Positions 1 through 63,568 of a DNA stretch of 63,568 bases are shown piece after piece. Within the stretch, counting starts at the first letter, position 1. Each line of letters starts with the position of its first letter. Origin of the DNA: an uncultured Bacteroidales bacterium (GTDB lineage Bacteria; Bacteroidota; Bacteroidia; Bacteroidales; Bacteroidaceae); NCBI GenBank assembly GCA_902782245.1, contig CACZMI010000014.1:1-63568 (forward strand), given 5' to 3'. Below the pieces are notes generated by a model. That model saw only the letters and a list, made by a program, of their open reading frames with translations. It was not told the origin of the DNA and did not search any database. The position numbers were made by a program, and so were the translations under genes.

Positions 1-7
1 GAGTTCT

Positions 8-43
8 AGTACAATTGGGGACAGACCCCTTTTGTATCATTTT
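8..43 (+). repeat. Palindromic repeat, copy A (left arm of 36-bp inverted repeat)
   Basis: This is one arm of a perfect 36-bp inverted repeat whose other arm is at 79-114. Its core GGGGACAGACCCC recurs at 52555-52583 and 57583-57618, and a variant lies at 56676-56704. It is preceded by TAG at 7-9, which may be the stop codon of a gene ending at the window edge. Confidence 0.9.
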
Positions 44-44
44 G

Positions 45-76
45 GAAGGTCGGACTGATTCCGGCCTTCTTTTTTT
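45..76 (+). terminator. Intrinsic terminator between the repeat arms
   Basis: A GAAGGTCGG arm, a 7-nt loop and a CCGGCCTTC arm (one G-T wobble) are followed by a run of T. This is a rightward rho-independent terminator for a gene that ends left of the window. It lies exactly between the two 36-bp repeat arms. Confidence 0.75.
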
Positions 77-78
77 GA

Positions 79-114
79 AAAATGATACAAAAGGGGTCTG
101 TCCCCAATTGTACT
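79..114 (-). repeat. Palindromic repeat, copy B (right arm)
   Basis: This is the exact reverse complement of 8-43 and contains GGGGTCTGTCCCC. The loop between the arms is 35 nt. Confidence 0.9.
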
Positions 115-169
115 GGCCATTTTTAACAATACGCGGCACCTGCGTAATTGATTTGTCAGCAATTATCCA

Positions 170-177
170 TATATTTG
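170..177 (+). promoter_or_regulatory. Bacteroidetes -7 box for the helicase gene
   Basis: TATATTTG fits the consensus TAnnTTTG and lies 27 nt before the ATG at 205. A TTTG at 152-155 is closer than the usual -33 spacing, so only the -7 box is firm. Confidence 0.55.
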
Positions 178-204
178 CGGAACAAGAAACCTGATTGCTA
201 TACT

Positions 205-2358
205 ATGAAAAAAGATCATCTCTTTCAACTGGCCGAGAGTTACATTTCCCAGACGGGAATATCGGTCTTTCTGACCGGCAGGGCCGGAACCGGAAAAACA
301 ACATTCCTAAAGTACATTGTTGAGAATACGCCCAAGCGCTGCGTAGTGCTTGCGCCAACCGGTGTGGCCGCCATCAATGCGGGCGGCGTTACGATTCATT
401 CATTCTTTCAGTTGCCGTTGTGCCCATATCTTCCTGATGTTGAGGAACTGGTCACGGAGTATCAGTTGCCCGAGGCAAGGCGACAGTTGCGCAAGGAGAA
501 AGTCAAGATTATCAAGACGCTGGACCTGCTAATCATCGATGAAATCTCGATGGTAAGGGCCGATCTGCTTGATGCGGTTGACTCCGTAATGCGCCGATAT
601 CGGCACAACAACAAACCTTTTGGCGGGGTGCAGCTTCTCATGATAGGCGATGCTCACCAGCTCCCGCCCGTAGTCATCGAGCAGGATGAGCCCTGGCTCA
701 AGAAGGTCTACCAGTCACCTTTCTTCTTCCACTCCAAGGTGATGCGGCAGCTCAAATACGTTACAATAGAACTGCAAACGGTTTACCGTCAATCAGATAC
801 ATCATTCCTTGATATACTCAACAGCATCCGTGACGGAGTGATGGACAACGCTACCTACCGCATGCTCAACAGCCGCCTGGATCCGCGTTTCAACCCCGAT
901 GACAGCTTTGCGGCATCGGGCCAACGATGGATCCGCCTTACCACTCACAACCGTCAGGCCGACAGCATCAACCAGGAGAAAATGGAGGCTCTGAAGACCC
1001 GCCTCTACACATTCTACGCAGAGGTTGAGGGAAATTTCCCGGAAAACACGCTCCCCGCTGAAAAGGTTCTCCAACTCAAGGAGGGCGCACAGGTCATGTT
1101 CCTGCGCAACGACTCCCGCGAGGGCCGGTACTACAACGGAAAGATTGCCACCGTAACCTCCATAGATTATGATGACGGCATCATTGTGACCGATGAAAAC
1201 GGCGATGAAATCAATGTTCCTATTGAAAAATGGGAGAATATCCAGTATGAGATAGACAAAGACACCAAGGAGATTGTGCCCAAGGTAGAAGGTACTTTCT
1301 CCCAGTACCCGCTGCGGGCCGCCTGGGCAGTTACCATTCATAAGAGCCAGGGCCTTACTTTTGACCGTGTGATCATTGATGCGGCATCGGCCTTCAGTTT
1401 CGGTCAGGTCTATGTGGCACTGTCACGATGCCGCACACTTGAAGGCATAGTACTGAGCAGTCCCATATCACAGTCGTGCCTGTTCAACAACAGCGATGTA
1501 TCCGGATTCCATGAGCAGTTCCTGCCGGTATCCGAAATGGAAAGGCAACTGGAAGCATCGCGGGCGGAGTATTTCATGAACATTCTCAAAGAGTGTTTTA
1601 CATTCACTGAACTTGAAAGACTTACCGGTTGGGCCGGCGGAATATTCAACAACCATCTCAAGAATACCTATCCGGAGCAGACCGCCAGGATGGAGGAGAA
1701 CCGTCGCAGAGTCAGAGATATTGAGAAAGTTGCCGAGACTTTCCGCCGTGAGTTGGACCGGATCGGCCTTACCGACAAGGCTCATCTTGATGAGAGGGTT
1801 AGTAAAGCTGCCGGGTATTTCCTTCCCATTCTGATTGAGGCGGCATCGGACATTACCCCTGTTTTGTCCGTTTCCATCGACAATAAAGATGTAAAGAAAT
1901 CTCTTACCGAGGCATCGGGCGAACTCCTGCCCGAACTCTCCATGCATCTGCAAAGTATGAGGGAGATACTTGAGAACGGTTTCACAATCGAGTCATATCT
2001 CCGGATCAGGAACGATGCGCTGTTGGCACCCGTGTCCAAGACATCGCTCAAAAAGGTAAAGGAACCCAAGCCCGTAAAGGAGAAGGTTGTCAAGACCAAG
2101 CCCACCATCCAGGAAATCTACTCCGATAACCGCCACCCCGAACTTATCCAACCCCTGATAGACTGGCGAACCGAGCAATACATATCCCAGAACATCCGCG
2201 CCTACTGGGTACTCACCCAACGCACCCTCCTGGAAATAGCCGATACCTGCCCGTCGACCAAAGAGGAACTCCTGGCAGTCAATGGTTTCGGCCCCGCAAA
2301 ATGGAAGCAGTACGGTGAGGAAATCCTGGAACTGATAAAACTCCACCGTAAGGATTGA
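205..2358 (+). CDS. Pif1-like SF1 DNA helicase with C-terminal HRDC domain
   Basis: This is a 717-residue ATP-dependent helicase of the Pif1/RecD-like superfamily 1, probably acting on replication or repair intermediates in the cytoplasm. Walker A GRAGTGKTT is at residues 25-33, Walker B LLIIDEIS is near 108-115, and a late helicase motif with the sequence AVTIHKSQGLTFDRV is near 373-387. The final 70 or so residues (PELIQPLIDWRTEQ onward, ending in a helix-hairpin VNGFGPAKW) match an HRDC nucleic-acid-binding domain. The reading frame is open from 148, but the ATG at 205 begins the conserved MKKDHLFQLAESYI segment and lies downstream of the -7 box, so it is preferred. The combination of AAA/Pif1 and HRDC is common in Bacteroidetes. 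The precise substrate cannot be read from sequence. Confidence 0.88.
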   Translation: MKKDHLFQLAESYISQTGISVFLTGRAGTGKTTFLKYIVENTPKRCVVLAPTGVAAINAGGVTIHSFFQLPLCPYLPDVEELVTEYQLPEARRQLRKEKVKIIKTLDLLIIDEISMVRADLLDAVDSVMRRYRHNNKPFGGVQLLMIGDAHQLPPVVIEQDEPWLKKVYQSPFFFHSKVMRQLKYVTIELQTVYRQSDTSFLDILNSIRDGVMDNATYRMLNSRLDPRFNPDDSFAASGQRWIRLTTHNRQADSINQEKMEALKTRLYTFYAEVEGNFPENTLPAEKVLQLKEGAQVMFLRNDSREGRYYNGKIATVTSIDYDDGIIVTDENGDEINVPIEKWENIQYEIDKDTKEIVPKVEGTFSQYPLRAAWAVTIHKSQGLTFDRVIIDAASAFSFGQVYVALSRCRTLEGIVLSSPISQSCLFNNSDVSGFHEQFLPVSEMERQLEASRAEYFMNILKECFTFTELERLTGWAGGIFNNHLKNTYPEQTARMEENRRRVRDIEKVAETFRRELDRIGLTDKAHLDERVSKAAGYFLPILIEAASDITPVLSVSIDNKDVKKSLTEASGELLPELSMHLQSMREILENGFTIESYLRIRNDALLAPVSKTSLKKVKEPKPVKEKVVKTKPTIQEIYSDNRHPELIQPLIDWRTEQYISQNIRAYWVLTQRTLLEIADTCPSTKEELLAVNGFGPAKWKQYGEEILELIKLHRKD

Positions 2359-2412
2359 AAGCGGTTTTGCTAATTCCTTGTTTGTATTTAATTCTTAATA
2401 CCTTTTCCTATC

Positions 2413-3549
2413 ATGAAAAAAATGATTCATTGTTGCTTTACTTCCCATCAGGAGGTGATGTTCCGAAGTCCGCAGGATGTGGGTTTCTTCCTTAACTTGC
2501 TTGCACTAACTTCATGGAAGTACGGGGTTGACATTTTTGCAGACACAGAGATGTCAAACCACGTTCATTTATTGCTGTTTTCATCGGACAAAACCGAGAG
2601 CAGGCTGTCTGTAGGACCATATTCAAAGACCGTTATTAAGCCCGGTTTTGACCGGGATGGCAGCATCCTATACTCCGAATCCAACCAGTTGTCAGATTTT
2701 ATTACTGCTTTAAGAAAGCGGTATACATGGTATTTCACTCAAAAATACCAACGTGACTGCGGCGGAAGAATGGGTGAGAAATACTACTTCTCACTGATTA
2801 TTGAGGGTAATTATCACATGATTTCGGCCTGCAGTTATGTACTCAGGAACGGCCTTCATCATGGAGTTTCAGGCACTTCATTCATGTATCCCTATTCATC
2901 CATCAATGATATGTTCATTCCCGAATTGGGAAAAACGGAGCGCCCATACCAGGGAAACCGTAACCCCGATGAATACCACAAAAACAGGTCCGGTCACTGG
3001 ATAAAGTCATTATCTTCCGGGAACAAATCCACCCATGGATTGGTCTTTCCCGACGGTTATGCTCCCATCACCAGCAGGAATGTGATGAAACTCTATCTTC
3101 CAAGGTATTCCGAATGGCCCGATGACTGGGTAATGTCACCTTCAGGAGTATTCCTGCGGCCTTGTTTCGAGCAGTTGAGGCAAACTGAACTGCTGTTTGT
3201 TTCACCTGGTGCTTTTGAATACAATATGTTCCGCAAGACCGATGAAAAATGGCTTGAAGAGCAGGACCAGGACAGGAACGGCAAACCCGCCATTGGCATT
3301 TCTGACATAGAACCCATCCACAATGAGGATGCCGTCAAATCCTATCTGTACAACGAACGCGCTGCGACATTCCGTAACTGTCGGAACGACATAGACTTGT
3401 GCGGTATTATTGACCGATGCATACTCCCTGAATTCAAATCTCCATCCATATATCAGCTCAGTCGCGACAAAAGGGAATCCATCAAAAAAATACTAATGAA
3501 TGATTTCCATGTGTCCGACAGTCAGGCTTCCCGCTGCCTGTGGCTGTAA
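2413..3549 (+). CDS. Y1/REP-associated transposase-like HUH protein
   Basis: This 378-residue protein resembles the IS200/REP-associated tyrosine transposase (RAYT, Y1_Tnp) fold. The N-terminal block CCFTSHQEVMFRS is followed by the HUH metal-binding motif NHVHLLL (His50 and His52), and a candidate catalytic tyrosine is Tyr142 in SYVLRNGLHHG. Such enzymes nick and rejoin single-stranded DNA at hairpins (family knowledge). At 378 residues it is about twice the length of a typical RAYT; the C-terminal 200 residues are unassigned and could be a DNA-binding extension. There are no IS-like terminal repeats, so it is probably a single-copy domesticated transposase. The flanks hold several inverted repeats (3616-3670, 3700-3745), as expected of a REP-type system. 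It lies 54 nt after the helicase and may be cotranscribed with it. Confidence 0.65.
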   Translation: MKKMIHCCFTSHQEVMFRSPQDVGFFLNLLALTSWKYGVDIFADTEMSNHVHLLLFSSDKTESRLSVGPYSKTVIKPGFDRDGSILYSESNQLSDFITALRKRYTWYFTQKYQRDCGGRMGEKYYFSLIIEGNYHMISACSYVLRNGLHHGVSGTSFMYPYSSINDMFIPELGKTERPYQGNRNPDEYHKNRSGHWIKSLSSGNKSTHGLVFPDGYAPITSRNVMKLYLPRYSEWPDDWVMSPSGVFLRPCFEQLRQTELLFVSPGAFEYNMFRKTDEKWLEEQDQDRNGKPAIGISDIEPIHNEDAVKSYLYNERAATFRNCRNDIDLCGIIDRCILPEFKSPSIYQLSRDKRESIKKILMNDFHVSDSQASRCLWL

Positions 3550-3868
3550 CGCAAGTGCTGCGTATCCTTTAAAATGGCCGTACCTGCGTAAAAGGGCCTT
3601 TAAAAGGCGGTTTTTTGCAAGTATGGCAGCAAAAATGCCCAAAAACCGGGTTATTACTGCCATACTTGCAGAGAATATGGGCTACAGAGCCTGTGGTGAC
3701 AGGTATGGCCGAAAGGGGCAGCAAGCAGGAAAATGGCCGTACCTGCGTGACGTAAATACAATAAAACCAGCAAAAAAACCTTAAAACACTTGACAACCCC
3801 TATCCCGGGGTATTATCTTTGCGGTCACCTTTTGCGCGCGACCCGCGCAAGGCGCGTGTACACGAGAG
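3550..3868. repeat. Hairpin-rich intergenic region 3' of the HUH gene
   Basis: This 319-nt stretch has no convincing gene. It contains a perfect 14-bp inverted repeat (TGCAAGTATGGCAG at 3616-3629, complement at 3657-3670, loop 27 nt). It also has an 11-bp inverted repeat with one mismatch (3700-3710 with 3735-3745), and the phrase ATGGCCGTACCTGCGT twice in direct orientation (about 3574-3589 and 3733-3748). A related CACCTGCGTAA lies at about 137-147, before the helicase. The arrangement resembles a REP/BIME cluster. The promoter of the next gene occupies the last part. Confidence 0.6.
3790..3821 (+). promoter_or_regulatory. Promoter for methyltransferase–ftsX unit
   Basis: TTG at 3790-3792 and TATCTTTG at 3814-3821 are separated by 21 nt, which matches the Bacteroidetes -33/-7 arrangement. 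The ATG follows at 3869. Confidence 0.7.
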
Positions 3869-4786
3869 ATGATTTATCAGGACTTCAAGCCTTGTCCCAT
3901 TTGCGGAGCATCAGGACAGATTCCCTATGCAAACTGCACCGACTTTACGGTAAGCAAAGAGTCATACACTCTTATGCGTTGCCCGTCATGCGGTGTTGTC
4001 TACACGCTGGATCCCCCATCGGAAGAGGAGATGGGGCGATATGACAAGGTCAACCTGAAACTCAAACTGGGCGACTCCCCTTCCGGACTTATCGGCCGTC
4101 TTTACTATCATGTGCGTAACCGTATGCTCCGCAAGAAGGTCAGGATTGTCGAGTCTCAGGCATACCGCACAGGAGGTTCGCTGCTCAACTACGGCGCCAA
4201 GACTGGATTTTTCTCCCACAGGATGGAAAAACGCGGATGGAAAGTGACATCGGTAGAGAAATACCACGAGGAGAGGCTTTTCTCTCTGGAGATGTTCCAT
4301 CACCGTATGATAGATGTCCCCGAGATGGATGCGCTGCATGCAGGCACATTTGATGTCATAACCATGTGGCACGTGTTTGAACATTGCCATCATCCCAACC
4401 AACTGCTGGACCGGTTTTACGAGTTGCTGAGACCGGGAGGGATTCTGATTATGGCCTGCCCTAACATCTGTTCGACCGATGCCATGTACTACGGACCCTA
4501 CTGGGCAGCATACGATGTACCCAGGCATCTGTGGCATTTCAGTCCAAATTCGATCAGCACATTAGCCCACAGGCACGGATTTACCCTGATGCATCATGAG
4601 AAAATGCCGTTTGACAGTTTCTACATATCAATACTGTCGGAGAAGCAGCTCAGACACAGGATGGCGTTCCTTCGCGGTATGATAAAAGGGTTCCAGTCAT
4701 GGAAAATCTCACTGACCAAACGGAGCCGAAGCAGTTCGCTGGTATATGTTTTCAGAAAAAGACAAGATACGGAATACAATGACTAA
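3869..4786 (+). CDS. Class I SAM-dependent methyltransferase with N-terminal zinc ribbon
   Basis: This 305-residue protein starts with two CxxC pairs (Cys9/Cys12 and Cys38/Cys41), a small zinc-ribbon-like element. A Rossmann methyltransferase domain follows, with the glycine-poor motif I LLNYGAKTGFFSHRM, the acidic SVEK, and post-motif WHVFEHCHHPNQLLDRF, as in Methyltransf_23/11 families. The substrate is unknown; relatives modify small molecules, lipids or glycans. The next gene, ftsX, starts inside its last codons, so the two are translationally coupled. The placement immediately before ftsX and uppP hints at an envelope role, but that is inference. Confidence 0.82.
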   Translation: MIYQDFKPCPICGASGQIPYANCTDFTVSKESYTLMRCPSCGVVYTLDPPSEEEMGRYDKVNLKLKLGDSPSGLIGRLYYHVRNRMLRKKVRIVESQAYRTGGSLLNYGAKTGFFSHRMEKRGWKVTSVEKYHEERLFSLEMFHHRMIDVPEMDALHAGTFDVITMWHVFEHCHHPNQLLDRFYELLRPGGILIMACPNICSTDAMYYGPYWAAYDVPRHLWHFSPNSISTLAHRHGFTLMHHEKMPFDSFYISILSEKQLRHRMAFLRGMIKGFQSWKISLTKRSRSSSLVYVFRKRQDTEYND

Positions 4787-5651
4787 GCAAAAGAAAAAGA
4801 GAAAGATAGACCTGCTGTTCATTACGGCTTGCATCAGCACGTCTCTGGTATTGCTGCTCATAGGAATAGTAGCGCTGCTGTTACTTACCGCGAGTGACCT
4901 GTCACGCCATCTCAAACAGGAGATGACGGTTGAGGTCATCCTTAAGGAGAGCATAACCGATGCCCAATTCTCGACACTGCGCCGCAGTATCGAGGCATCA
5001 CCCTATTGCGCTGTCTGCCAGTACATTTCAAAGGACGACGCGCTCAGGGACATGACCAAAGCCATGGGTACCGATCCGTCACAGTTCCTGGAGTACAACC
5101 CCTTCTACGCATCACTCAACATCCGTTTGGAGGCCGATTATGCCTGCAACGACAGCCTTAAGGTGATAGAAAAGAAGATCGCCTCTTATGAGGGAGTGCG
5201 TGAGGTGACATGGCAGAAAGACCTGCTGGATATCATCAACAGCAATATCCGCAAGGTTGCCGGACTGCTGCTGGTCCTGGCCATGATACTCTCTCTGGTA
5301 TCGTTCACACTGATAAACAACACCATCAAACTCACCATCTACGCCCAGCGTTTTGTGCTTTACTCCATGAAACTGGTGGGAGCCAAGTGGTCTTTCATTC
5401 GCAAACCGTTCATCAGCCGCAACCTGTGGATAGGATTTGCATCGGCCGTACTTACATGCATCATCATCTGGTACGGTCTCAAGATTGGCCTCAAATATGA
5501 GCCCTGGCTTATTATGCTGGCCGAACCCAGAATCATAATCCCCGTATTTGCCGTGGTAACATTTATCGGACTGCTCATTACAGGTGTTTGCGCCCTGCAC
5601 TCCGTAAACCGTTTCCTGCGTATGAAATCGGGTGAACTCCATTACGTCTAA
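4779..5651 (+). CDS. ftsX: Cell division permease FtsX
   Basis: This 290-residue inner-membrane protein has the FtsX layout. There is a first membrane segment near residues 15-40, then an extracytoplasmic domain of about 130 residues (MTVEVILKESITDAQFSTLR to about residue 155). Three further membrane segments are found in LLLVLAMILSLVSFTLINN, AVLTCIIIWYG and IIIPVFAVVTFIGLLITGV. FtsX works with the ATPase FtsE to control peptidoglycan hydrolases at the division site; ftsE is not in this window, as is usual for Bacteroidetes. The frame is open from 4746, but the ATG at 4779 (MTKQKKKRKI) fits the family and overlaps the preceding stop by 8 nt. It belongs to the ftsX–DUF3098–uppP–truB–queA gene run. 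Confidence 0.9.
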   Translation: MTKQKKKRKIDLLFITACISTSLVLLLIGIVALLLLTASDLSRHLKQEMTVEVILKESITDAQFSTLRRSIEASPYCAVCQYISKDDALRDMTKAMGTDPSQFLEYNPFYASLNIRLEADYACNDSLKVIEKKIASYEGVREVTWQKDLLDIINSNIRKVAGLLLVLAMILSLVSFTLINNTIKLTIYAQRFVLYSMKLVGAKWSFIRKPFISRNLWIGFASAVLTCIIIWYGLKIGLKYEPWLIMLAEPRIIIPVFAVVTFIGLLITGVCALHSVNRFLRMKSGELHYV

Positions 5652-5668
5652 CTTTAATTGTTCTCAAT

Positions 5669-5911
5669 ATGGATAAGAAAAAAATGGCATTTACCAAGAC
5701 CAATTACATTCTGGTTGCCATAGGAATGGCTATCATCATCATCGGTCTGCTTCTGATGACTGGTCCCAACTGCACCAATGAGTATTTTGAGCCCGATATA
5801 TTCAGCGTACGCCGCATCAAAGTGGCTCCCATAGTTACTCTCATAGGTTTCCTGACCATAATCGGGGCTATCGTCTACAAACCCAAAGCCGATAAGGAGA
5901 ACAAAGAATGA
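5669..5911 (+). CDS. DUF3098 small membrane protein
   Basis: This 80-residue protein has two membrane helices (residues about 12-30 and 56-72) and matches the DUF3098 pattern [15 protein letters not shown]. It sits between ftsX and uppP, where the family is normally found in Bacteroidetes. Its stop overlaps the ATG of uppP (ATGA), so it is coupled to that gene. The function is unknown; linkage suggests a role in cell-envelope biogenesis. Confidence 0.85.
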
Positions 5912-6729
5912 GTTGGCTTGAATCATTACTGCTGGGACTGCTTCAGGGACTCACTGAATATCTGCCCATTAGCAGCAGCGGACATCTGGCTATTGCCTCA
6001 TCGCTGTTCGGGATAGATGGTGAGCAGAACATGGCATTCACCGTTCTGGTACATGTGGCAACCGTACTGAGCACCCTGGTTATACTTTGGAAAGAGATTG
6101 TATGGATACTGCGCGACCTGTTCAGCAAACAGTCATGGAAAAGTTACAGCGGCCTTAACGAAGGCACCCGATATGCCATCAACATCATCATATCAATGAT
6201 TCCCGTGGGCATAGTAGGTGTATTCTTCAAGGATAAGATAGAGGCAATATTCGGCTCCGGTACGACCGTGGTTGGATGCTGTCTGCTTATTACCGCCGCA
6301 CTGCTCACTTTCTCGTATTACGCAAAACCGCGTCAGAGGGAGAACATATCCGGCTGGCACGCTTTCATCATAGGAATTGCACAGGCCGTTGCAGTGCTTC
6401 CGGGCATATCACGCTCCGGATCGACCATTGCCACCGGTATCATGCTGGGCAATAAAAAAGAGCGTCTGGCACAGTTCTCATTCCTGATGGTCATACCTCC
6501 TATACTGGGTGAGGCGTTGCTGGATATGAAAGACCTGATTGAGTCAGCCGGCACCGGTGCCACAGGGGCCGATGCAAGCGTAGGCGTGCTGGCAATAGGA
6601 TTCATTGCCGCATTCCTGTCAGGCTGCGCCGCCTGTAAGTGGATGATATCGATTGTACGCAAGGGCAAACTGATCTGGTTCGGAGTCTATTGCGCTATTG
6701 TAGGACTTGTAACACTGCTGTTCCTTTAA
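5908..6729 (+). CDS. uppP: Undecaprenyl-diphosphatase UppP (BacA)
   Basis: This 273-residue polytopic inner-membrane enzyme dephosphorylates undecaprenyl pyrophosphate to regenerate the carrier lipid for peptidoglycan and surface glycans. Diagnostic motifs are [13 protein letters not shown] near residues 15-27 and [14 protein letters not shown] near 166-179, the two halves of the BacA active site. The length is normal. The start codon overlaps the DUF3098 stop. Confidence 0.95.
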
Positions 6730-6732
6730 GAG

Positions 6733-7440
6733 ATGAATTTCCAGGAAGGAGTGATAATGGCGTTTGACAAGCCGTACCGCTGGACATCATTTGATGTGGT
6801 GGGTAAGGTCCGATGGCTCATATGCCGCCGCCTTGGAGTAAAGAAACTCAAGGTGGGACATGCCGGCACATTGGATCCGCTGGCTACAGGCGTACTGATA
6901 GTATGCACCGGCCGTGCCACCAAACGCATCGAGGAACTGCAGTCCGGCACCAAGGAGTATTACGCAACCATACGTCTGGGTGCCACCACGCCTTCATATG
7001 ACCTGGAGAAGCCAATCGATGCCACCTACCCCACGGAGCATATAACCCGTGAGATGGTGGAGCAGGTTCTGGAGCGTTTCAAAGGAAAGATAGAGCAGGT
7101 ACCGCCCACCTTTTCGGCCTGTAAGATTGACGGAAAACGCGCCTACGAGATGGCCCGCAAGGGTGATGAGGTGGAACTCAAGCCCAAGACGCTGGTCATT
7201 GACGAGATAGAGCTCAAGGACTGCAACCTGCCGGATATTACCATCCGTGTTGTCTGCAGCAAGGGAACATACATAAGGGCTCTGGCACGTGACATCGGCG
7301 AAGGCTTGCAGAGCGGCGGACATCTGACCGCCCTGCGACGCACCCGGGTAGGTGATTACAGGGTTGAGGATTGCCTTAATCCGGAAAAGTTCAAGGAATG
7401 GCTGGACAAAGCTGAAATTGAAGATTTAATAACAACATAA
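6733..7440 (+). CDS. truB: tRNA pseudouridine(55) synthase TruB
   Basis: This 235-residue enzyme makes pseudouridine 55 in the T-loop of tRNAs. The catalytic aspartate is Asp48 in the motif GHAGTLDPLATGVLIV. The conserved YEMARKGDEV and CSKGTYIRALARDIG blocks are also present. It is short compared with the Escherichia coli enzyme, as is usual in Bacteroidetes, which lack most of the C-terminal PUA domain. It starts 3 nt after uppP and ends 15 nt before queA. Confidence 0.95.
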   Translation: MNFQEGVIMAFDKPYRWTSFDVVGKVRWLICRRLGVKKLKVGHAGTLDPLATGVLIVCTGRATKRIEELQSGTKEYYATIRLGATTPSYDLEKPIDATYPTEHITREMVEQVLERFKGKIEQVPPTFSACKIDGKRAYEMARKGDEVELKPKTLVIDEIELKDCNLPDITIRVVCSKGTYIRALARDIGEGLQSGGHLTALRRTRVGDYRVEDCLNPEKFKEWLDKAEIEDLITT

Positions 7441-7455
7441 CAACACAAAAAGGGA

Positions 7456-8574
7456 ATGAAACTATCACAATTCAAATTCAAACTCCCAGAGGACAGGATT
7501 GCACAGTATCCTGCAGAACACCGCGACGAATCAAGACTGATGGTCGTGCACAAGAAATCGGATGAAATAGAACACGTGCTGTTCAAGGACATCCTGAACT
7601 ATTTTGATGAAAAGGACGTATTTGTATTCAACGACACCCGCGTGTTCCCCGCCCGTATGTACGGAAACAAGGAGAAAACCGGTGCCCAGATTGAAGTTTT
7701 CCTGCTGCGTGAACTCCGTGAGGAGAACCTGCTGTGGGACGTACAGGTAGATCCCGCCCGTAAGATCCGTATCGGAAACAAACTCTACTTTGGTGAGGAC
7801 AACTCCATGGTAGCCGAGGTCATTGACAACACCACATCACGCGGTCGTGTGCTCAGATTCCTCTATGACGGACCTCATGACGAATTCAAGAAAGCGCTCT
7901 ATGCCCTGGGTGAGGCTCCAATACCTACCTACATGAAGCGTAAGGCCTGCGCATGGACATTTGATGAAGAGGGAAAGGTCATACCTAAACCCATGTCACA
8001 GAAAGAGGATGGCGACTACTGCGATGAAGACAGTTTCCAGACCATATTCGCAACCAACGAGGGTGCCGTAACAGCTCCTACCGCCGGTCTGCACTTTAGC
8101 CGCGAGTTGATGAAGCGAATGGAAATCAAGGGCATTGACCGCGCATTCATTACCATGCACTGCGGTCTGGGTAATTTCCGCGAGATAGACGTGGAGGACC
8201 TGACCAAGCACAAGATGGAATCGGAGGAGATGTATGTGACCGAGGAGTGCACCAGGATTGTAAACAATGCCAAACTGGGCGGCCACAAGATATGCGCCAT
8301 AGGCAACACCGTAAACCGCGCTCTTGAAACGGTAGTTGGAACAGACCACCTGATCAAGCCGTTTGACGGCTGGACCAACAAGTTCATATTCCCGCCCTAT
8401 GATTTCAGTGTGGCAGACAGTATGGTAAGCAACTTCCAGTTGCCTGAGTCAATCCAGCTTATGCTCACCTGCGCATACGGTGGCTATGAAAAGATAATGG
8501 CAGCATACAACCTTGCAGTCAAGGAGGGTTACCGTTTTGGCTGCTACGGTGATGCAATGCTCATCACAGACTGA
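7456..8574 (+). CDS. queA: S-adenosylmethionine:tRNA ribosyltransferase-isomerase QueA
   Basis: This 372-residue enzyme transfers the ribosyl part of SAM to 7-aminomethyl-7-deazaguanine in tRNA, making epoxyqueuosine. Family blocks include the N-terminal [32 protein letters not shown], the central [10 protein letters not shown], and [11 protein letters not shown]. The length is close to normal, with a small Bacteroidetes-type insertion before the [10 protein letters not shown] block. It lies in the truB–folK run. Confidence 0.95.
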
Positions 8575-8580
8575 TAACTG

Positions 8581-9003
8581 ATGTCCACGCTGTACCTATC
8601 ACTGGGAACCAATCTGGGTGACAGGCGGCAGAATCTCAAGTCTGCCCTGGAACTCATAGGCAGTAAGGTAGGTACTGTCGTGTCGGCATCAGACATTATT
8701 GAAACTGATCCGTGGGGATTTGAGAGTCCCAACCCGTTCCTCAATATGGTGGTCAAGGTTGAAACTGACCTTAAACCACTTGAGGTGTTGGACGTAACAC
8801 AGGAGATTGAGCGACAGTTGGGACGCGCCACAAAGAGTGTGAACGGGGAGTATCATGACCGCCTGATAGATATAGACATACTCCTGTATGATGACCTGGT
8901 TATGGACACGCCTGAACTCACCATCCCCCACCCGCTCATGTATGAGCGTAAGTTCGTAATGGAACCGTTGGCGCAGATTGCGCCTGAACTTGTCAAGAGT
9001 TGA
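8581..9003 (+). CDS. folK: 2-amino-4-hydroxy-6-hydroxymethyldihydropteridine diphosphokinase
   Basis: This 140-residue cytoplasmic enzyme (HPPK) pyrophosphorylates 6-hydroxymethyl-dihydropterin in folate synthesis. It shows the opening SLGTNLGDRRQNL, the substrate-binding ETDPWGFESPNPFLN and the signature HDRLIDIDILLYDD. It follows queA by 6 nt and precedes a 44-residue gene by 2 nt. Confidence 0.95.
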   Translation: MSTLYLSLGTNLGDRRQNLKSALELIGSKVGTVVSASDIIETDPWGFESPNPFLNMVVKVETDLKPLEVLDVTQEIERQLGRATKSVNGEYHDRLIDIDILLYDDLVMDTPELTIPHPLMYERKFVMEPLAQIAPELVKS

Positions 9004-9005
9004 TT

Positions 9006-9140
9006 ATGGCAGACAACTATCTGGAAAAGCATTATGAGGACTACCTCAAGCGCAAGGCTGCTTGGGAGAAAAACAAAGGCAGGAGTGGTATTTCAAAGAA
9101 AACAACCCCTCCTGTCAAACCTGAAGATGAAGCTTTGTGA
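9006..9140 (+). CDS. Small conserved-looking protein downstream of folK (44 aa)
   Basis: An ATG 2 nt after the folK stop opens a 44-residue frame starting MADNYLEKHYEDYLKRKAAW and ending TPPVKPEDEAL. It is strongly charged and helical at the N-terminus with a basic, proline-containing tail. From memory, short proteins of this NYLEKxYExYxxRKAAW type occur in other Bacteroidales. The tight spacing supports cotranslation with folK. No function is known. It ends directly against the convergent WbsX-like gene with no gap. Confidence 0.6.
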   Translation: MADNYLEKHYEDYLKRKAAWEKNKGRSGISKKTTPPVKPEDEAL

Positions 9141-10208
9141 CTATTTGAACGCCTCGTCAGTCTTCTCAATGTAGGCTTTCCCGAACTTCAGATCCGGTTC
9201 AAGATAGTTGCCTTCACCCCACTCATTCCATGCCTTGATGAACACCAGACGTTCATCGTCATTCTTTGACTCCTCCAATTTCCTTATTTCACGGCAGTAT
9301 TCATACCATTTCTGGGGAGTGCTGTCAACCAGGATTGTCCCTTTGAGACCGGAACGCGGCGAATGGTCAAAATTGGGGATCATGCACGGGATATATTCCT
9401 TATGCTCATTAAAGAAGGCAAGAGCCTCTTTTACGTATCTGGAATAATCAATGGTAACCGGACAGTTGATGCGACCCTTGATACGGCTCAGCCATGTGGC
9501 TCTGACTTCCTTTGCGACAGTGGTCATATGTTCATAAACTATCGCATCAAAACCCAGTTCCTGAGTCCTGGGTAATCTGTGAGCACCCTGACAGAAACCA
9601 AAAAAATAGAAGCCCGGCAGTCCGTTCTCAGCAGCAAGCCTCTCCCATGTTTCTTTCATTAGCGGAAAATCCTTGATGCTGTCCGCATCAAAAATACCGT
9701 AAATCAGTTTGCCGTTCGCCTTCATGTAACGTTTGTCCTTAAAGGCCGGCAGCATGGCATTGAACTGATCTATATAATCTTTTTCTCCGGGGTAGGTCTG
9801 CTCAATGAGCAGTTTATCAGGACTTGACGGATCCCATGTCTTCTGATACCAACTATGGTTGGCCCAACACAGACAGAACGGATAATCCGGATGGCCGGAC
9901 TCAACCACTTCAGTAAAAACCTTGTCCAACAGTCGGCGGCCGGCAAACCAATAATGCCAATAGCAGAAACCTTCGATGCCTGCCTCACGGGCCATAGCTG
10001 CCTGTTGCTCGCGAACTTCGGGTACTCTAAGGTCATAGTAACCCAGGTCAGCAGGAACACGCGGCTGGTAATGGCCCCTGAACAATGGTTTGGCATTACC
10101 TACATTGGTCCACTCCGTGAAACCTTTACGCCACCATTCATCATTCTCGGGAGTAGGATAAAACTGTGGCAGATAAAAAGCAATCAGACGTGGTTTCTTA
10201 TTACTCAT
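9141..10208 (-). CDS. WbsX-like protein (glycoside hydrolase family 99-like domain)
   Basis: This 355-residue protein has the WbsX/GH99-like pattern: IAFYLPQFYPTPENDEWW, GFTEWTNVGNAKPLF, HYQPRVPADLGYYDL, FCYWHYWFAGRRLL, and the C-terminal VFIKAWNEWGEGNYLEPD. It lacks a signal peptide. WbsX-type proteins recur in O-antigen and capsule loci; they are related to the GH99 endo-mannosidase/mannanase fold, but their role in glycan assembly is not settled. The ATG at 10208 overlaps the stop of the upstream pyruvyltransferase (TGATG); a GTG one codon earlier is less likely. It is the last gene of the minus-strand glycan unit. Confidence 0.85.
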   Translation of the reverse strand: MSNKKPRLIAFYLPQFYPTPENDEWWRKGFTEWTNVGNAKPLFRGHYQPRVPADLGYYDLRVPEVREQQAAMAREAGIEGFCYWHYWFAGRRLLDKVFTEVVESGHPDYPFCLCWANHSWYQKTWDPSSPDKLLIEQTYPGEKDYIDQFNAMLPAFKDKRYMKANGKLIYGIFDADSIKDFPLMKETWERLAAENGLPGFYFFGFCQGAHRLPRTQELGFDAIVYEHMTTVAKEVRATWLSRIKGRINCPVTIDYSRYVKEALAFFNEHKEYIPCMIPNFDHSPRSGLKGTILVDSTPQKWYEYCREIRKLEESKNDDERLVFIKAWNEWGEGNYLEPDLKFGKAYIEKTDEAFK

Positions 10209-11368
10209 CACTTGGTTTCTTTTGGTTTGACATCCTCGTTGTAAGCGTTCTCAATTTCTGACAGGACACCGCTTATGTCTGATTCTTTCAGATTATTGAT
10301 GAGCGCTACCCTGTTATGTATTCCGTTCCTCTCAAATGCCCCTTTGAACTTGTAACTGTAAGCAAGGCCAAATACAGGCGTACCTGTGAATATCGCCGCA
10401 AAATTGGCATGCATACGGGTTCCAACAAAGAAATCCATTTGGGAAATCAGATATTTTATCTGCGGTGAAATCAGGTTTTTATCTACAAAAAACACTCTGT
10501 CTTTATCGGCCAAACGGTCATAGAACAACTTTGAAGCCTCCATGTCATCATTATTCGCTTCGGGCCTCTCAGTGTTGTACGAATGGGGTATTATATAGAT
10601 ATAGCAACCCTTTGTCTTAAACATCCCGACTATCTCTTCCATCAATTTGGGATAGAAGTCAAACTCTCCCGCCAGGTTTCCGAATCTGTTGGAATAGGCC
10701 AGACCGCTTACATTCACTCCCACACACGGGTGTTTGATTTGAACGGAAACAGGCTCGGGCTGCATATAATATGACAGGTCGTTGTCAACTTCATACTGCA
10801 ATCCCTTCTCCTCCAACTCCTTCACGAAGTTGGTGTCTCTGACGTATATCTTCTGCGCCTTGCCCAGAATTGACAGGATTCTCTCTTTGTTGCCTGAATC
10901 CAGAAATGGGCCGATGGTTTGGGGCATGACTATGAACGGAATTCTTGACTCTATTGCCAACTTCATCTCCGGAAGTCTGGAATCCAACAGCTTGTTACCA
11001 TAAAGGTCTGTCAGTCCGTCACCGCCATTGATGGCTGCAACTATTCTGACATTTTTGATGGTCCTGCCATATAATGTATTCAGGAAGTGCAGTCTGAACC
11101 TGTACAGATATCTCTCCAATGCCCAGACTGAAATCTCGTGCAGTTTCCATTTCTTTCCGTTAATGTCCAGCTCACTGACTATTTCCTTTGGTATCTTACT
11201 CCACGGATAACGGTGGAAACGGAACTTTACAATCTCAAATTCATCATCAATATAACCTTTGCTCTGCAGAAAAGCCAATGCCCCATACCCAAGCGCAGCA
11301 GTACCGCGATTGTTGGAACGGACATTGAAGTCCGATAATATCACGTATTTTGCTTTACCGGTTCTCAT
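10208..11368 (-). CDS. Polysaccharide pyruvyl transferase family protein
   Basis: This 386-residue protein resembles the CsaB/WcaK polysaccharide pyruvyltransferase family, which adds a pyruvate ketal to surface glycans. Visible blocks are ILSDFNVRSNNRGTAALGYGAL, PFIVMPQTIGPF, KIYVRDTNFVKELEEKG, and the C-terminal FFVGTRMHANFAAIFTGTPVFGLAYSYK. The pyruvyl donor is normally phosphoenolpyruvate (family knowledge). Its ATG overlaps the stop of the ThDP enzyme gene (ATGA), so the two are coupled. Confidence 0.85.
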   Translation of the reverse strand: MRTGKAKYVILSDFNVRSNNRGTAALGYGALAFLQSKGYIDDEFEIVKFRFHRYPWSKIPKEIVSELDINGKKWKLHEISVWALERYLYRFRLHFLNTLYGRTIKNVRIVAAINGGDGLTDLYGNKLLDSRLPEMKLAIESRIPFIVMPQTIGPFLDSGNKERILSILGKAQKIYVRDTNFVKELEEKGLQYEVDNDLSYYMQPEPVSVQIKHPCVGVNVSGLAYSNRFGNLAGEFDFYPKLMEEIVGMFKTKGCYIYIIPHSYNTERPEANNDDMEASKLFYDRLADKDRVFFVDKNLISPQIKYLISQMDFFVGTRMHANFAAIFTGTPVFGLAYSYKFKGAFERNGIHNRVALINNLKESDISGVLSEIENAYNEDVKPKETK

Positions 11369-13062
11369 TTTCTCATTGATGAAATCCCCCGTTTTACCCT
11401 ACCGGCAATCTTCTGCATGACGGAAAGCGGAGTGCTGTTGGCATTCTTTATGGCACAATATGCCTGGGATTCATTGACATCCGAAGTAATCACTTCCACC
11501 AGAATCGGAGTTTCTGATTTCCGGACCAGAATATCTTTTATCTGCTGGAACTCATCGGTTGAATTTACGGAATGGTATTCAAAACCGTTGGTTTCAGCCC
11601 AACCTTGAGCTCCTTTAAAATGTCCTGCCGCAGCAATATACCTGTCAATATTTGCATATTTTTCGGGTGCTCCGCCTAGCTTGAACTCTATACCTCCATT
11701 GTTGTTGAGCAGTACAATTCTCACGTTGTTTCCGATATGACGAATGCCCAATGAGTTCATGTCATAGAAGAAAGAGAGGTCACCCACAAACAGATAGCAC
11801 AGATTATCCACCATTACACTCTGGCCCAGGAATGTGGACATGCAACCGTCTATTCCGAATGCTCCTACGTTGCAGAAACACTTGACCCGGTTCCTGAAAC
11901 TGAAGAGATTCCATGTACGCAGGGAATTAAGGATAGAAAAATTCACATAAGAGTTTTCCGGAATCAGTTGACACATCTGCTGTGCTACAAAAGCGGCGGA
12001 AAGCGGCAGGTCATTAACCGACACATACTTTCCTACAGCATCCTTCCATACCCTGAAATACTCATTTTCCGACCCTGTAACATCAACAGAAGAGAAGAAC
12101 TCGCTTGCGGAACATTCAAATACTTTAGTCAGATGGTCATACGTATCGGCTATATCACCTGTTTCAGAAACGCGCCAGTGTTCATACTGTTTTCCGGTCT
12201 CCGCCAGTTTATGATAAAACGGGTAATCACCTGTCTGGCCTCCTATTGAAATCAGTATATCCGGGCAGAATGTCTCGTCAAACTCATCCTGGGTAAGGCA
12301 TGTGAGCAACAAATTACCGTTCACTGTATAATCATTCTGCATATTTGACAGATGATTCACATAGATTGCAGTGTTTGTGCGTGACGCAAAGTTTACCAGC
12401 GCGGTGTCATCGGTCCCCCTGTTTTCACCTACCACTACAAGAACCCGTCTGTTTCCAATTTCCAATCCAGAGATTTCATCTTTCCCGTATCTCTTTATCA
12501 CTTTGACCTGAGGCAACGGCTCGGCACTGTCCCTTGTCAGTTCAGTATCAAGCATCGGTACATTAAGCTGTATCGGAGCCGGTATCCTGTGAGTCAGATT
12601 CAGGATGGCCTCGTTGATAAGACGTTCGCAAAGCATACGGTCATGCTCATCGGAAACATACGGAAGGGAATAAGTGGCTCTCACGGCATCCTTGGGCAGT
12701 GATGTCTGGTCAGGGGCCTGCATATACTCCTGATATGTGTACTGGGGATGCTTGGAGAATGTAATAGCCAGAATAGGGACATGCTTGTAGAATGCCTCTG
12801 TCAGACCGGGTATATAGTTTCTCGTTGCCTGAGCGCTGGTACAGCAGACAGCCACCGGCTTCCCGGTAGAAAGATATATTCCTATAGCGAAATAGAGTGC
12901 GCTCCTTTCATCCACTACCGAAAAGCATCTGAAGAAAGGATCGTCCTGCACGCCCCTTACAAAAGCGGCATTGGTTCCGCCCGGACTCAAAACCAGTTGA
13001 TTTATGCCATGCTCCTTGAGTAAAGCTATAACCAGACGTACATTTTCTGCTATCGAGTACAT
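11365..13062 (-). CDS. MenD-like thiamine-diphosphate-dependent enzyme of a glycan locus
   Basis: This 565-residue enzyme has the three-domain ThDP layout. The N-terminal part, with LVLSPGGTNAAFVRG, VVDERSALYFAIGI and GLTEAFYKHVPILAITFSKHP, is closest to MenD. The C-terminal ThDP/Mg-binding part has YLFVGDLSFFYDMNSLG and VRIVLLNNNGGIEF. True MenD joins 2-oxoglutarate-derived succinic semialdehyde to isochorismate. Here no menaquinone genes are nearby and the neighbours are sugar-modifying genes, so a different 2-oxo-acid decarboxylase or carboligase acting in nucleotide-sugar or substituent synthesis is more likely (inference). It lies between the SDR (5 nt) and the pyruvyltransferase (4-nt overlap). 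Confidence 0.75.
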   Translation of the reverse strand: MYSIAENVRLVIALLKEHGINQLVLSPGGTNAAFVRGVQDDPFFRCFSVVDERSALYFAIGIYLSTGKPVAVCCTSAQATRNYIPGLTEAFYKHVPILAITFSKHPQYTYQEYMQAPDQTSLPKDAVRATYSLPYVSDEHDRMLCERLINEAILNLTHRIPAPIQLNVPMLDTELTRDSAEPLPQVKVIKRYGKDEISGLEIGNRRVLVVVGENRGTDDTALVNFASRTNTAIYVNHLSNMQNDYTVNGNLLLTCLTQDEFDETFCPDILISIGGQTGDYPFYHKLAETGKQYEHWRVSETGDIADTYDHLTKVFECSASEFFSSVDVTGSENEYFRVWKDAVGKYVSVNDLPLSAAFVAQQMCQLIPENSYVNFSILNSLRTWNLFSFRNRVKCFCNVGAFGIDGCMSTFLGQSVMVDNLCYLFVGDLSFFYDMNSLGIRHIGNNVRIVLLNNNGGIEFKLGGAPEKYANIDRYIAAAGHFKGAQGWAETNGFEYHSVNSTDEFQQIKDILVRKSETPILVEVITSDVNESQAYCAIKNANSTPLSVMQKIAGRVKRGISSMRK

Positions 13063-13067
13063 ATTTG

Positions 13068-13925
13068 CTATTTTAATGTATAACCACCGTCACAAACTAT
13101 TGTCTGACCCACAATCGCATTACTTGCATCATTGATCAGGAAAACTGCAAGTTCAGCAATCTCTCCGGGAAGAATGACACGCCCCATGGGATTCTGGTGA
13201 GTATACAGGTTGTCACCCTGTCGGACAGAGAACTCCTGCATGGAGGTCTTTACAACTCCGGGAGCTATCCCGTTTACTATTATCCGCTCTTTTACAAGAG
13301 CCTTTCCCAATCCCTCTGTAAGGCCTCTTATATCCCATTTTACCATTCTGTAGGGATAAGTGGCTCCTACAAAACCTCCCTGGGACGATATGTTGATAAC
13401 CTTACGGTATTCATCGGAAACCATCTGTTTCTTCCAACGCCCGGTCAACGCCTGGGTAAGAAAGAAAAGGCCCTTGAGATTGATTGTATATATCTTGTCC
13501 CACTCCTCTTCATCCACATCTCCCCAAAACCTGGAAGGTGGCACACCTGCATTATTCACCAATGTTGTAATATCTCCTCCCAGCAATGATTCACATTCAT
13601 CCAGTTTCTTATCTGTCAGATCTGTCTGTGAAATATCCCAGGTAAGTGAGAAACAATGCTGCTTTCCTATTTCGTTTACTGCTGCGTCCAGTTTATCCTT
13701 ATTCCGTCCTGTTATCAGGACATCTGCACCGCATTCAACGCATTTTTTCGCTATAGCCAGACCTATTCCGGAACTGCCTCCGGTAATAAGGATTCTTTTG
13801 CCGGTCAGAATTTCACCATATGACGGATATGATATCCGGGCAGTTGAACAGCCTCCATACCTGAAACCCTGCAGAGCGCATCTGGCCGCCTGACGGATTC
13901 TTTTAAACAAACGCATTTTACTCAT
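13068..13925 (-). CDS. Short-chain dehydrogenase/reductase
   Basis: This 285-residue classical SDR has the cofactor motif TGGSSGIG near residues 48-55, NNAG near 128, catalytic Ser in VINISSQGG and the YxxxK pair in YPYRMVKW. A basic, cysteine-containing N-terminal extension of about 40 residues precedes the Rossmann fold. It is probably an NAD(P)-dependent oxidoreductase making or modifying a sugar or the product of the adjacent ThDP enzyme. The ATG at 13925 overlaps the flippase stop by 8 nt; the ATG at 13916 (MRLFKR) is an alternative. Confidence 0.85.
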   Translation of the reverse strand: MSKMRLFKRIRQAARCALQGFRYGGCSTARISYPSYGEILTGKRILITGGSSGIGLAIAKKCVECGADVLITGRNKDKLDAAVNEIGKQHCFSLTWDISQTDLTDKKLDECESLLGGDITTLVNNAGVPPSRFWGDVDEEEWDKIYTINLKGLFFLTQALTGRWKKQMVSDEYRKVINISSQGGFVGATYPYRMVKWDIRGLTEGLGKALVKERIIVNGIAPGVVKTSMQEFSVRQGDNLYTHQNPMGRVILPGEIAELAVFLINDASNAIVGQTIVCDGGYTLK

Positions 13926-15444
13926 TTTTTCTAATCGGCTTTATTGACGGCATAAGTCTGAATACTACCAACAGTAATAAGAAACACAACAGCCAGATTG
14001 CTGAATTGACCGTGAACAGAAGAACATATGACCAGCGTGAAGGGATATCCAGGAAATCAAACAGCGATACGTCCAAACCGATAAAAAAGGGCAATATGCA
14101 GGCTGCCACGGCCAGTAACAGCGGTTTAAGGAACGATTTTAGCAAATCAAGGCGGTCAAGGTTAAGATACCGTTTGTAAATGTATATGTAGTAGACCAAT
14201 ATCAGAATGGTCATATAAACACTGTAACCGATAACTGCAGATCCGACCGGTACTATCTTGCATAAGGCTGCATTTATTATCATTGAAATGAGGCAGGCTA
14301 TTCCTGTGGCACATACAAGAGCCTTAGTTTTGCCGTTGGCAACAATCAGGCTGAAAGCGGGAATAGAATGAAGCTGCAATATCAGGAATACACACCAGAG
14401 CGCCATCCATTTTCCCAGATAAGAGAGAGGTTGGCCCACATAGGCGCTGATTATGGCTTTAGATGACAGAATGAACGGGAAGCACAGTACGCAGACAATT
14501 ATAGTTATTATTGATGTCCATTTCTTTAAGTAGGCCATAATCTCTTCATGATTATTCCGGATTACCATTTCGGAGGTTCTGGGCAGAAATATACTGGAAA
14601 AAGATCCGCATAGTGTAATGATGAAAGCCGGTATGACCTCCACAATTTTGAAATCCGCCACTGCATCCGTTCCGTTTTCGGAGAAAATACTGAGCAATAT
14701 GGGGCGTGACTGCGAGGCAGTTACCTGAAACAGGGACAAGGCGAAAAGGGATAGACTGAAGGTAAGGACCGTCTTGAATTCGTGCCAGTACATTGCAGGC
14801 TTGACGCTATCTATCAGATTGTCTTTGCGGCATTTCCATGCGTATGGAATGATTGCCAGGGCAATTATCAGAGTCAGCCAGAAGAAATATTGGTACAACG
14901 TCAGTCCGCCTTTGACAGTAACAAATATCAAAACCATCCTTAAGACTACCAGAAGGCTTTGAATCTGCATGGTAAAATCAAATTGTCTGTCCGATATCAG
15001 CAACTGATTGAATGAGGTGGCCCCCCAATTAATCACTGAGAACAGGGCAAGAATCAGGAAACAGACGCGCAGCTGCAGAAATTCTTCATGAGAAACCTTA
15101 AACAGGAATTCGCCACCGAAAGCCAAGGCAACCAAAAGCAAAGCGTTGACAACGGCTACAAAAAGATAAAATGTGATGTTGGTCCTGGCTACACGGAATA
15201 TTTTTTCCTTATCGCCCTTAGCGGCCCATTGTGAAAAGAACTTTACCGCACCGCTATTCATTCCAAGATCCAGCAGATGCATGTAACCGTTCCAGGCTGT
15301 GGCAATACCTATAATGCCATATTCGGATTTACCGAAATAGCCAAGCAGCAACGGCACCGTAATGAATCCCAAAACTGCATTCAACAATTTTGATACGGTG
15401 CTCCAGAAGAAACTACTCAGATAATAGTTGTTTCCTGAACTCAT
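13918..15444 (-). CDS. Wzx-like polysaccharide flippase (MOP superfamily)
   Basis: This 508-residue protein has about 12-14 predicted membrane helices and the MOP-family opening FFWSTVSKLLNAVLGFITVPLLLGYFGKSEYGIIGIATAW. Wzx proteins flip undecaprenyl-linked glycan repeat units across the inner membrane. The ATG at 15444 is chosen over an in-frame TTG just upstream. It is the first gene of the minus-strand glycan unit and shares a divergent promoter region with the GT2 gene at 15559. No Wzy polymerase is obvious in the locus. Confidence 0.88.
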   Translation of the reverse strand: MSSGNNYYLSSFFWSTVSKLLNAVLGFITVPLLLGYFGKSEYGIIGIATAWNGYMHLLDLGMNSGAVKFFSQWAAKGDKEKIFRVARTNITFYLFVAVVNALLLVALAFGGEFLFKVSHEEFLQLRVCFLILALFSVINWGATSFNQLLISDRQFDFTMQIQSLLVVLRMVLIFVTVKGGLTLYQYFFWLTLIIALAIIPYAWKCRKDNLIDSVKPAMYWHEFKTVLTFSLSLFALSLFQVTASQSRPILLSIFSENGTDAVADFKIVEVIPAFIITLCGSFSSIFLPRTSEMVIRNNHEEIMAYLKKWTSIITIIVCVLCFPFILSSKAIISAYVGQPLSYLGKWMALWCVFLILQLHSIPAFSLIVANGKTKALVCATGIACLISMIINAALCKIVPVGSAVIGYSVYMTILILVYYIYIYKRYLNLDRLDLLKSFLKPLLLAVAACILPFFIGLDVSLFDFLDIPSRWSYVLLFTVNSAIWLLCFLLLLVVFRLMPSIKPIRKNE

Positions 15445-15470
15445 CAATTTACTGCTATTGTCTCTTTATG

Positions 15471-15478
15471 CAAAGATA
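15471..15478 (-). promoter_or_regulatory. -7 box for the minus-strand glycan unit
   Basis: On the minus strand this reads TATCTTTG, 26 nt upstream of the flippase ATG. Confidence 0.65.
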
Positions 15479-15522
15479 ACAAAATCTTATGGCAACAAAC
15501 ACTAATAATGGCTTATTAATCG

Positions 15523-15530
15523 TACCTTTG
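15523..15530 (+). promoter_or_regulatory. -7 box for the plus-strand glycan unit
   Basis: TACCTTTG lies 28 nt before the TTG start of the GT2 gene. With the box at 15471-15478 it forms a divergent promoter pair about 45 nt apart. Confidence 0.65.
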
Positions 15531-15558
15531 AATGCTTTAAAACAAAACTCTCAAGCAA

Positions 15559-16521
15559 TTGGACAACATATCCGTATCTGTAATCGTAGCCGTCTACAAT
15601 GCCCAAAAGACTATCAGGCGACTTGCCGATAGCCTGAAGGCGCAGACTATGCGGGATTTTGAGGTGCTGCTCATTGATGACGGGAGCACGGATGCATCGG
15701 GTGCGATATGTGACAGCATTGCCCTATCCGACGACAGATTCAAGGTATTCCATAAGCCCAACGAGGGTATCGGGTCAACACGCCAGTTTGGAATTGACCA
15801 TGCATCGGGCCTGTATACCATTCATGCCGATGCTGATGACTGGGTTGAACCGGATTATCTGGAACTGCTTTACAATGAGGCCGTTTCATCGGGAGCCGAT
15901 ATGGTAATCTGTGATGTCCTGATGGAAAAAGGCAAACGGGTTTACCAACTGAAAGAACAGCCTAAAGCATATGACAGGGAGACCATGATTGATGAACTGG
16001 TCAACAGGCTGCAAAACGGACCCTGCAACAAACTGGTAAGGCGCTCGCTTTATACCGACAACCATATATCCTATGTCCAGGGGCTCAGTTACGGCGAAGA
16101 CCAACTGGTAAATATTCAACTTATCAAGGCCGGCGCTTCAGTTTCATACGTTCCCAGGGCGCTTTATCATTACGATTACATTACCAATCCTGATTCAGCA
16201 TCTCGCGGTATCTCGCCGCAGAAGGTTATTCAGGGTGAACGGTTTGTATCGGAACTGCGCAAACTGTTGCCGGAAGAGGGATATGATGCCACCGTAGACA
16301 ACCAGCATCTGGGAGTGGTTTATCTTGCAATATGTTCAAAAGCGTATTCCGCAAAAGAATTCCGCCTGAAATACTCTTTCCTGTCACGCGTATCCTGGAA
16401 AGACTACCGCAAGAAACCGTTCTCTATTAAAATCATTATCTGGACCTCATTGCATATTTCCTACAATCTGGCCCTGTTCATGTACGGAATAAAGCGAACA
16501 AAAAGGCGTCTTAAATTGTAA
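15559..16521 (+). CDS. Family 2 glycosyltransferase (TTG start)
   Basis: This 320-residue GT-A glycosyltransferase opens with VSVIVAVYNAQKTIRRLADSL. It contains the nucleotide-binding LLIDDGSTDASGAICD and the DxD motif HADADDWVEPDYLELLY. A basic, amphipathic C-terminus (RLKYSFLSRVSWKDY) suggests membrane association. The donor and acceptor are unknown. An in-frame stop lies at 15538-15540 and no ATG intervenes, so the conserved N-terminus can only start at the TTG at 15559, which is rare but plausible. Divergent from the flippase. Confidence 0.88.
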   Translation: MDNISVSVIVAVYNAQKTIRRLADSLKAQTMRDFEVLLIDDGSTDASGAICDSIALSDDRFKVFHKPNEGIGSTRQFGIDHASGLYTIHADADDWVEPDYLELLYNEAVSSGADMVICDVLMEKGKRVYQLKEQPKAYDRETMIDELVNRLQNGPCNKLVRRSLYTDNHISYVQGLSYGEDQLVNIQLIKAGASVSYVPRALYHYDYITNPDSASRGISPQKVIQGERFVSELRKLLPEEGYDATVDNQHLGVVYLAICSKAYSAKEFRLKYSFLSRVSWKDYRKKPFSIKIIIWTSLHISYNLALFMYGIKRTKRRLKL

Positions 16522-16568
16522 CATTACCATTTAAGTGTTACTTTAGCACTTTGTTATAAAGGAACCAT

Positions 16569-17945
16569 ATGAGCAAAAACATAGCAGTGATTCTGGCAGG
16601 AGGAGTAGGTTCCCGTTCGGGACTGGGAACTCCCAAGCAATTCTTCAAGGTTGCGGGCAAAACTGTCATTGAACATACAGTCAATGTGTTTGATAACCAC
16701 CATCTGATTGATGAGATAGCCATAGTCACAAATCCGCTGTACAACCGCGAGATTGAGCAGATGGTTATCCGCAACAAATGGAAGAAGGTCAAGAAGATCC
16801 TTAACGGCGGAAAGGAGAGATACGAATCCAGCCTGGCCGCCATTGATGCTTATGCCGATGATCCCGAGTGCAAACTCATATTCCACGATGCCGTACGTCC
16901 GCTTATAAGCAACGGTATCATTGACGGTATAGTTGAGGCCCTTAAGACTTACAACGCCATTGATGTGGCCGTTCCTGCTACCGACACCATCATACAGGTC
17001 GATGCCAGGGGAGAAGTGATTGAACGTATCCCCGACCGCCGTTTCCTGCGTCGCGGACAGACTCCACAGGCTTTCCGTCAGAGGGTAATACGCAAAGCAT
17101 ATGACATTGCTCTCAAGGACCCTGATTTTACATCGTCCGATGACTGCGGTACAGTGGTAAAGTATCTGCCCGAAGAGAAAGTGTATGTGGTACCCGGTGA
17201 GGAGGCCAATATGAAACTCACATACAAAGAGGATTCATACCTGCTTGACAAACTGTTCCAGTTGCGCTCAACCACAGTCCGTGATGATGCCGATTTCAGT
17301 GTACTGAAAGGCAAAGTTATCGTGGTGTTTGGCGGCAACTCCGGCATCGGAGCTGAAATAATTGAAAAGGCACAGCAGTACGGAGCAAAGACTTATTCTT
17401 TCTCACGCAGCACAACCGGTACGGACATAGCTGACCGCAAGGCTGTTGCAAAATGTCTTAAGGACGTCTGCTCAAAAGAAAACCACATTGATTACGTGGT
17501 CAACAGCGCTGCCATCCTGGTACGCGAACCTCTGGTAACCATGGATCCCGATGTACTGAGCACCATGATCCGCACCAACTACGACGGTATGGTGAACATA
17601 GCCATTGAGAGTTTCCCCTATCTGAAGCAGACCAAGGGACAGTTGCTGCTCTATACTTCAAGTTCATATACACGCGGCAGAGCTCTTTACAGCATCTACT
17701 CATCGACCAAGGCCGCAGTGGTGAACTTTATGCAGGCCATATCGCAGGAATGGGAGGCCGACGGCATACGAGTGAACGTAATGAATCCCGAGCGCACCAA
17801 GACACCTATGCGTGTACGCAATTTCGGCAATGAGCCGGAGGGAACTCTGCTCGATGCCGCCAGTGTGGCCGATGCCTCTCTCAAGACTCTGATATCGGAC
17901 CTTACCGGTCAGGTGTTTGACGTACGAATCAAAAAGAACGACTGA
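16569..17945 (+). CDS. Bcs1-like bifunctional CDP-ribitol synthase (cytidylyltransferase + SDR fusion)
   Basis: This 458-residue fusion has an IspD/TarI-type cytidylyltransferase at residues 1 to about 235 (VILAGGVGSRSGLGTPKQFF, FHDAVRPLIS, RRGQTPQAFR, SSDDCGTVVKYL). An SDR reductase follows at about 245-458 (VVFGGNSGIGAEII, VVNSAAILVREP, YSIYSSTKAA with Tyr and Lys of the active site). The same order occurs in Haemophilus influenzae Bcs1, which reduces ribulose 5-phosphate to ribitol 5-phosphate and activates it with CTP to CDP-ribitol. The next gene is a TagB/TarL-type transferase, the enzyme expected to use such a donor. A pure IspD role is unlikely because of the fused reductase and the glycan context. 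Confidence 0.85.
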   Translation: MSKNIAVILAGGVGSRSGLGTPKQFFKVAGKTVIEHTVNVFDNHHLIDEIAIVTNPLYNREIEQMVIRNKWKKVKKILNGGKERYESSLAAIDAYADDPECKLIFHDAVRPLISNGIIDGIVEALKTYNAIDVAVPATDTIIQVDARGEVIERIPDRRFLRRGQTPQAFRQRVIRKAYDIALKDPDFTSSDDCGTVVKYLPEEKVYVVPGEEANMKLTYKEDSYLLDKLFQLRSTTVRDDADFSVLKGKVIVVFGGNSGIGAEIIEKAQQYGAKTYSFSRSTTGTDIADRKAVAKCLKDVCSKENHIDYVVNSAAILVREPLVTMDPDVLSTMIRTNYDGMVNIAIESFPYLKQTKGQLLLYTSSSYTRGRALYSIYSSTKAAVVNFMQAISQEWEADGIRVNVMNPERTKTPMRVRNFGNEPEGTLLDAASVADASLKTLISDLTGQVFDVRIKKND

Positions 17946-17948
17946 CGG

Positions 17949-19145
17949 ATGAAGTTCCTGGCGTACCTTATCTGTTATCTGATTTATCCGTTCTCGTTCC
18001 TGTTTCCACGCAGCAGGCGCAAGTACGTGTTTGGCAGTTACCGCGGATCATTTGCCGATAATGCCAAATACCTGTTCATATACTCCGTCGAGAACGGCGA
18101 TAAGGATATCCGATCTATCTGGCTCTCAACGTCAAGAGCCACCGTACGCAAGGTGCGCAGTCTTGGACTGCCAGCCTATTGGGTTCTGGGACCCCGCGGC
18201 ATATGGCATGCCCTGACATCAAAGTACTGGTTTTTCAACTCGTACACATCGGACATAATGTTCTGCCTGTCGGGAGGTGCGTGCTGCATCAATCTCTGGC
18301 ATGGTGTGGGCCTTAAAAGGACCGAATTCAACACCGTTTCGGGTCCTTTGGCCGACCGTTACAGCAAGAAGAACAAATATGATGTATTCTGCCACCCCGA
18401 GTCGTTCCGCCGACCTGACTGGCTGCTTACATCCACTCCTTTCCAGACATCGATGTTTGCCAAGGCGTTCCGTCTGCCGGAGTCAAAGTGCCTGGAACTG
18501 GGCTACCCCCGCAACCGTATCCTGAATGCCGATGAAAAGGCCCGTTCTGAATATGTTGACCGATATGAGCCCGCCAGTACCCGTCAGTTCATAGAGAGCA
18601 TCAGAGGTAAGTATGACAATGTTTACGTTTACATGCCCACGTGGCGTGACTCCCAGCGTACAGTCTTTACGCAGAGCATGGACCTGGAGAGGCTGAACGG
18701 AATACTTGCCGCCAAGAACTCGCTGCTCATTCTCAAGCCTCATGCCAACGTCATCCTGACTGACACACTGGGTTCGCTGTCAAACATTGTTCTGGCCGAT
18801 CCCAAATCAGACATATACCCCATACTCCCCTACGCCCACGTCCTGATAACCGACTATTCATCGATACTTTATGACTGGCTGCTCATGGAGGGAAAGGATG
18901 TCATCCTGTACCTTTATGACTACAAGGAGTATGTACGTGAGCGTGATTTCTACTACCCGTTTGATGAGAACGTGGCAGGCTGCAGGGTTGAGAGTTTTGA
19001 CGGCTTATGCTCAGTCATTGAATTCGGACAGTATGCAATTGACCCCGTTGAGCGCAGGCGTATCGTTGACAGATTCTGGGGTGAAACGGCCTCTTTTGAT
19101 TCATCCCGTAAGATTCTGGACTTTATTAAAGACCTACGCAAATGA
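17949..19145 (+). CDS. CDP-glycerol/CDP-ribitol polyol-phosphate transferase (TagB/TarL-like)
   Basis: This 398-residue protein belongs to the CDP-glycerol glycerophosphotransferase family. It carries INLWHGVGLKRTEF, YPRNRIL, VYMPTWRDSQ and the signature VLITDYSSILYDWLLMEGKD. An N-terminal hydrophobic segment (FLAYLICYLIYPFSFLFP) suggests membrane association. Family members move glycerol- or ribitol-phosphate from the CDP-activated donor to a lipid-linked acceptor or a growing chain. With the CDP-ribitol synthase 3 nt upstream, ribitol phosphate is the likely substrate (inference). Confidence 0.88.
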   Translation: MKFLAYLICYLIYPFSFLFPRSRRKYVFGSYRGSFADNAKYLFIYSVENGDKDIRSIWLSTSRATVRKVRSLGLPAYWVLGPRGIWHALTSKYWFFNSYTSDIMFCLSGGACCINLWHGVGLKRTEFNTVSGPLADRYSKKNKYDVFCHPESFRRPDWLLTSTPFQTSMFAKAFRLPESKCLELGYPRNRILNADEKARSEYVDRYEPASTRQFIESIRGKYDNVYVYMPTWRDSQRTVFTQSMDLERLNGILAAKNSLLILKPHANVILTDTLGSLSNIVLADPKSDIYPILPYAHVLITDYSSILYDWLLMEGKDVILYLYDYKEYVRERDFYYPFDENVAGCRVESFDGLCSVIEFGQYAIDPVERRRIVDRFWGETASFDSSRKILDFIKDLRK

Positions 19146-20047
19146 TATCGGTAATAATCTGCACATATAACCGCGACAAGTACATCTACAATGTCCTTAA
19201 GAGTCTGGCTCTGGGTACACTGGAGCACAGTGCCTATGAGATTATACTTGTAGACAACAACTGCACGGACAATACCCGCAGCGAGGTGGATCATTTCTGC
19301 AACGTATTCCCTCAGGTGACCCTGCGTTATTTTGTGGAGACAAACCAGGGACTGTCACACGCACGCAACCGCGGAATCCGCGAGTCCAAAGGTGATATAC
19401 TGGTATATGTAGATGATGACGCCACGGTCAATCCGGAGTATCTTAAAACATATGCCGACTGGTTTGCCGCACATCCTGAGACCGATGCCGCCGGAGGTCC
19501 CATAATACCCCATTACGAGACGGGGGCCGAGCCCAAGTGGATGACCTACTTCATAAAGAGGCTGTTAACCGGTTATCTCTATTTCGGCGACAAGGTCAGG
19601 CCGTTCCCGGGTGACAACTACCCCGGCGGAGGCAATGCCGCCTACCGCGCAAGCGTATTTGAGAAAGTGGGCCTATACAACGTTCAGTTGGGCCGAAACG
19701 GTGACAGTCTGACCGGAGGTGAGGAGAAGGATATCTTTGACAAGATGAAACGCGAGGGTATGCAGTTTGTATATCTTCCCGGTGCCATATTGTACCACAG
19801 CATCCCCGGCTATAAGCTGGAGGCTGACTACTTTAACCGTCTGACTACCGGCATAGGCCAGAGTGAGCGGGCGCGTACGCTCAGGATAGGCAAAGGCTTA
19901 TACCGCAAACGCCTGCTGTCAGAACTCAAGAAGTGGTGCGCAACCATCGTGCTGTGGTGCTTCTACCTCGTTACATTCAGGCCCAGCCGCGGAAACATGC
20001 TGATCAAGTTCCGCCGTAACGTAACAAAAGCCTTGCTGGGAAAATGA
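19142..20047 (+). CDS. Family 2 glycosyltransferase
   Basis: This 301-residue GT-A enzyme starts MISVIICTYNRDKYIYNVLK. It has IILVDNNCTDNTRSEV, a DDD metal site in ILVYVDDDATVNPEYLK, and the acceptor-side GGEEKDIFDKMKREG typical of a galactosyltransferase-like C-terminal. A hydrophobic stretch near the C-terminus (TIVLWCFYLVTF) may anchor it in the membrane. The ATG overlaps the stop of the transferase upstream. Donor sugar unknown. Confidence 0.87.
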   Translation: MISVIICTYNRDKYIYNVLKSLALGTLEHSAYEIILVDNNCTDNTRSEVDHFCNVFPQVTLRYFVETNQGLSHARNRGIRESKGDILVYVDDDATVNPEYLKTYADWFAAHPETDAAGGPIIPHYETGAEPKWMTYFIKRLLTGYLYFGDKVRPFPGDNYPGGGNAAYRASVFEKVGLYNVQLGRNGDSLTGGEEKDIFDKMKREGMQFVYLPGAILYHSIPGYKLEADYFNRLTTGIGQSERARTLRIGKGLYRKRLLSELKKWCATIVLWCFYLVTFRPSRGNMLIKFRRNVTKALLGK

Positions 20048-20979
20048 AAGGACAGGGTAAGTTCTTTTTTCATGTGCTGGCATTCCTCACAATGGCTTTG
20101 TGGGGGGTCACATTCGTCTCCACAAAAACCCTTATCAACGAGGGGTTGACACCGGCGCAGATATTCACAATAAGATTCGTCATCGCCTATATCGGACTCC
20201 TTCTGATCTGCCTTCTCCGTGGTGGCCGTAACAAGAGGGCCTTTTCGGGTTCGCTGCGTCATGAACTGGTGTTCGTCATAACCGGAATAACCGGTGGATC
20301 GCTCTATTTCTGGACCGAGAACACAGCACTCAGCTATACCCAGGCCTGTAACGTATCGTTCATAGTATGCATCGCTCCGCTCCTTACGGTTCTGCTCACT
20401 CTGGCACTAAAAAGAATGTTCAAAGGCCCGTTCATGGACGGACTTGAGGATGTCAAGGTCCGATTCCCGCTTGTGGCAGGTACAATCCTAGCCCTGTCGG
20501 GTATGATAATGGTGATATTTGACGGTAACGGCGTGAGCCTTTCGCCCAAAGGTGATATACTGGCTTTCCTGGCCGCCTTGTGCTGGGCTGTCTACAGTCA
20601 GTTCATGGGTCAGATGACCGACCGGTACGGCACACTGTTCGCCACCCGCAAGGTATTCTTCTGGGGTCTGGTAACAATCATCCCGTTCCTGTTTTTATCG
20701 GACAACTCCAATCTGGCACTGGTCCGGTTTGACCACATTCAGGTATGGGGTAACCTGCTGTTCCTGTCAACCATAGCATCGCTGGTTTGCTTTGTGGTTT
20801 GGAACAGGGTGATGCCGGCCATAGGTAATGTAACTGCCACCAATTATGTATATTTGAATCCCGTATTCACTCTGATAGCAGCAGTGCTCATACTGGGTGA
20901 AAGGATGACTCTGGTATCCGGGCTGGGATCGGCCATGATTCTGGGCGGTGTGATACTGGCGGGAGCAAAGAAACGATAG
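20044..20979 (+). CDS. EamA-family (DMT) transporter
   Basis: This 311-residue membrane protein has about ten helices arranged as two EamA repeats (AFLTMALWGVTFVSTKTLI and LAFLAALCWAVYSQFMG start the halves). DMT proteins export metabolites; some relatives flip lipid-linked sugars, so a role in moving a glycan precursor is possible but unproven. Its start overlaps the preceding GT2 stop (ATGA), making it the last gene of the plus-strand glycan unit. Confidence 0.85.
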   Translation: MKGQGKFFFHVLAFLTMALWGVTFVSTKTLINEGLTPAQIFTIRFVIAYIGLLLICLLRGGRNKRAFSGSLRHELVFVITGITGGSLYFWTENTALSYTQACNVSFIVCIAPLLTVLLTLALKRMFKGPFMDGLEDVKVRFPLVAGTILALSGMIMVIFDGNGVSLSPKGDILAFLAALCWAVYSQFMGQMTDRYGTLFATRKVFFWGLVTIIPFLFLSDNSNLALVRFDHIQVWGNLLFLSTIASLVCFVVWNRVMPAIGNVTATNYVYLNPVFTLIAAVLILGERMTLVSGLGSAMILGGVILAGAKKR

Positions 20980-20998
20980 AATGGACTAAAACAAATAA

Positions 20999-22996
20999 AT
21001 GATGAAATCAATTGTAAAGATTATGATGATGACTGGTGTGCTGGCCATAACAGCCGGCTGCGGACAGAAAAAGAGTGATTTCAAGTATCTGCTTGATGAG
21101 TTTGCCGACCTTAAGGTGATGCGTTACACCATCCCGGGATGGGAGGAGCTTACCCTGCAGCAGAAAGAGTACGCATATCATCTGGCCGAGGCTGCCAAGT
21201 GGGGCCGCGACATCCACTGGGACCAGAACTGCAAGTGGAACATTCCTATCCGCCATGTGGTTGAGAACATCCTGAACAACTACAAGGGTGACCGTGAGTC
21301 GAATGAATTCCAGCAGTTTGTTGTATATGCGAAGCGCCTGTTCTTTGCCAACGGCATACATCACCACTATGCCGAGGACAAATTCTTCCCGGAGTGCTCA
21401 AAGGAATATTTCCAGTCTCTCATGGAGGCTGTTGGTGACGGCAGCAAGTGCGCAGAGTTGCTTGATGTGATCTACAACCCCAACACCCTGCAGCAGCGCC
21501 GCTCAACCAGCACTGACGGTGATATCGTAGTCCTGTCGGCCGGTAACTTCTATGAGGGCGTTACCCGTGCCGAGGTTGAGAAATACTACGCATCCATCGA
21601 GGATAAGACCGATGAGACTCCCATTGCCTACGGTCTGAACACCAAGGTTACCAAGGATAAGGACGGAAACATCATTGAGATTCCCTGGAAGATTGACGGC
21701 ATGTACGGACCTGCCATCAAGAAGATATGCGAGGAACTCAAGCTGGCTGCCGCCTGCGCCGAGAACGACATACAGAAACGTGCCCTTGGCCTGCTCATAA
21801 AGTACTATGAGACGGGTGACCTCAAGATCTGGGATGAGTTCAACATCGAATGGGTAAAGGATACCATCGGAACCGTGGATTTCATCAACGGATTCATCGA
21901 GGATTACAACGACCCGCTGGGCCGCAAGGGTGCCTGGGAAGGCTACGTGAACATAAAGGACCACAAGGCATCCGAGCGCTCCACCATACTGAGTGCCAAC
22001 GCACAGTGGTTTGAGGACCATTCACCGGTTGACCCCCGCTTCAAGAAGAAGGAGTGTAAGGGTATATCGGCCAAGGTCATCAACGCCGTCTGCCTGGCCG
22101 GTGACTCATATCCTTCAACTCCTATTGGCATCAACCTGCCCAACGCCGACTGGATACGCAAGCAGTACGGAAGCAAGAGCGTGACCATAGCCAACATAAC
22201 ACACGCATATGATTACGCCGCACAGGAATCACCCACCAGCACTCTGGACGAGTTTGCATGGGATGAGGCCGAGAAGGCATTCTACCGCGAGTGGGGTTCA
22301 TGGGCCGATGAGATTCATACCGACCTTCATGAGTGCCTGGGTCACGGAAGCGGCCAGTTGCTGCCGGGTGTATCAACCACCGCTATGGGTGAGTATGCAT
22401 CGGCCCTGGAGGAGGCCCGCGCCGACCTCTTTGGTCTCTACTTTACTGCCGATCCCAAGATGGTTGAGCTGGGTATCATGCCCAACAAGGATGCCTACAA
22501 GGCCGAGTACGCCAATTATATCCGCAACGGCCTGATGGTGCAGTTCACCCGCGTGGAACTGGGACGCCCCAACACCGAGGCCCACATGCAGAACCGCAAG
22601 CTCATTGCCGAGTGGTGCTATGAGAAGGGCAGTAAGGACAACGTGATTGAGAAGAAGGTTCGTGACGGCAAGACCTACTTTGTGGTCAACGACTACGAGA
22701 AACTGCGTGACCTCTTTGCCCAGCTGCTGGCTGAGATCCAGCGCATCAAGTCCGAGGGTGACTACGAGGCCGGCAAATACCTGATTGAGACCTATGCCGT
22801 CAACATTGACCCCACCCTGCACAAGGAGGTCAAGCAGCGTTACGAGGCTCTGAACCTGAAGCCCTACGGCGGTTTCATCAACCCCGACATCGTTCCGGTT
22901 GAGAAAGGTGGCAAGATTGTGGACTACCAGGTTGTATACAACGACGACTACCTGAAGCAGCAGCTTGACTACGGCCGCAAGTACGGCGCACTGTAA
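20999..22996 (+). CDS. Dipeptidyl peptidase III (M49 metallopeptidase), lipoprotein
   Basis: This 665-residue zinc peptidase removes dipeptides from peptide N-termini. The M49 zinc motif HECLGH is near residues 444-449 and the third-ligand segment EEARAD near 470-475. Cysteine in the zinc motif matches the Bacteroides thetaiotaomicron enzyme I remember. The N-terminus is a lipoprotein signal with lipobox ITAGC, so the mature protein is probably membrane-anchored outside the cytoplasm. It begins 19 nt after the EamA gene and ends at a strong terminator. An ATG one codon later is an equally good start. Confidence 0.92.
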   Translation: MMKSIVKIMMMTGVLAITAGCGQKKSDFKYLLDEFADLKVMRYTIPGWEELTLQQKEYAYHLAEAAKWGRDIHWDQNCKWNIPIRHVVENILNNYKGDRESNEFQQFVVYAKRLFFANGIHHHYAEDKFFPECSKEYFQSLMEAVGDGSKCAELLDVIYNPNTLQQRRSTSTDGDIVVLSAGNFYEGVTRAEVEKYYASIEDKTDETPIAYGLNTKVTKDKDGNIIEIPWKIDGMYGPAIKKICEELKLAAACAENDIQKRALGLLIKYYETGDLKIWDEFNIEWVKDTIGTVDFINGFIEDYNDPLGRKGAWEGYVNIKDHKASERSTILSANAQWFEDHSPVDPRFKKKECKGISAKVINAVCLAGDSYPSTPIGINLPNADWIRKQYGSKSVTIANITHAYDYAAQESPTSTLDEFAWDEAEKAFYREWGSWADEIHTDLHECLGHGSGQLLPGVSTTAMGEYASALEEARADLFGLYFTADPKMVELGIMPNKDAYKAEYANYIRNGLMVQFTRVELGRPNTEAHMQNRKLIAEWCYEKGSKDNVIEKKVRDGKTYFVVNDYEKLRDLFAQLLAEIQRIKSEGDYEAGKYLIETYAVNIDPTLHKEVKQRYEALNLKPYGGFINPDIVPVEKGGKIVDYQVVYNDDYLKQQLDYGRKYGAL

Positions 22997-23000
22997 AAAT

Positions 23001-23030
23001 AAGGGGGCGGTTCTTCCGCCCCTTTTCTTT
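23001..23030 (+). terminator. Intrinsic terminator after DPP III
   Basis: GGGGCGG, a TTCTT loop and CCGCCCC are followed by TTTTCTTT. Confidence 0.9.
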
Positions 23031-23038
23031 ACCCATCC

Positions 23039-23175
23039 CCTAACCTTAGGGAGTCAGAATATAGGTAGAGCCATTTCTCTCCCTAAGGTGAGCCTGAAAT
23101 ACACTTTTCCCCGAGCCACCACCTAACCTTAGGGAGTCAGAACACAGGTAGAGCCATTTCTCTCCCTAAGGTGAG
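23039..23175. repeat. Two 54-bp direct repeats, each an 11-bp hairpin
   Basis: Copies at 23039-23092 and 23122-23175 differ at only two positions. Each has ACCTTAGGGAG and its exact complement CTCCCTAAGGT separated by 25 nt that are also conserved. They lie between the DPP III terminator and the blaI promoter. This is not a CRISPR array: there are only two units and the inter-arm sequence is itself repeated. Confidence 0.85.
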
Positions 23176-23189
23176 TCGCGTAAAAAAAA

Positions 23190-23231
23190 CATCTAAAAGT
23201 TTTGCGGTTACATCTAATTTTTTTAGATTTG
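23190..23231 (+). promoter_or_regulatory. blaI promoter with probable BlaI operator
   Basis: TTTG at 23201-23204 and TAGATTTG at 23224-23231 are 19 nt apart, a textbook Bacteroidetes promoter. The dyad ATCTAA (23212-23217), five T, TTAGAT (23223-23228) overlaps the -7 box. A further ATCTAA half-site is at about 23191-23196. A dyad over the promoter of a BlaI-family gene suggests autorepression. Confidence 0.7.
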
Positions 23232-23259
23232 CCGCGAAAACCTTTCAAAATCCATTGAA

Positions 23260-23616
23260 ATGAGACAGTTGACCAAGAAAGAAAAAGAGATAATGGAGTT
23301 CTTCTGGAACAGGGGACCCATGTTTATAAGGGAGCTTCAGGGATGCTATGAAAAGGAGCCTAACTTCAGTACCCTTTCAACTCAGGTCCATACTCTCCAG
23401 GTGGACGGTTTCCTGGACCGGGAGGCATTCGGCAGCAACTACCGCTACTTTCCGGTTGTAAGTGCCCGTGAATACGGAAACAGCGGAATACACGGTCTTA
23501 TTGACCAATATATGGACAGTTCTTACTCTAATGTTGTGATGGGATTCGTCAAGAACGAGAAGCTCTCAGTTGACGACCTTAAACGTATTATTGACAAGAT
23601 AGAGAAAGGACAATGA
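23260..23616 (+). CDS. BlaI/MecI-family transcriptional repressor
   Basis: This 118-residue winged-helix protein matches BlaI/MecI/CopY: LTKKEKEIMEFFWNRGPMFIREL, STLSTQVHTLQVDGFLDRE (recognition helix and wing), and a C-terminal dimerisation region. In beta-lactam systems the repressor is inactivated when the partner BlaR1/MecR1 metalloprotease is triggered. Here the partner gene overlaps it by 4 nt (ATGA) and is an M56 protein with a leucine-rich-repeat sensor. The probable operator lies in its own promoter. A cleavage site for the partner cannot be assigned by eye. Confidence 0.9.
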   Translation: MRQLTKKEKEIMEFFWNRGPMFIRELQGCYEKEPNFSTLSTQVHTLQVDGFLDREAFGSNYRYFPVVSAREYGNSGIHGLIDQYMDSSYSNVVMGFVKNEKLSVDDLKRIIDKIEKGQ

Positions 23617-26600
23617 CTGCATTCCTTATATATATGCTGAAAGTGGCCATTCTATCGGCCGTTTTCATAACCCTGTACCATCTGCTGCTCAGTAGAGAGA
23701 CTTTTCACAGGGCTAACAGGATAATACTGGTTTCATCGCTGGTTCTCTCTTATATTCTGCCGTTCATAGTCATAACAAGGCATAAGGAGGGAGCACCCGT
23801 AACAAGAATTGAAACCTTACAACGCGAACCTTCTCAGGAACCGGCAACGGCTCCTTACCAGCCGGTAATAACAAGTGGCAGCGTTTACTCATCGGCCCCT
23901 GACGGGGAGAACGCAGAGCCTGTTGTATCACAAAACCTCTCTCAAGTGATTGAGGTAACGGTGCAGGAGAACAAGCCCGAACCCGTGGTTGACACCCGCC
24001 AGCCCATACAGATCAACTGGTGGAAAGTACTGGCTGCGGTTTATCTGCTGGGATTGGCAATTGCACTGGTATACAGACTGTTCTGTACCGCTAAAGTGAT
24101 TGGGATAATAAGAAAGGGCGATGTCGTAGAAAAGAACAATGACTTCACACTGGTTCAGAGCGGACAGCATATCCACCCGTTCAGCTGGATGAGATACATA
24201 GTCCTTCCCAAGAACGGCAAGGCTGCCGGGCAGACCCCCATATTTGACCATGAAAAGGCTCATCTGGCACATCATCACTCGCTCGAACTGCTCTGGACCG
24301 ACATCCTGTCCGCCCTGCAGTGGTTCAACCCCGCACTGATGCTGTTCCGCCGTGACCTTTACTCCATTCATGAGTTCCAGGCCGATGCCGACGTACTGCG
24401 TAAAGGCTACGACCGCAAGCAGTACCAGTATCTCCTGCTGGACTGTGCCACCGACAAGACGGAACTCAGAGCCGTAAATACATTCAGGAAAAGTACTTTA
24501 GAAGGAAGAATTGATATGATTAACCGTAAACAATCAACAGGATCAAGTATCCTGAAGGCAGCCTACATTCCGGTGCTGCTTCTGCTCTCCTTGGGCGCAT
24601 TTGCAAAAACGGTTTACGACAAGGGTATTGCCGAAACCATCGAGATTGACAACTATGTCCGTATAGACGGGCTATGGTACAAATTCAAGGGTAATCAGGT
24701 TCGCGTGGTAAGCCGCAAGACCGATCACGAATATCCCGAAGATATCGTGATACCCGATACCATCATCTACAAGAATGTAAAGTATCCTGTCACGTCAATC
24801 GGATACAGGGCATTCCAATATGATGAAAAGATTAAGTCGGTGACCATTCCGTCAACCGTCAGGGAGATTGAGGGAGGATCTTTCTACAATTGCACCGGAC
24901 TTGAGAAGGTTGTAATACCATCATCCGTCAAGAGCATAGGGAACAATGCTTTCTATGGTTGCCGCAGTCTGAAATCGGTTTCCATACCCGCCGCAGTAAA
25001 AAAGATCGGGGACCGTGCCTTTACGGGAACCTGTCTTGAATCTGTTTCGGTTCAGGAAGGTAACAGGTTCTATGACAGCCGCCAGAACTGTAACGCAATC
25101 ATCGAGACATCATCCAACACCCTTTTGTACGGATCGGCATCGACCGTAATACCGTCCACGGTCACTACCATCGGCCAGGATGCTTTTTCGGATAACAAAA
25201 AACTGACATCCATTGACATACCTGAAAGCGTAACTGTAATCGGTATGAGCGCTTTCAAGGGATGCAGCGGGCTCAAATCGATAGTTATTCCCGGAACGGT
25301 TCAGAGGCTTGAAAACAGTTGCTTTGAAAACTCGGGAATCAAAAACCTGACAATTAACGGAAACCTTGAAACGATGACATATGCTTTTGTGGGATGCAAC
25401 TCATTGGAGACCGTGAATTATGGTCCCAAAGCGACAAAGATAGAATTGGTTTCAAGATGTCCCAATCTGAAACATCTGTTCATTCCGGCAACAGTCAGAC
25501 AGATAGAGCGTCTAGGGCATAACTGTGAACTGGAACTTGAGTCCATCACGGTTCAGGAGGGAAATCCGGTATATGACAGCCGGGGCGGTTGCAATGCCAT
25601 TATCCATACCGAAACCAACGGTCTGATTCTGGGTTGCGCCAATACGGTCATTCCCGACGACATAAGATATATATCGGATTATGCCTTTACCGGAGGTCAT
25701 ATCAAGGAGTTGTACATTCCGGCATCGGTCAGACAAATCAGCACTGCTATTTTCCAGGATTACTTTGATGCACTGTCTGTTTTCTCTCCCGATTATCTCA
25801 GGGACCTGAAAAGCATTGTCATCGACCCTGCCAACAAGTACTATGACAGCCGTGGCGGTTGCAATGCCATTATCCAGACGTCAACCGATATGTTGCTGAT
25901 TGCCTGCCAGACGACCACAATTCCGGGAACTGTCAAAACCATCGCTGCAAATGCATTCCTTAATCAGAATGGTTTAACGGAACTGACAATCCCCGACGGG
26001 GTCAGGACAATAACGGATGGAGCATTCTCATACTGCCGGAATCTGGAAAAGATTACAATAGGCGCAGGAGTAACTCATGTTTCTCCATTTGTTTTCAGTG
26101 GATGCAACAACATTTCGGAGATAAAAGTGAGCCCCGGGAACAAGACCTATGACAGCCGTAATGACTGCAACGCCGTCATTGAAACCGCAACCGGGACACT
26201 GGTATTGGGAGCCGAAAAAACCGTAATCCCTGACGGGGTGACAACAATAGGTAAAAACGCATTCAATTCAAATAAGAAAATAGCCTCAATAAAACTTCCG
26301 CCATCGGTTAAGGCCATTGAAGAATATGCTTTTGGAGGTTGCAATAATCTTGAGGAGATAAACCTGGAGAACGTAACCAGGAAAGGAGATAGAGCACTTG
26401 ACGGAACTGCACTCGGTCGATACATATACGCCGACAGCATCAACGGATATATGCGTTTCAGATTGCACGGAAAAGAAGCCGTCCTTAGCTATGTATGGGA
26501 TAACGTCCCAGCCAAAGTCTCTATACCTGAAACCTTCGATTACAAGGGGAAAACATATACGGTTGTCGAGATAGGCGACGGAGCATTCAGTTCAGATAAC

Positions 26601-28169
26601 ATAGAATCCGTCACCATACCGGGAACCGTCAGGGTTATAGGAAAGGAGGCTTTCAATGAGTGCTCACGCCTTAAGAACGTCACTCTTTCCAATGGTCTTA
26701 AAACCATCCAGGATGAAGCATTTGCCTACTGCCGCAGTCTTGAAAACATCAAACTGCCTGCAACGCTTGAACATATCGGAAGAGCCGCATTCACCCGCAG
26801 CGGACTCAAGTCACTTGCCATTCCGGCTTCGGTAACAACGATGGGAAGGAACATAACCCTTGACTGCGGCAACCTTACATCTCTTTCCGTCAATCCCGCC
26901 AACAAGGTGTTTGACAGCCGTAAGAACTGCAATGCCATCATAAAGACCGATATCAACGTCCTTCTGGAGGGTTGCTGCAAAACCAGGATACCTAAGGGCG
27001 TCGTTGCCATCGGACCATACGCGTTTGCAGGGGCAACCGGACTCCGCAAGATAAAAATACCATCATCCGTACTTTATATCTTTGACTGTGCGTTTGCTTT
27101 CTGTCCGTTGGAGAAGGTTGAGATTCCGGCATCGGTAGTACTCCTGCATAACAATCCTTTCCTGGGTTGCGGAAAGATAGGCGCCATAACTGTCAATAAA
27201 GGTAACAGGAACTATTCAAGCCCATCGGGCAGCAATGCCATAATCTCAAACGGAAACGACATTCGGGTTATCCATGATTCGGGAATTGGAGGTATATTGA
27301 ACTATCTTGGATTAGCCAATTATATGTCACGCAGGCCCCAGACACTGATATTGGGATGCCGTAACACCGTCATTCCGCAGTCATGTTCCATAATAGGCAG
27401 CAACTCTTTCGCATTTTGCGAGGGACTTGAAAGGTTAGACTTTCCCGAAAATGTGGAGGTTGTGGAAGCATCGGCTTTTGACCATTGTCCAGACCTGACA
27501 GAGATACATATCCCTGCCTCAGTCAAGGATTTTTACAGGTCATATTATTGCCCTGAACTGGCAACGATAACCGTAGCCCCGGGAAATCGCGTCTTTGACA
27601 GCCGCGACGGATGCAACGCTGTAATAAAGAAAGACGGAGCTGTCCTCATTATGGGCTGCAGGAATACCGTAATCCCCAGTACTGTCTGGATGATCGAGTC
27701 CAACGCATTTGACCATGTCCGCGGATTGAAAGAGATAACAATACCCAACTCTGTAGAGCGGATATGTTATGACGCTTTCCGGGATTGTGCCGATCTGGAA
27801 TCGGTATCTATTCCGTCTTCTGTCAGATTTATCGGAGGATCCTCATGGGAAAAATATGGTGATCTGAGCGTTAGTAAAATGCGCAACCCGTTCACGAACT
27901 GTACCTCACTGAAGCGTATTACGGTTGACGGTGACAATCCCGTATATGACAGCCGTGAAGACTGCAATGCCGTTATTATCACATCATTGACAACCATGCT
28001 TGCAGGCTGTTCCGGCAGTTTCGAGCCTGAAAGCATAAACAACGTACATTACTCCGCCTACGAGACTCTCCAGGACTATAACTTGAAAACTGACTATCTC
28101 AGCACCGGATATATCTTTGCTGACGGAGATTTGAGTCATAGCGTTATTGATGATGATACTGATGACTGA
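23613..28169 (+). CDS. M56 (BlaR1/MecR1-like) metalloprotease fused to a BspA-like LRR_5 ectodomain
   Basis: This is a 1518-residue membrane sensor. Hydrophobic segments occur at about residues 1-25, 34-55, 130-155 and 310-330. Between the last two is the M56 zinc site HEKAH (residues 213-217) with a likely third ligand in HEFQADAD (from residue 253), so the protease appears intact. After the last membrane segment, from about residue 346, the remaining 1170 residues are LRR_5/BspA-like repeats of the pattern VTSIGYRAF…LKSVTIPSTV, punctuated about ten times by YDSRxxCNAII modules followed by TVIP. The usual penicillin-binding sensor is absent. The ectodomain starts DNYVRIDGLWYKFKG, matching the secreted protein at 29725. 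The predicted role is signal-triggered cleavage of the adjacent BlaI repressor. Confidence 0.88.
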   Translation: MTAFLIYMLKVAILSAVFITLYHLLLSRETFHRANRIILVSSLVLSYILPFIVITRHKEGAPVTRIETLQREPSQEPATAPYQPVITSGSVYSSAPDGENAEPVVSQNLSQVIEVTVQENKPEPVVDTRQPIQINWWKVLAAVYLLGLAIALVYRLFCTAKVIGIIRKGDVVEKNNDFTLVQSGQHIHPFSWMRYIVLPKNGKAAGQTPIFDHEKAHLAHHHSLELLWTDILSALQWFNPALMLFRRDLYSIHEFQADADVLRKGYDRKQYQYLLLDCATDKTELRAVNTFRKSTLEGRIDMINRKQSTGSSILKAAYIPVLLLLSLGAFAKTVYDKGIAETIEIDNYVRIDGLWYKFKGNQVRVVSRKTDHEYPEDIVIPDTIIYKNVKYPVTSIGYRAFQYDEKIKSVTIPSTVREIEGGSFYNCTGLEKVVIPSSVKSIGNNAFYGCRSLKSVSIPAAVKKIGDRAFTGTCLESVSVQEGNRFYDSRQNCNAIIETSSNTLLYGSASTVIPSTVTTIGQDAFSDNKKLTSIDIPESVTVIGMSAFKGCSGLKSIVIPGTVQRLENSCFENSGIKNLTINGNLETMTYAFVGCNSLETVNYGPKATKIELVSRCPNLKHLFIPATVRQIERLGHNCELELESITVQEGNPVYDSRGGCNAIIHTETNGLILGCANTVIPDDIRYISDYAFTGGHIKELYIPASVRQISTAIFQDYFDALSVFSPDYLRDLKSIVIDPANKYYDSRGGCNAIIQTSTDMLLIACQTTTIPGTVKTIAANAFLNQNGLTELTIPDGVRTITDGAFSYCRNLEKITIGAGVTHVSPFVFSGCNNISEIKVSPGNKTYDSRNDCNAVIETATGTLVLGAEKTVIPDGVTTIGKNAFNSNKKIASIKLPPSVKAIEEYAFGGCNNLEEINLENVTRKGDRALDGTALGRYIYADSINGYMRFRLHGKEAVLSYVWDNVPAKVSIPETFDYKGKTYTVVEIGDGAFSSDNIESVTIPGTVRVIGKEAFNECSRLKNVTLSNGLKTIQDEAFAYCRSLENIKLPATLEHIGRAAFTRSGLKSLAIPASVTTMGRNITLDCGNLTSLSVNPANKVFDSRKNCNAIIKTDINVLLEGCCKTRIPKGVVAIGPYAFAGATGLRKIKIPSSVLYIFDCAFAFCPLEKVEIPASVVLLHNNPFLGCGKIGAITVNKGNRNYSSPSGSNAIISNGNDIRVIHDSGIGGILNYLGLANYMSRRPQTLILGCRNTVIPQSCSIIGSNSFAFCEGLERLDFPENVEVVEASAFDHCPDLTEIHIPASVKDFYRSYYCPELATITVAPGNRVFDSRDGCNAVIKKDGAVLIMGCRNTVIPSTVWMIESNAFDHVRGLKEITIPNSVERICYDAFRDCADLESVSIPSSVRFIGGSSWEKYGDLSVSKMRNPFTNCTSLKRITVDGDNPVYDSREDCNAVIITSLTTMLAGCSGSFEPESINNVHYSAYETLQDYNLKTDYLSTGYIFADGDLSHSVIDDDTDD

Positions 28170-28184
28170 TTTGGAAATTTTTTG

Positions 28185-28192
28185 TAACTTTG
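28185..28192 (+). promoter_or_regulatory. -7 box for metK
   Basis: TAACTTTG lies 156 nt before the metK ATG, giving a leader long enough to hold the riboswitch and terminator below. Confidence 0.65.
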
Positions 28193-28199
28193 CAGCGGA

Positions 28200-28267
28200 C
28201 AATGTGGAAAGATTTGCGGAACTGATGGTTCCGGACAGCTTGCAACCACAAAAAAAAATGCTAAAAG
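28200..28267 (+). ncRNA. SAM-II-type riboswitch in the metK leader
   Basis: The leader shows the SAM-II sequence pattern in order. It has GTGG (28204-28207), GATTTG (28211-28216), an extra hairpin CGGAAC/GTTCCG in the variable loop (28217-28233), CTTGCAACCAC (28239-28249, whose CCAC pairs with the first GTGG), an A-rich strand, and TGCTAAAAG (28259-28267), which would form the pseudoknot. SAM-II binds S-adenosylmethionine and lowers expression. The neighbouring gene makes SAM, so product feedback is expected. The match is from the remembered consensus and not from a covariance search. Confidence 0.8.
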
Positions 28268-28302
28268 TCACATTTTCTGACTGCATATAAATTGAATTGC
28301 AA

Positions 28303-28339
28303 CCCCATTGTCCCGACAGACAGTGAGGTTATTTTTTTT
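28303..28339 (+). terminator. Putative terminator of the metK leader (expression platform)
   Basis: CATTGTC (28306-28312) and GACAGTG (28319-28325) form a 7-bp stem with one wobble and a 6-nt loop. The stem is extended by CC/GG beyond a mismatch and is followed by TTATTTTTTTT. It ends only 9 nt before the ATG and could be the switchable terminator of the SAM-II element. Confidence 0.5.
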
Positions 28340-28347
28340 AAAAGACT

Positions 28348-29640
28348 ATGTCATATTTATTCACATCCGAATCGGTGTCCGAGGGACACCCTGACAAGGT
28401 AGCGGACCAGATATCCGATGCCGTCGTAGACGAACTCCTGGCCTTTGACCCTGACTCAAAGGTGGCATGTGAGACTCTTGTTACCACCGGACAGGTGGTA
28501 TTGGCAGGTGAGGTAAAATCCAAGGCATACATTGACCTTCAGGAGACCGCCCGCCGAGTAATCAACCGTATAGGCTATACCCGCTCAGAGTACAAGTTTG
28601 ACGGAGACTCTTGCGGTGTATTCAGCGCCATACACGAGCAGAGCGCCGACATAAACCGCGGCGTGGAGCGCGAGGATCCCGAGAACCAGGGAGCCGGTGA
28701 CCAGGGTATGATGTTCGGCTACGCCACAAACGAGACCGATGAATACATGCCGGTTTCGCTTGCCCTGTCACACCGTATACTGCGTGTTCTGGCCGATATC
28801 CGCCGCGAAGGCAAGGTGATGACCTACCTGCGTCCCGACTCCAAGAGCCAGGTGACCGTTGAGTATAACGACAACGGCAAACCCGTACGCATCGATACAA
28901 TCGTGGTTTCAACCCAGCACGATGAGTTCATCGCTCCTGAGAACGCCACAGTCGAGGCTCAGCTTGAGGCTGACAGCAAGATGCTCGCCCAGATTGAATC
29001 GGACGTCAAGAACATACTGATACCCCGTGTTATCAGCACCATTACATCGGACAAGGTAAAGGCCCTTTTCAACGATGGAATCAAGTATTTTGTGAATCCC
29101 ACCGGCAAGTTCGTGATTGGCGGACCGCACGGAGATACAGGTCTTACAGGACGCAAGATAATTGTCGATACCTACGGAGGCAAGGGAGCCCACGGAGGTG
29201 GCGCATTCAGCGGCAAGGACCCCAGCAAGGTGGACCGCAGCGCTGCATATGCAACACGTCATATCGCCAAGAATCTGGTTGCTGCAGGTGTGGCCGATGA
29301 GGTTCTGGTGCAGGTATCATACGCCATCGGTGTGGCCAAGCCCATCAACATCTTTGTAAACACCTACGGCACCAGCCACGTAAAACTGACCGATGCACAA
29401 ATTGCCGATAAGGTGAATGAGATATTCGATATGCGCCCCAAGGCCATTGAGAACCGTCTGAAACTGCGCAACCCGATATACAGCGAAACCGCAGCCTACG
29501 GACACATGGGTCGTGAGCCGCAGACCGTAACCAAAGTCTTCACGTCACACTACATGCCGGCCAAGACCATAGAGGTGGAACTCTTCACCTGGGAAAAGCT
29601 GGACTATGTTGACAAGATCAAACAAGCATTCAATCTTTAA
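28348..29640 (+). CDS. metK: S-adenosylmethionine synthetase
   Basis: This 430-residue cytoplasmic enzyme makes SAM from methionine and ATP. Hallmarks are [20 protein letters not shown] at the N-terminus, [32 protein letters not shown], and [20 protein letters not shown]. It is a little longer than the Escherichia coli enzyme, with an insertion typical of Bacteroidetes. It is a single-gene unit with its own promoter, SAM-II leader and terminator, placed between two homologous LRR_5 genes. Confidence 0.97.
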
Positions 29641-29644
29641 TAGA

Positions 29645-29676
29645 AAAGGCCTGACAAACTCAGGCCTTTCTTTTTT
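29645..29676 (+). terminator. Intrinsic terminator after metK
   Basis: AAAGGCCTGA, a 5-nt loop and TCAGGCCTTT are followed by CTTTTTT: a 10-bp perfect stem with a U-tract. Confidence 0.95.
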
Positions 29677-29693
29677 ATATCCGAATTATTAAT

Positions 29694-29701
29694 TAGCTTT
29701 G
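29694..29701 (+). promoter_or_regulatory. -7 box for the secreted LRR_5 gene
   Basis: TAGCTTTG lies 23 nt before the ATG at 29725. No ATCTAA/TTAGAT dyad like that of blaI is seen here. Confidence 0.6.
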
Positions 29702-29724
29702 CCTTTGATCCTCAATTCATTTAT

Positions 29725-32700
29725 ATGTCCAGACCGATAACCGCTCTCCTCATAGCAGCCATGCTGTCCCTGACAATGAATGTTTTCGGGCAGCAGAATT
29801 CAGACATCCCTGACAACTATTTCAAGTCTGACGGTCTATGGTACAAAATTAAAGGAGACCAGGTACGTGTTGTCAGTCCCAAAGACTCTCCTTATCCTTA
29901 TTCTTCAGAGAACATTGTCATTCCTGAATATGTCGAACACAACAATGTAAAATATCCGGTGGTATCCTTCAGTCCAGAGGCTTTCAGTTATAATCCGAAT
30001 CTCAGGAGTATTGTCATCCCATCAACTGTAACGGAGATTGAAAACAGTTCTTTCTATAACTGTTCGGGACTTGAAAAAGTGGTACTTCCGTCAAAGCTTT
30101 CCAAGATCGGAGATTACGCTTTTTACAATTGCACCGGTTTGAAATCTTTTGTACTGCCGGCTTCGGTCAAAAGCGTGGGTGAATGTGTATTCGGTTATGC
30201 AAATCTGGAGCATCTCTCAGTAGAGCGGGGAAACAAGAGATACCACAGCCACAGGAACTGCAACGCTATCATAGAATCGGCCACAAAAACATTGGTAGCC
30301 GCAAGCAACTCTACCGTAATACCACGTAACATTAAGGCTATAGGTCAAGGTGCTTTTATGGGTCTTACCGGAATAGAATCCATAATACTGCCCCAATCCG
30401 TTCATGAAATCGGAGACCGGGCTTTTGAATGTTCATCAATCAAAAGCATCACCTTTAACGGAAGCATTGAAGAGGCGACACCGGTTCTTAGGGGATGGGA
30501 AGCATTGGAATCAGTCAACTATGGTCCAAAAGCAAAATCAATCCACATACCACAAGGCTCTACTAATCTCAAAACCCTTTTCATTCCGGCAACCGTCAGC
30601 AGGATTCATCTCCCTTTATACGGCTATAACCTTCCTAATCTTGAAAGAATAGTGGTTGAGGACGACAATCCCAATTATAACAGCCGTGGAGACTGCAATG
30701 CAATCATTTCCACAAAAATGGACGTGCTGATACTGGGATGTATCAACACTGTGATTCCGGATGATGTGACATGTATACACCAAGCTGCATTCAACACCAG
30801 CAAAATAAAAGAAATACATATTCCAGCCTCTGTTACCGAATTCTATGGAGATCAGTATGGCCGATTTGCGGACAAATGCAATGAACTGAGACGTATAACG
30901 GTTGACCCGGCAAATCCAGAATTTGACAGCCGCCAGGACTGCAATGCCCTGATTAAGACCTATAGCAACATCCTGTTGGCAGGATTTGTATCGACTGTCA
31001 TTCCCAATTCCGTCAGAACCATAGATAAATACGCTTTCAATAATCTTGAAGGATTGAAAGAAATAACCATTCCCGATGGTGTCAGGACTATAGAAAAGAA
31101 CGCCTTTAGAGGTTGTTACAACATTGAGAGTATCTACATCGGCTCTAACCTCACTCAAATGAACGATGCTTTCAAGTTCATAAACGATAATCTGAAATGG
31201 ATAAAAGTAAATCCTGACAACAAGAAATATGACAGCAGGGACAATTGTAATGCTATCATAGAAACAGCAAGCGGCACCCTTCTGATAGGAAGTGCCAACA
31301 CTGTTATACCTGACGGGATAACGGCAATAGGAGAATATGCTTTTGCAAATAACAAAGATATCAGCAACCTCACTCTTCCTCCATCGGTAAAGGAAATAAG
31401 GAATTCTGCCTTTGCGGGCTGTAAAAACCTTGCTGAGATAAATCTGGATAATGTCACAGCAATTCAGAGGGGCGCTTTCTCAGGGAGCGGAATCAGCAAC
31501 GGGCTTGACAGTATACAAGGATACATGATCTTTCAACTTACCGGAAAGGAGGCAACCCTTGTAAGAATCTATGAAAACCCACCTGCAGAGGTTGTCATAC
31601 CTGAAACCGTCACACATAACGGAAAGGAATACATTGTAACTGAAATAGCAGACGGCGTTTTCGGACACATGGACCAAATTGAGTCCGTCAACATTCCGGG
31701 ATCTGTCAAGATTATCGGAACCTCTGCCTTTAACAGTTGCACAAAACTGAAGAGTGTTTCTGTAGGAAACTGTCTGAAAATAATAAAGAATGACGCTTTT
31801 GCAAATTGTACAAGCCTTGAGGAGATAGAACTTCCTCCTTCGCTGGAAGATATTGGCAGAACGGCTTTCACCCGGAGCGGTCTGAAAAGGCTTGTCATTC
31901 CGGAATCTGTCACCGTCATAGGCAAGTACATTACTCTGGACTGCAAGAATCTGGATTCACTCTCAGTCAGATCAGGCAATACCGTATATGACAGCAGGAA
32001 CGGTTGCAACGCAATAATCAAGACAGAATCGGGCCAGCTCCTGGAAGGCTGCAACACAACAGTAATACCGCAAGGTGTCATTGAGATAGGAGCATATGCT
32101 TTTGCCGGCAAACAGGGATTCAAGGAGATGAAGATTCCCAATTCGGTAAAGTACATACGCCAGCAAGCATTCTCTTTCTGCGGATTGGAAAGGATTGACA
32201 TTCCGTCCGGAGTCCGGTTGTTGGAGTCTAACCCTTTTATGGGATGCGGTAATCTGGCTTACATTTCCGTTCATGAGGATAACCCTTATTATTCAAGTCC
32301 CTCCGGCAGCAACGCCATCATATCAAATCCCGATACTCTTATCTTAGGATGTCGCAATACTGTCATTCCCCCATCGGTAACAATAATTGCTCCAGAAGCC
32401 TTTTCGTTCTGCATCGGACTTGAGAAGGTTGACATTCCCGAGTCTGTCAAAACCGTCAAATACCGCGCTTTTTTCCATTGTCCCGACCTGAAGGAACTTT
32501 TCATTCCGGCTTCAGTTACAGATTTCCAGAATCCGGAATTCTGCACCGCACTTGAGAGGATAGTTGTTGCTCAAGGGAATCCTGTCTATGACAGCCGTAA
32601 CGATTGCAACGCTGTAATTGAAACCGCCGGGAACTATCTTGTTCTGGGTTGTAAGAATACCGTGATTCCCAATACTGTCATCTCAATAGGGTCTCACGCG

Positions 32701-33141
32701 TTCCAGCATGTCAAGGGATTGAAGTCCATTGTCTTACCCAACTCGGTCCTGGAGATATGCTATGATGCGTTCCAAGATTGTTCAGACCTGGAATCTGTCA
32801 CAATATCCAAATCCGTAAAATATATAGGAGGTTACGGGATGGGCAATGGGCATATGGGAAATCCTTTCTTCTGTTGTCCTAATCTGAAACAGATAACCGT
32901 TGATAAAGGAAACAGTGTGTTTGACAGCCGAAAAGACTGCAATGCCATAATAATATCATCAACTGAATCATTACTCGTTGCGTGTGCCGGAACGGCTTTG
33001 CCCGATGAAATCAACAAAAAAGAGGGTAATGCCTACTGGACTCTGCGGGAATATACCTTTGGGCCTGATTACCTCAGTACCAAATGGATTTTCAATAGCG
33101 GCGATATAATAGACGTGTTCGTGGTCAATTACGACGACTGA
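29725..33141 (+). CDS. Secreted BspA-like LRR_5 protein, twin of the M56 ectodomain
   Basis: This 1138-residue protein has a signal peptide (ITALLIAAMLSLTMNVFGQQ) and then LRR_5/BspA-like repeats to the end. Its mature start DNYFKSDGLWYKIKGDQVRVVS and its end DYLSTKWIFNSGDI align with the start and end of the ectodomain of the M56 sensor at 23613. The YDSRxxCNAII/TVIP modules are in the same order, so the two arose by duplication. No membrane anchor, lipobox or sorting domain is seen. BspA-like proteins can bind host or microbial surface proteins. Here a secreted ligand, partner or decoy of the sensor is an attractive inference. It converges directly on the transglycosylase gene with no gap. 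Confidence 0.88.
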   Translation: MSRPITALLIAAMLSLTMNVFGQQNSDIPDNYFKSDGLWYKIKGDQVRVVSPKDSPYPYSSENIVIPEYVEHNNVKYPVVSFSPEAFSYNPNLRSIVIPSTVTEIENSSFYNCSGLEKVVLPSKLSKIGDYAFYNCTGLKSFVLPASVKSVGECVFGYANLEHLSVERGNKRYHSHRNCNAIIESATKTLVAASNSTVIPRNIKAIGQGAFMGLTGIESIILPQSVHEIGDRAFECSSIKSITFNGSIEEATPVLRGWEALESVNYGPKAKSIHIPQGSTNLKTLFIPATVSRIHLPLYGYNLPNLERIVVEDDNPNYNSRGDCNAIISTKMDVLILGCINTVIPDDVTCIHQAAFNTSKIKEIHIPASVTEFYGDQYGRFADKCNELRRITVDPANPEFDSRQDCNALIKTYSNILLAGFVSTVIPNSVRTIDKYAFNNLEGLKEITIPDGVRTIEKNAFRGCYNIESIYIGSNLTQMNDAFKFINDNLKWIKVNPDNKKYDSRDNCNAIIETASGTLLIGSANTVIPDGITAIGEYAFANNKDISNLTLPPSVKEIRNSAFAGCKNLAEINLDNVTAIQRGAFSGSGISNGLDSIQGYMIFQLTGKEATLVRIYENPPAEVVIPETVTHNGKEYIVTEIADGVFGHMDQIESVNIPGSVKIIGTSAFNSCTKLKSVSVGNCLKIIKNDAFANCTSLEEIELPPSLEDIGRTAFTRSGLKRLVIPESVTVIGKYITLDCKNLDSLSVRSGNTVYDSRNGCNAIIKTESGQLLEGCNTTVIPQGVIEIGAYAFAGKQGFKEMKIPNSVKYIRQQAFSFCGLERIDIPSGVRLLESNPFMGCGNLAYISVHEDNPYYSSPSGSNAIISNPDTLILGCRNTVIPPSVTIIAPEAFSFCIGLEKVDIPESVKTVKYRAFFHCPDLKELFIPASVTDFQNPEFCTALERIVVAQGNPVYDSRNDCNAVIETAGNYLVLGCKNTVIPNTVISIGSHAFQHVKGLKSIVLPNSVLEICYDAFQDCSDLESVTISKSVKYIGGYGMGNGHMGNPFFCCPNLKQITVDKGNSVFDSRKDCNAIIISSTESLLVACAGTALPDEINKKEGNAYWTLREYTFGPDYLSTKWIFNSGDIIDVFVVNYDD

Positions 33142-34056
33142 TCATTTTACCCAAGCCGGGTTATGAACCTTAGTCTTTGAGGGATTATAGTATTGGGCCT
33201 TTACATCGGGAATATCGATGTAATAGGTGCGGTGTGACTTGTTGTTGAGTTTGGTCTCACGCAGCCACAGGTTGGCCCGCTTAAGGTCGGCGTATGTGAT
33301 GCCGTGGTCCTCGGCAAACTTTACCAGGTCCTCAACCGGATCGGTTATCTTTATCTGCTCCTTGATGGGGATATAGGGATAGAGGTCCTCACGCTTGAAA
33401 TGGAATCCGAACAGCGCCGGGTTCTCAAACATCATCTTGGCCGCAATGACACGGAACATATAACGGGATGTCTCATCGACCAGCCACATATCCATTGCGT
33501 CTGTCTGATGCTGCTGCTCTATGCGGCGGTCCATACCCTGCTGGCCACCGTTGTAGCTGGCGGCCACCGTCATCCAGTTCTGGTATTTGCCGTATGCCTT
33601 GAGCAGGAATTTACATGCTGCCTCGGTGGCCTTGACCGTATTATAGCGCTCATCGATATTGGCATTTACCTCCAGTCCGTACTCGCGGCCGGTTGCCTGC
33701 GTGAACTGCCACAGTCCCGCAGCACCCGCTCCCGATACGGCCTGCGGGTCAAGGTTGCTCTCTATCACCATCAGGTACTTGAAATCATCGGGCACGCCCA
33801 TGCGCTTGAGTATGGGTTCAATCTCCGGGAACAGCCGGTTGGCGCGCTTTATCATGAGAGTGGACATATTGTGCGAGTAGGTGAACGCTATCAGTTCGCG
33901 GTCCATACGCTCGCGCAGATCGGCCCTGTCAAATACGATCTTCTGACCCGCAAACATCACAGACTCGGGAACCTGAGGCGGTACAGTCTGGGCATGAACG
34001 GAAAATATGAAACATGATATGACCGAAGTCAGGAACAGTAGTAATTGCCTTCTCAT
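33142..34056 (-). CDS. Lytic transglycosylase (SLT domain, MltD-like)
   Basis: This 304-residue protein has a signal peptide (residues about 1-22) and an SLT catalytic domain with the active glutamate Glu99 in YLMVIESNLDP. It is followed by AVSGAGAAGLWQFTQATGREYGL and VAASYNGGQQGMDRRI. It cleaves peptidoglycan glycan strands in the periplasm. A basic C-terminal segment (DLKRANLWLRETKLNNKS) resembles a degenerate LysM-like motif. It has its own minus-strand promoter. Confidence 0.9.
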   Translation of the reverse strand: MRRQLLLFLTSVISCFIFSVHAQTVPPQVPESVMFAGQKIVFDRADLRERMDRELIAFTYSHNMSTLMIKRANRLFPEIEPILKRMGVPDDFKYLMVIESNLDPQAVSGAGAAGLWQFTQATGREYGLEVNANIDERYNTVKATEAACKFLLKAYGKYQNWMTVAASYNGGQQGMDRRIEQQHQTDAMDMWLVDETSRYMFRVIAAKMMFENPALFGFHFKREDLYPYIPIKEQIKITDPVEDLVKFAEDHGITYADLKRANLWLRETKLNNKSHRTYYIDIPDVKAQYYNPSKTKVHNPAWVK

Positions 34057-34076
34057 AAAACTTGACTTAAGTGGCG

Positions 34077-34084
34077 CAAAATTA
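34077..34084 (-). promoter_or_regulatory. -7 box for the lytic transglycosylase gene
   Basis: On the minus strand this reads TAATTTTG, 20 nt before the ATG. Confidence 0.55.
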
Positions 34085-34106
34085 GGCTCTTTTCCTGAAA
34101 TAACAT

Positions 34107-34114
34107 TATCTTTG
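34107..34114 (+). promoter_or_regulatory. -7 box for the GH31 pair
   Basis: TATCTTTG lies 34 nt before the ATG at 34149 and is divergent from the transglycosylase promoter. Confidence 0.65.
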
Positions 34115-34148
34115 TTGCACTAACCAAAAATAAACCCTGACAACTATT

Positions 34149-36459
34149 ATGAAAAAAGTCTGCTATCTGCTTCTTTTGGCAGTTTTGTCCTTATCCGCCT
34201 GCCAGAAGGCAACAGTGAAAATTGACGATTACAAGGTATTAATCGGCATGTCCGACGGAACCCTTATCGTAACACCTATGGCCGATGACGCCATCCGCGT
34301 GCAGTTCATTCCCGACGGAATAGAACTGCCGCAGCTTGAAAACCTTATTTATACAGAAAACCCTGCTCATCAATCAATAAGTTGCTCGCAGAATCTGAGA
34401 GGCCTGGTATATGTCAGCAGCACTGAAAGCAATCTCCGGGCGGTTGTCAACACCCGTAACGGAAAGATAAAATTCAAGGATTCACAGGGTAACGTCATAC
34501 TGTCCGAATCAGCCCGTTCACGCTCTGTCGTAGTAGGCAAAACCGGTGATTTTAACTCTCTTGCCGTGAGCCAGTCATTTGTTACCGCCCCCGATGAGTT
34601 TCTCTTTGGTACCGGCCAGTTCCAGGACGGCTATCTGAACATACGCGGACTGACCCGCCGCCTTACCCAGGTCAACACCCAGATTTCTATACCCATGATC
34701 ATATCCAATAAGGGATACGGAATACTGTGGAACAACTACGGCCTGACAGAGTTCAACCCGTCAGACTATGTGGTTGAACTGGAGCAGGGAGGATCGGACG
34801 GTACATCGGTAACTGTCAATGCCACCGGCACCGCAGGTAACGTGCGTGAGCGCCGTTTCTTCAATGATTTCAGCGGTGAAATCGAGGTTAAGGAGAGCGG
34901 TGACTACTCAATACTGCTTGACGTTGGCCAGTCTATGGCCCGCAAGCACCTGCTCACCATTGACGGCGATACCATAATCAACGCCAACAACACCTGGCTG
35001 CCGCCCACATCATCGGCCATAACCCATCTGGACAAGGGTACACATAAGGTGTTTGTAAGCGGATCACGCACGCGGTGACAAGCCGTCGGTAGGCGTACGC
35101 AAGGTTACCGATGTCACCACATTCAGCTCGCCCGTAGCAGTGGCACTTGACTACACCGTATTTGCCGGCACAGCCGACCAGATAATAAGTTCATACCGTA
35201 ACCTTACCGGTAAGGTTCCGCAGATGCCCGACTGGGCTTTCGGTTACATTCACTGCCGTGAGCGTTATGACAGCCAGAAGGAACTCCTGGAGAACGCACA
35301 CCGCCTTAAGGACGAGGGCTACCACACCAGCGTGATTGTACAGGACTGGCAGTGGTGGGGCAAGTACGGCTGGAACGCCATGCAGTTTGACGAGGGCAAG
35401 TACCCCGATCCCAAGGCCATGACCGATGAGCTGCACGGTATGGACATGAAACTGATGCTCTCCGTATGGTCCAAGATAGACAAGAACAGTGAGGTGGGCC
35501 GTCAGATGAACGCCGCCGGCTATTACATCAAGGGAACCGACTGGATAGATTTCTTCAATCCCGATGCAGCCGCAGCCTACTGGAAGAATTTCAGCGAGCG
35601 TTTGCTCCCCACAGGTATAGACGCCTGGTGGCAGGATGCTACCGAGCCTGAGAACGATGACCTGAAGGGTCGCATGGTGGCCGGCGGCAAGATTCCCGGA
35701 GAGTTCTACCGCAACGCCTACCCCAACATGGTCAACCATACCGTTTATAACGGACTTATAAAGGACCAGCCTGACCGCGACCCGATGATACTTACCCGCA
35801 GCGGATTTACCGGAATACAGCGTTACGGTGCCATCAACTGGTCAGGTGACGTAGGCAATGACTGGGAGACACTGCGCCGTCAGATTGCAGGCGGTCTGAA
35901 CCTGATGGCCACAGGCCAGCCCTGGTGGACATACGATGCAGGCGGATTCTTCCGTCCAAACAACCAGTACAGCGATGCCGCTTATCAGGAGCGTATGATG
36001 CGCTGGATACAGACAGCTGTGTTCCTGCCGTTCATGCGTGTTCACGGTTACATGAGCCGCACCGAGCCCTGGAACTACTCAGAGGAGACACAGGCCAATT
36101 TCCACAAGCAGATAGAACTGCGTGACCGCCTGCAGCCCTATATTCTGGATTGCGCCAAAAAGGTTAGTGAGGATAACTACACCATGATGCGTCCGCTGGT
36201 ATTTGACTTCCCGGGTGACAACGAAGCTATGAAACAGCAGACCGAGTTCATGTTCGGTCCCTCACTGCTGGTATGCCCCGTAACCGAGCAGGGCATCAAG
36301 TCCATGCGCGTATATCTGCCCAGGTATGAGGCAGGCTGGAAACTCTTTGACTCCACAGACTCAAAGATCTACAACGGAGGTGCCTACGTGGAGGTGCCCG
36401 TAACCATTGACCGTATTCCGGTATTTGTAAAAGCTGATCATAAAATCAATCTGAAATGA
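34149..36459 (+). pseudogene. GH31 alpha-xylosidase-like lipoprotein, split by a frameshift
   Basis: The gene reads in one frame from 34149 to a TGA at 35076-35078 (309 residues). It continues in the +1 frame from about 35068 through GDKPSVGVRKVTDV to 36459. The first part has a lipobox (VLSLSAC), the GH31 N-terminal beta-sandwich (FLFGTGQFQDGYLN) and a PA14-like insertion, as in the Bacteroides xyloglucan alpha-xylosidase type. The second part has the catalytic barrel: nucleophile Asp in DAWWQDATEPE (codon 35635-35637) and acid/base Asp in NWSGDVGNDW (codon 35848-35850). Joined, they would make about 770 residues, a full enzyme. One extra base in ATCACGCACGCGG explains the break. It could be a real mutation or a sequencing error. 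It overlaps the next GH31 gene by ATGA. Confidence 0.85.
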
Positions 36460-38840
36460 AAAAGTTCCTGACCTTATTTCTTGCTCTTGCAGGATTATCA
36501 ACCCTTGGTTATGCCCAGGAGTCTGATGATTGGACCACTCAGGTCACATTCTACAGCCCGTCAATAGTCCGTATCTACAAAACCGGTCCGGACAACCCTG
36601 ACACTAAACAGAGCCTCTCCGTTACAATGAGCCCGGAGCAGGTAAAAACGACAGTCACTACCGCTAAGGACGGCACCATTCTCTACAAAAGTTCTGCCCT
36701 GACCGTAAAGGTCGATGACAACGATGTAACATTCATGGACGCAAAAGGCAATGTCCTGCTGGCTGAAAACGGTTTCGGTCACGGCAACGTAGCCATGACC
36801 CGCCCCGAGTACGCCGACATAGCCGTTGACCAGGGCTTTGACCTTGATGCCGATGAGCCTCTTTACGGAATAGGAATACAGCAGGACGGCAAGATGGCCA
36901 AGAGCGGAACCTACCGCCGCATGATACAGGGCAACACCGATGACTACTGCAATATCATCCAATCCATCAAGGGATACGGTCTGTTCTGGGACAACTACTC
37001 TCCCACCACACTGGGCATTGAGGAGGGCAAGTTCTACTTTACCTCCGAGAACGCCGGCTGCGTGGACTACTACTTTATCTGGGGCGGCAATGCCGACGGC
37101 GTTATAGCAGGTATCCGCCAGCTTACCGGTACGGTGCCGATGCTTCCGCTCTGGAGCTACGGATTCATGCAGAGCCGCGAGCGTTACAAGTCATCGGCCG
37201 AACTGACCGAGGTGCTGGACCGCTACCGCTCAATAGGTGTGCCTATCGACGTGATGATACAGGACTGGCAGTACTGGGGCAGCAACTACCTTTGGAACGC
37301 TATGGAGTTCAACGCACCGGAGTTCAGCAACCCCGAGCGCTGGATAAAGCATATCCATGACCAGAATGCCAAACTGATGATTTCAATATGGTCATCATTC
37401 GGCCCCATGACCAAGCCCTACCGCGAGCTGGAACCCAAGAACATGCTCATAGATATAGAAACATGGCCGCAGAGCGGACTTACCGACTGGCCTCCACGCA
37501 GGGACTACCCATCGGGAGTCCGTCCGTATGACCCGTACAGCAAGGAGGCACGTGACATCTATTGGAATCACCTGACACGCCTGTACAATCTGGATATTGA
37601 CGGCTGGTGGATGGATTCTACCGAGCCCGACCACATGGACTTTAAGGAGACTGACCTGGACCTGCCCACCGCAATGGGTCCCTGGCGCCGGGTTCGTAAC
37701 GCATTCCCGCTTATGGCAGTGGGTGGCGTGTATGACAACCAGCGTGCCATGGAGAACGGTAATGACAAGCGTGTGCTTATCCTGACCCGTTCAGTATTTG
37801 CAGGCCAGCAGCGTTACGGATCCAACACATGGTCCGGTGACGTGCAGTCCAACTGGAACTCACTCAGGGCTCAAGTTCCCGCAGGTCTTAACTTTGCGCT
37901 TACCGGCAACCCCAACTTTAACAGTGACCTGGGCGGATTCTTTGCCAACAGCTATAACGAGCGCTCACAGGACGGCAGTGCCACCAGGAATCCTCTCTAT
38001 CAGGAGCTCTATGTACGCTGGATGCAGTACGGCGTGTTCTGCCCCATGATGCGCAGCCACGGTACAGAGGTTCCGCGTGAACTCTACTACTACGGCCAGG
38101 CCGGCGAGCCGGTGTTCGATGCCCTGCTGGGTGCAGTAAAGATGCGTTACAGCCTCCTGCCCTACATCTACTCTGTGGCTCACGATGTCAATGCCAACAA
38201 CGGTACCTATCAGCGTGCCCTGATGATGGATTTCAGGAATGACCGTAAGGTATGGGATATAAACAACGAGTTCATGTTCGGACGCTCACTGCTGGTAGCC
38301 CCCGTGCTTGAAGCCAAATACACACCCGAGAGGGCCCAGAGCAAGAGCCGCGCAGGAATTGGCGATGTGGATTTCATGGAAGCAAAGAGCACCAAGGTCT
38401 ATCTGCCCGCAGGCACCAAGTGGTATGACTTTGAGACCATGAAGATGTATGACGGCGGCCAGGAGATAGAGCGTGAGGTCAACATCAAGAGCATTCCGCT
38501 GTTTGTCAAGGCCGGCACCATCCTGCCCATCGGCCCCGATGTACAGTACTCTACCGAGAAACCTTGGGATGACCTTGAGATCCGTGTCTACGCCGGAGCC
38601 AGCGGCACATTCTGCCTCTACGAGGATGAATTTGACAACTACAACTATGAGAACGGAGCCTGCTCTACCATAGAATTCAGTTTTAACGGCAAGAACAGCC
38701 TGACCATAGGAGCCCGTAAAGGTTCATTCCCCGGAATGATACAGAACCGCAAGTTCCGCATAATACTTATTAAGGACGGCAAGCAGAGCCAGACCAAAAC
38801 AGTCAACTACTCAGGCAAGAAAGTCAAGGTAAGTCTGTAA
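36456..38840 (+). CDS. Glycoside hydrolase family 31 protein (alpha-xylosidase/alpha-glucosidase type)
   Basis: This is a 794-residue secreted enzyme with a signal peptide (FLTLFLALAGLSTLGYAQ). After the N-terminal beta domain (EPLYGIGIQQDGKMAKSG), the barrel carries the nucleophile Asp387 in DGWWMDSTEPDHMD and acid/base Asp462 in NTWSGDVQSNWNSLR. Proximal beta domains and a DUF5110-like C-terminal (TILPIGPDVQYSTEKPWDDL) follow. Family members release alpha-linked xylose or glucose from plant or storage glycans. Substrate specificity cannot be fixed from motifs. It is coupled to the frameshifted GH31 gene, so the pair probably worked on one glycan. No SusC/SusD genes are in the window. Confidence 0.92.
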   Translation: MKKFLTLFLALAGLSTLGYAQESDDWTTQVTFYSPSIVRIYKTGPDNPDTKQSLSVTMSPEQVKTTVTTAKDGTILYKSSALTVKVDDNDVTFMDAKGNVLLAENGFGHGNVAMTRPEYADIAVDQGFDLDADEPLYGIGIQQDGKMAKSGTYRRMIQGNTDDYCNIIQSIKGYGLFWDNYSPTTLGIEEGKFYFTSENAGCVDYYFIWGGNADGVIAGIRQLTGTVPMLPLWSYGFMQSRERYKSSAELTEVLDRYRSIGVPIDVMIQDWQYWGSNYLWNAMEFNAPEFSNPERWIKHIHDQNAKLMISIWSSFGPMTKPYRELEPKNMLIDIETWPQSGLTDWPPRRDYPSGVRPYDPYSKEARDIYWNHLTRLYNLDIDGWWMDSTEPDHMDFKETDLDLPTAMGPWRRVRNAFPLMAVGGVYDNQRAMENGNDKRVLILTRSVFAGQQRYGSNTWSGDVQSNWNSLRAQVPAGLNFALTGNPNFNSDLGGFFANSYNERSQDGSATRNPLYQELYVRWMQYGVFCPMMRSHGTEVPRELYYYGQAGEPVFDALLGAVKMRYSLLPYIYSVAHDVNANNGTYQRALMMDFRNDRKVWDINNEFMFGRSLLVAPVLEAKYTPERAQSKSRAGIGDVDFMEAKSTKVYLPAGTKWYDFETMKMYDGGQEIEREVNIKSIPLFVKAGTILPIGPDVQYSTEKPWDDLEIRVYAGASGTFCLYEDEFDNYNYENGACSTIEFSFNGKNSLTIGARKGSFPGMIQNRKFRIILIKDGKQSQTKTVNYSGKKVKVSL

Positions 38841-38847
38841 AATTTTG

Positions 38848-38855
38848 TATCTTTG
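38848..38855 (+). promoter_or_regulatory. -7 box for the RNA methyltransferase–purD unit
   Basis: TATCTTTG lies 19 nt before the ATG at 38875 and supports that start rather than an in-frame TTG at 38845. Confidence 0.65.
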
Positions 38856-38874
38856 CAGCCGAAAAGCATCTGCG

Positions 38875-40335
38875 ATGACAGAATTTGAAATGATTGCCAA
38901 GACCTTCCAGGGGCTGGAAGAGATTCTTGCTAAAGAACTTATTGATCTGGGAGCCAATGGGGTGGCCATTGGTAACCGAATGGTGTCCTTTAAAGGAGAC
39001 AAGGCCCTGATGTACAAGGCCAACTTTCACCTGCGTACCGCAATCCGTATCCTCAAACCTTTCCTTCACTTCAAGGCCGACAGTGCCGATGATGTGTATG
39101 AAATATGCCGTAAGGTGGATTGGGAGAAGTACATGGACCTGAGCGACAGTTTCGCAGTCGACTCAGTTGTGTACAGCGAGGATTTCCGCCACTCAAAGTT
39201 TGTGGCTTACCGCGTGAAGGATGCCATAGCCGACTACTTCCGTGACAAATACGGCAAACGTCCCAATGTAAGCGTAGCCAATCCGGACCTTACGTTCCAC
39301 ATCCACATCTCACATGACGACTGCTCGCTGTCACTGGACAGCAGCGGTGAGTCACTGCACAAGCGCGGCTACCGTCAGGAGGCCATGGAGGCTCCCCTGA
39401 ATGAGGTGCTGGCTGCAGGCATGATCCTGATGTCAGGCTGGGACGGCAAGTGTGATTTTGTTGACCCCATGTGCGGATCGGGTACAATTCCCATCGAGGC
39501 CGCACTCATAGCCAAAAATATGGCACCCGGCCTGTTCCGCAGCCACTTTGCATTTGAGAAGTGGAAGGATTTTGACCGTGACCTGTTTGAGGAGATATAC
39601 AATGACGACTCACAGGAGCGTGAGTTTGAGTTCACCATCAAGGGATACGACAAGGACCCCAAGGCCATCCTGACAGCCAAGCGCAACGCCAAGGCTGCCG
39701 GCCTGCTTGACACCATACAGTTTGAACAGCGTGACTTCAAGGACTTTGAGCCTGTCAAGGAACGTACCGTCATCATCACCAACCCGCCTTATGGCGAGCG
39801 TCTGGTCGAGGACAACCTGCTGGGATTGTATGAGATGATAGGTGAGCGCCTCAAGCATGCCCTGATAGGCGGTGAGGCCTGGATCATAAGTTACCATTAC
39901 GAGTGCTTTGACAAGATAGGTCTCAAGCCGTCGGCCAAGATTCCCCTCTTTAACGGAGCCCTTCCCTGCGAACTCCGCAAGTACGAGATATTTGACGGTC
40001 GCTATAATGACTTCCGCGGAGGAGACCGCCGCCTCAAGAAAGATGATCTGCCCTCACGCCGCAGCGGAACTCTGCGTCACAAGGCACGTCTGGCCGAGAG
40101 AGAGGAGGCACGCAAGGCCGAAAAACCTTCACGCAAACCGGAGGAGAGAAAACCATTCCACAAGAGCGAAGGAAAGAAACCGTTCCATAAGAGTGAGGGA
40201 AGCAAGCCATTCCACAAAAGTGAGGGAAGCAAGCCATTCCACAAGAGTGAGGGAAGCAAGCCATTCCACAAGAGTGAGGGAAAGAAACCTTTCCGTAAAA
40301 CTGAAAACAAACCGTTCAGAAACAATAAGAAATGA
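38875..40335 (+). CDS. THUMP-domain class I RNA methyltransferase (RlmL/TrmN-type) with repetitive basic tail
   Basis: This 486-residue cytoplasmic enzyme has an N-terminal THUMP RNA-binding domain (residues about 45-155) and an UPF0020-type methyltransferase domain. The SAM site is [19 protein letters not shown] and the catalytic motif NPPYGERL is near residue 303, which suggests N2-guanosine methylation of rRNA or tRNA. The tail from about residue 410 is lysine-rich and contains five tandem 9-residue units KPFHKSEG(K/S) encoded at 40150-40284. The purD ATG overlaps its stop. Confidence 0.9.
40150..40284 (+). repeat. Five tandem 27-bp repeats in the RNA methyltransferase gene
   Basis: Each unit encodes KPFHKSEGK or KPFHKSEGS. 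The last three or four units are nearly identical at the DNA level, indicating recent slippage, and are followed by two degenerate KPFRxxEN-type units. The length is a multiple of three, so gain or loss of units would keep the frame. Confidence 0.9.
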
Positions 40336-41603
40336 AGATCCTGTTACTTGGAAGCGGAGGCCGCGAGCATGCTCTGGCCTGGAAGATAGCCCAAAGCCCA
40401 CAGCTTGACAAGCTTTACATAGCTCCGGGCAATGCCGGTACCGCAAACGTAGGTGAGAACGTAGCCATCAAGGCCAATGACTTTGACGCAATCAAGGCAT
40501 TCGTTCTTGACAAGAAGATCGATATGGTGGTTGTAGGCCCCGAGGATCCTCTGGTAAACGGCATATATGACTATTTTCTGGGTGACGTCGCACTGAAGGA
40601 CATCCCTGTCATCGGCCCCTCAAAGGAAGCCGCACAGATGGAGGGCAGCAAGGATTTTGCCAAGCGTTTCATGCAGCGCCATAACATACCCACCGCAGCA
40701 TATCAAACATTCACAGGTGAGAATCTGGAAGAGGGACTCAAGTTCCTGGAGACACTCAAGGCTCCCTATGTACTCAAGGCCGATGGCTTGTGCGCAGGCA
40801 AGGGTGTGCTGATACTCCCCACTCTCGATGAGGCCAAGAAGGAACTCAGGGAGATGCTGAGCGGTATGTTCGGTAACGCATCCTCACGCGTGGTGATTGA
40901 GGAGTTCATGAGCGGAATAGAGTGCTCCGTATTCGTTCTGACCGACGGAAAGCACTACAAGATACTGCCCGAGGCAAAGGACTACAAGCGTATAGGTGAG
41001 CATGACACCGGTCTGAACACTGGCGGCATGGGATCCGTATCACCTGTTCCGTTTGCCACAAAGGAGTGGATGAAAAAGGTTGAGGACCGCATAATACGTC
41101 CTACCGTTGAGGGCCTTGCACAGGAGGGTCTGGTTTACAAAGGATTCATATTCTTTGGCCTTATCAATGTGGACGGCGATCCCAAGGTGATAGAGTACAA
41201 CTGCCGTATGGGTGACCCCGAGACCGAGAGCGTGATGCTGCGTCTCAAGAGTGACATAGTTGAACTGTTCAAGGGTGTGGCCGCAGGTAATCTGGACACC
41301 AAGACACTGGAGCAGGATCCCCGATCGGCCGTATGCGTGATGCTGGTATCAGGCGGTTATCCGGAGCATTATGACAAGGGTTATGTCATAAGCGGAATCG
41401 ATAAGGTAAAGGACAGCGTTGTGTTCCATGCCGGTACGGCGTTTGACGCAAACGGAAACGTTGTTACCGCAGGAGGCCGTGTTATAGCCGTTAGTTCATA
41501 CGGAAAAGACAAGGACGAGGCTCTGGCGCTTTCATTCAAGGGTGCAAGCCTTATTGATTTTGAGAAGAAATACTTCCGCAGGGACATAGGTCAGGACCTC
41601 TGA
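40332..41603 (+). CDS. purD: Phosphoribosylamine–glycine ligase
   Basis: This 423-residue ATP-grasp enzyme forms glycinamide ribonucleotide in purine synthesis. Motifs include [65 protein letters not shown] and [15 protein letters not shown]. Full length. It overlaps the RNA methyltransferase stop by ATGA and is followed by a 99-nt gap with the DUF2723 promoter. Confidence 0.96.
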
Positions 41604-41639
41604 TTCTATTGCGGGAATAACAATAAATAACTGTCAATT

Positions 41640-41671
41640 GATAGCCGTTAACCTTTTAAGGGCTATCTTTG
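41640..41671 (+). promoter_or_regulatory. Promoter of the DUF2723 gene within an inverted repeat
   Basis: TATCTTTG (41664-41671) lies 31 nt before the ATG. GATAGCC (41640-41646) and GGCTATC (41661-41667) form a 7-bp inverted repeat whose right arm overlaps the -7 box. It could be an operator, or a weak purD terminator. Confidence 0.55.
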
Positions 41672-41702
41672 GGACTCTCTAATTACTTAGTTCATAGCAA
41701 AA

Positions 41703-44700
41703 ATGAATTACAAAAGACTGAACACTATCATCGGATGGCTCGTGTTTGCAGTCGCTGCAGTGACTTACTGCATGACTATTGAGCCCACCGCCAGCTTCTG
41801 GGATTGCCCGGAGTTCATTACTACCGGTTACAAGATGGAAGTAGGACACCCGCCCGGGGCACCTATATTCATGCTTACCGCAAACCTGTTCTCACAGTTT
41901 ACAAGTGACCCGAGCAAGGTAGCCATGATGGTAAATATCATGTCCGCTCTGTTGAGTGCGCTCTGCATACTTTTCCTGTTCTGGAGCATAACCATGCTCG
42001 TAAAGAAGCTGGTGGCAGGTACCAAGGATCCCGATTTGTGGCAGATGATAACCATATTCGGTTCGGGAATTGTGGGTGCCCTTGCATATACATGGTCCGA
42101 TACCTTCTGGTTCAGTGCCGTTGAGGGTGAGGTCTATGCATACTCATCATTCTGCACCGCCGTTACATTCTGGCTCATACTCAAATGGGAGGAGAATGCC
42201 GACCAGCCTCACAGCGCCCGTTGGCTCGTACTTATTGCTTATCTGATAGGTGTATCGGTAGGCGTTCACCTGCTGAACCTGCTTTGTATCACAGCCATCG
42301 TACTGGTTTACTATTTCAAGAAATCAGAGACTCCCACCTGGAAGGGCGGTATTCTGGCTTTCATACTTTCGGGCGTTATCATTGCCGCTGTTCTTTACGG
42401 TATCGTTCCCGGTATCGTTAAGGTTGGCGGATGGTTTGAACTCCTGTTCGTAAACGGATTGGGTCTGCCTTTCAACACAGGTCTGATAATCTATATCGTC
42501 CTGCTTGTAGGACTGCTTATCTGGGGAGCATATGAGACTCAGCGCGGCGACCGCAAGAATCTCATGAGCCTCTCTTTTCTGCTTACCGTAGCGTTTGCAG
42601 GCATACCTTTCTATGGCCATACCGCAGGCGGTATCATTCTGGGTATAATAATACTGGCCGCAGGTGCGGTTTACCTTTTCGGAAACATAATCCCCGAAAA
42701 CTATAAGCCCTCTGCCGGAATACTCAACACCATCCTGTTGAGCATGATGATGATTACCATAGGTTATTCATCATATGCCGTAATAGTGATACGTTCCACA
42801 GCCAATCCTCCCATGGACCAGAACTCACCCGAGGATATTTTCTCTCTCGGCGATTACCTGGCCCGCGAGCAGTACGGCTCCCGGCCTTTGCTTTACGGAC
42901 AGGCTTACAGTTCCGAAAACGAGTTTGAGTTGGTACAGACCAAAACCTACTCATATTATACTCCGGTAACCAAGTTCAAGGGCAATGCCTACGGCCGTAA
43001 GGAGAAGGCCGATGCATCCGAAAAGGACAGTTACTACATAATGGATGAGAAACGGGAATATGTATATGCGCAGAATATGCTGTTCCCGCGTATGTACAGC
43101 AAGGACGCCGATCATATTGCAGAATACAAGTCATGGTGTGGCGGTATTAATGGCCGTACCACCACCTATAACCTACGAGGCAAAAACATTAAGGTTACCA
43201 TGCCCACACAGGCAGAGAACCTTAAGTTCTTCTTCAGGTATCAGGTCAACTTCATGTACTGGAGATATTTCATGTGGAATTTTGCCGGACGTCAGAATGA
43301 CAACCAGAACCGTTACGGTGAGGTGGAGAACGGCAATTGGATTACAGGATTCAACTTCATAGACAAGTTGCTTGTAGGCGGTGACAACGATCTGCTGCCG
43401 GATTCTCTTGCCGGAAAGGGACACAACGTGTTCTATTGTCTGCCGCTCTTACTCGGTCTGCTGGGTCTGTTATGGCAGATAGGCAAGGGACGTGAGGGAA
43501 CACATCAGTTTATTGTAGTACTGGCCCTCTTCTTTATGACCGGTCTGGCAATTGTGGTCTACCTTAACCAGACTCCCCTGCAGCCTCGCGAGCGTGACTA
43601 CGCTTATGCAGGCTCGTTCTATGCATACGCAATTTGGATTGGAATGGGTGTTGCTGCCATAGCAGAATGGCTGGGCCGTCTGGCAGGCAAGAAGGTTGCA
43701 CCTGTAATTGCCGCCGTTCTCTGTCTGCTCGTTCCCGTCCAGATGGTAAGTCAGACCTGGGATGACCATGACCGCAGCGGACGCTATGCCTGCCGTGATT
43801 TCGGTCAGAATTATCTGTCCAGCATGCCCGAACAAGGCTGTCCGGTAATATTCACCAACGGAGATAACGATACATTCCCCCTGTGGTACAATTTTGAGAC
43901 AGAGGGATTCCGTACCGATGCCCGTTGCTGCAATCTGAGTTATCTCAACACGGATTGGTACATAGACCAGATGAAGCGTCCCGCTTATAAATCACCTGCC
44001 TTGCCAATATCGTTCAGCAGGATAGATTATCAGACAGGAACAAATGATTTTGTTACCATCAGTCCCGAGGATAAGGATATTCTACTCAAAAACAACAGCA
44101 GAGAAGCTGTAGAGAAATCTTTTGAACTCCACAATGTGATGGACTACTGGATCAGGCAGCATCATATGATTCCTACCGATACCATCTGGCTTAAGATTGA
44201 CAAGGATGCGGTGCTCCGTTCGGGAATGAAGATTCCGGAAAAGTATCTGGGAGCAACCGATGAGGAGACCAAGGCTAAGATGCCGGATCGTATGATTATC
44301 TCTTTAAAGGGCAGAAGCGCCCTCACAAAGAGCGAGATAATGATGCTTGACCTGATTGCCCAGTGCAATTGGGAGAGGCCTCTGTATATGGCAACTACTG
44401 TTCCTTCCAGCAGTTATCTGGGACTTGGTAATTACTTCCTGCTTGAAGGTCTGGCATACAGAATCACCCCGTTTGACTGGAAAGCCGCAACAGGAAATTC
44501 ACACGGTAGCGTTGACACTGACAAGATGTACGCCAACATTAAGAATTTCAAGTTCGGCGGTCTGGACAACCCCGATGTCTATCTGGATGAGACCAACCGC
44601 AGGATGTGCCAGTCTTTGCGCAGACTCGCTTCACAGTTGTCTATAGAACTGTTCAACGAGGGTAAGAAAGACAAGGCTCTGGAAGTATTGGAAATAGTAC

Positions 44701-45035
44701 ATAAAGGTATCTGCGACGAGGTTCTGCCCATGGATGATGCCATCTACGGCTCAACTGCAGAGATTGCCAATGTATATCTTGGCCTGGGTAAAAAAGACAG
44801 GGCAGCCGATATCTTAATCCAAACTACAGAAAACTACCTGCAGTTGATGAGGTGGTATCTGAGCATGAACAACCGCAATCTCAGACATTCGGCCAAGGAT
44901 TTCTCGGACGCCGCATCAATCCAGTATTCATACGTATTCCCCATTATGGAAAAATGTGTGGATAAGGAACTGTATGACAAGCTCTTTGCTGACTGGCAGA
45001 GGATGTGCGATGAATTTGAACATCGTATTAACTGA
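41703..45035 (+). CDS. DUF2723 polytopic membrane protein
   Basis: This is a 1110-residue inner-membrane protein. The N-terminal half has many helices and the DUF2723 signature TYCMTIEPTASFWDCPEFITTGYKMEVGHPPGAP, which places acidic residues where GT-C glycosyltransferases have theirs. The C-terminal part (after about residue 660) is soluble, with TPR-like helices near the end (LEVLEIVHKGI, IANVYLGLGKKDRAADIL). The family is widespread in Bacteroidetes and is thought to be GT-C-like, so it may transfer a lipid-linked sugar to proteins or glycans; that is family inference. It is coupled to a polysaccharide deacetylase (TGATG). Confidence 0.85.
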   Translation: MNYKRLNTIIGWLVFAVAAVTYCMTIEPTASFWDCPEFITTGYKMEVGHPPGAPIFMLTANLFSQFTSDPSKVAMMVNIMSALLSALCILFLFWSITMLVKKLVAGTKDPDLWQMITIFGSGIVGALAYTWSDTFWFSAVEGEVYAYSSFCTAVTFWLILKWEENADQPHSARWLVLIAYLIGVSVGVHLLNLLCITAIVLVYYFKKSETPTWKGGILAFILSGVIIAAVLYGIVPGIVKVGGWFELLFVNGLGLPFNTGLIIYIVLLVGLLIWGAYETQRGDRKNLMSLSFLLTVAFAGIPFYGHTAGGIILGIIILAAGAVYLFGNIIPENYKPSAGILNTILLSMMMITIGYSSYAVIVIRSTANPPMDQNSPEDIFSLGDYLAREQYGSRPLLYGQAYSSENEFELVQTKTYSYYTPVTKFKGNAYGRKEKADASEKDSYYIMDEKREYVYAQNMLFPRMYSKDADHIAEYKSWCGGINGRTTTYNLRGKNIKVTMPTQAENLKFFFRYQVNFMYWRYFMWNFAGRQNDNQNRYGEVENGNWITGFNFIDKLLVGGDNDLLPDSLAGKGHNVFYCLPLLLGLLGLLWQIGKGREGTHQFIVVLALFFMTGLAIVVYLNQTPLQPRERDYAYAGSFYAYAIWIGMGVAAIAEWLGRLAGKKVAPVIAAVLCLLVPVQMVSQTWDDHDRSGRYACRDFGQNYLSSMPEQGCPVIFTNGDNDTFPLWYNFETEGFRTDARCCNLSYLNTDWYIDQMKRPAYKSPALPISFSRIDYQTGTNDFVTISPEDKDILLKNNSREAVEKSFELHNVMDYWIRQHHMIPTDTIWLKIDKDAVLRSGMKIPEKYLGATDEETKAKMPDRMIISLKGRSALTKSEIMMLDLIAQCNWERPLYMATTVPSSSYLGLGNYFLLEGLAYRITPFDWKAATGNSHGSVDTDKMYANIKNFKFGGLDNPDVYLDETNRRMCQSLRRLASQLSIELFNEGKKDKALEVLEIVHKGICDEVLPMDDAIYGSTAEIANVYLGLGKKDRAADILIQTTENYLQLMRWYLSMNNRNLRHSAKDFSDAASIQYSYVFPIMEKCVDKELYDKLFADWQRMCDEFEHRIN

Positions 45036-45643
45036 TGATACTCGAACAGCCGACAGCATTATTGAGCAAAATCTACCCGAAAGGCATCTTCCGGAAAAAT
45101 CCGGAAGACCATTCGGTGTATCTCACCTTTGATGACGGACCTATTCCGGAAGTCACTCCCTGGGTGCTTGACATTCTGGACCGATACGGGATAAAGGCCA
45201 CTTTCTTTATGGTGGGTGACAATGTGCGTAAACATCCTGACATCTATAAAATGGTACAGGAACGCGGACATCACATAGGCAACCACACTTTCAATCATGT
45301 TCGCGGAATGCGCATGCGTAACCACGATTATATTGATAACGTAAAGAAATGTGACAGTTATTTCTCCACCCGCCTGTTCCGTCCTCCACACGGAGTTCTG
45401 CGCAGATGGACTTACCGTTACATGAAAGATGATTATGACATTGTATTCTACGATGTGATAACACGTGACTACAATGCCAAACTCAATCCCGACAAGGTGC
45501 TGGATATTGTAAAGAGATACACACGCAACGGATCCATAATAGTATTCCACGATTCGCTGCGCAGTGACAAGAATCTTAAGTACGCTCTGCCCAAAGCCAT
45601 AGAATGGCTGAAAGAGCAGGGATACGGGTTCAAGCAGTTATAA
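45035..45643 (+). CDS. Polysaccharide deacetylase (NodB-type)
   Basis: This 202-residue protein is a compact CE4/NodB domain: TFDDGP (residues 31-36) with the metal and base aspartates, HHIGNHTFNH with the metal histidines, RLFRPPHGVLRR, and the late motif GSIIVFHDS. It probably deacetylates N-acetylhexosamine residues of peptidoglycan or a surface glycan. No signal peptide is evident, so its location is unclear. Its start overlaps the DUF2723 stop. It ends 1 nt from the convergent dacB stop. Confidence 0.9.
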   Translation: MILEQPTALLSKIYPKGIFRKNPEDHSVYLTFDDGPIPEVTPWVLDILDRYGIKATFFMVGDNVRKHPDIYKMVQERGHHIGNHTFNHVRGMRMRNHDYIDNVKKCDSYFSTRLFRPPHGVLRRWTYRYMKDDYDIVFYDVITRDYNAKLNPDKVLDIVKRYTRNGSIIVFHDSLRSDKNLKYALPKAIEWLKEQGYGFKQL

Positions 45644-45644
45644 T

Positions 45645-47060
45645 TTATCGGCCGAGTTCACATAGGACAGTGCATATCTTGTCCTGTACCGCTCTTGAGG
45701 GTGCCATCTTTATGGCGCCCTCATTCATTATGCAGAATGCAAGGTCGCGTCCGTCGGCAGTATGGATATAGCCGGCAAGCGTACATGAACCGGTTACGGA
45801 TCCGGTCTTGGCATGTACTTTGTTGAGTGTGGTCTTTCCGCTCAAGCGGGTCTTCAGGGTTCCGTCCACCCCGGATATGGGAAGGCTACTGTACATGATC
45901 CTGTACAGGTCCTTGTCCCTGTAGATGAGCGACAGCATATCGACCATAAACTGCGGAGAGCACATGTCATACATGGATAATCCGCTGCCGTCAACTATAT
46001 TGAACGATGATGTAAACATACCGAACTTGCGCGATACAAAGTTCTGAAGGAACTTGGCGGCATCCTTGAATTTTATCTCACGGGGATACTGGATACGGCC
46101 GGTCTGAAGGAACATTGCCTCGGCAAAAAGGTTATTGCTCTCCTTGAGCGCCTCTTTCACAACCGAAGGAAGGTCATGCGATACCACCGACAATTCACGG
46201 CCCATGACGGGGCTGCGACCCCAGCCGTACTTGCCGTACCTGATTCCGGCTTCGTCCAGATATTGGCGGAACAGGGCAAAGGTGAAATCGGCCGATCCCA
46301 CCACACTGAGATCCGTAGACTGACGGCGGCGGCAGTTTCCCTCGATTACGATGGTATTGTCATTATTCATCCAGTCCCGGGTAATGGTAAGGGGGCCAAG
46401 CGTATCACACTGTGTCAGGGACCTGTTTACTACCCTGATATGTGTGTTGGCAGGATAAATGTTCACTTGCGGAGCCTTTCCCTTGGATGTAGGCTTTACC
46501 TCAACCCCTACAAAACCCTGATGAACCATAAGCGGTGATATATAGGGCTGGAAACTGGCGGGAGCATCATCCCAGCACCAGCCGGTGGCCCAATACATAG
46601 TATCCATGATGGAAACATCGGCATATATGGTCCCGTTTATCCTGTTGATTCCCGCTTTCTTCAGGTCAGTCACCATGCTGCGCAGTTCATGCTCATTGAG
46701 CGCGGGATCAAGTCCGCCCACCAGATAGAGGTTGCCGTTAAGGACGCTGTCCTTCCCTATGCTTCCCTGCGTCTTAAGGGTGGTCCTGAACTTGTAATCG
46801 GCTCCGAGAGATGACAGTGCCGTTACCGATGTTATAACCTTCTGGACCGATGCGGGACGGCACATTATCTTTTCGCGGTATGCGTAAATGGTGGTGTCAT
46901 TGGTAAGATCATAGACCATAAGGGCTATATCGGTACCCTCCGGCAATTCATCGTATATGATCTGATCTATGGACTCGGTAAGTGAATCCAGACCTATACC
47001 TGCAACTGACGGGGTTACCGCAAGTAATATGGAAAAAAGTATAGTCCTTAATCTTTTCAT
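45645..47060 (-). CDS. dacB: D-alanyl-D-alanine carboxypeptidase/endopeptidase (PBP4, S13 family)
   Basis: This 471-residue periplasmic enzyme has a signal peptide and the S13 motifs: SxxK in RPASVQKVITSV, SxN in LKESNNLFAEAMF and KTG in VHAKTGSVTG. It also has the large insertion between SxxK and SxN that is typical of PBP4. It trims or cleaves peptide cross-links of peptidoglycan. It starts 3 nt after the radical SAM gene, so both are probably cotranscribed. Confidence 0.93.
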   Translation of the reverse strand: MKRLRTILFSILLAVTPSVAGIGLDSLTESIDQIIYDELPEGTDIALMVYDLTNDTTIYAYREKIMCRPASVQKVITSVTALSSLGADYKFRTTLKTQGSIGKDSVLNGNLYLVGGLDPALNEHELRSMVTDLKKAGINRINGTIYADVSIMDTMYWATGWCWDDAPASFQPYISPLMVHQGFVGVEVKPTSKGKAPQVNIYPANTHIRVVNRSLTQCDTLGPLTITRDWMNNDNTIVIEGNCRRRQSTDLSVVGSADFTFALFRQYLDEAGIRYGKYGWGRSPVMGRELSVVSHDLPSVVKEALKESNNLFAEAMFLQTGRIQYPREIKFKDAAKFLQNFVSRKFGMFTSSFNIVDGSGLSMYDMCSPQFMVDMLSLIYRDKDLYRIMYSSLPISGVDGTLKTRLSGKTTLNKVHAKTGSVTGSCTLAGYIHTADGRDLAFCIMNEGAIKMAPSRAVQDKICTVLCELGR

Positions 47061-47063
47061 CTC

Positions 47064-47840
47064 TCAATATGATACTGATGTTTCAAAACCGTTCTCCCTG
47101 AGTCGTGCGGCAATGCCGTCCAATGTTTCGCGGCTTGCCTTGCGTAAGGTTTGGACGGGAGTTTCACGGTCTATGGTGTATATCATTACCTGGCTGGGTC
47201 TGATTTTCTTAAGGGCTTCCATCCATGGAGTCACATATCGGTCCGATGTGTTGTCCATATCACGGCCGTCGAGAGTGCCTGTCAGGAACATGGTCTGAAT
47301 TATGACGTGTCCTTTAAAAGCGCACAGGGCATTGATAATGGCATCCAGGTCATAATGCCCCACAGGATTATCAATCAGTTTTATGTATTCAATGTCAACG
47401 GTATCCAGTTTCTGTATGTTGTTGTCCAGTTTAAGGAGCGCATTGAATATGGCGGGATCCGTCACGCGGGTTCCGTTGCTCAGGACGCTCACCTTGGCAT
47501 TTGGGAAGAACTCGTCACGCAGAGCCAGGACATCATCCACAATCAGGGGAAACTCCGGATTGGCGGTAGGCTCGCCGTTACCTGCAAATGTCAGCACATT
47601 GGGTTCGGGCCCATCGGCCTTCATCCCGGCAAGTGTGGTGCGCAACGCATCGTATACCTCCTGTCTGGTGGGTCTGTGGTGATGCGGATGATGCTCACAG
47701 TTTCGGCCGCACTCGCAATATATGCAGTCAAACGTGCAGATCTTACCGTCGGCAGGCATCAGGTTGATTCCCAATGAAACTCCCAGGCGGCGGCTATGAA
47801 CGGGTCCGAATATGGGTGAACTGTACAGAACGGTAGACAT
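47064..47840 (-). CDS. Radical SAM protein with histidine-rich insert
   Basis: This 258-residue protein has the iron-sulfur motif CTFDCIYC (Cys35, Cys39, Cys42) after GVSLGINLMPADGK. LTFAGNGEPTANPEFP is its glycine-rich SAM-binding strand. Right after the cluster motif is a second Cys/His-rich stretch, CGRNCEHHPHHHRP, which could bind another metal. Relatives are annotated simply as radical SAM proteins, and the reaction is unknown. It has its own minus-strand promoter and is followed by dacB. Confidence 0.85.
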   Translation of the reverse strand: MSTVLYSSPIFGPVHSRRLGVSLGINLMPADGKICTFDCIYCECGRNCEHHPHHHRPTRQEVYDALRTTLAGMKADGPEPNVLTFAGNGEPTANPEFPLIVDDVLALRDEFFPNAKVSVLSNGTRVTDPAIFNALLKLDNNIQKLDTVDIEYIKLIDNPVGHYDLDAIINALCAFKGHVIIQTMFLTGTLDGRDMDNTSDRYVTPWMEALKKIRPSQVMIYTIDRETPVQTLRKASRETLDGIAARLRENGFETSVSY

Positions 47841-47868
47841 GATTTACTGACTTTCTTCTTTCTGAGCG

Positions 47869-47876
47869 CAAAAGTA
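47869..47876 (-). promoter_or_regulatory. -7 box for radical SAM–dacB
   Basis: On the minus strand this reads TACTTTTG, 28 nt before the ATG. Confidence 0.55.
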
Positions 47877-47887
47877 CGCTTTTTCTG

Positions 47888-49870
47888 TCAGAACTTTGCT
47901 ATGAACTGTACTGATATGTCCTCCTTATGACAGGAGTCTATCCGCTGCTGAGCGGAGCCTATCTCATCGCGGTCCGAATAATAAGTCCCGCCCGCATTCA
48001 GGTTTAACTGCAGGTTCTTGCCTATCCTGTACCTGACGGTCAGCGCCGCTCTTGCACCCTTGCCGTAAAGGGTGATAAAGTTGAAAGAGTATCTAAGCCC
48101 GCTCTCATAGGCCGATATGCTGCTGTCATAACTGTCAGTACTGAAAACCGATGCTGTAAGGTTTAAATCCAACCTTCCGTTCAGCAGACACCTGCTGTAA
48201 CTCTGGGTGACAGCCAGTCCGTTGGATATGGGCTCGGCTATGAAATCATAGCGTGAGTAGAATATCTGCGTCTTTAATTCCGCACCAGACAAGGTCTGAT
48301 GGGTCCATCTAAGGCGGCAGCGTCCCGTAATGCAGTATTCCAGCCTTCCGGTATATCTGCAGTCTTTCTGTTTGGATTTGAAACGGGCAGTAGCGAACAG
48401 TTCATCCCTGCGGCCCACCCTCCAGTCCGCCTCCATACGCAGGTCTGTCCCGTTGCTTCTCTCGGATGCTCCGTAACGCGGTTCCGGATGTATGAACAGG
48501 TCGGCATATCCGTTTATCTTTAGTTTACGGGTTTTACGGGCCAGACCCGCAAGCAAACCCATCTCATTTTGCACGCTGCTCTCGGCGATGGCATTTGAGT
48601 GAAAAGCCATGTAGCGGGGACTGTAATATCGGAACACGGTATTCATGGACCAACCGTCCGGCAGACGCAATGTTTGCGATGCCACAACCGCCGGTTCCCC
48701 GTTCAGCACTGAAATCTCCGCCAGGGCCGAGTACCGGGCCCGGTTCAATCCGAAATCGGCCGATATTCCTGTAAATCGGTCATGAGACTTATAGGGCAGT
48801 GACAGTCTCTCGGCCAGGAATGTGGTTCCAATCCTGAACCCCCGGTAACTGTAACGTACGTTGGCTGCCATGGTACCCAGTCTGACGTTGTGTCTTTTTG
48901 ACAACTCCAATCCCGTACGGTGAAATCCGTCCTGCTTGAACGATCCTATCACAGTATCGCCCTTGACCGTGGCATCCAACGGTGTCCATGCCGCCAGCAG
49001 CGTATATTTGGTATGTCCCTTTCCTATTGTGGTGCCTGCTCCGCAAAGATAACCGTACTCCTGAGTCGACGAATGCGGCTTGAGCCCCTGAGTCTGGCCC
49101 GAAACCGTTGAAAGCGCCATGTTCTTGCCCACGCTGAATCCGCTCCCCAACAACAGACCGCATCCCGTCTGGACCTTGAAATTTCCTACTGCCAGTTCAC
49201 GGACAACACCCATATCCTTAAGAAACAGATACGGAGAGAAAAAGTCATAGCCTTTTTCACCCGCGTCCTTATCGGCCGTTATTCCAAACCTTATACGGTT
49301 ATGCCAGTTGAAAGCGTAGCGCAGGTTGTTTGACAGACGTCCTCCCAGGTAAGCCCGGTTGGGATAACGCTCCAGTTCCCGGGGCGAGTGGTATCTGAAT
49401 CCTTCCCTCCGGTAGAGCGGGATGTCCAGACGGGTCACAAGTTCACTGCGTCCGTTTATTATTACATCGGACAACCTGATACTGTCTTTCCGGGGTTCAA
49501 GCGGACCGGGATAGACAAACTGACGCAGCAACCGGCGTGTGTCGTAGTCCAGACTGCCTGTGAGTTGGAGCTCGCCCAGTGTGAGCATCGGCCCGTGCAT
49601 ATAGATGTAGGCGTGGATATCCTCTATCTGGGCATCGGTCAGGAAAGGCAGCATGGAGAGTTCATCTCTGGTGGCCGTGTTTATGTTCAGGGGATTTTCG
49701 TGTAGTGAGGAGTACATATCAGACAACTCCTCAAGGGCATCGGCCGTGAGTTCTTCATCGGACAGGAGTGTCTCAAGTACGCTCTCCCAACCGTCTGTTT
49801 CCGGGAACTGAGGGTAAACGGCTGTCACGGAACATGACAGTAGTGCAAACATTAACAATCTTGATTTCAT
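47888..49870 (-). CDS. Helix-hairpin-helix domain outer-membrane barrel protein
   Basis: This 660-residue protein has a signal peptide and a ComEA-like helix-hairpin-helix region at about residues 57-105 (PLNINTATRDELSMLPFLTD). A long beta-rich region with alternating hydrophobic residues follows, ending in SVQFIAKF; a terminal phenylalanine is typical of outer-membrane barrels. Similar HhH-plus-barrel proteins occur in many Bacteroidetes, and no function is established. A DNA-uptake role has been imagined because of ComEA, but it is not shown. It has its own promoter, divergent from the DUF4294 gene. Confidence 0.8.
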   Translation of the reverse strand: MKSRLLMFALLSCSVTAVYPQFPETDGWESVLETLLSDEELTADALEELSDMYSSLHENPLNINTATRDELSMLPFLTDAQIEDIHAYIYMHGPMLTLGELQLTGSLDYDTRRLLRQFVYPGPLEPRKDSIRLSDVIINGRSELVTRLDIPLYRREGFRYHSPRELERYPNRAYLGGRLSNNLRYAFNWHNRIRFGITADKDAGEKGYDFFSPYLFLKDMGVVRELAVGNFKVQTGCGLLLGSGFSVGKNMALSTVSGQTQGLKPHSSTQEYGYLCGAGTTIGKGHTKYTLLAAWTPLDATVKGDTVIGSFKQDGFHRTGLELSKRHNVRLGTMAANVRYSYRGFRIGTTFLAERLSLPYKSHDRFTGISADFGLNRARYSALAEISVLNGEPAVVASQTLRLPDGWSMNTVFRYYSPRYMAFHSNAIAESSVQNEMGLLAGLARKTRKLKINGYADLFIHPEPRYGASERSNGTDLRMEADWRVGRRDELFATARFKSKQKDCRYTGRLEYCITGRCRLRWTHQTLSGAELKTQIFYSRYDFIAEPISNGLAVTQSYSRCLLNGRLDLNLTASVFSTDSYDSSISAYESGLRYSFNFITLYGKGARAALTVRYRIGKNLQLNLNAGGTYYSDRDEIGSAQQRIDSCHKEDISVQFIAKF

Positions 49871-49913
49871 AGTATAATAGTATCAGAAACATTTGTTTTC
49901 CAAAGGACTGGCT

Positions 49914-49921
49914 CAAAAGTA
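49914..49921 (-). promoter_or_regulatory. -7 box for the HhH barrel gene
   Basis: On the minus strand this reads TACTTTTG, 43 nt before the ATG. Confidence 0.5.
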
Positions 49922-49942
49922 GGTCTTTTTTGCGAGAATTGA

Positions 49943-49950
49943 TAATTTTG
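49943..49950 (+). promoter_or_regulatory. -7 box for the DUF4294 gene
   Basis: TAATTTTG ends only 5 nt before the ATG at 49956. If it is used, the transcript would have almost no leader. Confidence 0.4.
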
Positions 49951-49955
49951 CAGAC

Positions 49956-50564
49956 ATGAAACGGATTTTAATACTGTTACTGACTCTGGTATTGTGCGTT
50001 CCTGCCTTCTGCGCACAGCCTGAGGATGATGATAAGCAGCAGCGTGTGCTTGTGGCACTGGCCACCATCATAGACGGCGATACGGTCCCCACTTTCGAGA
50101 TGATGGAGGTGACCATTTACGGCCGACGCATCTACCCCACAGCCCGTAAGCAGCGCAAATACGATAAGCTTACCCGCAACGTCCAGAAGATGTATCCCAT
50201 TGCCCTTGAGGTCAAGGCCATACTGGTGGAGACTTACCTATATATGCAGACTCTTCAGGATGACAAAGCCCGTGAGGAGCATCTGGAAAAAGTTGAGAAG
50301 GGAGTTTGGGATCAGTATTATCCTATCATGCGCCGATGCACGCTGTCACAGGGCAAACTCCTTATAAAACTCATTGACCGCGAGTGCAACCAGACCAGTT
50401 ATGACCTGATTAAGGCATTTATTGGTGGATTCAAGGCCAAATTCTACCAGACGTTTGCAGCGCTGTTCGGCGCGTCGCTCAAGAAGGAGTATGACCCCGA
50501 GCATGACGAAGAGGATGCCATGATTGAGGAGATTATCTGGATGATAGACAACGATATGCTCTAA
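49956..50564 (+). CDS. DUF4294 secreted protein
   Basis: This 202-residue protein has a signal peptide (ILILLLTLVLCVPAFCAQ) and the DUF4294 core: ATIIDGDTVPTFEMMEVTIYGRR, then YDKLTRNVQKMYPIALEVK and LIDRECNQTSYDLIKAFIGGFKAKFYQ. Its acidic C-terminal helix is EHDEEDAMIEEIIW. Bacteroidetes-specific family of unknown function, probably periplasmic. It is followed by ychF, which has its own promoter. Confidence 0.85.
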   Translation: MKRILILLLTLVLCVPAFCAQPEDDDKQQRVLVALATIIDGDTVPTFEMMEVTIYGRRIYPTARKQRKYDKLTRNVQKMYPIALEVKAILVETYLYMQTLQDDKAREEHLEKVEKGVWDQYYPIMRRCTLSQGKLLIKLIDRECNQTSYDLIKAFIGGFKAKFYQTFAALFGASLKKEYDPEHDEEDAMIEEIIWMIDNDML

Positions 50565-50577
50565 CGCAAATTTTTGC

Positions 50578-50585
50578 TACCTTTG
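50578..50585 (+). promoter_or_regulatory. -7 box for ychF–lgt
   Basis: TACCTTTG lies 26 nt before the ychF ATG. Confidence 0.6.
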
Positions 50586-50611
50586 CACCGTTATTTCAAA
50601 AGTAGTATCAA

Positions 50612-51712
50612 ATGTCATTGCAATGCGGCATAGTGGGCCTGCCCAATGTAGGCAAATCCACACTTTTCAACTGTCTGTCAAGCGCTAAGGCGCAGGCAGC
50701 AAACTTCCCTTTCTGTACCATTGAACCCAACGTAGGAACCATTACCGTTCCCGATGAGCGACTGACCAAACTGGCCGAGCTGGTTCATCCTGGCCGAATC
50801 GTTCCCGCCACCGTTGAGATTGTAGATATAGCCGGACTGGTAAAAGGTGCCAGCAAGGGCGAGGGTCTGGGCAACAAGTTCCTGGGCAACATCCGCGAGT
50901 GCGACGCCATCATCCACGTGCTCCGCTGCTTTGACGATGAGAACGTGACACATGTGGACGGCACCGTCAATCCCGTGCGTGACAAGGAGATAATTGACAC
51001 TGAGCTCCAGATAAAGGACCTTGAGACCATAGACCAGCGTCTGCAGAAGGTGGCCAAGCAGGCTGCCGTAGGCGACAAGCAGGCCAAGATTGTCTGCGAT
51101 GTACTGAACGCATACCGTGACGTACTGCTGCAGGGCAAATCGGCCCGTACCGTTACGTTTGATTCCAAGGATGAGGAAAAGATTGCGCATGACCTGTTCC
51201 TGCTCACCTCAAAGCCCGTGCTCTACGTGTGCAACGTCGATGAGGGCAGCGTCAAGACAGGTAACGCCTATGTGGAGCAGGTGCGTGAGGCCATCAAGGA
51301 CGAGAACGCACAGTTGCTGGTGATTGCCGCCAAGACCGAGAGCGAGATTGCCGAGTTGGAGAGTTATGAGGACCGTCAGATGTTCCTTGAGGAACTGGGT
51401 CTGGAGGAATCGGGCGTAAATCGTCTTGTGAAATCGGCCTTTAGCCTGTTGAACCTTGAGACATTCATCACCGCCGGACCCATGGAGGTAAAGGCCTGGA
51501 CCTACCGCAAGGGCTGGAAGGCTCCTAAGTGCGCAGGCGTTATCCATACCGATTTTGAGAAGGGCTTTATCCGTGCCGAGGTCATCAAGTACAACGACTA
51601 CGTGGAACTGGGCTCCGAGGCTGCCGTACGCGATGCCGGCAAACTCTATGTGGAGGGTAAGGACTATGTGGTTGAGGACGGCGACATTATGCACTTCCGC
51701 TTTAACGTATAA
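50612..51712 (+). CDS. ychF: Redox-responsive P-loop ATPase/GTPase YchF
   Basis: This 366-residue OBG-family protein has the G1 motif GLPNVGKSTLFN, the G3 motif DIAGLVKGASKGEGLGN, and a C-terminal TGS domain (VKAWTYRKGWKAPKCAGVIH, FIRAEVIKYNDYVELG). Full length. YchF proteins hydrolyse ATP, bind the ribosome and act in stress responses (family knowledge). lgt follows after 12 nt. Confidence 0.96.
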   Translation: MSLQCGIVGLPNVGKSTLFNCLSSAKAQAANFPFCTIEPNVGTITVPDERLTKLAELVHPGRIVPATVEIVDIAGLVKGASKGEGLGNKFLGNIRECDAIIHVLRCFDDENVTHVDGTVNPVRDKEIIDTELQIKDLETIDQRLQKVAKQAAVGDKQAKIVCDVLNAYRDVLLQGKSARTVTFDSKDEEKIAHDLFLLTSKPVLYVCNVDEGSVKTGNAYVEQVREAIKDENAQLLVIAAKTESEIAELESYEDRQMFLEELGLEESGVNRLVKSAFSLLNLETFITAGPMEVKAWTYRKGWKAPKCAGVIHTDFEKGFIRAEVIKYNDYVELGSEAAVRDAGKLYVEGKDYVVEDGDIMHFRFNV

Positions 51713-51724
51713 ACTATTAAGGCT

Positions 51725-52555
51725 ATGAACAGTTTCCTTGCAGTTGTCTGGAATCCCGACACCGAATTATGCCGTCTGCTGGGATTGCCCATCAGGTACT
51801 ATTCACTCATGTGGGTGATTGGTCTTGTGGCCGCTTATCTTATAGTAAAAAGACTCTACAAGGACCGCGGCATCAAGCAGGAGACTTTTGAGCCTCTTTT
51901 CATTTACTGCTTTATAGGTATTCTGGCAGGAGCACGACTGGGACACTGTATCTTTTACGAACCTGAATATTATCTTACCAGCGGCAAGCATTTCATAGAG
52001 ATGCTGCTTCCCATCAGATTCATGCCTCAGGGAGGTATCAGGATGGTAGGTTACAGCGGCTTGGCAAGCCACGGCGGTACCATCGGCATCATAATAGGAA
52101 TGTGGCTTTATTGCCGCAAGTATAAGGTCAAGGTACTGGAGTGCATAGATATGGTCTGCGTAGCCACACCGCTCACAGCAGCCTGCATCCGTCTGGGCAA
52201 CCTTATGAACTCCGAGATTGTGGGCAAGCCAACCGGCACCGACTGGGGTTTCATCTTTGTCCAGAACGGCGAGGATTTTGCACGCCATCCCGCCCAGCTC
52301 TACGAGGCTATTGCCTACCTCATCATCTTTGCAATCATCGTGCTCATTTACCGCAAGCACAAGGAAAAGATAGGCTCGGGATTCTACTTTGGGTTCTGCA
52401 TAGCCACCATATTCACATTCCGCTTTTTCATTGAATTCTGCAAGGAGGTTCAGGTGGACTTTGAGCAGGGCATGACCTTTGACATGGGTCAGCTCCTGAG
52501 CATCCCCTTCATCATAGCCGGCCTCTGGCTCATGCTCCACTCCCGCAAAAAATAG
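51725..52555 (+). CDS. lgt: Prolipoprotein diacylglyceryl transferase
   Basis: This 276-residue polytopic inner-membrane enzyme adds diacylglycerol to the lipobox cysteine of prolipoproteins. Visible blocks are RYYSLMWVIGLVAAYLIVKR, ILAGARLGHCIFYEPEYYL, GLASHGGTIGIIIG and RLGNLMNSEIVGKPT. The TAG stop at 52553-52555 is shared with the first bases of the palindromic repeat that follows. Confidence 0.95.
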   Translation: MNSFLAVVWNPDTELCRLLGLPIRYYSLMWVIGLVAAYLIVKRLYKDRGIKQETFEPLFIYCFIGILAGARLGHCIFYEPEYYLTSGKHFIEMLLPIRFMPQGGIRMVGYSGLASHGGTIGIIIGMWLYCRKYKVKVLECIDMVCVATPLTAACIRLGNLMNSEIVGKPTGTDWGFIFVQNGEDFARHPAQLYEAIAYLIIFAIIVLIYRKHKEKIGSGFYFGFCIATIFTFRFFIEFCKEVQVDFEQGMTFDMGQLLSIPFIIAGLWLMLHSRKK

Positions 52556-52583
52556 TACAAAAGGGGACAGACCCCTTTTGTAC
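52555..52583. repeat. Palindromic repeat, copy C (terminator of lgt)
   Basis: A perfect 12-bp stem (GTACAAAAGGGG and its complement) with loop ACAGA is followed by eight T. It works as an intrinsic terminator and provides the G of the lgt stop codon. Confidence 0.92.
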
Positions 52584-52592
52584 TTTTTTTTA

Positions 52593-52600
52593 TATCTTTG
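52593..52600 (+). promoter_or_regulatory. -7 box for gltS–mutS
   Basis: TATCTTTG lies 26 nt before the ATG at 52626. Confidence 0.6.
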
Positions 52601-52625
52601 AAGGACTATTGGAAAAGCAACTATT

Positions 52626-54044
52626 ATGCTATTGTCATCAAACGGTATCGCAGTGACATCGTTCGCTGCTCCTGAAGTGTGGAGCGCACTAGTTCAGGTT
52701 TTCATCATTGCCCTGGCCGTACTGGCCGGAAACATACTCCGCCGCAAAGTAAAAGTGCTGCGCCGCAGCCTCATCCCATCGGCCCTTTTGGGTGGTCTTA
52801 TCATCCTGCTGCTGAAACTGTGGGCCGATTTCAACGGACTGATTGACAAGCGTTTCATGGAGACGGTCACCTACCACACGCTGGCACTTGGCTTCATAGC
52901 CATGTCACTGCGCGCATCAAAGGAGACTGACCGCGCCAACACACGTACCGTTATCGACACCGGCACACTGACCATCGGAACATATATCATTCAGGGTATC
53001 ATCGGCCTACTTGTTACCATCCCCATGTATCTGTGGTGGAGGAACCCGGAGGCAGGCCGTGATATTTTCTATTCAGGAGGTCTTCTGGTGCCGATGGGCT
53101 ATGGGCAGGGTCCCGGCCAGGCTCTGAACTTTGGTACCATATACCAGTTGGGTGCCGCCGATCAGGGTATCAACTTCCACGGAATTGACTTTGGTCTATC
53201 CATCGCGGCCATAGGATTCCTGGTAGGCAGCGTGATCGGAGTGATCTACATGAACATACTTAACGGCAAGGGCAAACTCAAGATCCACGAGCAGGAGAGC
53301 GTTCAGCGCCATACCCTTAAGGATTATGAGCAGGGCAACGAACTGCCGCACTCTGAGTCTGTGGATAAACTCACCATCGTAGTAAGCATAGTTCTGCTCA
53401 CCTACTTCCTGGTTTATCTGCTCATGACATTCATAGGCAAACTTGAGTTAGGAAACTTTGGCGAGAAGACTCTCAAGCCTCTGGTTTACGGATTCAACTT
53501 CTTCTGGGGTATCCTGTTCGGATCACTTGTAAAGATCGTTATTCGCGGCCTTCGCAAGCGTGGCTGGATGACCCGTGAATACCTGAACGAGTTCCTCCTG
53601 AACCGTGTAAGCGGAATCTGCTTTGACATAATGATCGTGGCCGGAACCGCCGCCATCAGCTTTGAGAACCTCAAGGCCATCTGGCTGCCGCTCACCATCG
53701 TCTGCGTGACTGGCGCGTTCATCACATTCGTTTACGTACGCTGGGTATCGTTCCGTATCTATCCCGATTACAAGTATGAGGGTTTCTTCTCAATGTTCGG
53801 AATGCTTACCGGTACCGCCAGCAACGGTATGATCCTGCTGCGTGAGATTGACCCGCGCTACCAGACTCCTGCCGCCAACAACCTGGTACTCCAGAACATC
53901 CCAGCCATGATAATGGGATTCCCTGTCCTGCTGCTACTGGGATTTGCACCCCATAACCTCAAGGCAACATTCATTACTCTTGGAATACTCATTGCGCTGT
54001 TCATAGTTGCAACCCTGTTCCTCTTCCGTAAGCGCAAGAAATAA
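52626..54044 (+). CDS. Sodium/glutamate symporter family protein (GltS-like)
   Basis: This 472-residue membrane protein has about ten to twelve helices and GltS-family blocks: FIIALAVLAGNILRRKV, FYSGGLLVPMGYGQGPGQAL, MLTGTASNGMILLREID, and FPVLLLLGFAP. GltS imports glutamate with sodium. The cytoplasmic loop around KLKIHEQESVQRHTLKDYEQ is longer than in the Escherichia coli protein, so the substrate could differ. mutS starts directly after its stop codon. Confidence 0.82.
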   Translation: MLLSSNGIAVTSFAAPEVWSALVQVFIIALAVLAGNILRRKVKVLRRSLIPSALLGGLIILLLKLWADFNGLIDKRFMETVTYHTLALGFIAMSLRASKETDRANTRTVIDTGTLTIGTYIIQGIIGLLVTIPMYLWWRNPEAGRDIFYSGGLLVPMGYGQGPGQALNFGTIYQLGAADQGINFHGIDFGLSIAAIGFLVGSVIGVIYMNILNGKGKLKIHEQESVQRHTLKDYEQGNELPHSESVDKLTIVVSIVLLTYFLVYLLMTFIGKLELGNFGEKTLKPLVYGFNFFWGILFGSLVKIVIRGLRKRGWMTREYLNEFLLNRVSGICFDIMIVAGTAAISFENLKAIWLPLTIVCVTGAFITFVYVRWVSFRIYPDYKYEGFFSMFGMLTGTASNGMILLREIDPRYQTPAANNLVLQNIPAMIMGFPVLLLLGFAPHNLKATFITLGILIALFIVATLFLFRKRKK

Positions 54045-56666
54045 ATGGCACAGAGCAAGCCCGATGAGACGCCGATGATGCGGCAGTTCTACAGCCTCAA
54101 GGAGAAACATCCCGATGCTGTACTGCTGTTCCGATGTGGAGATTTTTACGAGACATACGCACAGGATGCCGTCCAGGCAAGTGAGATTCTGGGCATAACC
54201 CTGACCCGCCGCAACAACGGCAAGAACGGAGCCATGGCTCTTGAGATGGCCGGTTTCCCACATCATGCTCTCGATGTCTATCTGCCCAAACTGATACGTG
54301 CCGGCCGGCGTGTGGCTATCTGTGACCAATTGGAGGATCCCAAACTTACCAAGACTCTGGTAAAACGCGGCATCACCGAACTTGTTACGCCCGGCGTTGC
54401 CATGAGCGACAATGTGCTGCAGAACAAGGAGAACAATTTCCTTGCGGCTGTTCACTTTGGCAAGGGCGCCTGGGGAATATCATTTCTGGACATATCCACC
54501 GGTGAATACCTCATTGCCGAGGGCCCGGCCGACCATATAGACAAACTGCTCTCAAACTTTGCACCCAAGGAGACCCTCATTGAGCGCGGCCGCCGCCAGC
54601 AGTTTGAGCAGTCTTTCGGCACCCGTTACTGCCTGCGTGAACTGGATGACTGGGTCTTTACCCAGGATTTTGCCCGCGAGAAACTCAACCGCCACTTCCA
54701 TGTGCGCAACCTCAAGGGATTCGGCGTAGATCATCTGCAGAACGGCAAGGTGGCCGCCGGCGCCATTCTGGAATATCTGGCAGAGACCCTGCACAACAAC
54801 ATCGGCCACATATCATCCATCCGCCTGATTGATGAGGAGCGTTACGTGCGTCTGGACAAGTTCACGGTACGCAACCTGGAGCTTATATCATCAAACAATG
54901 AGGACGGAGTGTCGCTGCTGCAGGTCATTGACCATACGTCATCGCCCATGGGAGCGCGCCTGCTGCGCCGCTGGATGCTATTCCCGCTCAAGGATACCGC
55001 TGCCATCAACAACCGTCTGGATGTGGTGGACCATCTGTTCCGCTATCCCGATACGGCCGATGCCCTTACCGATGCCCTGCAGCGCATGGGCGATCTGGAG
55101 CGCCTGGTATCAAAGGCTGCCGTGGGCCGAATCAACCCGCGTGAAGTACTATCACTTGGTATGGCACTCAAGCAGCTGGAGCCCATCAAACTGATATGCG
55201 ATGCCTCCGAGAACCCGCAACTGCGTGAGGTGGGCCAGAAGATAGACCTGTGTGAGACCCTGCGCGACAATATCATCCGTACCATTCGTCCCGATACCCC
55301 GCTCCTGATAAGCAAAGGCGGTGTAATAGCCGATGGAATCGATGCCCAGCTGGACGAGTTGCGCAGCATTGCCTACAGCGGCAAGGACTATCTGATGCAG
55401 ATCCAGCAGCGCGAGGCCGAGCAGACCGGCATCTCCAGCCTTAAGATTGCCTACAACAACGTGTTCGGCTACTACCTTGAGGTGCGCAACACATTCAAGG
55501 ACAAGGTGCCGGCCGATTGGATACGCAAGCAGACGCTTGTCAATGCCGAGCGTTACATCACCCCTGAACTCAAGGAGTATGAGGAGAAGATCCTTGGGGC
55601 CGAAGACAAGATTCTTGCGCTGGAATCGCAGATTTTTGCCAGCCTGGCCCAATCTATATTGGAGTACGTGCCCGCCATTCAGGTCAACGCCGCACAGGTA
55701 AGCCGCATTGACTGCCTGCTATCCTTTGCCCGCGTGGCACGCGAGCACCGTTACGTGCGTCCTGTAGTTGATGAGAGCCAGATAATAGACATCAAGGAGG
55801 GCCGTCATCCGGTAATAGAGACCCAGATGGCACCGGGTGAAAGTTACATCTCCAACAACGTATATATTGACAGCGACAAGGAGCAGATACTTATCATAAC
55901 CGGTCCCAATATGGCGGGTAAATCGGCCCTTCTGCGTCAGACCGCACTTATAACCCTGCTTGCCCAGATGGGCTGCTACGTCCCGGCCGACAGCGCACGC
56001 ATCGGCCTTGTGGACCGAATATTCACCCGTGTGGGAGCCAGCGATAACATATCGGCCGGAGAATCTACCTTTATGGTCGAGATGACCGAGGCCGCCAGCA
56101 TCCTCAACAACCTGACCGCCCGCAGCCTGGTGCTCTTTGATGAGCTTGGCCGCGGAACTTCCACTTACGATGGCATATCCATCGCTTGGGCAATCGTTGA
56201 ATACATCCACGAGCACCCATCGGCCCACGCCCGCACGCTGTTTGCCACCCACTATCACGAACTCAATGAGATGGCGCAGTCGTTCCCGCGCATCCACAAC
56301 TATAACGTATCAGTAAAAGAGACCGATGGAAAGGTGCTTTTCCTGCGCAAACTGGTGCCCGGAGGCTCGGAACACTCGTTTGGTATCCATGTGGCCGAGA
56401 TGGCCGGAATGCCCCGCAGCATAGTAAAGCGCGCCGGCACCATACTCAAGGAGATGGAGGAGAGCGGAAGCGACAAGAGCATCTCCCGTCCCAGCGTAGA
56501 GACCGGTCAGCACCGCGAAGGCCTGCAGATGAGTTTCTTCCAGCTGGACGATCCCGTGCTCTGTCAGATCCGCGACCAGCTGCTCTCAATCGATGTCAAC
56601 AACCTCACCCCCATCGAGGCCCTGAACAAACTCAACGACATCAAGAAGATCCTGAAAGGAAAATGA
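54045..56666 (+). CDS. mutS: DNA mismatch repair protein MutS
   Basis: This 873-residue mismatch sensor is full length. The N-terminal MutS I domain has [28 protein letters not shown], including the mismatch-contacting Phe-x-Glu (GDFYETY). Walker A is [13 protein letters not shown] near residue 620. [13 protein letters not shown] is near 699 and THYHEL near 745. No separate promoter; it is transcribed with gltS and ends at palindromic repeat copy D. Confidence 0.97.
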
Positions 56667-56675
56667 TACAAAACG

Positions 56676-56704
56676 GTACAAAAGGGGACAGTCCCCTTTT
56701 GTAC
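56676..56704. repeat. Palindromic repeat, copy D (terminator of mutS)
   Basis: GTACAAAAGGGGAC, A, GTCCCCTTTTGTAC forms a 14-bp perfect stem on a single-base centre, a variant of the other copies. It is 9 nt after the mutS stop and followed by a T-rich tract. Confidence 0.9.
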
Positions 56705-56723
56705 TATTTTTATAAAACGGACT

Positions 56724-57584
56724 ATGAGTGAGTATAAGAACATTGATTTGAGCGCTTGGACCCAAGTTGGACAAGGTGGCAACGGAATCACATATGAGAA
56801 TCCGTCTCAGCCGGATTTGATTCTGAAAGTAGATAGAAAGTAGATTAACACCTTGGAGTTTGTCAAGCATGAGTTTGAAGTATCCAGGGCTGTTGAGAAG
56901 TTAGGATTACCCACTCCCAAGATGCATGAGATGGTACGGGTGGGTAATCTGTACGGAACCATATCGGACCGCATAAAGGACAAGAAATCCCTTTCACGTA
57001 TATGTCACGATGAACCGCAGCGCATAGAAGAGATGGCTCAGATCATGTGCAGCAACGGCAAGATACTTTTCAGCACCAAATGTGACACGGATTTCTTTCC
57101 CAGCCGCAAGGAGCAACTCATGAGAGCCCTGGACAAGGTACAGTTCATAAGCCGCAAGAACCGCCGCATACTCAAAGACTTTGCCCGGACCATACAGGAC
57201 ATTAAGACCTGCAGTCACGGTGATTTCAATATGGGAAATCTTGTACTCTCAGGTGACAGGCCGATATGGATAGACCTGGACCGATTCGGTTATGGTGACC
57301 CGATGTTTGACATCGGCCATCTTTATCAGATCTGCAATGTGTATGCGCCCATGAAACAGGTTCAGGATATTTTCCACATGACAGAGCAGCAGCTACATCT
57401 GTTCTGGGATGCTTTTGCAAAGGCATACACCGGTCAGAAGGACCATACTGAGTTTGACAGTCAGGCCGGCAGGTTTGCCTGTCTGGACATGATACTGAGA
57501 TATGAATTCCAGAAATGCTCTCTCCCCGAGAAAATGTTCTTTGGCGTATATATAAGACGTCTTATAAAGTCCTTCTATCTATAG
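56724..57584 (+). pseudogene. APH-like phosphotransferase gene with an in-frame TAG
   Basis: An ATG at 56724 opens a frame encoding MSEYKNIDLSAWTQVGQGG and reaching LILKVDRK. A TAG at 56841-56843 then interrupts it, and the same frame continues (INTLEFVKHEFEVSRAVEKL) to 57584. The nucleotide-binding strand lies before the stop. The catalytic loop CSHGDFNMGNLVLSG and the metal-binding WIDLDRFGYGDP lie after it, as in aminoglycoside/choline-kinase-like phosphotransferases. Without the TAG the protein would be 286 residues. TAG is a normal stop elsewhere here (lgt and EamA genes end with it), so this is most likely a nonsense mutation. A restart at TTG 56853 would lack the ATP-binding lobe. The natural substrate is unknown. 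Confidence 0.85.
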
Positions 57585-57618
57585 TACAAAAGGGGACAGA
57601 CCCCTTTTGTATCATTTT
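57583..57618. repeat. Palindromic repeat, copy E
   Basis: AGTACAAAAGGGG, loop ACAGA, CCCCTTTTGTATC and a CATTTT tail: the same 36-nt layout as copy A, with AAAA in place of AATT. The TAG stop of the phosphotransferase frame (57582-57584) overlaps its first bases. It may terminate that gene and, from the other side, the minus-strand FISUMP gene ending at 57625. Confidence 0.9.
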
Positions 57619-57624
57619 GTGTCA

Positions 57625-59823
57625 TTACTCACAGACGGGACGTATAGGCAGGTTATAACAGCGCTGGATTTTTCGATCTTTCTCTATATCATACATCTCA
57701 CCAAGCTTAAGTATGTACATAGCGTAAGCTTCCACTGAGCCGGGATAATCACCTACATCCATTATAGCTTCATTCAGAGTACTGGACCAATAGTAGGCAT
57801 CAGTCTGTATAATACCATACCCGATATCTTTAGTACCGTTGGTGGGAAGGAAAATGAAACGGTCCGTGTAACCCGGCTTGTTGCTTATCACAATGTAACC
57901 TGCCACACCGTTCATGGAGGCCCACACAAAAGTACAGTTGTCAATCAATTCATTACACTCATCACGGGTGGGCATACGCCATTTCCCGCCCAGGTTCACG
58001 TGAGCAACGTCATCAGACTGCTGCAGGACGGTGCGCTTATCAACACGTCCCAAATCACGGCATAGATTGTATTTGGATAACTGAACTTTCCAGCCGTCTA
58101 CCATACCCTTGTAGAATTTGTAGTTCTCCCAGGTGTATTCAGACTTGGGTTCTGTCTCGCCCCATGCATACAGGTTGCCGGCAACATGTGGCTCATCGGC
58201 CCCCATATTACAGGTGGCCCACTTCACGCTCAGACCCAGGTCCACATATGCATAGCCGTTCTCCTTATTGGAATAATAATCTTCAGGCAACGCTATGATA
58301 TGTTTGATCCTGTTTGAATCAACAACAATATCAAGTCCCGCAATGTCCACCGGCATAGGAGTACCCGGTTTGACCTTAGGGGTATTTGGAGTGAATGTCA
58401 TATCCGTTCCCGATGGTATAGGACGCGCCTCAGGTGTGGAAACATCGGTCTTACGGCACACGGGACGTACTGAGCAACCCATTTCACGGGTTGTAAACCC
58501 ACGGGAATTATCGGGTTCTTCATCCAAACCGAATACACCTGCAGAATAGGAATAGCAGAATTCAAAACCGTACAGTGTATTGTACCAGTATGAGCCGTCA
58601 AAACCTGCAAAGCGAAATCCCTCACCTAAATATTGACCGGCTGCCGGCAGGAATATGTAATTATCGGTATATCCCGGCTTCCTGCTCTGCACCTTGAAAC
58701 CGGCTACTCCACCAAACTCGCTGTTGCCTATTCCATACCAGGTCCAGATGGTGTTGTCAAGGTTAGTAAGTTCCGATACCTCGGCCGCACTGGGCATACG
58801 CCATTCACCTCCCCAGTTTACATATGCGGCATCATCGCCCTGCTCAAGGATATGCTTGTTGTCCACCTGGCCCAATTTGCTGCTCACACAGTATTTTGTC
58901 ATAGTTGATTCAGAGCCTTCACAATAGCTGTACGAGCTCCAAGAGTAACCACGTTCCTTGCCCTTTTTCCACTTTGTTTCTTGAGCTCTGGCATAACCCT
59001 GCTTATAGTAAGGCTCAGTCTCACCCCACGCAAAATAGTCACCATACTCAACCGGGTTGTCGGCACCCACGTTACAGGTGGCCCACATGGTGCTCAGACC
59101 CAAGTCAACATACCCGTGACCATTCTCCATACCCGTATAGTGGTGCTCAGGCATAGTGGTTATAACCTGCTTGCCCGTATTCACATCATAAACCTTTTCT
59201 ACCAGAATCCCTTCCCACCACTCCGGGTATATTTCTTCAATCCCGGAGACTTGACCGGCATCCTTTCCCGGATAGTATGTCAATCTTATAAAAGCAGTAC
59301 CTGGAGACGGGGCGTTTCTATCTTCAAGCACTACTCTGTGTGAGTTATCGTAGTAGTCCTGGTCTATTATCCTCAAAAATACAGTTCCTTCTTTCAGCTT
59401 ACGATCACCTTTATTGACTGCAATCTGGTCTGTGGAGTACACTAAAGTATGGTCAAATACAATATCAGTAATTACCGCCTTGCCGGTTTTTGTAATCATC
59501 TTTCCGTCTTTGGCATATTCCACACCTGGCAGTTTTGACAGCAGTTCCTTCACAGTTGTACCTACAGGCACTCTACTGGTCTTATCCTTATTCAGTTTAT
59601 TATCGGACTTGCTCTTTTTTGATAAAGATCCTATCTCTATGATATATTCATTCTTCTGTATCTTCATGGGGCCAGGCACATAAGCCTTGACATTTTCAAT
59701 CATATCGGCCGTAAGATCTATAAGACTCACAGTTGTATCAGCCTGTGGCTGCTGGGCAATGGCTGGAATGCCGCGTGACATCAGCACGGATGTCAATGCA
59801 AGCAAGAGGACTCTATTTCTCAT
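57625..59823 (-). CDS. Secreted protein: TonB-plug-like N-domain plus two FISUMP domains
   Basis: This 732-residue protein has a signal peptide (VLLLALTSVLMSRGIPAIAQ). The N-domain, residues about 30-210, contains VGTTVKELLSKLPGVEYAKD and TKTGKAVITDIVFD, which recall the plug domain of TonB-dependent receptors though no barrel follows. Two Fibrobacter-succinogenes-major-paralogue (FISUMP) domains come next, each with YVDLGLSxxWATCN(V/M)GADxP, YAWGETEP, WRMPS/T and a closing RPVC. The FISUMP role is unknown; it is a lectin-like surface domain in some proposals. It is the 3'-most member of a tandem family on the minus strand. Confidence 0.82.
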   Translation of the reverse strand: MRNRVLLLALTSVLMSRGIPAIAQQPQADTTVSLIDLTADMIENVKAYVPGPMKIQKNEYIIEIGSLSKKSKSDNKLNKDKTSRVPVGTTVKELLSKLPGVEYAKDGKMITKTGKAVITDIVFDHTLVYSTDQIAVNKGDRKLKEGTVFLRIIDQDYYDNSHRVVLEDRNAPSPGTAFIRLTYYPGKDAGQVSGIEEIYPEWWEGILVEKVYDVNTGKQVITTMPEHHYTGMENGHGYVDLGLSTMWATCNVGADNPVEYGDYFAWGETEPYYKQGYARAQETKWKKGKERGYSWSSYSYCEGSESTMTKYCVSSKLGQVDNKHILEQGDDAAYVNWGGEWRMPSAAEVSELTNLDNTIWTWYGIGNSEFGGVAGFKVQSRKPGYTDNYIFLPAAGQYLGEGFRFAGFDGSYWYNTLYGFEFCYSYSAGVFGLDEEPDNSRGFTTREMGCSVRPVCRKTDVSTPEARPIPSGTDMTFTPNTPKVKPGTPMPVDIAGLDIVVDSNRIKHIIALPEDYYSNKENGYAYVDLGLSVKWATCNMGADEPHVAGNLYAWGETEPKSEYTWENYKFYKGMVDGWKVQLSKYNLCRDLGRVDKRTVLQQSDDVAHVNLGGKWRMPTRDECNELIDNCTFVWASMNGVAGYIVISNKPGYTDRFIFLPTNGTKDIGYGIIQTDAYYWSSTLNEAIMDVGDYPGSVEAYAMYILKLGEMYDIEKDRKIQRCYNLPIRPVCE

Positions 59824-59861
59824 AATGCGATTGATTTGGTTTGTATGTTATCTAGACTGAT

Positions 59862-61487
59862 TTACTCGCAGACGGGCCGGATGGTATGACGATATTCACG
59901 AACGCCATATTGATATATCTTTGCAAAACTATGCTGAGAATCTTTATCGCAATACATTCCCAGATACCATGCCGATGAATCATCATCTAGTGAACTGGAA
60001 AAATAATTACCTGTAAAATTCAGACCGCCTGAGGTCTGGTCTCCTGCCGCAGGCAGGAAGATGGAACGGTCTGTAAAACCAGGCTTTTTGCTTGTAACCC
60101 TGAAGCCGTTGATTTCGTTTATTGATTCCACTGTCCAGGTACAGTTATCCTTCAGTTCCTGCCATTCTTCCTTAGTGGGCATACGCCAGCCGGCGCCCCA
60201 ATTGACATGTGCCGCATCATCCTCAGATTCAAGTACGGTTTTGTCATCAGTGAAACCATTGTAACCTTGTTTGCTGTTATTACAGTATTTGGTGTATAGA
60301 TTTACATCACCTTTGCTGTACTTGTAATTCCACCAATAGAAAATGGGCTTTGAAACTACCTCACCCCAAGCATAATAGGCTCCATACTCCTCTGGTTTTG
60401 AAGCGCCCACATTACACGTAGCCCACTTGACACTCAATCCCAAGTCAACATATTCATGCTCAGTATCGGAGTGATCTATAACTGTCACGGTATATTGAAT
60501 GGAGAGTGTACGGAATGCAGCAGTTATGTGCGCTGTACCTTTTGAGACCGCCAGAACGTTGCCATCATTATCGACCGATGCCACCGCGGGGTTATCGGAC
60601 GAATATTCAAGAGAGTATTTGCATTCCTTACCGTCATACTTTATGATGGTGTTAGGTGTAAAGAAAGCATCCTTGACCAGCGTAACGGACTCTTTCCTTA
60701 CTGCAAGACTCAGATGTGACAGCCATTCATCAGCTTGGCGTGCAGGCATTACAGGGCGCACGGAATGGCGGCCATAACGCTGAACACTTGAAACGGTAAT
60801 AAGTCTGGAATTATCCCGTTCTCCATAGTATAGGAAACTCAGAGCATCTGCAGAGCTCGAGATGCTTCCGGAAACGCTTTCAGCAATCCAATCCGGGTAA
60901 GTATATACTGAATTGGCAATGTAGTTACCCTTATAGATAGCAGAGCGTGATTTCTCTCCGTTGCCTGCACCACCGTTAATAGATATACCGCCATCGCCGC
61001 CGGCCGCCGACAGGAAAATTGAACGGTCAGAATAACCGGGTATATTGCTGGTAACCCTGTAACCTTTCATCCCGTTTATTGAATCCCAGGTCCAGGTACA
61101 GTTGTCCTTTAACTCCTGCAGTTCATCCTTGGTGGGTATACGCCAGGTTCCACCCCACTTTACGTGAGCCACATCATCATCCTGGTCAAGCACAGTCTTA
61201 TTATCGGTGAAACCTCTGTAACCGTTTTTCTTATCACTGCAGTATTTGGTCAGTTTATAATCTGAACCTTTGCTCCACTTATAGTTTGATTCCTTATAAC
61301 TGTTTTTGGTACTTGTCTCACCCCAGGCATAGTAATCTCCCGGCTCTTCGGGTTTATCTGCTCCTACGTTACAGGTAGCCCACATAACACTCAAGCCCAA
61401 ATCAACATAATCATTCTGGGCACAGGCTGGAACGCAGAGTGACATCAGCACGGATGTCAATGCAAGCAAGAGGACTGTTTTTCTCAT
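59862..61487 (-). CDS. Secreted protein: two FISUMP domains with a Big_2-like domain between
   Basis: This 541-residue protein has the array's shared signal peptide (VLLLALTSVLMSLCVPACAQ). It goes straight into a FISUMP domain (DYVDLGLSVMWATCNVGADK, DYYAWGETS, WRIPTKDEL, SVRPVM). Next is a bacterial Ig-like group 2 domain at about residues 260-345 (SLEYSSDNPAVASVDNDGNV, KGTAHITAAF), and then a second FISUMP domain ending HTIRPVCE. It lacks the plug-like N-domain of its neighbours. The Big_2 domain supports an extracellular location. Confidence 0.83.
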   Translation of the reverse strand: MRKTVLLLALTSVLMSLCVPACAQNDYVDLGLSVMWATCNVGADKPEEPGDYYAWGETSTKNSYKESNYKWSKGSDYKLTKYCSDKKNGYRGFTDNKTVLDQDDDVAHVKWGGTWRIPTKDELQELKDNCTWTWDSINGMKGYRVTSNIPGYSDRSIFLSAAGGDGGISINGGAGNGEKSRSAIYKGNYIANSVYTYPDWIAESVSGSISSSADALSFLYYGERDNSRLITVSSVQRYGRHSVRPVMPARQADEWLSHLSLAVRKESVTLVKDAFFTPNTIIKYDGKECKYSLEYSSDNPAVASVDNDGNVLAVSKGTAHITAAFRTLSIQYTVTVIDHSDTEHEYVDLGLSVKWATCNVGASKPEEYGAYYAWGEVVSKPIFYWWNYKYSKGDVNLYTKYCNNSKQGYNGFTDDKTVLESEDDAAHVNWGAGWRMPTKEEWQELKDNCTWTVESINEINGFRVTSKKPGFTDRSIFLPAAGDQTSGGLNFTGNYFSSSLDDDSSAWYLGMYCDKDSQHSFAKIYQYGVREYRHTIRPVCE

Positions 61488-61510
61488 AATGCCATTGATT
61501 TGCTTGTTGT

Positions 61511-62614
61511 CTAAACTGATTTACTCGCAGACGGGACGTACGGGCCGTGGCCATGTGCGGTAGCAGGAACCGGACCACGCAAGATCTGAGTACAAATGAA
61601 TCCAAAGACAGGCTGCACGGTCAGGATTGTCGGGATCTGTAAGTAACTCAGGTCACCTGAAGTGCCGAAAAAGGCATAAGGAAGGAAAATGGAGCGGTCT
61701 GTGTAACCGGTTTTATTACTTGTTACCAGGAAACCTATCTGGCCGTTCACTGACGCCCAGCTCCATGTGCAGTTGTGTATGAGCTCATTTATCTCATCGG
61801 TTGTGGGCATACGCCAACTGCCACCCCATTTGTCGTGAACCACGTCATCTTCACTCCAGGAAAATAATCCACCCATTTCATCAGGTCCGGAAGCATCAAC
61901 GTTACGTGAGGCCCATTTTACACTCAAGCCCAGGTCAACATACTGTGAGTTGCCACCAACCATATCTAGGGATACATTCGGATAATATTCTATTATGATA
62001 TCTGCGTCATCGGTCAACTCTTCGTGGTATATCCGTTGTTTTATTTGTACAAAAACAGTTCCAGTGCTCAGTTTTGTATCATCTTTATAAGTGAGACGAC
62101 TGAAATTTCTTGATGAATCACTTATTGACTGTATAGGGTCTGTTACCAGTTTAATATCATTGGTATAATATGGATCATAGGAATCATTAAAAAGTACAAT
62201 TTGATTATTGAAACCTATATGGCTTACACTGCTTTTCCTTTCTTTTGTGATAAACCTGCCCGCTTTATCTATTTCAATGCCAGGCAGGCTGGTGATCAGT
62301 TCTTTAAATGTTATCCCATCTGCTACTTTATAGGTCTTTTTGGTGTATTTTTCTTTGTCTTCACGTCTTGCCCTTGTTTTTTTAGAAATCTTTCCAATCT
62401 CAATGATATACTCAGACTCTATTGATTTCCTTTGCAATTTGAGATATTCCTCATGGGTCATACCATAATGATAAGGCCTGACCTTTTCAATCATTTCGGC
62501 TGTTAGTTGCGAAAGGCTAACTGTAGAATCACTTTGTGGCTGTTGGGCACCCATTGGGACGCAGAGTGACATCAGCACGGATGTCAATGCAAGCAAGAGG
62601 ACTTTATTTCTCAT
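61511..62614 (-). CDS. Secreted plug-like/FISUMP protein with a C-terminal frameshift
   Basis: The 367-residue frame has the signal peptide (VLLLALTSVLMSLCVPMGAQ), a plug-like N-domain (GITFKELITSLPGIEIDKAG), and one FISUMP domain (YVDLGLSVKWASRNVDAS, WRMPTTDEINEL). After FFGTSGDLSYL at about 61645 it departs from the family and ends in an unrelated tail. Another frame across 61521-61640 encodes TDPDNPDRAACLW and a proper ending PRPVRPVCE with a TAA at 61521-61523, matching the neighbour at 62648. A small deletion therefore frameshifted the last 40 or so residues. Confidence 0.82.
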   Translation of the reverse strand: MRNKVLLLALTSVLMSLCVPMGAQQPQSDSTVSLSQLTAEMIEKVRPYHYGMTHEEYLKLQRKSIESEYIIEIGKISKKTRARREDKEKYTKKTYKVADGITFKELITSLPGIEIDKAGRFITKERKSSVSHIGFNNQIVLFNDSYDPYYTNDIKLVTDPIQSISDSSRNFSRLTYKDDTKLSTGTVFVQIKQRIYHEELTDDADIIIEYYPNVSLDMVGGNSQYVDLGLSVKWASRNVDASGPDEMGGLFSWSEDDVVHDKWGGSWRMPTTDEINELIHNCTWSWASVNGQIGFLVTSNKTGYTDRSIFLPYAFFGTSGDLSYLQIPTILTVQPVFGFICTQILRGPVPATAHGHGPYVPSASKSV

Positions 62615-62647
62615 AATGCGTTTTATTTGGTTGTTATCTAAACTGAT

Positions 62648-63568
62648 TTACTTGCAGACGGGGCGGACAGGAAGTTGCCAGTTGCGGTAGCAGTAGCCTG
62701 TTTTAATATTGCCCATAAAATCAAACCAAAGACTGGCAGCACCGCCATCGGGGCCGACATCTAACGAACCGGACCAGTAAGCCACATAACCCGAAGTACC
62801 GCCATAATAATAAGGAAGGAAAATGGAGCGGTCAGTGTAACCTGGCTTATTACTTGTTATCAGGTAACCTATCTCTCCTTTCACTGATGCCCAACTCCAG
62901 GCACATTCTTTTATAAGTTCATTTATCTCTTTAGTTGTGGGCATACGCCAACTGCCACCAAGTCTGGCGTGAGCTATGTCATCTTCACTCCAGGAAAAAA
63001 ATCCACCTGTTTGTTCCGGCCCTGCAGCACCGACATTACGTGAGGCCCATTTTACGCTCAAACCCAGATCAACATACTCTAAGTTACCACCAACCATATC
63101 ATAGGAGACATCCTGATAATACTCTATTATAATTTGTGCGCCTTGGATACCGTCTGTCCTTTCCCCAATTTGCACAAAAGCAGTACCACTGTTCAGCTTA
63201 GTATCATCTGTATAAATAAGACCAGATGATGAAAACGGTGCTGCTTTCAGTTTGGTGTAATTTGTATAATATCTCTTACGAGAAAATACAGGTAATTCAT
63301 TGAAGAAAATACTGCTTACAATCTCTTTCCCTTCTTTTGTGACTAATCTGCCCAAATTGTTTTTTTCAATGCCAGGCAGGCCGAATATCAGTTCTTTAAA
63401 TGTTATCCCATCTGGTAATTGATATACATTTTGGGTATAATCTTCTTTTCCTTTGGGTCTTGCTATTGTCTCTTCCGATAACTCTCCAATCTTAATGACA
63501 TACTGAGCCAAGACTTTTGGTTTTACATAAGCCTGCTGGGCAAAGACTGGAATGCAGAGTGACATCAG
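62648..63568 (-). CDS. Secreted plug-like/FISUMP protein (5' end beyond window)
   Basis: At least 306 residues of a fourth array member are visible. The sequence at the window edge reads (L)MSLCIPVFAQQ, which by comparison with the three downstream copies is the middle of the signal peptide, so about 15 codons lie outside. The plug-like N-domain (LPDGITFKELIFGLPGIEKN) is followed by one FISUMP domain (YVDLGLSVKWASRNVGAAGP, WRMPTTKEINEL, LPVRPVCK). It is closest to the frameshifted copy at 61511 and is the intact reference for it. Confidence 0.82.
   Translation of the reverse strand: MMSLCIPVFAQQAYVKPKVLAQYVIKIGELSEETIARPKGKEDYTQNVYQLPDGITFKELIFGLPGIEKNNLGRLVTKEGKEIVSSIFFNELPVFSRKRYYTNYTKLKAAPFSSSGLIYTDDTKLNSGTAFVQIGERTDGIQGAQIIIEYYQDVSYDMVGGNLEYVDLGLSVKWASRNVGAAGPEQTGGFFSWSEDDIAHARLGGSWRMPTTKEINELIKECAWSWASVKGEIGYLITSNKPGYTDRSIFLPYYYGGTSGYVAYWSGSLDVGPDGGAASLWFDFMGNIKTGYCYRNWQLPVRPVCK

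Follow-up and report, generated by a model that had tools for sequence, protein, structure and literature searches.

A probable BlaI/M56 receptor-protease operon with a predicted periplasmic LRR_5 array in an uncultured Bacteroidales bacterium

The window, a stretch of 63,568 nucleotides from an uncultured Bacteroidales bacterium, encodes an M56 metalloprotease fused to an array of LRR_5 repeats and, immediately upstream, a BlaI-type repressor (Table 1). Together they probably form a self-repressing receptor-protease operon whose periplasmic array is exchangeable. The fused gene, P0001, is a single open frame (23613-28169, forward strand) of 1518 amino acids, with a four-helix M56 core followed by approximately 1,170 residues of LRR_5 repeats. 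Both Peptidase_M56 (PF05569; 49.0 bits, curated cut-off 31) and LRR_5 (PF13306; 516.1 bits, curated cut-off 27.7) were matched by this one protein. The repressor gene, P0003, overlaps it by 4 nt (ATGA), as in eight of the nine orthologous pairs, the exception being G020, where the called start is an upstream TTG. An intact core, the joined repeats and the overlapping BlaI gene had been described in an earlier note on this DNA, and all of these were borne out. The search which that note proposed, for M56 and LRR_5 in one protein beside BlaI, was made among 37 genomes of the genus and recovered the pair in nine, the window's genome included, with fused frames of 1490-1530 amino acids. The fusion is therefore real. 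As the window comes from a draft genome (98 contigs, 85.71% complete), of which it forms a single contig, a merger of two genes through assembly or base-calling error was considered and rejected: such an error is very unlikely, to the point of being negligible, because the same fused frame recurs in eight other genomes, and dN/dS is well below 1 for both halves in those pairs that differ. No paper on M56-LRR fusions was found in the open-access literature searched.

Table 1. Positions of the operon's features and of the neighbouring array homologue in the window
Feature	Position	Strand	Basis
Promoter-like block of the operon	23200..23231	+	Sequence; largely conserved in 9/9 orthologous upstream regions
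Operator-like perfect dyad ATCTAA-N5-TTAGAT	23212..23228	.	Lies between -33-like and -7-like elements
BlaI-type repressor P0003, 118 aa	23260..23616	+	Penicillinase_R (PF03965), 78.4 bits; aligned with MecI
M56 metalloprotease core of P0001, residues 1-338	23613..24626	+	PF05569; BlaR1 profile match; hydropathy
HEKAH zinc motif, residues 213-217	24249..24263	+	Sequence; alignment
HEFQAD, residues 253-258, with E254 and D258 as ExxxD half of the gluzincin signature	24369..24386	+	
Predicted self-cleavage bond between T290 and F291	24480..24485	+	Alignment with BlaR1
Helix 4 and signal-peptidase-like exit AFA-K (putative cut between A331 and K332)	24549..24608	+	Motif comparison
LRR_5 (BspA-type) array of P0001, residues 341-1518	24633..28166	+	LRR_5 match in 8 stretches
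P0002, free array homologue, 1138 aa, signal-peptide-like start, without M56 core	29725..33141	+	LRR_5, 469.5 bits

Hydropathy places the helices of the core at about residues 3-21, 37-55, 139-157 and 313-331, and the HExxH and ExxxD halves of the zinc site, as characteristic of the M56 family, lie between membrane helices. Among 80 aligned M56 proteins, one of them the window's, H213, E214, E254 and D258 do not vary, and H217 is present in 79. The M56 profile also matched the BlaR1 structures of S. aureus (8exs and 8exp; E values of 5.2e-6 and 8.9e-6). The self-cleavage site of S. aureus BlaR1 is given as the bond between S283 and F284 in PMC9834060. The bond between T290 and F291 is proposed as its equivalent in P0001; across the alignment the position of F291 is occupied by F in 64 proteins and by L in 16. 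The same paper describes D210 of BlaR1 as near strictly conserved. Its counterpart here, placed by counting, is H222, which is itself invariant in the M56 alignment.

P0003 was identified as a repressor of the BlaI/MecI type, with a PF03965 match above the curated cut-off (22.6 bits) and a MecI-like C-terminal cleavage region. Alignment with MecI puts the predicted scissile bond between G95 and F96 (codon of F96 at 23545-23547), and the position of F96 is F or L in all 87 aligned repressors. The cleavage position in MecI/BlaI is taken here to be the bond between N101 and F102, and because this Phe is kept as F96, derepression of the BlaI type, which the earlier note had suggested, is the most likely signalling step of the M56-LRR system. 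Upstream of P0003, TTTTG (23200-23204) and TAGATTTG (23224-23231), spaced by 19 nt, resemble the Bacteroidota -33/-7 promoter consensus. The dyad that lies between them is retained by every one of the nine blaI promoters, as an exact match in seven and with one mismatch in two.

The earlier note had also asked which genes carry this dyad; its presence was confirmed, while carriers beyond the operon itself could not be demonstrated. Within the window there is one match at up to 2 mismatches against 2.41 expected, which is not above chance, and across the nine genomes 83 matches were counted against 80 for a reversed-pattern control. As the dyad is no commoner than the control, the BlaI/M56 operon appears from these counts to be the only target that can be demonstrated. 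An alternative is that the array serves as the sensor of an ordinary one-protein receptor, whose cleavage of BlaI would be answered by distant genes with diverged operators. BlaR1 is a precedent for such an arrangement, and true operators may be more degenerate than the pattern searched. In three of the nine genomes (G014, G033 and G034) a second exact dyad immediately precedes a frame that is 499 codons or longer, and some strings with one mismatch are repeated among two or three genomes. This second dyad is absent from the other six, however, and with the pattern count equal to its control such a regulon seems rather unlikely. No regulon beyond the operon was demonstrable, although signalling to other genes may take place.

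The charge pattern in all nine orthologues predicts an N-out, C-out topology with the protease in the cytoplasm (hydropathy and charge), and natural variants exist in which the array is led by a signal-peptide-like start or by helix 4 alone. A cytoplasmic array, which the earlier note had named as fatal to its reading, was rejected on the hydropathy, the charge pattern and these variants; the array is instead predicted to face the trans side of the membrane. Since the host is Gram-negative and the array is tethered to a helix of the inner membrane, the array is predicted to be periplasmic unless shed or exported further. Its dN/dS is 0.17-0.30 in six pairs.

LRR_5 repeats are found in secreted or surface proteins of the BspA type, and the array may, by rough estimate, reach across much of the periplasm. 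The reading that the earlier note had proposed, in which a BspA-like adhesin tail senses contact or adhesion at the surface of the cell, was nonetheless not upheld and is judged improbable: the anchor is predicted in the inner membrane, the Pfam hits of P0001 include neither an outer-membrane nor a type IX sorting domain, and the match to the NCBIfam adhesin model HupY/LrrG (243.9 bits) falls far under its cut-off of 1250. The interpretation of that note as a whole is thus partly supported.

In the mechanism preferred here, BlaI would repress its own operon by binding the promoter dyad, which lies between the -33-like and the -7-like element, so that expression stays low. P0001 would reside in the inner membrane, N-out, with four helices, a cytoplasmic protease and a periplasmic array. 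A putative periplasmic partner would occupy or strain the array, upon which the M56 core would cleave BlaI between G95 and F96 and the operon would be derepressed. The only output that the sequence supports would be more BlaI and more array protein. The M56 half would act as a constant chassis. The tail would be a cassette attached where helix 4 ends, a point at which signal peptidase may also free it as a soluble protein.

Exchange of tails at this joint was seen in nine of eleven pairs, some of which have members in common: the M56 halves are related (81-94% nucleotide identity) and change to unrelated tails at the helix-4 exit. On a tree of the 80 cores, built by a quick method and with long branches, the LRR label changes 8 times, at least 4 of these being forced by starred branches, against a mean of 18 when shuffled. 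This suggests, on the sequences compared, that protease and repressor stay unchanged and the tail is exchanged as one piece. Of 393 Bacteroidales genomes examined, 200 contain a match to an M56 profile. The view in the earlier note that the known sensor is a penicillin-binding domain proved too narrow: Pfam hits in 71 M56 relatives include TonB_C (32), LRR_5 (11), Lcl_C (6) and Big_2 (5). That tails generally copy an exported neighbour was not adopted; a tail-homologous neighbour accompanies 10 of 87 M56 genes (FISUMP-type loci, L148 and the window) against a shuffled mean of 4.6 and maximum of 11.

According to PMC9834060, signal peptidase sheds the sensor of BlaR1 after helix 4. At the corresponding joint all nine orthologues, the window's protein included, have AxA or VxA. 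The strict pattern [AVG]xA is present there in 11 of the 80 M56 proteins, namely the nine orthologues and two of the 71 others; in most relatives the joint reads LxA or LxS, a weaker site, and 63 of the 80 have Leu at -3. Residue 331 is small in all 80, a property that is not unique to it (residue 326 is small in 77). If any position within 17 residues at the exit of helix 4 is accepted, the pattern occurs in 26 of 80 proteins (4 of 80 for helix 2), a count that overstates the peptidase-like site by including in-helix matches.

The locus itself also offers arrays without a working protease. The gene pep665 lies upstream of the operon in all nine genomes (about 1.6 kb away in G020) and metK at the other end of the locus in eight. 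Ten genomes have no BlaI/M56-LRR module at this locus and no relics of one, so the module is dispensable. At the same locus in G007 a signal-peptide-like start is fused straight to the array, and in G028 the array is led by helix 4 with an M56 remnant of 49 residues; both lack BlaI. The free homologue P0002 shares 50.5% identity with P0001 over 1201 columns, starting from residue 314 of P0001. It lies beside the operon in the window's genome and was not seen at the other eight operon loci. A fresh copy of the neighbouring array was rejected as its origin, as P0002 clusters with the G026 array (support 0.999).

The two arrays without a working core, the free homologue, the AxA/VxA joint of every orthologue and the dN/dS of 0.22-0.24 for the G028 array could all be accommodated if the array were cargo and not a sensor, with helix 4 serving as an internal signal peptide, signal peptidase freeing the LRR protein and the M56/BlaI half mainly metering its amount. 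Against this, just two other aligned M56 proteins have the strict site, the G028 event looks recent so that its low dN/dS may predate it, and the catalytic core has been kept intact in nine genomes, although a precursor that served for export alone would have no use for it. This alternative is considered rather unlikely, and the receptor-protease reading is retained. Among the points counted against the latter are H222 in the place of D210, the scarcity of the strict peptidase-like site and the dispensability of the module.

P0001 and P0003 resemble BlaR1/BlaI and MecR1/MecI of Staphylococcus in several ways: the M56 core has four helices with HExxH and ExxxD, the operon also encodes a repressor of the BlaI/MecI type, Phe is present at each predicted cleavage site (F96 and F291), and the C-terminal domain is predicted to be extracytoplasmic; the signal-peptidase-like exit after helix 4 is likewise shared (PMC9834060). 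They differ in the 1170-residue LRR_5 array, no penicillin-binding (transpeptidase-like) domain being found among the Pfam hits of P0001, in the His aligned by counting with D210, and in the Gram-negative host, for which the tail is predicted to be periplasmic. M56 proteins with a TonB_C tail in other Bacteroidales have the same core, whereas the tail of P0001 is LRR_5. The repeats are shared with BspA-like proteins (Tannerella BspA; HupY/LrrG), which are secreted or at the surface, whereas the array of P0001 hangs from an inner-membrane protease. A further parallel is provided by M56 paralogues with FISUMP-like tails in the same genus (C27 in the window's own genome): they have the same chassis, BlaI upstream and the helix-4 tail joint, but the tail is unrelated to the LRR_5 array and exported FISUMP-like genes lie nearby downstream.

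To our knowledge, M56/BlaI systems are known almost only as antibiotic sensors, and we know of no ligand for M56 proteins without a penicillin-binding domain. Closely related cores with unrelated tails bring both the nature of the signal and a possible release of the tail within reach of experiment, and if the tails were cargo a textbook receptor would become a self-metering secretion precursor. Across the genus, a tentative and more speculative extension is that the BlaI/M56 pair may be a universal signalling chassis whose tail cassette is traded at one fixed joint, the helix-4 exit, which would double as an internal signal peptide. Any one tail might then be membrane-held, shed or freely secreted, receptor and exported product would be two states of a single gene product, and each chassis would set the amount of its own tail.

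The window comprises the whole of contig C14, part of a 2.51-Mb draft genome, and the gene under study (P0001) encodes an M56 protease core joined in one frame to an LRR_5 array, with a BlaI repressor gene overlapping upstream through the sequence ATGA. The description given in the earlier note is thus borne out; its further idea, that of a contact-sensing system, is not supported. Four helices precede the array in all nine orthologues (hydropathy; in P0001 about residues 3-21, 37-55, 139-157 and 313-331), with one additional stretch flagged at the same cut-off in genome G026 (670-688). Among the nine, Lys and Arg number 3-4 in the first loop (12 residues), make up 6-11% of the second loop and 13-15% of the protease loop, and number 0-2 in the 15 residues past helix 4. 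The hydropathy and charge pattern fits a predicted topology with the N-terminus out, the protease in and the array out, like that of Staphylococcus aureus BlaR1 (PMC9834060).

Features of the P0001 operon and of the neighbouring LRR homologue
Feature	Position	Strand	Details
P0001 ORF	23613-28169	+	1518 residues, no internal stop
Peptidase_M56 in P0001			Pfam, 49.0 bits (cut-off 31)
LRR_5 in P0001			Pfam, 516.1 bits (cut-off 27.7)
Penicillinase_R repressor (BlaI), gene before P0001	23260-23616		Pfam, 78.4 bits (cut-off 22.6)
Dyad ATCTAA-N5-TTAGAT	23212-23228		perfect
P0002, free LRR homologue	29725-33141		

The M56 profile matched the BlaR1 chains 8exs and 8exp (E 5.2e-6 and 8.9e-6, respectively). 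An alignment of 80 M56 proteins has H213, E214, E254, D258, Y271 and R299 unchanged throughout and H217 in 79; according to PMC9834060, the zinc ligands of BlaR1 are H201, H205 and E242 and its self-cleavage bond is S283-F284. The 80 proteins have F (64) or L (16) at F291, the position taken as equivalent to BlaR1 F284. The alignment of BlaI with MecI spans residues 4-112, and the MecI/BlaI cleavage bond, N101-F102, falls on G95-F96 here. In 87 BlaI proteins the F96 position is F (33) or L (54). The protease chemistry has thus probably been kept. One difference from S. aureus BlaR1 is H222, invariant among the M56 proteins aligned, in place of D210 (counting from HExxH).

At the helix-4 exit, position 331 carries A (61 of the 80 proteins), S (16) or T (three), a constancy that by itself counts for little because residue 326 is small in 77. 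Position -3 has L in 63 proteins, A in nine and V in three. The motif [AVG]xA lies exactly at the joint in 11 of the 80, nine of them the window protein and its orthologues. For BlaR1 of S. aureus and S. epidermidis, a signal peptidase cut in the linker past the last helix is reported in PMC9834060. Release of the tail is plausible in the window protein and its orthologues.

Sequence comparison indicates that the P0001 operon belongs to a broader pattern, in which a BlaI/M56 chassis carries exchangeable exported tails. From 78 loci in a collection of named MAG records, a sample biased toward the query's nearest relatives, 82 M56 frames were read; 78 have BlaI within 150 nt and 19 (20 counting the window's) an LRR match after the core. 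On a tree of 80 cores (quick method, some rows on long branches) the LRR label needs eight changes, at least four of them forced by starred branches, against a shuffled mean of 18. Eleven core pairs picked from this tree, with members shared between pairs, were compared. Nine show 81-94% nucleotide identity from the start to codon 301-323, followed by unrelated sequence (for example 94.4% over 933 nt in L164/L147 and 93.2% over 915 nt in L161/L171a); the other two (L162/L159 and L149/L155) have a common tail. A Pfam scan of 71 relatives, from which the window protein and its eight orthologues were excluded because of their size, identified TonB_C (32), ExbD (13), LRR_5 (11), Lcl_C (6), Big_2 (5), CarboxypepD_reg (1) and UPF0047 (1), with Penicillinase_R also in one. 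At five loci (L011, L160, L165, L166 and L171), M56 genes with FISUMP-like tails have genes for exported homologues of the tail 23 or 68 nt downstream. L087 (2453-6031; probably the same gene as L157, 6689-10267) holds a single 1192-aa frame in which BlaI is fused to the M56 core, and the order is reversed, M56 then BlaI, at the C1 locus of the window's own genome (L009, 1836-4429).

Matches to M56 (E 0.001 or better) were found in 35 of 37 genomes of the genus, and a P0001 orthologue in nine, the window's included (core 65-100% identical, open frames of 1490-1530 codons). The possibility that the fused frame is an artefact was rejected, as the same frame with BlaI occurs in the eight other genomes. 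At the loci of these eight, BlaI is directly upstream in each (86-95% identical). The gene pep665, presumably M49-like from its HECLGH motif, precedes the operon in every one of the nine; for G020 it was detected only on the longer record L146, some 1.6 kb before blaI. At the opposite end metK is present in eight, inverted in G014; the G020 contig ends before it. Two 60-nt direct repeats (93% alike) and inverted repeats lie between pep665 and the blaI promoter (window 23033-23175).

The full module is thus present in 9/37 genomes, and in 2/37 an array occurs with neither BlaI nor a functional protease. One of the two is G007 (97% complete), where the array follows a start resembling a signal peptide, 35 nt past pep665. 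The other is G028, whose array gene sits in reverse orientation between metK and pep665 (L138, 5418-9408) and opens with an M56 remnant of 49 residues, helix 4 included; a portion of the blaI promoter region and roughly 24 nt from the start of blaI are left (78% identity over 90 nt), in which the dyad is not recognisable, and they are joined at about M56 codon 297. This array shares 96% identity with its counterparts in G029 and G003. L138 also has an inverted repeat before the array start (5523-5562 and 5622-5661), and a similar copy lies near 3905-3951. Judging from the array-only genes and P0002, arrays of this kind seem to be exported via an ordinary N-terminal signal, which supports periplasmic placement of the array. 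P0002 groups with the G026 array and so is no recent duplicate of the neighbouring one. Ten genomes with adjacent pep665 and metK lack module and relics at E 0.001, one of the two genes being turned in G019 and G004; the remaining 16 were outside this count (contig ends, intervening genes or no metK match). A MetK/pep665 tree covering 34 genomes mixes the states (G003+G028, 0.956; G014+G004, 1.000; G026+G027, 0.914), and gain and loss of the module are therefore not separable.

Among deeper orthologues, identity (BLAST) is 49-69% for the array, 62-79% for the core and 86-95% for BlaI. Six pairs give an array dN/dS of 0.17-0.30 (0.22 and 0.24 in the two with G028), and three pairs a core dN/dS of 0.21-0.24; the fourth core pair, G003/G029, has zero differences. 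Between these two genomes (L077 about 2100-3300, matching L078), BlaI and the M56 core are spanned by four 300-nt bins of 100% identity while the flanking bins drop to 88-99%, a pattern suggestive of a recent exchange of the chassis.

The dyad upstream of blaI lies between TTTTG and TAGATTTG, which together resemble a Bacteroidota-type promoter. This block is conserved in the nine orthologous upstream regions, and farther upstream the sequence differs between groups. With one mismatch allowed, the dyad has 83 matches in the nine genomes versus 80 for the reversed pattern (both strands counted). It is present at the operon's own promoter in all nine (seven exact, two with one mismatch), and no other dyad string was seen to recur in all nine when the strings were compared. 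Autoregulation is thus the only output supported, and metK is not a reliable one because of its inversion in G014. In three of the nine, one further exact dyad immediately precedes a frame that spans 499 codons or more and is truncated where the stretch ends. Of the seven remaining regions upstream of blaI/M56 in the own genome, four yielded dyads with a different sequence in a scripted search and three yielded none.

With P0001 as query and up to two candidates scored per genome, 19/399 genomes of the family matched at E 1e-60 or better, all of this genus (one of 30 genera), and in the order 1/393 at 1e-45, the own genome. Profile A4 (core and first repeats; up to three candidates per genome) matched 200/393 genomes of the order at 1e-35; among the matches listed, only the window's gene reaches the end of the repeats, the others stopping at or before position 414 of 546. 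In these searches the M56-LRR form thus turned up in this genus alone, bar L156, and the M56 core is widespread. L156 is a 5-kb contig labelled Ruminococcus, perhaps misbinned, with a BlaI/M56-LRR gene of this type.
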